The position numbers and the translations under genes are program-made. From the IMG/VR virus record IMGVR_UViG_3300028027_000298, positions 1 through 20,225 of that record: a stretch of DNA of 20,225 nucleotides. One strand, written 5' to 3'. The stretch's first letter is position 1, and every line of letters begins with the position of its first letter. A model generated the notes under the pieces. It was not told the DNA's origin. It ran no database searches and saw only the letters and a program-made list of their open reading frames with translations. This document shows positions 1 to 20,225 of the stretch, piece by piece. This DNA is from a virus.

Positions 1-267
1 ATTAAATTCTAATAATTTATCTGCCATTTTAATATTAGGTTTTATTGAATCCCATTTATAATATTTTAATGAGTTCTTATTACTTCCTGTTGCAGTCATT
101 GATACTAATTTACATTTTACAATAGTAGCGCAATTATAAGGGGTTAGATGATGCTTTTTACATAATGAATTTAAACTTACATAAGTTTCTTTTTCATTTG
201 TTAAGCTATAAACTTCATTTAAAAAATTTAAAGTTCTTCTATTAGGTGGTTGTAGTATCGTTCTCAT
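1..267 (-). CDS. Hypothetical protein, 3' end beyond window
   Basis: Open frame of 89 codons from an ATG at 267 to the left edge with no stop, so the C-terminus is missing. The start overlaps the stop of the upstream 171-residue gene as ATGA (264-267), which supports both the start and translational coupling. The visible protein is basic and mostly helical. Residues about 30-60 (YVSLNSLCKKHHLT onward) could form a helix-turn-helix, followed by a short beta-like stretch ending LKYYKW. I do not recognise a family. A small DNA-binding accessory protein of the replication operon is possible but only a guess from shape and position. Confidence 0.7.
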   Translation of the reverse strand, partial: MRTILQPPNRRTLNFLNEVYSLTNEKETYVSLNSLCKKHHLTPYNCATIVKCKLVSMTATGSNKNSLKYYKWDSIKPNIKMADKLLEFN

Positions 268-779
268 TTTTCTAATAATTTTTGTACCGCTTCAGATACG
301 TTATACTTCGTTTTTACTTGTTCTATTGTATAGTTACCACCTTGTAATGCTTTCTTAACTGCATCAAAGTTTGGTGTGTTAGGTTCTAAGTTAGGAAGTA
401 ACTTGAATCCTTTTACTCGAATACCTCCAACTACTTTACCCATCATTCTAATTGTCTCATCAAATTGTAACTCTACTTTAGTGCCAATCCAGTTACCTAT
501 GTTCCGTGAATCCAAAAGTGATAATCCTTTCTCTAGTACCAAGTTGTTAGCTATCATTTTACGATTAGAACTATTACAAACCATGTCCATAACATCTTCT
601 TCAAACTCCAGAAAGTAACCATCCGTTCTATTCCCTGATACATCTACACCCTTAGAGTAGTATGCATCTTTGATTGTAAGTACGCACTTCCCTTTCTCTG
701 CTGTAATTATTGCCACATCTACACCAGCAAGGTGCGAATGTTTACGATATTTCATCGCGTCTATATTATGCTCTTTCAT
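264..779 (-). CDS. Conserved phage hypothetical protein, OB-fold-like
   Basis: 171 residues. The N-terminus (DAMKYRKHSHLAGVD) followed by an LTIKDAYY strand and a later NWIGTKVELQFDE segment matches the layout of a phage protein type often found near recombination and replication genes. In those, a bound 'K.R...HL...D' start leads into a beta-rich domain with a WIGK(R)-type strand. Residues about 130-171 form a helical tail (NYTIEQVKTKYNVSEAVQKLLEK) that looks like a small helix-turn-helix or UBA-like end. A single-strand DNA-binding or recombination-accessory role is plausible from context but unproven. The start overlaps the previous gene by 14 nt and the stop forms ATGA with the next gene. 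Confidence 0.85.
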   Translation of the reverse strand: MKEHNIDAMKYRKHSHLAGVDVAIITAEKGKCVLTIKDAYYSKGVDVSGNRTDGYFLEFEEDVMDMVCNSSNRKMIANNLVLEKGLSLLDSRNIGNWIGTKVELQFDETIRMMGKVVGGIRVKGFKLLPNLEPNTPNFDAVKKALQGGNYTIEQVKTKYNVSEAVQKLLEK

Positions 780-972
780 TATCTTTGTTTTTAAGTATTA
801 TTTCTATTAAATCTGGTTCACTAAATTCCCACATTAAGTACTGTAAGATGTCCATTGCTAGGGTGACTTGTTGTGGCTTGGTGTTTACCTCCTCCCCTAA
901 AATGTAACCTAGCCTTTTTATTTGCTTTAGGTTAATTTCGTGTTTCTCACTTAAATCTGCGACTATCTTCAT
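766..972 (-). CDS. Hypothetical 68-residue protein
   Basis: Small acidic, helical protein with no family I recognise. Residues 1-30 (SEKHEINLKQIKRLGYILGEE) could form a short helix-turn-helix; the rest is amphipathic helix. The start forms an ATGA overlap with the stop of the 50-residue gene (969-972) and the 3' end overlaps the 171-residue gene by 14 nt. This tight packing is the main evidence that it is translated. Probable member of the small accessory gene cluster at the end of the replication operon. Confidence 0.65.
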   Translation of the reverse strand: MKIVADLSEKHEINLKQIKRLGYILGEEVNTKPQQVTLAMDILQYLMWEFSEPDLIEIILKNKDNERA

Positions 973-1121
973 AATCTAATTAATTTTAAAACGTTTAACT
1001 TCTCTTGGATTATCTGTGTAAGGCTTGGATATTTCTCCAATGCCTTTGTGTACATGAGTTCCATTTCTTGGATGGTTAGCATTAACTCATCGTACTTTTT
1101 TGCTTTCTCTTCAGTTGTCAT
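969..1121 (-). CDS. Hypothetical 50-residue coiled-coil-like protein
   Basis: Translating the minus strand from 1121 gives 50 residues (starting MTTEEKAKKYDELMLTIQEM) and a TGA stop. The start forms ATGA with the stop of the upstream 68-residue gene (1118-1121) and its stop forms ATGA with the start of the downstream 68-residue gene (969-972). It thus fills exactly what would otherwise be a 145-nt gap, which is the main support for it being real. The sequence is almost entirely charged helix and may form a coiled coil. No known family. Confidence 0.65.
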   Translation of the reverse strand: MTTEEKAKKYDELMLTIQEMELMYTKALEKYPSLTQIIQEKLNVLKLIRL

Positions 1122-1324
1122 TGTATATGTGCTTTTAAAAGTGATATTACTAATTGTTGTCCTTTAACGAAATCGCTATCGACATTCATTCCGTTGATGA
1201 TTCTATCGAAATCGTTAATTAATCTTTCTAGGCTTTCTAGTTTTAATTTGTCTTTCACTAATTTGCTTTCTCCTGTCGCGAAATTAGTTTCAAACTTTTC
1301 TTTTAAATAAGGTGATACGCTCAT
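1118..1324 (-). CDS. Hypothetical 68-residue protein
   Basis: Helical, charged protein beginning MSVSPYLKEKFETNFATGES. No domain recognised. It is the first gene after a short non-coding gap (1325-1380) holding a consensus -7 promoter element, so it may head a separate small transcript as well as being read from the upstream operon. The stop overlaps the next start as ATGA. Confidence 0.65.
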   Translation of the reverse strand: MSVSPYLKEKFETNFATGESKLVKDKLKLESLERLINDFDRIINGMNVDSDFVKGQQLVISLLKAHIQ

Positions 1325-1352
1325 AATTCAAATATTAAATTGTTTATATATG

Positions 1353-1360
1353 CAAATATA
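1353..1360 (-). promoter_or_regulatory. Bacteroidota -7 element TATATTTG
   Basis: On the minus strand, bases 1360 to 1353 read TATATTTG, an exact match to the Bacteroidota -7 consensus TAnnTTTG. It lies in the 56-nt gap between the VRR-NUC gene and a run of four small genes, about 28 nt before the start at 1324. There is no exact TTG at the expected -33 distance, so the element is incomplete and may be weak or fortuitous in such AT-rich DNA. Confidence 0.4.
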
Positions 1361-1380
1361 ACTATTTTATTATAATATAA

Positions 1381-1653
1381 TCACATTTCTATAATTATTT
1401 TTTGAAATTCTTTTAAGTCTCGGATAAGATAGTATTTAAAACCTTGCTTAATTAATTCACTTTCAACGTATTCTTGTAGTTTTGATTGCTTACCAATAGC
1501 TGTTTTAAATTCAACAAAAAATGTTTTACCATCCTTAAAAAACGTTGCGTCAGGGAATCCATTAACATTACATCGTATAACTTTAAGCACAAACCACCCT
1601 TGTTTTTTAGCGTGGTTTATGCAGCTTGCTTGTATCTTACTTTCTGAAGTCAT
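1381..1653 (-). CDS. VRR-NUC domain nuclease
   Basis: 90 residues, the usual size of stand-alone phage VRR-NUC proteins, which belong to the PD-(D/E)xK nuclease superfamily. Visible signature: Glu4 in the first helix, GFPD at 32-35, FVEFK at 46-50 (the ExK metal-binding pair) and GKQSKLQ at 54-60. The family is thought to cut branched or structured DNA. Pairing with a SNF2-type helicase directly upstream (17-nt overlap) is a common phage arrangement, so the two probably act together in replication, recombination or junction processing. Confidence 0.9.
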   Translation of the reverse strand: MTSESKIQASCINHAKKQGWFVLKVIRCNVNGFPDATFFKDGKTFFVEFKTAIGKQSKLQEYVESELIKQGFKYYLIRDLKEFQKIIIEM

Positions 1654-2863
1654 TTTTAAATACGTTTAGTGTGTAGTTCTTTTTACTCATTACAGCTTTA
1701 TATATCTTATCTTCTATACCATTCTTAGCAAAGAACCAATATACATTGTTCTCTAATCTATCCATAGTTGTTAACCTGTCACGACTTTGCCAATAAGACA
1801 CTGCACTAAAATCTATATTGTAATACACCAATGAAGATGCACGGCTTAAATTAACACCCTCGCGACCTGATACGATTTGATACGCAATCGATTTGGTTGT
1901 TGTGTTGAACTCATCCAGGTCTGTTGTTAGTGTATCACCAAATATAAACTCCAATGCGTCTAATTCAGCTTTAAACTTGTAGAATATTGCAATTTGTCTA
2001 GTCTTAAACATTGTATAGATACGTATTGCTTTAGAATAATCTAGTACAGCAGTATTCCCTGACTCAAACTTAATAGTGCCCGAATACAATTGATGTAATT
2101 TACTCATTAATTTAACCGAAGTATCGCCTAGTATTACTTCATGCTTACCTTGTACGATTAAATCTTTCTCTAATCGTTTAATTAGTGCGTATGTTGATTC
2201 TTTCATGTCAACGTATATTATCTTCTCGTTGATTGTTGAACTGAAACCAGCTTCTTTTTGTGTGTATGTTATCATATAAGGTTTAATTACTGCTTCTATT
2301 AGTTCTTTCTTTGCATCTTTATAGTCTTTAATCATTCCGTATCCTAAATGCTTTGTAGTTACGTTTACAAAAGTAGATGCCCACTTGTAAAAAGATGGGT
2401 ATTGATGGAATGGAGTGTGCTTACTAATCCAGAATTGATGGTATATTTGAGAATACGACTCAGGATGCGGTGTTCCACTTAAGAATATTAAAGGTAAATG
2501 TGAGTATCGTTGTTTAAATTCTTTTGCACCTTTACTTGGCTTTGGGAAACTTCCGTATTTGTGATTCTCGTCGCTTATAATAACATCAAATTGTCCAACT
2601 ACCTTATGTATTGATTCTGTATTTATAACTGCTAAATCAAAAGAAAACGGCATACTTGCATAATCCGACTCTATAGATGACATAGCTTTCTTTTTAGTAA
2701 CGAATAGAACTGACTTAGCACCATATAACTCACATACATTTAAAGCAGTCAAAGTTTTGCCTAATCTTACTTCCATCGCTAAGTACACTATCTTCTTATC
2801 TCGTAGTATCTCAACCGCTTTCTTGGATAAATCTAGTTGGTACGAACGTAATTCTTTTTTCAT
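1637..2863 (-). CDS. SNF2/SF2-type DEAD-like helicase
   Basis: 408 residues covering a complete two-lobe SF2 helicase core. Walker A is MEVRLGKT at about 30-37, the DExH box is DENH at 98-101, motif III is SGTP at 129-132, and the C-terminal lobe carries VSGREGVNLS then a WQSRDR motif VI with the arginine finger. The compact size and the RLGKT form of Walker A are typical of phage SNF2-like helicases that sit next to VRR-NUC nucleases. Likely ATP-driven remodelling of DNA or DNA-protein complexes in replication or recombination. The start (MKKELRSYQL, a normal Q-motif beginning) overlaps the end of the upstream small gene by 53 nt. Confidence 0.9.
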   Translation of the reverse strand: MKKELRSYQLDLSKKAVEILRDKKIVYLAMEVRLGKTLTALNVCELYGAKSVLFVTKKKAMSSIESDYASMPFSFDLAVINTESIHKVVGQFDVIISDENHKYGSFPKPSKGAKEFKQRYSHLPLIFLSGTPHPESYSQIYHQFWISKHTPFHQYPSFYKWASTFVNVTTKHLGYGMIKDYKDAKKELIEAVIKPYMITYTQKEAGFSSTINEKIIYVDMKESTYALIKRLEKDLIVQGKHEVILGDTSVKLMSKLHQLYSGTIKFESGNTAVLDYSKAIRIYTMFKTRQIAIFYKFKAELDALEFIFGDTLTTDLDEFNTTTKSIAYQIVSGREGVNLSRASSLVYYNIDFSAVSYWQSRDRLTTMDRLENNVYWFFAKNGIEDKIYKAVMSKKNYTLNVFKNDFRK

Positions 2864-3038
2864 ACTTCTTAATTAATAATTTAACGTGTCTTTTAATGTG
2901 TTCTAAATCTTTTAGTACATAGTTTAGTTTACCTATTGATTCCAATCGTTCAGGAAACTTATCTATTATCTCGTACATTGAATTTCTTAGCTTTTCAATT
3001 TCTGCATCTAATATAATATTGCTCAACTTCGCATCCAT
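2811..3038 (-). CDS. Small helical protein, paralogue of its upstream neighbour
   Basis: 75 residues, mostly helix. Residues about 13-55 align with the preceding gene product through a shared pattern: RNS, then an Ile, then DK.P.R and Ile at the same spacing (RNSMYEIIDKFPERLESI here, RNSIEWIGDKHPNRIDLI there). The two adjacent genes therefore look like a tandem duplication. The 5' end overlaps the upstream gene by 16 nt and the 3' end runs 53 nt into the helicase gene. Function unknown; position suggests a replication accessory protein. Confidence 0.65.
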   Translation of the reverse strand: MDAKLSNIILDAEIEKLRNSMYEIIDKFPERLESIGKLNYVLKDLEHIKRHVKLLIKKYEKRITFVPTRFIQESG

Positions 3039-3232
3039 TCTATTGCTTCTATTTTAGTGTCCAAAACTATTACATCCTTTCTAACTATATTTAATCGAAC
3101 TATCGAATCTTCTAAACTATTGATTAAATCTATTCTATTTGGATGCTTGTCCCCTATCCATTCGATTGAATTTCTATACTTAGCTATTATAGAGTCTATC
3201 TTCTTAATTGCTATAATACTATCTATTGTCAT
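3023..3232 (-). CDS. Small helical protein, paralogue of its downstream neighbour
   Basis: 69 residues if started at the ATG at 3232, which overlaps the stop of the SF3 helicase gene as ATGA. An ATG 27 nt further upstream is possible but would overlap the helicase more. The protein is helical and shares the RNS...I.DK.P.R...I pattern with the 75-residue protein encoded next. No known family recognised. Confidence 0.65.
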   Translation of the reverse strand: MTIDSIIAIKKIDSIIAKYRNSIEWIGDKHPNRIDLINSLEDSIVRLNIVRKDVIVLDTKIEAIEWMRS

Positions 3233-4665
3233 AATCCTTGTAATTGTGGTGAATCCCAAATATCCTTTTGCTCTTCATTATTATAGCTTTTAGTAGCTTC
3301 AAACATAATCTTTGTTATACCTCCAGCAGTTGTTGTATGATATTTAACTCCGTAGTGTTTAGCATACGATTTTAAACCAATAGTTAAACTATTTTGTTTA
3401 TACCACTTTCTTAATTCAGGATAAGCGTTTAAAAAGTTATCATAGATGGTTTTTACATTTACCCATTCGTTGTTTGGAATGGAAGGTATAAAGGTATGTA
3501 ATTCTGCGCTTATTTTATCTATTAGCTTTCTAATTTCTAAATTCTTTGTATTACTACGAACCAATCCATTATTCAAATATTTGCGCAAACATTCCATCAT
3601 GTAATTATCAAACCTTGCCCACTCTTCATTATCCCAATCATTAAATAATTTGTTTTTAAAGAACATTTCTGGTGTATAATCTGCATTAAAGAATGTGGAC
3701 ATCTCAACCTCAAACTTCCTAGCTTCATGACTTCCACCATCACCTTTAATAGTGTAGTTAGTTGTAATTATAATCTTTGGACTTTCCTCAACACTCAAAC
3801 GTATAGCATCCTTACCTTTATACTCTATACATATACCCTCTGTAATTACACTAAATAATGATTCAAAATTGAAGTTACGTTCTACATCGTCAAATACTAA
3901 AATTTGGCAGTCAGTAGATACGTTTTGATAAGGGAATGATTTATTAAAAGTAAATGTTTTGCCATCTAAAGACTGCACGTTTTTAATCTGTTTAAGTGCA
4001 TTCCAAATTAATCCTTTACCACTTCTACCATTTGGATTGTCGCTTATCATTTCATCGTTAAATATGATAGCTCTATTGTTAGAATTAGTCTTATATGAAT
4101 GAAGTAAGTAACCTAAAACAGACTGTAAAGTATTATATCTTTCAACATCTTCACCACTTACTTTCCATACAAATGTTCTAAATTGTGATTGGTGATGGTC
4201 TGCTTCGATAAAATCTCTGTTAATTACTTGTTTCTTCCAAATAGAAATATTTACATCTTTATAATCTATAATTTTACGCTCATCTTTTGTAATATTTACG
4301 ATACAATTATTATAAAAAAAGTAAGCATTATCTTTATCGTCCTTCATTACTTGAATCTCTTTAGTAGAAATCATAGAAAGAAAGTCACGTTTAAAGTATT
4401 TAAGATTACCAGACATTAAGTTATAAACTCCGATACCTAAATCATTTTGTTCTATGTGAGTAAGTATAAAGTCCTTTAAATCTGTTTCGTCTTTAATCTC
4501 TAAAAATATACCATTCTTTTTTATGATATTAAACGTGCTATTCGAGTTTGGTTTGTTCTTAAAATAATCGTATTTCTCTAAAAACTTCTTAAATAAATAG
4601 TTATTAAGGTCTATCTTACCATTCTGATTAACCGACCAAAACGGCATTAAATTATTATCGTTCAT
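3229..4665 (-). CDS. SF3 replicative helicase (D5/DUF5906-like)
   Basis: 478 residues. The ATPase core has Walker A in NPNGRSGKG (about 210-218), Walker B with paired Asp in ILVFDDV (255-261), motif C as KIIITTNY (297-304) and a conserved basic stretch SHEARKFE (312-319) that would supply the arginine finger. This is the superfamily 3 pattern of phage and plasmid primase-helicases. About 190 residues precede the core; I see no convincing catalytic primase motif there, so a separate primase may be encoded elsewhere. Probable role: hexameric unwinding at the phage replication fork. The start overlaps the MazG stop as ATGA. Confidence 0.88.
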   Translation of the reverse strand: MNDNNLMPFWSVNQNGKIDLNNYLFKKFLEKYDYFKNKPNSNSTFNIIKKNGIFLEIKDETDLKDFILTHIEQNDLGIGVYNLMSGNLKYFKRDFLSMISTKEIQVMKDDKDNAYFFYNNCIVNITKDERKIIDYKDVNISIWKKQVINRDFIEADHHQSQFRTFVWKVSGEDVERYNTLQSVLGYLLHSYKTNSNNRAIIFNDEMISDNPNGRSGKGLIWNALKQIKNVQSLDGKTFTFNKSFPYQNVSTDCQILVFDDVERNFNFESLFSVITEGICIEYKGKDAIRLSVEESPKIIITTNYTIKGDGGSHEARKFEVEMSTFFNADYTPEMFFKNKLFNDWDNEEWARFDNYMMECLRKYLNNGLVRSNTKNLEIRKLIDKISAELHTFIPSIPNNEWVNVKTIYDNFLNAYPELRKWYKQNSLTIGLKSYAKHYGVKYHTTTAGGITKIMFEATKSYNNEEQKDIWDSPQLQGL

Positions 4666-4964
4666 ATATTTTTAACAAAAGATCCGTTAACCATTTTACC
4701 TGTTCTTTTAGCTATTACATCGTAAGCTGAATTTATACAGTCTTCTAGGTTGTAACCGCCTAATTTAGCTAAGTTAACTAATACTACTACACAATCACCT
4801 AAAGCATCTATAAACTCTTCTTTATCATCTTTAATTATAGCTTTAGCCAACTCACCTGCTTCTTCTTGTAGTTTAACATACTGAGTTTTTACATCACCTT
4901 TTGCAAATATACCTTTTGCTTTTGCCCAATCTCTTATTGGTTCAAATTCATTTGTCATTTTCAT
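4662..4964 (-). CDS. MazG-like nucleotide pyrophosphohydrolase
   Basis: 100 residues, an all-alpha MazG-type NTP pyrophosphatase. The metal-binding signature is complete: EEAGE at 34-38, then ExxD at 50-53 and Asp57 in EFIDALGD. Family members hydrolyse NTPs or dNTPs to the monophosphate and pyrophosphate; the specific substrate cannot be read from the sequence. It follows the thymidylate-synthase homologue by 11 nt and overlaps the helicase start. In this setting it could remove dCTP and supply dCMP, as the dCTPase gp56 does in T4, or act more generally on damaged or competing nucleotides. Confidence 0.88.
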   Translation of the reverse strand: MKMTNEFEPIRDWAKAKGIFAKGDVKTQYVKLQEEAGELAKAIIKDDKEEFIDALGDCVVVLVNLAKLGGYNLEDCINSAYDVIAKRTGKMVNGSFVKNI

Positions 4965-4975
4965 AATTCTAAATT

Positions 4976-5755
4976 TTATTTTTTTATGTTAACTTTTAAT
5001 CTTGAGTGGTACTCATAACTATCTATAGCAATACCGTCTGCTTTATAAATAGATAGTGCTGGAATATTTAAAACCTTTGGTAAATTAAACTTTAATCTAT
5101 TTGCATATACAGATGCAGTTCCTATATGTTCTTCATAAATATGTCCATTTGCTGCATTTATTATAATTTCTCTAGGTGTTAAATCATGCTCTTTACAAAA
5201 AGAAACTAGCAGTGTTGCATACATAGCCATATCGTAGGGTAGTCCTATAAATAAATCTAAAGATCGCATACTTACAACAATATCTGCTATATTATTCTCT
5301 AATACAAATTGGAAAGCATAATGACAAGGAGGCAGAGCCATTTTACTTAAATCAGATGGATTCCACATGCTAACTAATAAACGCCTACTATTCCTAGTTT
5401 TTTTAAACTCTTCAGAAAGCTGGGCTAATTGATTTACTCCCGCAAAATTTAAAAGCTGGTGACCATATACAGGTCCTAAATCACCATTCTCATCGGCCCA
5501 TTGATCCCATATTTTTACTCCACGATCATTTAACCATTTAACATTAGTAAATCCATTTAACATCCATTCAAGTTCCGTAAAAACAGAACTAGGAAATATT
5601 TGTTTTCCGGTTACAATAGGAAAGCCTTCGCTTAAATTAGCTCTTATTTGAACAGCTGTTAATTGTCTTACACTTCCATTTCTGCCTATTAATCTTGTTC
5701 CCTTTTTACAACAGTTTTTAATTATAATACTGTATTCTTTTTCAAAATTATTCAT
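4976..5755 (-). CDS. Thymidylate synthase family; likely dCMP (hydroxy)methylase
   Basis: 259 residues, close to the 264 of E. coli ThyA and collinear with it. Conserved: IWDQWADENGDLGPVYG (82-98), SRR (123-125), catalytic Cys144 in LPPCH, RSLD (164-167), HIY (205-207). Relative to the catalytic Cys the spacings to Arg, His and Tyr equal those of E. coli (20, 61, 63). The residue 31 after the Cys is Asp175 (GLPYD), whereas thymidylate synthases have Asn177 (GLPFN). That Asn selects dUMP; Asn-to-Asp mutants of thymidylate synthase methylate dCMP, and T4 dCMP hydroxymethylase has Asp there. The C-terminus ends IKK instead of the usual APVA(I/V) tail. I infer dCMP methylase or hydroxymethylase activity; automated tools will call it thyA. 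Confidence 0.85.
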   Translation of the reverse strand: MNNFEKEYSIIIKNCCKKGTRLIGRNGSVRQLTAVQIRANLSEGFPIVTGKQIFPSSVFTELEWMLNGFTNVKWLNDRGVKIWDQWADENGDLGPVYGHQLLNFAGVNQLAQLSEEFKKTRNSRRLLVSMWNPSDLSKMALPPCHYAFQFVLENNIADIVVSMRSLDLFIGLPYDMAMYATLLVSFCKEHDLTPREIIINAANGHIYEEHIGTASVYANRLKFNLPKVLNIPALSIYKADGIAIDSYEYHSRLKVNIKK

Positions 5756-5758
5756 AAT

Positions 5759-6019
5759 TTATTTATTTAAGTAATCATTTAAAGATCCAACATAAGCTAC
5801 AAGATCTAGTAGGTTATCCTCTTTGTGTAAGTTTGATTGTCTAGCTAACTTTAAAGCTATTAGTACATTGTAACAATCATTAACATCTAAAAGCTTGTTA
5901 GACATAATTGAGGCTAGTTTGCTGGTGCGTTCCATACTTTCATGGAAATCTCCATATTGTCTCTCTTTTTCTTCAGATCTAAAATTAACAATTTCATTTG
6001 CTTTTTCTAAAATATTCAT
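5759..6019 (-). CDS. DUF6378-like phage protein
   Basis: 86 residues, helical. The pattern EKERQYGDFHESMERT (about 17-32) followed by LIALKLARQS and KEDNLLDLVAYV matches phage proteins of the DUF6378 type, which carry RQYGD...N/E and KxxR...KEDNxxDxxxY signatures. The function is not known. The acidic KEDN.LD motif is reminiscent of the helical metal-binding nucleotide hydrolases, and its place directly before the thymidylate-synthase homologue and MazG fits a role in nucleotide metabolism, but that is inference. It lies 3 nt before the next start. Confidence 0.75.
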   Translation of the reverse strand: MNILEKANEIVNFRSEEKERQYGDFHESMERTSKLASIMSNKLLDVNDCYNVLIALKLARQSNLHKEDNLLDLVAYVGSLNDYLNK

Positions 6020-6021
6020 AA

Positions 6022-6492
6022 TTAATTTGTGTGTTTAATGCAGTTAAAATTGTTTCTTATTTTTTTTGCTTGGAAAGCATATACAACAGTCTCACTTATT
6101 CCACATCTAATCCCATTAATTAGCTTGCTTTCAAAGTTTACTAGTTGTTCTTCTGTTAAAATAATTTGTACATAGTTGTAATATATACCATCGTATTCAG
6201 ACATAGATAAACTTGTATTGCTACCTTGTAAAACATATCCATCGTCAAATTTAATATAAACAGTTTGTCCTTTATCTACTATTTGTGGTTTGTAACAATT
6301 GATTTTAAGTAATAACATTGTATATCCACTGTTTTTATAAATTTGATAACTTCCAACTAATAACTTTGTAAAGCTAGTTTGTATAGTTCTATCCCCAGTG
6401 TATTCATCTACAACTGTTTTCACATCGCATTCTTGAGCAAATGTTAAACCTAAAGTTAAAACTGCTGCTACTGTTAAAATAATTTTCTTCAT
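6022..6492 (-). CDS. Secreted protein with signal peptide, function unknown
   Basis: 156 residues from the ATG at 6492. The N-terminus MKKIILTVAAVLTLGLTFAQ is a classic signal peptide with likely cleavage after Ala19. An in-frame ATG at 6531 would add 13 residues but overlaps the structured leader RNA and spoils the signal peptide, so the later start is preferred; it is preceded by a long A/U-rich stretch typical of flavobacterial translation starts. The mature part is beta-rich with several Cys (positions 22, about 66, and near the C-terminus). No domain recognised. As the first gene of the early operon, an exported protein might alter the host envelope, for example superinfection exclusion, but nothing proves this. 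Confidence 0.75.
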   Translation of the reverse strand: MKKIILTVAAVLTLGLTFAQECDVKTVVDEYTGDRTIQTSFTKLLVGSYQIYKNSGYTMLLLKINCYKPQIVDKGQTVYIKFDDGYVLQGSNTSLSMSEYDGIYYNYVQIILTEEQLVNFESKLINGIRCGISETVVYAFQAKKIRNNFNCIKHTN

Positions 6493-6521
6493 AATAAATA
6501 AAATAAATAATAAATAAAAAT

Positions 6522-6606
6522 GCCTCTCCAAAAAGCAAGGTCGGAATTTTACTAATTGAAGAGGCTAAAGTCTTATAGTGTTTTATATGGTTTCCGACCT
6601 AACACT
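6522..6606 (-). promoter_or_regulatory. Structured leader RNA with kissing-loop potential
   Basis: Seen on the minus strand. Hairpin A pairs AGTGTT (6606-6601) with AACACT (6582-6577). Hairpin B pairs GCCTCTTCAA (6565-6556) with TTGGAGAGGC (6531-6522): 10 bp with one G-U that would be C-A on the plus strand, so the fold belongs to the minus strand. The loop of A contains AGGTCGGAA (6600-6592) and the loop of B contains its perfect complement TTCCGACCT (6546-6538), giving a 9-bp loop-loop helix or pseudoknot. A putative promoter ends just upstream, so the transcript would begin near hairpin A. Hairpin B ends 29 nt before the start codon at 6492. Likely a regulatory 5' leader; the family is unknown to me. 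Confidence 0.6.
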
Positions 6607-6609
6607 TTG

Positions 6610-6639
6610 CTAAGTTACTACATTATTTTATATATACAA
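6610..6639 (-). promoter_or_regulatory. Putative promoter of the nucleotide/replication operon
   Basis: On the minus strand TTG (6639-6637), 19 nt, then TAACTTAG (6617-6610). This fits the Bacteroidota TTG-N19-TAnnTTTG pattern with one mismatch in the -7 element. Transcription would start about 5 to 7 nt further on, at or just before hairpin A of the leader RNA. Position at the head of a ten-gene collinear run supports it. Confidence 0.5.
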
Positions 6640-6690
6640 TACTTTTATTAAAAAATATTGCTATTTATATTGATTCTAAATAAAAAGTAT

Positions 6691-6722
6691 AAAATGTATA
6701 AAGTTTTGTAAAAATGTATAAA
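6691..6722. repeat. 12-bp direct repeat, 20-bp period
   Basis: AAAATGTATAAA occurs at 6691-6702 and 6711-6722, exactly 20 bp apart, about two helical turns. Such spacing suits protein binding on one face of the DNA (iterons or operator). The low complexity of the region means chance is not excluded. Confidence 0.5.
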
Positions 6723-6750
6723 CTTAAACATAGTTGATTATCAATAAGTT
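6721..6750. repeat. Nested dyad symmetry
   Basis: AACTTA (6721-6726) is the reverse complement of TAAGTT (6745-6750), and inside it TTGAT (6734-6738) is the reverse complement of ATCAA (6740-6744). The right half belongs to the 14-bp repeat at 6739-6752. This could be an operator or part of an origin. Confidence 0.4.
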
Positions 6751-6903
6751 AAATGAAAGTTATTTTAGTTTAAAATACTGGCTTACAGTTACTTAAATGA
6801 AATGTTAAAACTTTTTTGACTTTTTTTTTTATTTATTGTTTTAGTGTAATATAGCAAAACACTTTTAACCTTTTATTACTTTCTATGAGTATCAATAAGT
6901 TAA
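6739..6903. repeat. 14-bp direct repeat pair
   Basis: TATCAATAAGTTAA is present exactly at 6739-6752 and 6890-6903, 151 bp apart, within otherwise non-repetitive AT-rich DNA. Possible paired binding site for a phage regulator or initiator. Confidence 0.5.
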
Positions 6904-6906
6904 GCG

Positions 6907-6924
6907 TTTTTCAAGTTTTTCAAG
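6907..6924. repeat. 9-bp tandem repeat
   Basis: TTTTTCAAG occurs twice in tandem (6907-6915 and 6916-6924) and is followed by TTT, as if a third copy had begun. It lies 4 bp from the second 14-bp repeat. Confidence 0.5.
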
Positions 6925-7000
6925 TTTCCTTTAAAATTATATAAATCAATACGTTACAAAACACCTAAATTTTATACAAGTTTCTACCTTTTCTACTTTT

Positions 7001-7219
7001 TTATTCCATCGTCAATCCATTATCGTGCATTATTTCACGAATTTTATTGCGTACTTGTTCTGCCATTTCAATTTCGCTACCTATTTCAGAGTATTTATAT
7101 AGCCCTCGATAGTATTGGTCTAGCTCTTCAATTACAAACGCGTATTTCCATCCGTATAGTGCGCATTTTAAATCTTCGCTATCTTCTATTGAGTCAAATT
7201 CTAGTGTTACTTTTGCCAT
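7001..7219 (-). CDS. Hypothetical 72-residue phage protein
   Basis: Start chosen at 7219 (MAKVTLEFDSIEDSEDLKCAL), 4 nt after the phosphoesterase stop; the longer frame would overlap that gene. The pattern, a short strand (KVTLEFDS) followed by a long helix with a Trp-Lys-Tyr segment and an acidic helix, resembles small proteins common in Bacteroidota phages, often of unknown function. It appears to be the last gene of the two-gene phosphoesterase unit. Confidence 0.75.
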   Translation of the reverse strand: MAKVTLEFDSIEDSEDLKCALYGWKYAFVIEELDQYYRGLYKYSEIGSEIEMAEQVRNKIREIMHDNGLTME

Positions 7220-7223
7220 AATC

Positions 7224-8342
7224 TTAAAATAAAGTCGTAAGTCTTGCAACCTGCCCATGTGTTTTATGGAATATAAAGCCTTCTATTGCTAATGGTGAGT
7301 GTTGATACCCGCTTTTATGATGCCATGAATCGGCTGGACTAGGTGAACGTAGGGATTCAATTTGTACAGACATGATATCCTTGCTTGTTTTGTGGTGTAC
7401 GTGGTGAGTAAACCAATAACGATGCTTACAATCGTGCCAATGTTGACTAGCTTCGTGGCACATTAATAGAGGTAAGTCATTTTGTTTGGCCCCATCACCG
7501 TGAGTTGTACCGATTAAGTTCTTACCGTATGTTGTGTATTTACGATGTGAAGGGGACCTATCGAATGTTATGTTTGGGTGTTCGTTGTACCATGAATAGA
7601 TACTATCCATTAAAAAGAACCCTGACATTTCATCGTGATTAGATACATTATAGACTACTTCTAAATCTGCAATAGCTACTAAAGTGCTAATAATATCAAT
7701 GTAAAGCTGCTTTGCCATTAAGAACGCGTCGAACCACTTCATGTGCGTATCTTGTGGGGTAAATTTTGTAGTTGAATTTCGCGTGTTGTCCGTGTTTAAA
7801 ACATCGTTGCCTACAATAAGTATTATCTTATCTATATTAAAGCCTTTAGACTTGCTTAAAATCGATGCTACGCCATCCTTAACACGTTGCACTGCCATCT
7901 GTGAATTGTATTCCTCACCTGTTTCGAATGCAGAACATAGCTTATTTACGTGAATGTCGGCTGGGTCTATCAGTAAACAGTGTGAGTCTTCATCTGAATC
8001 CGTTCGAATTATCTGAATGTAGTTTGGTTTAATATCCTTAACCGATGCAATAAAGTCTTCTTTAAAGTCTTCGTATTTGAATGTGTCAGTCTCACCTTTA
8101 ACATTGATGGAATAGTGTTTACCTTTATACCAATAGTTCTTTATTTTCTCGGGGTCTATTCCAACGGCTTCACATTCTTCAAATACGCCACGACTTTTTT
8201 CTCTGCTTATGATTTCAGAAGCTAATCTTCTTTTGCTATCTGTATATTCCAGATTGTTTTCTGCACAGATTTTCTTTGCAATTTTAGTAATATTAACTCT
8301 TTGCTTATAGAGTTCTATTATCTCGGCTTTAAATTCAACCAT
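7224..8342 (-). CDS. Calcineurin-like metallophosphoesterase
   Basis: 372 residues. The metallophosphoesterase signature is present in order: DIH at 129-131, GND at 178-180, SNHDE at 234-238 (Ser replacing the usual Gly of GNHD), HGD at 281-283 and HHVHH at 313-317. These supply the two-metal site of the calcineurin/Mre11 fold. The N-terminal 55 residues look like a helix-turn-helix (VNITKIAKKICAENN, then a basic helix), so the enzyme may bind nucleic acid. Phage proteins of this shape are common in Bacteroidota phages but their substrate is unknown; DNA or RNA phosphodiester or nucleotide cleavage are options. It begins a new unit after a terminator and a dyad element. Confidence 0.85.
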   Translation of the reverse strand: MVEFKAEIIELYKQRVNITKIAKKICAENNLEYTDSKRRLASEIISREKSRGVFEECEAVGIDPEKIKNYWYKGKHYSINVKGETDTFKYEDFKEDFIASVKDIKPNYIQIIRTDSDEDSHCLLIDPADIHVNKLCSAFETGEEYNSQMAVQRVKDGVASILSKSKGFNIDKIILIVGNDVLNTDNTRNSTTKFTPQDTHMKWFDAFLMAKQLYIDIISTLVAIADLEVVYNVSNHDEMSGFFLMDSIYSWYNEHPNITFDRSPSHRKYTTYGKNLIGTTHGDGAKQNDLPLLMCHEASQHWHDCKHRYWFTHHVHHKTSKDIMSVQIESLRSPSPADSWHHKSGYQHSPLAIEGFIFHKTHGQVARLTTLF

Positions 8343-8345
8343 TTA

Positions 8346-8381
8346 AAATACGTATTGGTACAAATAAGTAACTACGTATTT
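8346..8381. promoter_or_regulatory. TACGTA dyad, putative operator with promoter
   Basis: AAATACGTA (8346-8354) and TACGTATTT (8373-8381) form a perfect 9-bp inverted repeat separated by 18 bp, and each arm contains the palindrome TACGTA. The element begins 3 bp before the start codon of the phosphoesterase gene (8342). The minus-strand spacer contains TTATTTG, a partial -7 element, with a TTG (8387-8385) upstream, so a repressor bound at the arms would cover the promoter. As RNA the arms could instead form a hairpin near the start codon. Confidence 0.45.
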
Positions 8382-8401
8382 AGGCAATTGTTTTGCATAA
8401 C

Positions 8402-8428
8402 AAAAAAACCAGCCTATTAGACTGGTTT
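8402..8428 (-). terminator. Rho-independent terminator
   Basis: On the minus strand AAACCAGTCT, loop AAT, AGGCTGGTTT forms a 10-bp stem with one G-U that exists only in this orientation (8428-8406). It runs into a tract of seven T in all. It lies 5 nt beyond the end of the 75-residue gene and closes the four-gene small unit. Confidence 0.85.
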
Positions 8429-8432
8429 AAAT

Positions 8433-8660
8433 TCATCGTTTAAAAAAATTAAGTATTATTTGTGTTTTGGTTGCGTGTGTAAATGAAAACTTCCCATCTA
8501 TCCTATGCGTAAATCCTTTATCTAATATATTGCGTTTAAGCGTACAAAATCTACATTCGATAGTCTTACCCTTATTTGCTTTTATTTTGTATCTAGACTC
8601 ATCTAAATGGTACATACACATAGGGTAGTTATTCCTGCAAGTAAAGTATTTTTTTCTCAT
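8433..8660 (-). CDS. Small Cys-rich, possibly zinc-binding protein
   Basis: 75 residues, basic. Cys8, Cys15, His18, Cys36 and Cys39 (C-x6-C-x2-H ... CRFC) could bind a zinc ion, as in small phage zinc-ribbon-like proteins. The start overlaps the stop of the 97-residue gene as ATGA, and a terminator follows directly. No exact family recognised. Confidence 0.75.
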   Translation of the reverse strand: MRKKYFTCRNNYPMCMYHLDESRYKIKANKGKTIECRFCTLKRNILDKGFTHRIDGKFSFTHATKTQIILNFFKR

Positions 8661-8950
8661 AATAAATTGTATATTGATTTTTCACTTGGACTTAAATCTT
8701 CATATGTGCATGTGAAATCAGTTAACATTTCTAATTCCGTTGCATATGCTTCGTTTTTATGTCCTAAACCTACTTTTGTTTGCATTCTAAGTTTCTCTAA
8801 CTCCATACGTTTTAAGCCCTCTATTTGGCACTTATGTACTTTCGTTGCACGTTTGTTTAACTCTTTTAATATAGTCACGTTAAACGGCTGTCTTTGTAGT
8901 CTACGTGTTAAATCTTCTGTAGCTAGTTTTCTTGCTAATTCACTTGTCAT
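8657..8950 (-). CDS. Hypothetical 97-residue helical protein
   Basis: Charged helical protein (MTSELARKLATEDLTRRLQR onward) with a probable coiled coil over residues about 25-60. No family recognised. It is linked by ATGA overlaps to the 21-residue peptide upstream and to the Cys-rich protein downstream, so the four products are probably made in a fixed ratio by coupled translation. Confidence 0.7.
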   Translation of the reverse strand: MTSELARKLATEDLTRRLQRQPFNVTILKELNKRATKVHKCQIEGLKRMELEKLRMQTKVGLGHKNEAYATELEMLTDFTCTYEDLSPSEKSIYNLL

Positions 8951-9012
8951 AATATAAAAAGTATTGTAATCGTTATTACTATAATCGCTAATATCATTTT
9001 CGCTAATTTCAT
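8947..9012 (-). CDS. 21-residue hydrophobic membrane peptide
   Basis: From the ATG at 9012 the frame encodes MKLAKMILAIIVITITILFI plus one Leu, then TGA. After two lysines it is a single hydrophobic span of about 15 residues, so a one-pass membrane peptide. Its start overlaps the stop of the 46-residue gene (9009-9012) and its stop overlaps the start of the 97-residue gene (8947-8950), both as ATGA. This double coupling is the main evidence for translation. It could be a small envelope modulator or toxin-like peptide, or mainly a translational linker. Confidence 0.5.
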   Translation of the reverse strand: MKLAKMILAIIVITITILFIL

Positions 9013-9149
9013 AGACTTGTATAATATTGGATACGATCCTGTGGAAATACTTTCTTTTTAGCGTCTTTTAATCTTTTTTTAATTTTACGTTCTTCTTCAA
9101 TGTGACTAATTACCCAGTAAATTGCACCACCTAATACTAATTCAATCAT
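9009..9149 (-). CDS. 46-residue single-pass membrane protein
   Basis: The frame from 9149 begins MIELVLGGAIYWVISHIEEE, a short hydrophobic span, followed by a strongly basic helix (KIKKRLKDAKKK) and ends at TGA in an ATGA overlap with the next gene. It lies just downstream of a consensus promoter. The layout, a membrane span then a charged cytoplasmic tail, is common in small phage membrane proteins. Function unknown. Confidence 0.6.
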   Translation of the reverse strand: MIELVLGGAIYWVISHIEEERKIKKRLKDAKKKVFPQDRIQYYTSL

Positions 9150-9180
9150 AATTTCTAGTTTTTAATTTGTTAATACCTTA

Positions 9181-9214
9181 CAAATATAATACATTTATTA
9201 TAATATCATAACAA
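9181..9214 (-). promoter_or_regulatory. Consensus Bacteroidota promoter
   Basis: On the minus strand TTG (9214-9212), 23 nt, then TATATTTG (9188-9181), an exact TAnnTTTG -7 element at a spacing within the range known for Flavobacterium (17-23). It lies directly after the lysis terminator and about 30 nt before the first small gene (9149), where a promoter for a new unit is expected. Confidence 0.65.
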
Positions 9215-9230
9215 TTCAAGAAAAAACTTT

Positions 9231-9264
9231 AAAAAAAAGAAACGCAACCCTTTTGAGATTGCGT
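9231..9264 (-). terminator. Rho-independent terminator after lysis genes
   Basis: On the minus strand ACGCAA (9264-9259) pairs with TTGCGT (9247-9242), extended inside by three further pairs, two of them G-U, to about 9 bp with a 5-nt loop. TTTC and then a run of eight T (9238-9231) follow. It stands 29 nt beyond the endolysin stop. A second short inverted repeat, TACTAT/ATAGTA, lies between the stop and this hairpin at 9271-9285. Confidence 0.85.
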
Positions 9265-9292
9265 CGAACGTACTATTCTATAGTATGCGTGG

Positions 9293-9760
9293 TTATTCTT
9301 TTATCTCGAAGTGCATAAAATCATACCCCTTTTCTTTACCTAATGAAACAAAACCATGTTTATAGAAAATATCTATCATTGGTTTGTATTCAGGCCTTGC
9401 AAAACGTGCTGTTTTAGAAGTTTCTTTTAATAAGTTCCTAGCTGGGTCAATATCTACGGCCAATCCCCAAGAATGACGAGACCAATCTGAACCACCTCGC
9501 ATTTTGCGAAAGTTGAAACAGCCACCAAAAAGATCAATTCCTAACTCTACTATCTTATCGTAACCATAAGTAGCTAATAAGTCATTAAATACTCCTAAAA
9601 ATTTATCTGCAACAAGTTTATGACAACTCATTCTAGATACTTTTGTATTTAAATCCCAAGCTAAACGCATAGGATAAGGTAAATTTATAGTAACTAGATA
9701 ACCAGCACCTGTTACATTTGGCTTACCATACTTGGATATTAGTTGTTTAGTTGTTATCAT
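9293..9760 (-). CDS. Endolysin, M15-type peptidase (VanY/L-Ala-D-Glu-like)
   Basis: 155 residues, the usual size of single-domain phage M15 endopeptidases. The zinc signature is complete: SRHSWGLAVD at 94-103 (the SxHxxGxAxD motif giving His96 and Asp103) and MHFE with His150 as third ligand. The expected catalytic acid lies in the C-terminal block near GYDFMHFE. The enzyme cuts peptide bonds in peptidoglycan stem peptides at lysis. No signal peptide is visible, so release would need a holin; the holin-like gene directly upstream overlaps it by 14 nt. It is the last gene before a terminator. Confidence 0.9.
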   Translation of the reverse strand: MITTKQLISKYGKPNVTGAGYLVTINLPYPMRLAWDLNTKVSRMSCHKLVADKFLGVFNDLLATYGYDKIVELGIDLFGGCFNFRKMRGGSDWSRHSWGLAVDIDPARNLLKETSKTARFARPEYKPMIDIFYKHGFVSLGKEKGYDFMHFEIKE

Positions 9761-9962
9761 CCTCTACCTTTTGAGCGTTATAAACTGCGATAGCTCCTAG
9801 TTTTACTGACAATACCTCTAATGCAATCTTTATTACAGGTCGATTATCTACAGCACCGCTTTCTGCAACACCTAATGCAACAGCTCCTAATACTGTAGCA
9901 ATCTTAACACCTAGCTTATTTTTCTTTGGTGTTCTTGCTTTAATTCTTTCAATTAAATTCAT
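9747..9962 (-). CDS. Putative holin-like small membrane protein
   Basis: 71 residues from ATG at 9962 (MNLIERIKARTPKKNKLGVK). A much longer frame exists upstream but overlaps the 226-residue gene and has an atypical composition. A basic N-terminus leads to a hydrophobic segment IATVLGAVALGVA (21-33) and a second weaker one at about 44-63. Small basic-then-hydrophobic proteins of this kind commonly precede the endolysin in Bacteroidota phages. Holin function is inferred from context; the hydrophobic segments are modest. Confidence 0.65.
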   Translation of the reverse strand: MNLIERIKARTPKKNKLGVKIATVLGAVALGVAESGAVDNRPVIKIALEVLSVKLGAIAVYNAQKVEDDNN

Positions 9963-9963
9963 A

Positions 9964-10644
9964 TCAATTATATTTAATGTTTGCGAATTTACCGTTAATA
10001 GATTCAAATGTATCTTGTAAATCTTTAGGGAGTAAATCAATTCCAAATGCAAAGATATTGTAACATGCAAGTATTTTTTTAAAATGACTATCGTAATGTT
10101 CACATGAAAATATAGCTTCAACTCTATGCTGAAAACCCATAACAACTCCATGTCTAAACGACTCAAATAATTCTATTACATAATTTACATCTTCGTGTTT
10201 AATTCCCTTCTCCAGCCAATGGTTTTTTATTTCATTTACATACTTCGCGTGCATATTCCAAAGCGAAGAAAGTATCAAATGCTTTAATTCATCACTAGAT
10301 AACTTACTAAAATCATTATCTAAAAACGATTGAAATTTGTCGTAACAAACATCGCATTTAAACCTCACAAAATCCGCAGACATTCTAGATTTAGTTTCGT
10401 CATATTTTCCATGAGAGAAAAATTTAAGAAACATTGCTTCTTGCTTTACACGTTGCAAAGTTGAAAAGATATCATGACTCTTCAAAGACTTAATATCTTG
10501 TATTTTTTCTTTACGTTTAATTAATGAAGTAAACCATGTTGATATAGGTTTATGAAAGTAATATAATACAACTACTAATACCACCAATATGAATATCATA
10601 ATAGGTGATAACTTGGAATTTAATATACTACTTATCTCCTGCAT
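9964..10644 (-). CDS. Membrane-anchored protein of the lysis region, unknown
   Basis: 226 residues. A single strong transmembrane helix at about 13-31 (MIFILVVLVVVLYYF) is followed by a basic stretch and a long helical soluble domain with Cys pairs (KCDVCYDKF). The stop is 1 nt before the holin-like start, and its own start overlaps the previous stop as TAATG. Position next to the lysis genes suggests an anchored lysis accessory protein, such as a spanin-like or lysis-control factor, but I recognise no family. Confidence 0.75.
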   Translation of the reverse strand: MQEISSILNSKLSPIMIFILVVLVVVLYYFHKPISTWFTSLIKRKEKIQDIKSLKSHDIFSTLQRVKQEAMFLKFFSHGKYDETKSRMSADFVRFKCDVCYDKFQSFLDNDFSKLSSDELKHLILSSLWNMHAKYVNEIKNHWLEKGIKHEDVNYVIELFESFRHGVVMGFQHRVEAIFSCEHYDSHFKKILACYNIFAFGIDLLPKDLQDTFESINGKFANIKYN

Positions 10645-10877
10645 TATATCGGGAATTCAGATACTACAGGATTATAATCAATCTCAGGAAGTGTCAATAA
10701 CCACGCATCACATGGAATAGACTCCGCTTGTTGTAAAGTACATCCGTTAACCTCTTCATTGGATATAAACCAAACCCCGTTTGCATCTAGTTGAGGATTG
10801 AATAATTGTCCATTATATCCCCATACTTTGCCGATAAGGATATTCTTTTGTTCTAGTGTTAATTGTCTTACTTTCAT
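10644..10877 (-). CDS. Hypothetical 77-residue structural-region protein
   Basis: Starts MKVRQLTLEQKNILIGKVWG and reads as a compact alpha/beta protein (YNGQLFNPQLDANGVWFISNEE, then WLLTLPEIDYNPVV). Small proteins of this pattern occur after fibre or lectin genes in Bacteroidota phages, perhaps as chaperones or fibre caps; this is from context only. Overlaps the next start by one base (TAATG). Confidence 0.7.
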   Translation of the reverse strand: MKVRQLTLEQKNILIGKVWGYNGQLFNPQLDANGVWFISNEEVNGCTLQQAESIPCDAWLLTLPEIDYNPVVSEFPI

Positions 10878-10880
10878 AGT

Positions 10881-11630
10881 TTAAAATGTTGGATAGAACT
10901 TCCCAGCTCCTGCGTTATATAAATCTGCTCTGTCAGTTAACGTCAATGCTTTATTCCATACGCCTAATTCATCAATCCTTGAACCACTTTTCATATAGCT
11001 ATCAAAGGCAGTTCCAGTCCAAACATTACCTATCGTGCATTTTTGATTAGTTAGATAAGCTGGCTCAGCTGAAACACCACCAATCATATTGTACTCTACG
11101 TTATTAACGTAAACTTTAAAGTTAGTTGACGAGCTCTTGACAACCATTAAATGCACCCATGTACCTGCCATTCCACCACTAATTACGTTTGAGGCTGTCC
11201 ATTCAGTATCGGTAGTTAAATTCATAACTCTAAAAATAAGACCAGAACTATTATATCTAAACTGCCACCCGTGATTTATTGACCCACCATTTTTTTGCCT
11301 ATTCCCAATAAATACTTGGTCGTTTGTTAAATCAACATACCACCAAAGACTAACACTTATTGAACCAGTCAAGTTAAGAGAATTATCAGGTAGGGCTATA
11401 TAAGCATTTGTACCGTTAAATTGAAAGCAATTACCACTCTTACCAGCACTATAAGTCAATCCACCTTGTGCAGTTCCGTTATACGTACCTAGTGAATCGT
11501 TTGCATTTGACTCACCTTTGTAAACAGCATACAAGCCAGTAAGTAATGTACTTACTGCAGCGCTAATTTTCATTACTGTCGCCTTCAGGGTAGGCATATG
11601 ATTATTTACATATCCGTATCCGTACAACAT
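10881..11630 (-). CDS. LamG/concanavalin-A-like lectin domain protein
   Basis: 249 residues. The C-terminal 210 residues form a LamG-like jelly-roll: GNCFQFNGTNAYIALPD, SISVSLWWYV, WVHLMVVKSS, KVYVNNVEY and RIDELGVWNKALT are the recurring strands of this fold, ending in the typical D(E)LGVWN..L motif. The first 35 residues are variable and hydrophobic and probably form the attachment or trimerisation part. Such proteins usually bind glycans, so a role in adsorption to surface polysaccharide is likely. Lies in a run of small fibre or decoration-like genes between connector and lysis genes. Confidence 0.82.
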   Translation of the reverse strand: MLYGYGYVNNHMPTLKATVMKISAAVSTLLTGLYAVYKGESNANDSLGTYNGTAQGGLTYSAGKSGNCFQFNGTNAYIALPDNSLNLTGSISVSLWWYVDLTNDQVFIGNRQKNGGSINHGWQFRYNSSGLIFRVMNLTTDTEWTASNVISGGMAGTWVHLMVVKSSSTNFKVYVNNVEYNMIGGVSAEPAYLTNQKCTIGNVWTGTAFDSYMKSGSRIDELGVWNKALTLTDRADLYNAGAGKFYPTF

Positions 11631-11631
11631 A

Positions 11632-11901
11632 CTAACCTAAGATAAGATTTACCGAACCACTTGTTAAGTCAACACCACTAAATAATACACCTTGTCCTGT
11701 AATCAACGCACCCGCTTTAACGGCAGTTCCAGGAGTTGTAATATATGTACTCTTAACATCTGAACCAGCTACTTTAATAGCGTTAAAAACTGTGTCCTCT
11801 AACACGAAAATTCCAGCAATTGTAGCGGTTACTTCCGTTGTGTCATTCACTAATTTAGTTCCTTTCGTAGCAACTAATCTATCTAAATTTGGTAAGCTCA
11901 T
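11632..11901 (-). CDS. Small virion-associated protein, likely fibre or decoration
   Basis: 89 residues rich in Thr, Val, Gly and Ala with alternating hydrophobic pattern (TEVTATIAGIFVLEDT, ITGQGVLFSGVDLTSGS). This beta-rich, repetitive composition is usual for phage decoration proteins or short fibre shafts. It is tightly spaced between two other fibre-like genes. No specific family. Confidence 0.7.
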   Translation of the reverse strand: MSLPNLDRLVATKGTKLVNDTTEVTATIAGIFVLEDTVFNAIKVAGSDVKSTYITTPGTAVKAGALITGQGVLFSGVDLTSGSVNLILG

Positions 11902-11903
11902 AT

Positions 11904-12356
11904 CTATTTTATTATTTTGATTTCTAAAATTGTTTCACCTAGTACACTATCAATGCCAGCATTTGTAGATGCGTCAAGACTATAGAACGCTATAACTGTT
12001 GTACTTAATCTAGTAGCTCCATATAATGCGTATGGAGTACCTCCACTTCCTAATGTTGCAAATGTTTTATCTAATGTAAACAAAGCACTCGAAGCTGTTA
12101 TTGTATACGCACCCGCTGCAGTTCTTGCAAATGTAAATGTTTGAGCAACCTCCGTTTCGTAGCTCCAATCTACATATGGCGCTGCTGTACCGCTTTGAGA
12201 TATAGAAAACATTATAGTTTTGAATGGTCTTATATTAGCACCTGTAACTGATTTAGTGTCGTATGTAGCTCCGTTGTAATCAGAGATAATCAACAAATCA
12301 TCATCTTGTAGTTGTGCTGCTTTCGGTGTTACCTCGCTTATCTTTTTGTCTGCCAT
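11904..12356 (-). CDS. Small fibre-like structural protein
   Basis: 150 residues. The N-terminus (MADKKISEVTPKAAQLQDDD, then LLIISD) is the adaptor-like start seen in many phage fibres: helix, then DxDLLIISD, then a Thr/Val strand. The same layout is found at the start of the 431-residue beta-helix protein in this window. The remainder is Thr/Ala-rich beta sequence. Probably a short virion fibre or neck protein. Confidence 0.75.
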   Translation of the reverse strand: MADKKISEVTPKAAQLQDDDLLIISDYNGATYDTKSVTGANIRPFKTIMFSISQSGTAAPYVDWSYETEVAQTFTFARTAAGAYTITASSALFTLDKTFATLGSGGTPYALYGATRLSTTVIAFYSLDASTNAGIDSVLGETILEIKIIK

Positions 12357-12432
12357 CTTTCTCTATCTTCTTAAGATATAACTCTAATTTAATAATATTG
12401 TTTTGCTTAGGCTTGTATACCTCTCTAATCAT
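12301..12432 (-). CDS. Possible 43-residue overlapping small protein
   Basis: From the ATG at 12432 a 43-codon frame (MIREVYKPKQNNIIKLELYL onward) covers the 72-nt gap between connector and fibre-like genes, then overlaps the latter by 56 nt to a TGA at 12301. The start overlaps the connector stop as ATGA, the arrangement used by many real genes here. The last third is low-complexity (TESSTTTR) and read over the neighbour's codons, which weakens the case. Confidence 0.4.
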   Translation of the reverse strand: MIREVYKPKQNNIIKLELYLKKIEKDGRQKDKRGNTESSTTTR

Positions 12433-12929
12433 ATATACCAATTTGATAAGTAATTCTTTTTTTGTGGATTAACATCCCCGTTTGTGTTGCTTTGATATTC
12501 AGGAAATAAAGTTTCGTTATCACATATGTAATCTAAGAATCTTTGCGAGTAATTTTCAGCAATACGTTTCTCTTTCTCAATCAAATAATCTACCTCTTCT
12601 TTACTTACAATTTCAGCGTTTTCAGAGCTATGCTTATAAAGTCCTTTATTAGAAATTGAATAAGCTGCGAATGGCAAGTACTCAACCATAGTAAAGTGGA
12701 TTAACATCGGTTTTAAATACGTATTTACCAATGTAGCATAATTACCACTCAATGTACTTGCTGTAATATCTGACTTAATTTTAGTCATTAAGTCAGTCCC
12801 TACGTATTGCAACACCCAAATATCTTGAGCTATCTTAATAAATGGTATTACCTTATCCGTATCAACATTACCATTTAATGCTGTGTACGCTTGCAAATCT
12901 GCTTTCCCTATTAATAATGCTTCTGCCAT
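12429..12929 (-). CDS. Head-tail connector-like protein (DUF6712-like)
   Basis: 166 residues, mostly helical. It has the connector pattern: an early helix DKVIPFIKIAQDIWVLQYVG, a middle block LKPMLIHFTMVEYLPFA, and a C-terminal helix with a Tyr/Glu-rich tail. This resembles the DUF6712 family of Bacteroidota phages, which is related to gp6-type adaptors. It follows the portal gene directly, sharing a TAATG stop/start. Expected role: ring attached to the portal that seals the head and receives the tail. Confidence 0.75.
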   Translation of the reverse strand: MAEALLIGKADLQAYTALNGNVDTDKVIPFIKIAQDIWVLQYVGTDLMTKIKSDITASTLSGNYATLVNTYLKPMLIHFTMVEYLPFAAYSISNKGLYKHSSENAEIVSKEEVDYLIEKEKRIAENYSQRFLDYICDNETLFPEYQSNTNGDVNPQKKNYLSNWYI

Positions 12930-14800
12930 TAGTTGAATCGTTTATTTGTTGGTAAAAACCCTTGATTAGGCATATCAACAGGTCTTTGATATACTCGTTT
13001 GTCATTTACTTGTTTTCCACTTTTATCTTTATCAGTAAGTGGTGCAATTTCACCAGCTTTTCTAACTTCACCAGGTGTGTATTTTCTTGCAAGTGGAGAG
13101 TTAGCGTCTGACTTCTTTAAATATGTTTCTCTCATCCACTTATGGTGACAATCTCCACCACCTTTATATAACCAAATTGAGTATGTATCTGCACCTTCTG
13201 GCCCCCAACCTTCATTAACTGCTTGTGAACCCATTAAAAGAATATCTTCTTTACGATATATTTTGTTTGCTTTAATCATTCCCTTGCAAAAATCCCTAGT
13301 ATTATCAGAAACTCCCCCTACATATCTATATCTATGCTTAAAAACAGCACCATCTTGCTCTGACTTTATATTAGCTCTTGCAGTTCCTGTAGAAACCAGG
13401 TTAACAATCTTAGATAATAACGTTTTTTTTAGTGAATTTAATGCTTCTAATTCAGCATCTAACTCATCTTCTAAATCATAATCAACCTCTCTACTATCTA
13501 TTAATACGTATTCATGTCCATCAATCCATTCAATATGGTCTTCAGCACTCATTAAAGTACTTTGTTCTGGCTGTAAATCACTACCTCCTTTCTCTGCTGC
13601 CAATCCAACTAATGCACGTATTTCATTTGCAGTCATTGACTCTAATACTTTATTCGCAACCAATGGAGATAAAGAGTTAATACCATCAATAATTCTCCTA
13701 GAACTATTATCTGTTAACTCTCCAGAACTATCTAAAGGTTGTAATGGTATAAATTCTAATTCTAAAGATATAGCATTAAATGTAAGTACTTTATTGATAG
13801 CTTCAATTAATACTTTTTGCTTAGGTTGAATGACCATGTTCTCAAATAGCACAACACTATTCTTTAATTCATCTGCGTTTGAACTAAATCCTGTGTTTGT
13901 AGCAATACCAAAAATAAGTGGGGATGTTACACAATGACCTGTTAATATCTTACTTCTGCACTCGTCTGACAAATATTGATAATGTTCAGGTGCATCGTTC
14001 AATGGTACGCTGTCGATTGTGGTTTTCTTAGCTTCATCTTCATTGAATGATACTACTACTTTTTTACCCGTTGAGCCAGTTAATTTATTTATTGTAGCTC
14101 TTGCTAGTTCGTCTTTCTGCTCGTCTGTAGGTGTTCCGTTATTAAAGTTTACAATAGTCGTTGGACTGAATCCATTAGAAACCTCATTAATAAGGTATTC
14201 ACTGATTTTCTCCTCTAATACAGTATATTCTAGTGCACCTTGATAGTCAACTCTACTGAAGTATTTTGCGCCTACAGAATAAGGTTGTATCATCAATATC
14301 TCTATCTCACTTTTACCCTCACCAAATGCATCAAATCTTTTAGGTACAAACTTCTTTGGGTCTTCCCAATTGTCAGAATAGTAATACCCTACAATATTTC
14401 CGTCTTTATCGCACTTCTCAGGTCGTAATAACTGTACAGGAATGTGATATACCTTTACAACGTTCTTATGACCTTTATCATAATGTACTTGAAAAGCACC
14501 TTGACCTAACAAATACAAGTCTTGGATAACTCTACGCAAATCATTCGCTGTAAATAGAGTCAGCATCTGTGCGTAATCGTTTGGCTTTTTAGACGCATCT
14601 AACGCACTCAATCCCTTCCCGTAGATTAATCTACTAATATTATTCACAACAGCGCTATGTGTAGCACTATTAGAATATCTATCGATTAAGAATTGAAAGT
14701 AATTATTATCTTCTCCATAATTTACCCATTCATTACGCTTGTCTTCCGTAACGACTGGAGATGTATATGCAGATAATTCTATAACGTGGTTACTAGTCAT
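12929..14800 (-). CDS. Portal protein with C-terminal MuF-like domain
   Basis: 623 residues, longer than a simple portal (about 400-500). Residues about 1-420 show the portal pattern: N-terminal RNEWVNYGEDNNYFQFLIDR, helices LIYGKGLSAL, DLYLLGQGAFQV, LRPEK, then SPLIFGI and the long stem helix. Residues about 470-560 resemble a MuF/head-morphogenesis tail: FKHRYRYVGGVSDNTRDFC followed by NEGWGP, IWLYKGGGDCHHKW with Cys/His residues. The fusion would place the MuF domain inside the head at the portal vertex. The portal forms the dodecameric ring for DNA entry and exit. The gene overlaps its upstream neighbour by 8 nt. Confidence 0.85.
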   Translation of the reverse strand: MTSNHVIELSAYTSPVVTEDKRNEWVNYGEDNNYFQFLIDRYSNSATHSAVVNNISRLIYGKGLSALDASKKPNDYAQMLTLFTANDLRRVIQDLYLLGQGAFQVHYDKGHKNVVKVYHIPVQLLRPEKCDKDGNIVGYYYSDNWEDPKKFVPKRFDAFGEGKSEIEILMIQPYSVGAKYFSRVDYQGALEYTVLEEKISEYLINEVSNGFSPTTIVNFNNGTPTDEQKDELARATINKLTGSTGKKVVVSFNEDEAKKTTIDSVPLNDAPEHYQYLSDECRSKILTGHCVTSPLIFGIATNTGFSSNADELKNSVVLFENMVIQPKQKVLIEAINKVLTFNAISLELEFIPLQPLDSSGELTDNSSRRIIDGINSLSPLVANKVLESMTANEIRALVGLAAEKGGSDLQPEQSTLMSAEDHIEWIDGHEYVLIDSREVDYDLEDELDAELEALNSLKKTLLSKIVNLVSTGTARANIKSEQDGAVFKHRYRYVGGVSDNTRDFCKGMIKANKIYRKEDILLMGSQAVNEGWGPEGADTYSIWLYKGGGDCHHKWMRETYLKKSDANSPLARKYTPGEVRKAGEIAPLTDKDKSGKQVNDKRVYQRPVDMPNQGFLPTNKRFN

Positions 14801-15179
14801 TTAATATAAATTGGTTTGTTGTTGTATTTTCTGTATATTTTCCATCATTTACGCTATATTCACGTACATCTGCAAAACCTAATGAAGTAGTAATTTGAGC
14901 AGTACAAAAGATTTTACCCTTCCAAGTGTAATTTTCAATACTATTATAGTAAAGAACAGCCTTATATGTATGTCCTTCCTTTAATGCTGGATTGATAGTA
15001 ATAATAATAGTGTCATAATAATCTCCAGCAGTTGTACTTGTTAAATCAATTACCCTAGCTATGTTTGTTTCTTCATCTGTTATCTGTAGTTTATTAGCTC
15101 TAGGTAATGCACTTAAATCCGTTAGTCTTTGTGTGACTACGAAACCTTGAACGGATGCTATAGGTTTTAATACTATCAT
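14793..15179 (-). CDS. Hypothetical beta-rich structural protein
   Basis: 128 residues with an Ig-like beta pattern (DTIIITINPALKEGHTYKAV, then YYN, KIFCTAQITT) and a C-terminus YTENTTTNQFILND. It sits between the tail-tube-like gene and the portal gene. Because a terminator precedes it, its expression is probably lower than that of the capsid genes. A minor virion protein is likely; no family recognised. Confidence 0.7.
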   Translation of the reverse strand: MIVLKPIASVQGFVVTQRLTDLSALPRANKLQITDEETNIARVIDLTSTTAGDYYDTIIITINPALKEGHTYKAVLYYNSIENYTWKGKIFCTAQITTSLGFADVREYSVNDGKYTENTTTNQFILND

Positions 15180-15218
15180 GTATATATAACTTAAAGAATT
15201 AGATTTTGTTTTTAATGC

Positions 15219-15249
15219 AAAAAGGGATACCGAACTTAATCGATATCCC
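15219..15249 (-). terminator. Rho-independent terminator after tail-tube-like gene
   Basis: On the minus strand GGGATATCG (15249-15241) pairs with CGGTATCCC (15232-15224) over 9 bp with an 8-nt loop. One pair is G-U on this strand but C-A on the other, so the signal reads in the direction of the genes. Five T follow (15223-15219). It stands 26 nt past the stop at 15275. The non-coding stretch 15180-15218 after it shows no clear promoter. Confidence 0.8.
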
Positions 15250-15274
15250 CTCTTAGCCTAGTGAACTATTTAGA

Positions 15275-15823
15275 CTATGAAGTAACTAAAGTCGCACTTG
15301 TAAATAACGCTAACATCGCAGTTGATGTTGACGCATTTAAGAAGTTAGCAGGTACTTTCTCGTCAGCAACGAAATTCAAAGAATATCCTGAAGCAGATTT
15401 CATCTCACCACCTGTAGAGATTGTCCCTCCTACAACATCAGCACCTTGCTCAAGTCCCATAATGAAGAATTGGTCATTGTTAGTTTGAACAACGATGTGA
15501 GGACGTCCATAAGACAATAATTTAATTTGCTTATGTGTAGCAATATCTTGGTGCTTTAATCTAATGTTTAATTTTTGACTAAAATAAGTAGTACCAGCAT
15601 TACGGTCAGAAATTACTTCTTGGTCAAAAGTATTATCTGCTCCTTTTAATTCATACTTATATAAAGTATCTACGTTAGTAATTGCTGTAATCATATCCGT
15701 ATCCGTAGCATCGTACGTCACGTCAGCTCTAGCTATTTGGTAATTGATGAAATACACAGCTCGAAGTCCTCCGACCTGATCTTTGCATTGTTCAACTCTT
15801 CCTTTTGCAATATCACATGCCAT
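15275..15823 (-). CDS. Major structural protein, probably tail-tube-like
   Basis: 182 residues. The start MACDIAKGRVEQCKDQVGGL with two Cys is a characteristic beginning of an abundant structural protein in Bacteroidota phages. The C-terminal half has HKQIKLLSYGRPHIVVQTNN, then GGEMKSASGYSLNFVADEKV, a strand pattern like tail-tube proteins. It follows the capsid gene, with its own terminator, which fits high-level expression. Tail tube is the best guess; a head-decoration protein is the alternative. Confidence 0.7.
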   Translation of the reverse strand: MACDIAKGRVEQCKDQVGGLRAVYFINYQIARADVTYDATDTDMITAITNVDTLYKYELKGADNTFDQEVISDRNAGTTYFSQKLNIRLKHQDIATHKQIKLLSYGRPHIVVQTNNDQFFIMGLEQGADVVGGTISTGGEMKSASGYSLNFVADEKVPANFLNASTSTAMLALFTSATLVTS

Positions 15824-15846
15824 CTTATTGAGTTTTAATTAGTTAT

Positions 15847-15873
15847 AAAAAAGGGAGGAGTATATCCCCTCCC
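15847..15873 (-). terminator. Rho-independent terminator after capsid gene
   Basis: On the minus strand GGGAGGGG (15873-15866), loop ATATA, CTCCTCCC (15860-15853) forms an 8-bp stem, very GC-rich for this genome, with one G-U pair specific to this strand. Six T follow (15852-15847). It lies 25 nt after the capsid stop and 24 nt before the next start. As the downstream genes have no visible promoter, it is probably a partial terminator that sets capsid mRNA in excess. Confidence 0.85.
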
Positions 15874-15897
15874 CTAGTATTAATAATCAGCTAGTTT

Positions 15898-16851
15898 TTA
15901 ATTAGCTGCGTTTGTGATTCCGTAAGTCACGATATCTGAAACTGAGTGGTAATTAACAGCGTAACCAGCTCTCATAACAACTCTTACGTTATCGTCACCT
16001 AAAGTTTCAGCAGTGTCAATTAAACGTACTTCGTTAGCATCATTCAACAAACCACAACCAAAGAATAAGTTAGAAGTTTGAGCAGCGATTGCTTGGTTAG
16101 CAGTCAATCCGTTTGCTACGAATAATGGAATACCACCATAAGTCAAAGAACCGTTAGTGTACCATTGTGTCCCTTTGTTGTCAGTACCATTAGAACCTAA
16201 TCCTGCAGCTCCAAAACCACCTAATGCAGAGATATAAGATTTAGCGATATTTTGAGATACATAGATTTTCAAATCATCAGCTCCGTATACTGCAGCTGGG
16301 ATTGCTTTGTACACTTTTTCTAGCTCTTCGATAACGTTAGCAGCAGTAACAGTTGTACCAGCAACCTCGTTTGCAGTTGGTAAAGAAGCATCAGCAGTTA
16401 ATAATGTCATGATACCAGCCACTTGTCCGTCAGTAGCATTAACACCATTCCAAATAGATACCTCGATAGCAGCAGCTACTTTCTCTACTACGAATGCAAG
16501 TAAGTAATCAGCAAAAGATTTAGCTAAAACTTTGTTTGCAGAGAATCCCATTTCTTCTGATTGCCAGCTAGTTACGTAGTCTTTTTTGCATAAAGATAAA
16601 TTAACTTGGAAATTCTCTAAAGTTAATGTACGTTCTGTAATTGTTACAGTTGAAGTAGCAGAGAAATCACAACTAGCATTTGCTAAAAGACCGTCTGTAC
16701 TCAATTTGTTAATTACCGCTTTGTACGCGATGTTAGGCATGATAGTCATACCTCCGTTAGATAATGTGTTACCGCTTAATAAAGCAGCTTTTACCCACAT
16801 TCCTGAATGTTGACCAGCATACGTAGTCGTTAATGATGTTGTTGTAGCCAT
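15898..16851 (-). CDS. Major capsid protein, HK97-fold candidate
   Basis: 317 residues, typical capsid length. Ala/Thr/Gly-rich with an N-terminal arm (MATTTSLTTTYAGQHSGMWV), a helix around KVLAKSFADYLLAFVVEKVAAAIE like the spine helix of the HK97 fold, then NLFFGCGLLNDANEVRLIDT and a C-terminal RVVMRAGYAVNYHSVSDIVT strand. The setting is decisive: scaffold-like gene upstream, protease further upstream, strong terminator directly downstream. It assembles the icosahedral shell. The start is 8 nt past the upstream stop. Confidence 0.85.
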   Translation of the reverse strand: MATTTSLTTTYAGQHSGMWVKAALLSGNTLSNGGMTIMPNIAYKAVINKLSTDGLLANASCDFSATSTVTITERTLTLENFQVNLSLCKKDYVTSWQSEEMGFSANKVLAKSFADYLLAFVVEKVAAAIEVSIWNGVNATDGQVAGIMTLLTADASLPTANEVAGTTVTAANVIEELEKVYKAIPAAVYGADDLKIYVSQNIAKSYISALGGFGAAGLGSNGTDNKGTQWYTNGSLTYGGIPLFVANGLTANQAIAAQTSNLFFGCGLLNDANEVRLIDTAETLGDDNVRVVMRAGYAVNYHSVSDIVTYGITNAAN

Positions 16852-16859
16852 TGTTTATT

Positions 16860-17459
16860 TTATTTATAAATTGTTTCTAAAATGTTGTCGCGAATACTTC
16901 TCGCTTTTCCAGGTGTCAAGTCGATGTGCTCAACTGTTTTTGAATTCTCAGGATTGAATTGTATAGGTTTTGGCTCTTCTGCTAGCTCAATAACCACTTC
17001 TTCAGTAACCTTAGAAAGCTCTACAATTTTAGCTTCTAACTCTGCAATCTTTTCTTCCAATGCGGAGAAGTGTTGCTCTTCAACTTGTGAACGTACGATC
17101 TTTTTTACTTTCGTTTGTTCAGGTGTTTTCTCAGCTTCAACAGGTACTTCTGTTTCTGCTTCTTCAGTGTTCTCTTCAGCAGGCAAAGCTTCAACGATAG
17201 AATCGATGATTCCCTCAACTTTTACTACTAAGATTTTACCATCCGTTAGCTCATATTCACCAACAGGAAGTGGCACAGGCTCAGAGTCAGTAACTACGAT
17301 AAAAACGTTTTGTCCTGGCTCAAACATATCAGCTTGGATAGTAGTCATACCATCTGCTAATACTTGGTCTTCTAACTTCGTTTCTAAAACTTCTGGCTCA
17401 ACACCTGTAAGTTCAATAAGAAAGTTTTTAACCTTTTTTAAAAGTGTTTCTTTTTCCAT
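16860..17459 (-). CDS. Scaffold-like head assembly protein
   Basis: 199 residues, strongly acidic and Glu/Val-rich. Residues 60-80 include PVGEYELTDGKILVVKVEGI, a motif I associate with scaffold-like proteins next to capsid genes in Bacteroidota phages. A Glu/Pro/Ala-rich linker leads to a coiled coil (FSALEEKIAELEAKIVELSK, about 130-150) and a basic C-terminus (GKARSIRDNILETIYK) that could contact the capsid protein. Location directly before the capsid gene fits an internal scaffold cleaved by the prohead protease. Confidence 0.78.
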   Translation of the reverse strand: MEKETLLKKVKNFLIELTGVEPEVLETKLEDQVLADGMTTIQADMFEPGQNVFIVVTDSEPVPLPVGEYELTDGKILVVKVEGIIDSIVEALPAEENTEEAETEVPVEAEKTPEQTKVKKIVRSQVEEQHFSALEEKIAELEAKIVELSKVTEEVVIELAEEPKPIQFNPENSKTVEHIDLTPGKARSIRDNILETIYK

Positions 17460-17495
17460 ACTTAGTTAACTTATTATTAATTACTTTGTTTTAAA

Positions 17496-17666
17496 TTACC
17501 CTCTCGCTTCAGAGATAACTCGTTCAGTTACAGTGTGATTGATAGTCGCTGTAGATTGCTCTGACTCGCGCCCAATTCCTTGTACATTATGCTCTTCACA
17601 ATTAGCAAGGGAATACTTTCCATCCTTACCTAAGCATCCTTTTTTTCTTCTTGGTTTTTTTTCCAT
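17496..17666 (-). CDS. 56-residue basic Cys-containing protein
   Basis: The minus strand from 17666 encodes 56 residues beginning MEKKPRRKKGCLGKDGKYSL and ends at TAA (17496-17498). The start lies 15 nt after the fibre gene stop, behind an A/T-rich leader, and the frame fills an otherwise empty 220-nt gap in the head operon. Cys11, Cys24 and His27 (GCLG...NCEEH) might bind a metal. Too short for most gene callers; function unknown. Confidence 0.65.
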   Translation of the reverse strand: MEKKPRRKKGCLGKDGKYSLANCEEHNVQGIGRESEQSTATINHTVTERVISEARG

Positions 17667-17681
17667 GGTTTATTTATTTAT

Positions 17682-18977
17682 TTATACTAAGATTTTAACT
17701 ACTGAGAAATTTAAATCTGAAACTCGAACATCTGTAGATTGATTGTTTTTAACAAATAACTCTACATAATCATTTGTAACTAAATCAATTTGGTATTGTG
17801 TACTTCCTGGGTGTTCTTGATTAGAAGTAGATGTTCTAATTGTCATTTCAGAGCTAGCTAATATAGTTCCGTTTTTAGCTATGCCTATACTTATGTTTTG
17901 ATTCGAAGCACCAGCTCTAACCGCTGTATTTACACTTACTAAGAACGAAGTGTTAAAAGCTCCTGTATACGTTAGCCTGTTATTTGTATGCGTGAATTTA
18001 GAATTATTACTATCTGCTGTCGTTGTACCTAGTGCTTTCACCCATGTATTCACGTTAGGTACTCCAATCGGTGTATCTGTAGTGTTATTTACCATGTAAT
18101 AAAAACCTCTTGTAGTAGTATTTTGTATCCCTACGCAGTTAGTAAATAAAGATTTATTACTTGTTTGGTCTACACCCGTAATATATGTACCACCACCACT
18201 AAAATTAACAGTATCTAATATGTATCTTTCATTACCAACACTAGCAGAAGTTGAGAAATTTATGCTAGTTTCCCCACTTAACGTAACGAATGAAGAGTAT
18301 ATAATCCTAAATCTACGCGAAATTGTAGCAGTACTTAAGATTGTTATTGCAGTTCCACCACTCGTACAATCAAATAAGCAGTTTCCAAACGCAATAGTAC
18401 CTATCGTACCATCAAATGACATGCCACTAGAATTAAGAAAAGCACTATCTCCCATCACAAAGTTCGAATAATCCTTAATTGTACCTATTGTAGCACAATT
18501 AACAAAGTTTATACCGAACCAATCTAGCGCAGTATTCACTCCATCTCCATCTAAATCCAATACTTTACCATGTGTGAATGATACATTACGTAATGGTAAT
18601 GAGTATTGAGATGTAATCAATGCCGTTGAGCTACTTAATCCTGTAGATTTAAGGTAACAATTCTCAGAAGATCCACCAATAATACTAGTATTTTGACCGC
18701 CTACTAATCTATCTCCTGTTAAGTCAACTGTTGTTGTAATGAAATAAGTAATGCTATCTTGCAAAGTTATTACACCACTCACCGCAGTTGGCAAGTCTGA
18801 CTTGCTAGCTACAAAGACTATGTTACCTGTTGCGATATTAGAAGATACAGAACTCGTGAAATCACTATACAATATTTTCTTTGGTACATCACTCGTAGCA
18901 TCGTCTAAATATAGACTATCCGTACTATCTAATGTAGTTACATCTTTATACCTTACAAAATATGGTATTTCACTCAT
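17682..18977 (-). CDS. Fibre with beta-helix and C-terminal jelly-roll
   Basis: 431 residues. The N-terminus (YKDVTTLDSTDSLYLDDATS, 10-29) is an adaptor-like segment similar to that of the 150-residue protein encoded further on. Residues about 75-300 carry short repeated strands (IGTIKDYSNF, IGTIAFGNCLF, SLFTNCVGI) typical of a right-handed pectin-lyase-like beta-helix. The last 120 residues (GAFNTSFLVSVNTAVRAG, ISIGIAKNG, VTNDYVELFVKNNQSTDVRV) resemble a TNF/C1q-type jelly-roll, a common trimeric receptor-binding tip. Likely binds or degrades host surface glycan. Its place inside the head gene cluster suggests a head fibre. ATGA overlap with the protease gene. Confidence 0.78.
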   Translation of the reverse strand: MSEIPYFVRYKDVTTLDSTDSLYLDDATSDVPKKILYSDFTSSVSSNIATGNIVFVASKSDLPTAVSGVITLQDSITYFITTTVDLTGDRLVGGQNTSIIGGSSENCYLKSTGLSSSTALITSQYSLPLRNVSFTHGKVLDLDGDGVNTALDWFGINFVNCATIGTIKDYSNFVMGDSAFLNSSGMSFDGTIGTIAFGNCLFDCTSGGTAITILSTATISRRFRIIYSSFVTLSGETSINFSTSASVGNERYILDTVNFSGGGTYITGVDQTSNKSLFTNCVGIQNTTTRGFYYMVNNTTDTPIGVPNVNTWVKALGTTTADSNNSKFTHTNNRLTYTGAFNTSFLVSVNTAVRAGASNQNISIGIAKNGTILASSEMTIRTSTSNQEHPGSTQYQIDLVTNDYVELFVKNNQSTDVRVSDLNFSVVKILV

Positions 18978-19546
18978 AGTTTTTCTAGTAAATCTTTGAT
19001 ATCATTTAGTACATCGTCTTGCATCTCTAATTGCTCTAGTCCATCATATTTACCCTCAATGCTAAATCCGTTAAATTTACCATCTTTAATACCTTGGTAA
19101 ACTTCCTCATTGTAAACTTTCATTTTTACAACCCAACTCCCAACAGGTGCATTAAGTTTGTAGATATTAGACTTATCATTCTTACTATCTTCGACAATCC
19201 AGGACTCAATTAATGCAACACCATCAACATTTTCTGCATGGTCAACTGTTACATTATTTCCGTACAATTTCTTCATGTAAAGTTCCTGAGTCTTAGCGAT
19301 TGTTTCAGCACTAAACGAAACTGTAAATTCTTTATCTTTTATACGTCTTAATATCTTTTTCTCAGGGACCAAAGCAAGTCCAATCACTTCACGTTTATTC
19401 TCGTCGATTACTTTCATTTCAACTTCCATTTCAGAAAGCAAAATAAAATCTTCCTCAATGGCAGGTCTGTCGACAAAACTAATTGCAAAGACACCTTGCT
19501 CTTTCTCATCCTTAATTGTAAGCTCTATATTCTGTAACTTTTCCAT
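18974..19546 (-). CDS. Prohead protease, XkdF-like (peptidase S78_2)
   Basis: 190 residues. The pattern FVDRPAIEEDF at 24-34, VDHAE at 102-106 and GFSIEG at 161-166 matches XkdF-like phage serine proteases, with His103 and Ser162 as the expected catalytic pair. The middle block TQELYMKKLYGNNVTVDHAE followed by ESWIVED and GSWVVKMKV is also typical. It processes scaffold and capsid proteins during head maturation. The scaffold-like and capsid genes follow two and three genes later. The stop overlaps the fibre start as ATGA. Confidence 0.88.
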   Translation of the reverse strand: MEKLQNIELTIKDEKEQGVFAISFVDRPAIEEDFILLSEMEVEMKVIDENKREVIGLALVPEKKILRRIKDKEFTVSFSAETIAKTQELYMKKLYGNNVTVDHAENVDGVALIESWIVEDSKNDKSNIYKLNAPVGSWVVKMKVYNEEVYQGIKDGKFNGFSIEGKYDGLEQLEMQDDVLNDIKDLLEKL

Positions 19547-19557
19547 ATAATTATAAC

Positions 19558-20205
19558 TTATAAAGTGGCATTTTGTATTTTTTTCTTATCTAACATTTGC
19601 TGTGTAGTTACATCTGAACCTACAACATATGCTTTAATCGGTGCTTGATTTAATTGAGCCAATTGCGTTTGATTTTGTGAGCCAATAATATTAAAGTTTG
19701 GTGTTACAACTTGGTTTTGATTACCGCCACCACTATCACCTGAAGGAGTTGATGGCATATTACCTGTAGCCCCACCTCTGAATTCTTGATTACGAATATT
19801 ATTAACCATAGCTAAACCAGCTGTTGCAGTTAAACCTGCAGCAATTCCTCTTAATATTGGTCCTCCAGGTGTATCTTTGTACGCCCCTAATGCTGCTTTA
19901 TAAGTATCCATTAAACCACCTGCGATATTTGCTGCTTTCTGAATATCAAATGCTCTCTTTTGTTGCTTTTCAGACTTGCCAGCAAACGATGTGGCTAAAT
20001 CACCGATTACATTTAGAGACTCGCGCACTAACTTCCATTTTGTATCTGCTAATATTATTGCGTCTGCTTTCTCTTTGTCTCTTCTTTCTTGTTCTTCTTT
20101 GTATGCTTTATTTTGTAAGTCTGTTCGTATTTGGTAGGCTTGATTATCAATAGCTAATTCCTTATTTCTATTTTCTTGATAGTTTTCTAAACTAGCCGTT
20201 CTCAT
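19558..20205 (-). CDS. Tape-measure-like C-terminal protein
   Basis: 215 residues. Residues 1-60 are charged coiled coil (AYKEEQERRDKEKADA); then GDLATSFAGKSEKQQKRAFD, and DIQKAANIAGGLMDTYKAAL leads into a Gly/Ala-rich membrane-like segment (PILRGIAAGLTATAGLAMVN). A Gln/Gly-rich tail follows. This is how the last quarter of tail tape-measure proteins in this phylum usually looks. Here it starts with its own ATG at 20205 in an ATGA overlap with the upstream frame, and an in-frame TAA lies just before it (20223-20221). GAGGTG, a strong Shine-Dalgarno match unusual for this genome, sits 5 nt upstream. Confidence 0.75.
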   Translation of the reverse strand: MRTASLENYQENRNKELAIDNQAYQIRTDLQNKAYKEEQERRDKEKADAIILADTKWKLVRESLNVIGDLATSFAGKSEKQQKRAFDIQKAANIAGGLMDTYKAALGAYKDTPGGPILRGIAAGLTATAGLAMVNNIRNQEFRGGATGNMPSTPSGDSGGGNQNQVVTPNFNIIGSQNQTQLAQLNQAPIKAYVVGSDVTTQQMLDKKKIQNATL

Positions 20206-20225
20206 TTCAGCACCTCTTTTTTAGA
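20202..20225 (-). CDS. 3' end of an upstream gene, mostly outside window
   Basis: The last eight codons of a frame entering from the right read SKKEVLK and TGA, the stop overlapping the next ATG as ATGA. Only position supports it: it would be the main part of the tape-measure gene, or another tail gene. The run of six A here could in principle allow a -1 slip into the next frame. Confidence 0.35.
   Translation of the reverse strand, partial: SKKEVLK

Follow-up and report, generated by a model that had tools for sequence, protein, structure and literature searches.

The minus strand of the window, the 20,225-nt stretch of viral DNA analysed here, encodes a thymidylate synthase (TS) family enzyme with Asp instead of Asn at the position that selects the pyrimidine base (Asp-type, as opposed to the usual Asn-type). 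On balance, this gene probably encodes a dCMP 5-methyltransferase of TS fold that is supplied with dCMP by a neighbouring MazG-type protein and serves a phage DNA in which cytosine is replaced. A preference for dCMP is strongly indicated, and a methyl rather than a hydroxymethyl product moderately so, by the active-site residues, their conservation, the gene cassette and the predicted fold. The likely purpose is incorporation of the modified nucleotide into DNA. Neither the chemistry nor the Asp rule is new; no description of the phage clade or of its DUF6378-TS-MazG cassette was found in the open-licence papers searched.

A ThyA-family gene with a thymidylate synthase fold

The open reading frame noticed in the first-pass annotation is real. 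It covers positions 4976-5755 of the window and runs on the minus strand from 5755 down to 4976 (259 aa), and the plus strand of the same interval is crowded with stop codons. G+C content across the window is 29-36%. Its assignment as a ThyA-family enzyme comes from a PF00303 match (221.8 bits against a cut-off of 24.3, E 1.2e-65), from alignment, in which the Cys, Arg, His and Tyr of the superfamily are present, and from an AlphaFold model with pLDDT 95.3. The model superimposes on ThyA of both E. coli and M. tuberculosis (Z ~36, rmsd 1.2-1.3 A over 255 residues, tail included). T4 dCMP hydroxymethylase is absent among the best 50 structure matches of the model.

In the alignment with E. coli ThyA, Cys144, Arg164, Ser165, Asp167, His205 and Tyr207 of the window enzyme correspond to C146, R166, S167, D169, H207 and Y209, and Glu61, Trp83, Trp86 and Tyr97 to E58, W80, W83 and Y94. 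Further catalytic residues, Arg25, Lys51 and His145, are also present. The catalytic spacings of the E. coli enzyme, claimed earlier for Cys144 (codon at 5324-5326, minus strand), Arg164, His205 and Tyr207, are borne out at all four residues. Asp175 (codon at 5231-5233, minus strand) falls on the position of E. coli Asn177, with the same spacing of 31 residues after the Cys, again as first read. The window enzyme thus lacks the Asn of dUMP-specific thymidylate synthases and has the Asp of dCMP-specific members of the family. Overall it shares with E. coli ThyA the fold, the catalytic residues, both Trp, the equivalents of Leu143 and Val93 and the tail length, but differs in having Asp for Asn177, Phe for His51 and VNIKK for APVAI at the C-terminus.

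Asp175 and the choice of substrate

The change of Asn177 to Asp is the known determinant of uracil-to-cytosine specificity. Mutants with this change make TS a dCMP methylase with 5-methyl-dCMP as product (cited in PMC8670742), and TS genes of cytosine-modified contigs from metagenomes typically encode Asp177 (PMC8670742). The same Asp/Asn specificity rule is given for T4 gp42 and MilA (PMC5175136). The engineered dCMP methylase N229D of Lactobacillus casei TS (Liu and Santi 1992, as cited in PMC8670742) has the same single change in a TS-like active site; however, it was made in the laboratory, whereas the window Asp is natural, conserved in a clade and found within a gene cassette. T4 gp42 is also a member of the TS superfamily, and its Asp179 corresponds to Asp175, in agreement with the first-pass annotation, although this parallel covers the choice of substrate and not the second half-reaction.

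Asp175 is invariant in 26 of 26 non-identical close relatives (window included, 55-100% identity). Both Asp codons are in use, GAT 18 times and GAC 13 times in the window group, and 49 and 17 times respectively among all Asp-type sequences. Thus, selection holds this position. The idea that the Asn-to-Asp change shifts preference to dCMP is well supported by the Asp itself, by its conservation, by the literature on the same change (PMC8670742) and by the MazG neighbour, and the window enzyme very probably prefers dCMP.

CMP hydroxymethylases of the MilA type are marked by two substitutions, the active-site Ser being replaced by Ala and the phosphate-site Arg by Lys (PMC5175136). Ser165 and Arg124-Arg125 are invariant in the window family, so that by the MilA rule a deoxyribonucleotide rather than a ribonucleotide substrate is expected. 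Against the dCMP methylase reading, His145, at E. coli position 147, is kept as in Asn-type enzymes; this position is the second marker of modified contigs (PMC8670742), and it is Tyr in the Asp-type sister groups. The cytosine-modified contigs found by MetaGPA (PMC8670742) resemble the window in combining an Asp177 TS with a co-occurring gene of PRA-PH/MazG type, but carbamoyltransferase and dCMP deaminase also co-occur there, and position 147 is unchanged in the window.

An ordinary nucleotide-metabolism gene, with a thymidylate synthase that still acts on dUMP despite Asp175, would account for the PF00303 match, for the retention of all general catalytic residues and the His147 equivalent, and for the thymidylate synthase label given by both PHROGs and NCBIfam. 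Larger records of relatives, most of them fragments, were screened for other genes, and 21 of these hold one TS each with no second ThyA and no ThyX, which also fits a dUMP-active enzyme. However, the Asp is strictly conserved rather than drifting, and in the fetched loci the cassette of MazG and DUF6378 tracks the Asp form. The Asn-to-Asp mutant of L. casei TS reportedly lost most of its dUMP activity and gained activity on dCMP. Continued action on dUMP is therefore very improbable.

Methyl or hydroxymethyl product

In hydroxymethylases of the family, the third residue ahead of the Cys is Asp or Glu, which activates water, and a second water is held by Ser/Thr-x-Tyr; further marks of T4 gp42 are Val in place of Trp83 and the lack of a C-terminal tail (PMC6400193). 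In the window enzyme, Leu141 stands three residues before Cys144, where T4 dCMP hydroxymethylase has Asp145. Pro95-Val96-Tyr97 is found where T4 gp42 has Ser94-x-Tyr96, and Trp86 and a full-length tail are kept, whereas T4 gp42 has Val85 and no tail. The alignment recovers the Asp, Ser-Asn-Tyr and Val in T4 gp42 and the Asp in SPO1 gp29, and thus the signature test works on positives. The 26-member group keeps the Leu, Val-Tyr and Trp throughout, as in methylating ThyA. Every signature residue of PMC6400193 is therefore in the thymidylate synthase state in the window enzyme, and the hydroxymethylase option in the earlier proposal of a dCMP (hydroxy)methylase finds no support here. Given dCMP specificity, it is likely from these residues that the product is 5-methyl-dCMP rather than its hydroxymethyl counterpart. 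The residues agree with a predicted activity of the kind found in Xanthomonas phage XP12, whose dCMP methyltransferase converts dCMP to 5-methyl-dCMP. The predicted reaction and the outcome for the DNA (5-methylcytosine for cytosine) would be the same, the likeness being one of predicted function.

The tail is as long as that of E. coli ThyA (window YEYHSRLKVNIKK, E. coli YDPHPGIKAPVAI), and in the alignment VNIKK (4979-4993, minus strand) takes the place of APVAI. The first reading, that the usual APVA(I/V) closure is absent, holds for the replaced residues, but the C-terminus itself is present and of full length. The window family has a conserved tail pattern, R-x-x-V-x-V-x-K. In the more distant Asp-type sister groups, many sequences close with an ordinary VAV or VAI, and the Asp form can therefore do without the Lys end. 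As the ThyA tail seals the site against water, the altered end of the window enzyme, with Lys at both last positions, is the chief source of doubt about the methyl product, and hydroxymethylation may occur instead.

With a dCMP hydroxymethylase, water would attack the methylene intermediate to give 5-hydroxymethyl-dCMP, and the DNA would carry hydroxymethylcytosine (hmC) or a derivative. The Asp shared with T4 gp42 and the lysine-ended tail, which could let water in, are points in its favour, and phages with hydroxymethylcytosine are the commoner known kind. Nevertheless, the Asp/Glu before the Cys, Ser/Thr-x-Tyr, Val for Trp83 and the tail loss are all missing, the similarity to T4 gp42 is remote (hhalign E 3e-16), and none of 22 relative records, most of them fragments, carries a glycosyltransferase-2 or a carbamoyltransferase. 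Nor does any of these carry a C5 DNA methyltransferase, and the lack of tailoring enzymes fits plain methylation. Hydroxymethylation thus appears unlikely.

For the favoured dCMP methylase, a mechanism can be proposed in which Asp175 would recognise and protonate the cytosine ring, replacing the uracil-reading Asn177, and Cys144 would attack C6, with the carbon coming from methylene-tetrahydrofolate. TS-like hydride transfer, and not water, would end the reaction, giving 5-methyl-dCMP and dihydrofolate. The comparison suggests a rule that can be tested by assay: Asp177 with Leu143 and Trp83 would denote a methylase, and Asp177 with Asp143 a hydroxymethylase.

The DUF6378-TS-MazG cassette

The TS gene is flanked by two small genes on the same strand. 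Directly upstream, after a gap of 3 nt, is a helical DUF6378 protein of 86 aa (5759-6019; PF19905, 46.7 bits against a cut-off of 27.1). Directly downstream, after 11 nt, is a MazG-type all-alpha NTP pyrophosphohydrolase of 100 aa (4662-4964; above cut-off for PF03819, at 34.4 bits, and for PF01503, at 26.5 bits). Its metal-site motif EExxE..ExxD is intact, with E35, E38, E50 and D53 invariant, as in members of the MazG family. A 478-aa protein (phrog_28855; 3229-4665, minus strand), the start of which overlaps the MazG stop by 4 nt, belongs to the same gene run but lies outside the conserved cassette.

All three genes stand together in 26 of 26 close relatives. Of the 66 Asp-type viral loci, 58 have MazG within 3.5 kb of TS, nearly always as the next gene, and 40 have DUF6378, just upstream of TS. 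The loci are mutually related, and these counts are therefore not independent trials. With the same MazG and DUF6378 profiles, there were no matches in the fetched Asn-type loci, viral (0/37) or bacterial (0/80). Outside the fetched set, phage Phi NF-1 is a counterexample to the pairing of MazG with the Asp form: its MazG, which matches the profile of the window family at E 4.7e-29, lies directly upstream of an Asn-type TS (OL634959.1, 29645-30747). MazG homologues of this kind are common across phages generally.

In phages with 2-aminoadenine, the MazG-type protein MazZ adjoins PurZ and supplies the monophosphate that PurZ uses (PMC8342488). By the same logic, the MazG of the cassette may turn dCTP into dCMP. 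It presumably shares a superfamily with the T4 dCTPase gp56, although hhalign gave no match between the two. The Z-cluster of cyanophage S-2L (PurZ, MazZ, DatZ) is like the window in joining a base-making enzyme, a MazG-type monophosphate supplier and a third small gene. It differs in its base, 2-aminoadenine, in its MazG-type protein, which has no BLAST match to that of the window (a forced alignment gives 22% identity and lines up the EExxE residues), and in its third gene, DatZ, of which DUF6378 is at most a possible counterpart. Kinship with MazZ or gp56 is not visible in the sequence, and the substrate of the cassette MazG is thus inferred.

The model of the DUF6378 protein (pLDDT 86) has no clear fold match (all Foldseek E >2; best Z 5.0, to a helical bundle). 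DUF6378, considered as a possible MazG relative, matches neither MazG nor gp56 profiles, and tblastn of the window copy gave no match in named phages. Taking the Z-cluster as a guide, one may speculate, with some doubt, that the three genes of the cassette are a compact system that is enough to exchange cytosine for 5-methylcytosine in the DNA of many uncultivated phages without a phage kinase, DUF6378 being a new functional part (e.g. in dCTP removal or 5-methyl-dCMP handling).

The adjacent MazG of many Asp-type relatives is fused to an N-terminal region of 150-190 aa that begins like YYIYHIPGKKIGVTRNLNKRV (L097:3442-4200, L100:6774-7526, L115:6505-7290 and about 27 more loci). This region looks like a GIY-YIG or T5orf172-type domain, and is not recognised by Pfam. 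N-terminal fusions are reported as frequent in MazZ of the S-2L type (PMC8342488). A small conserved protein (IGPYNGxFSxNIITY..., 76-79 aa) is found beside the cassette in L006-L009 and L005, and a protein of this type is fused to the MazG C-terminus in L023-L025. Around the cassette, the minus strand of the window also carries a replication and repair set, consisting of an endonuclease-like gene (phrog_93, 1381-1653), a ResIII/SNF2 helicase (phrog_62, 1637-2863) and a DNA-repair-exonuclease-like gene (phrog_704, 7224-8342).

A proposed route from 5-methyl-dCMP to DNA

Under the preferred reading as a dCMP methylase, MazG would cut dCTP to dCMP, both feeding the methylase and lowering the competing dCTP pool, and DUF6378 would be an accessory. 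A host kinase, or one so far unrecognised, would then phosphorylate the 5-methyl-dCMP, and 5-methylcytosine would enter phage DNA instead of cytosine and shield it from host nucleases. The thymidylate kinase family PF02223 is found in none of the 22 relative records, which are mostly fragments, and no nucleotide kinase is among 25 of the 27 Pfam families listed for G001 (IMGVR_UViG_3300006868_000042), a 37.65 kb record that has the cassette and phage genes. G001 is classed as linear, but its ends share an exact 80-bp overlap, and it is therefore probably a complete genome. As 5-methyl-dCMP cannot enter DNA before it is phosphorylated, the missing kinase leaves the model incomplete. The poor performance of 5-substituted dCMP as a substrate for some cellular kinases also counts against it.

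Of 21 relative records, one (G006, IMGVR_UViG_3300042446_000627) has a gene for dCMP deaminase, at 6250-6552; its Asp-type TS follows about 0.6 kb downstream. In AP013540.1 (31557-33578), an NTP pyrophosphohydrolase, a dTMP kinase, an Asp-type ThyA with Tyr at position 147 and a dCMP deaminase stand in a row, which is possibly a complete 5-methyl-dCTP pathway. The Asp-type gene of this record is annotated as thymidylate synthase.

These deaminase genes bear on a different fate for the product, in which a host or phage dCMP deaminase would convert 5-methyl-dCMP to dTMP. The DNA would then be ordinary, and the cassette would boost dTTP from dCTP in an A+T-rich phage. The position of the deaminase just upstream of, or adjoining, TS in the two records above and the lack of PF02223 are in keeping with such a route, and phage XP12 is reported to induce a 5-methyl-dCTP deaminase. 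However, the deaminase is missing in 20 of the 21 records, and an ordinary Asn-type TS would be a more direct way to the same end. As dCMP deaminase also occurs in T4-like hmC phages, its presence does not decide for this route, which seems quite improbable.

Very few phages are known in which 5-methylcytosine fully replaces cytosine; XP12 is the textbook case. If the dCMP methylase reading is true, such replacement would be carried by a broad metagenomic phage clade, through a gene annotated simply as thymidylate synthase, and would come with a conserved pool-control gene. DUF6378 would gain a functional context. The clade would also be a source of enzymes for 5-methyl-dCTP synthesis and of natural, fully 5mC DNA.

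Distribution and phylogeny of the Asp-type enzymes

Relatives were drawn from IMG/VR and from bacterial genomes. Asp was found in 66 distinct viral sequences and Asn in 37, and the bacterial sequences are all Asn-type (80/80); the full alignment set has 67 Asp-type and 120 Asn-type rows. The search started from the window family, and these counts are therefore no estimate of how common the Asp form is. In the maximum-likelihood tree, the clade of the window enzyme (SH-aLRT 90) has 31 rows, all with Asp; it consists of viral contigs only and lies outside all cellular ThyA rows. Free trees require three to four changes to explain the Asp, but the data are also compatible with one Asp clade (p-AU 0.914). 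T4 gp42 was considered as a sister of the window enzyme and set aside, as both it and SPO1 gp29 sit on very long branches and cannot be placed by the tree.

No record of the INPHARED phage collection matches the window enzyme at more than 60% identity, and of nine records inspected, the eight that could be read are all Asn-type; the residues of Microbacterium phage Golden are left out. Two further records are the faecal contig MT836065, which is Asn-type, and the uncultured marine Votkovvirus AP013540, which is Asp-type. The window virus belongs to a large group of as yet uncultivated phages in which this small gene cassette is conserved.

At 15898-16851 the window encodes a 317-aa protein that its position and PHROG suggest to be capsid-like. 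Among named phages, only Nonlabens phages P12024S and P12024L have relatives of it (29% identity). Through this protein, P12024S (Inhavirus) is the nearest named phage, and its gene order is similar to that of the window, but no thymidylate synthase gene is annotated in it. The host of both phages is a flavobacterium, and a host of Flavobacteriia type is likely for the window virus.

A separate Asp-type clade (L094, L106, L110, L115 and L140) has Asp for Trp83 and Tyr for Ile79, and its TS genes lie beside the fusion of the GIY-YIG-like region with MazG. The second half of the reaction may be different in this clade.
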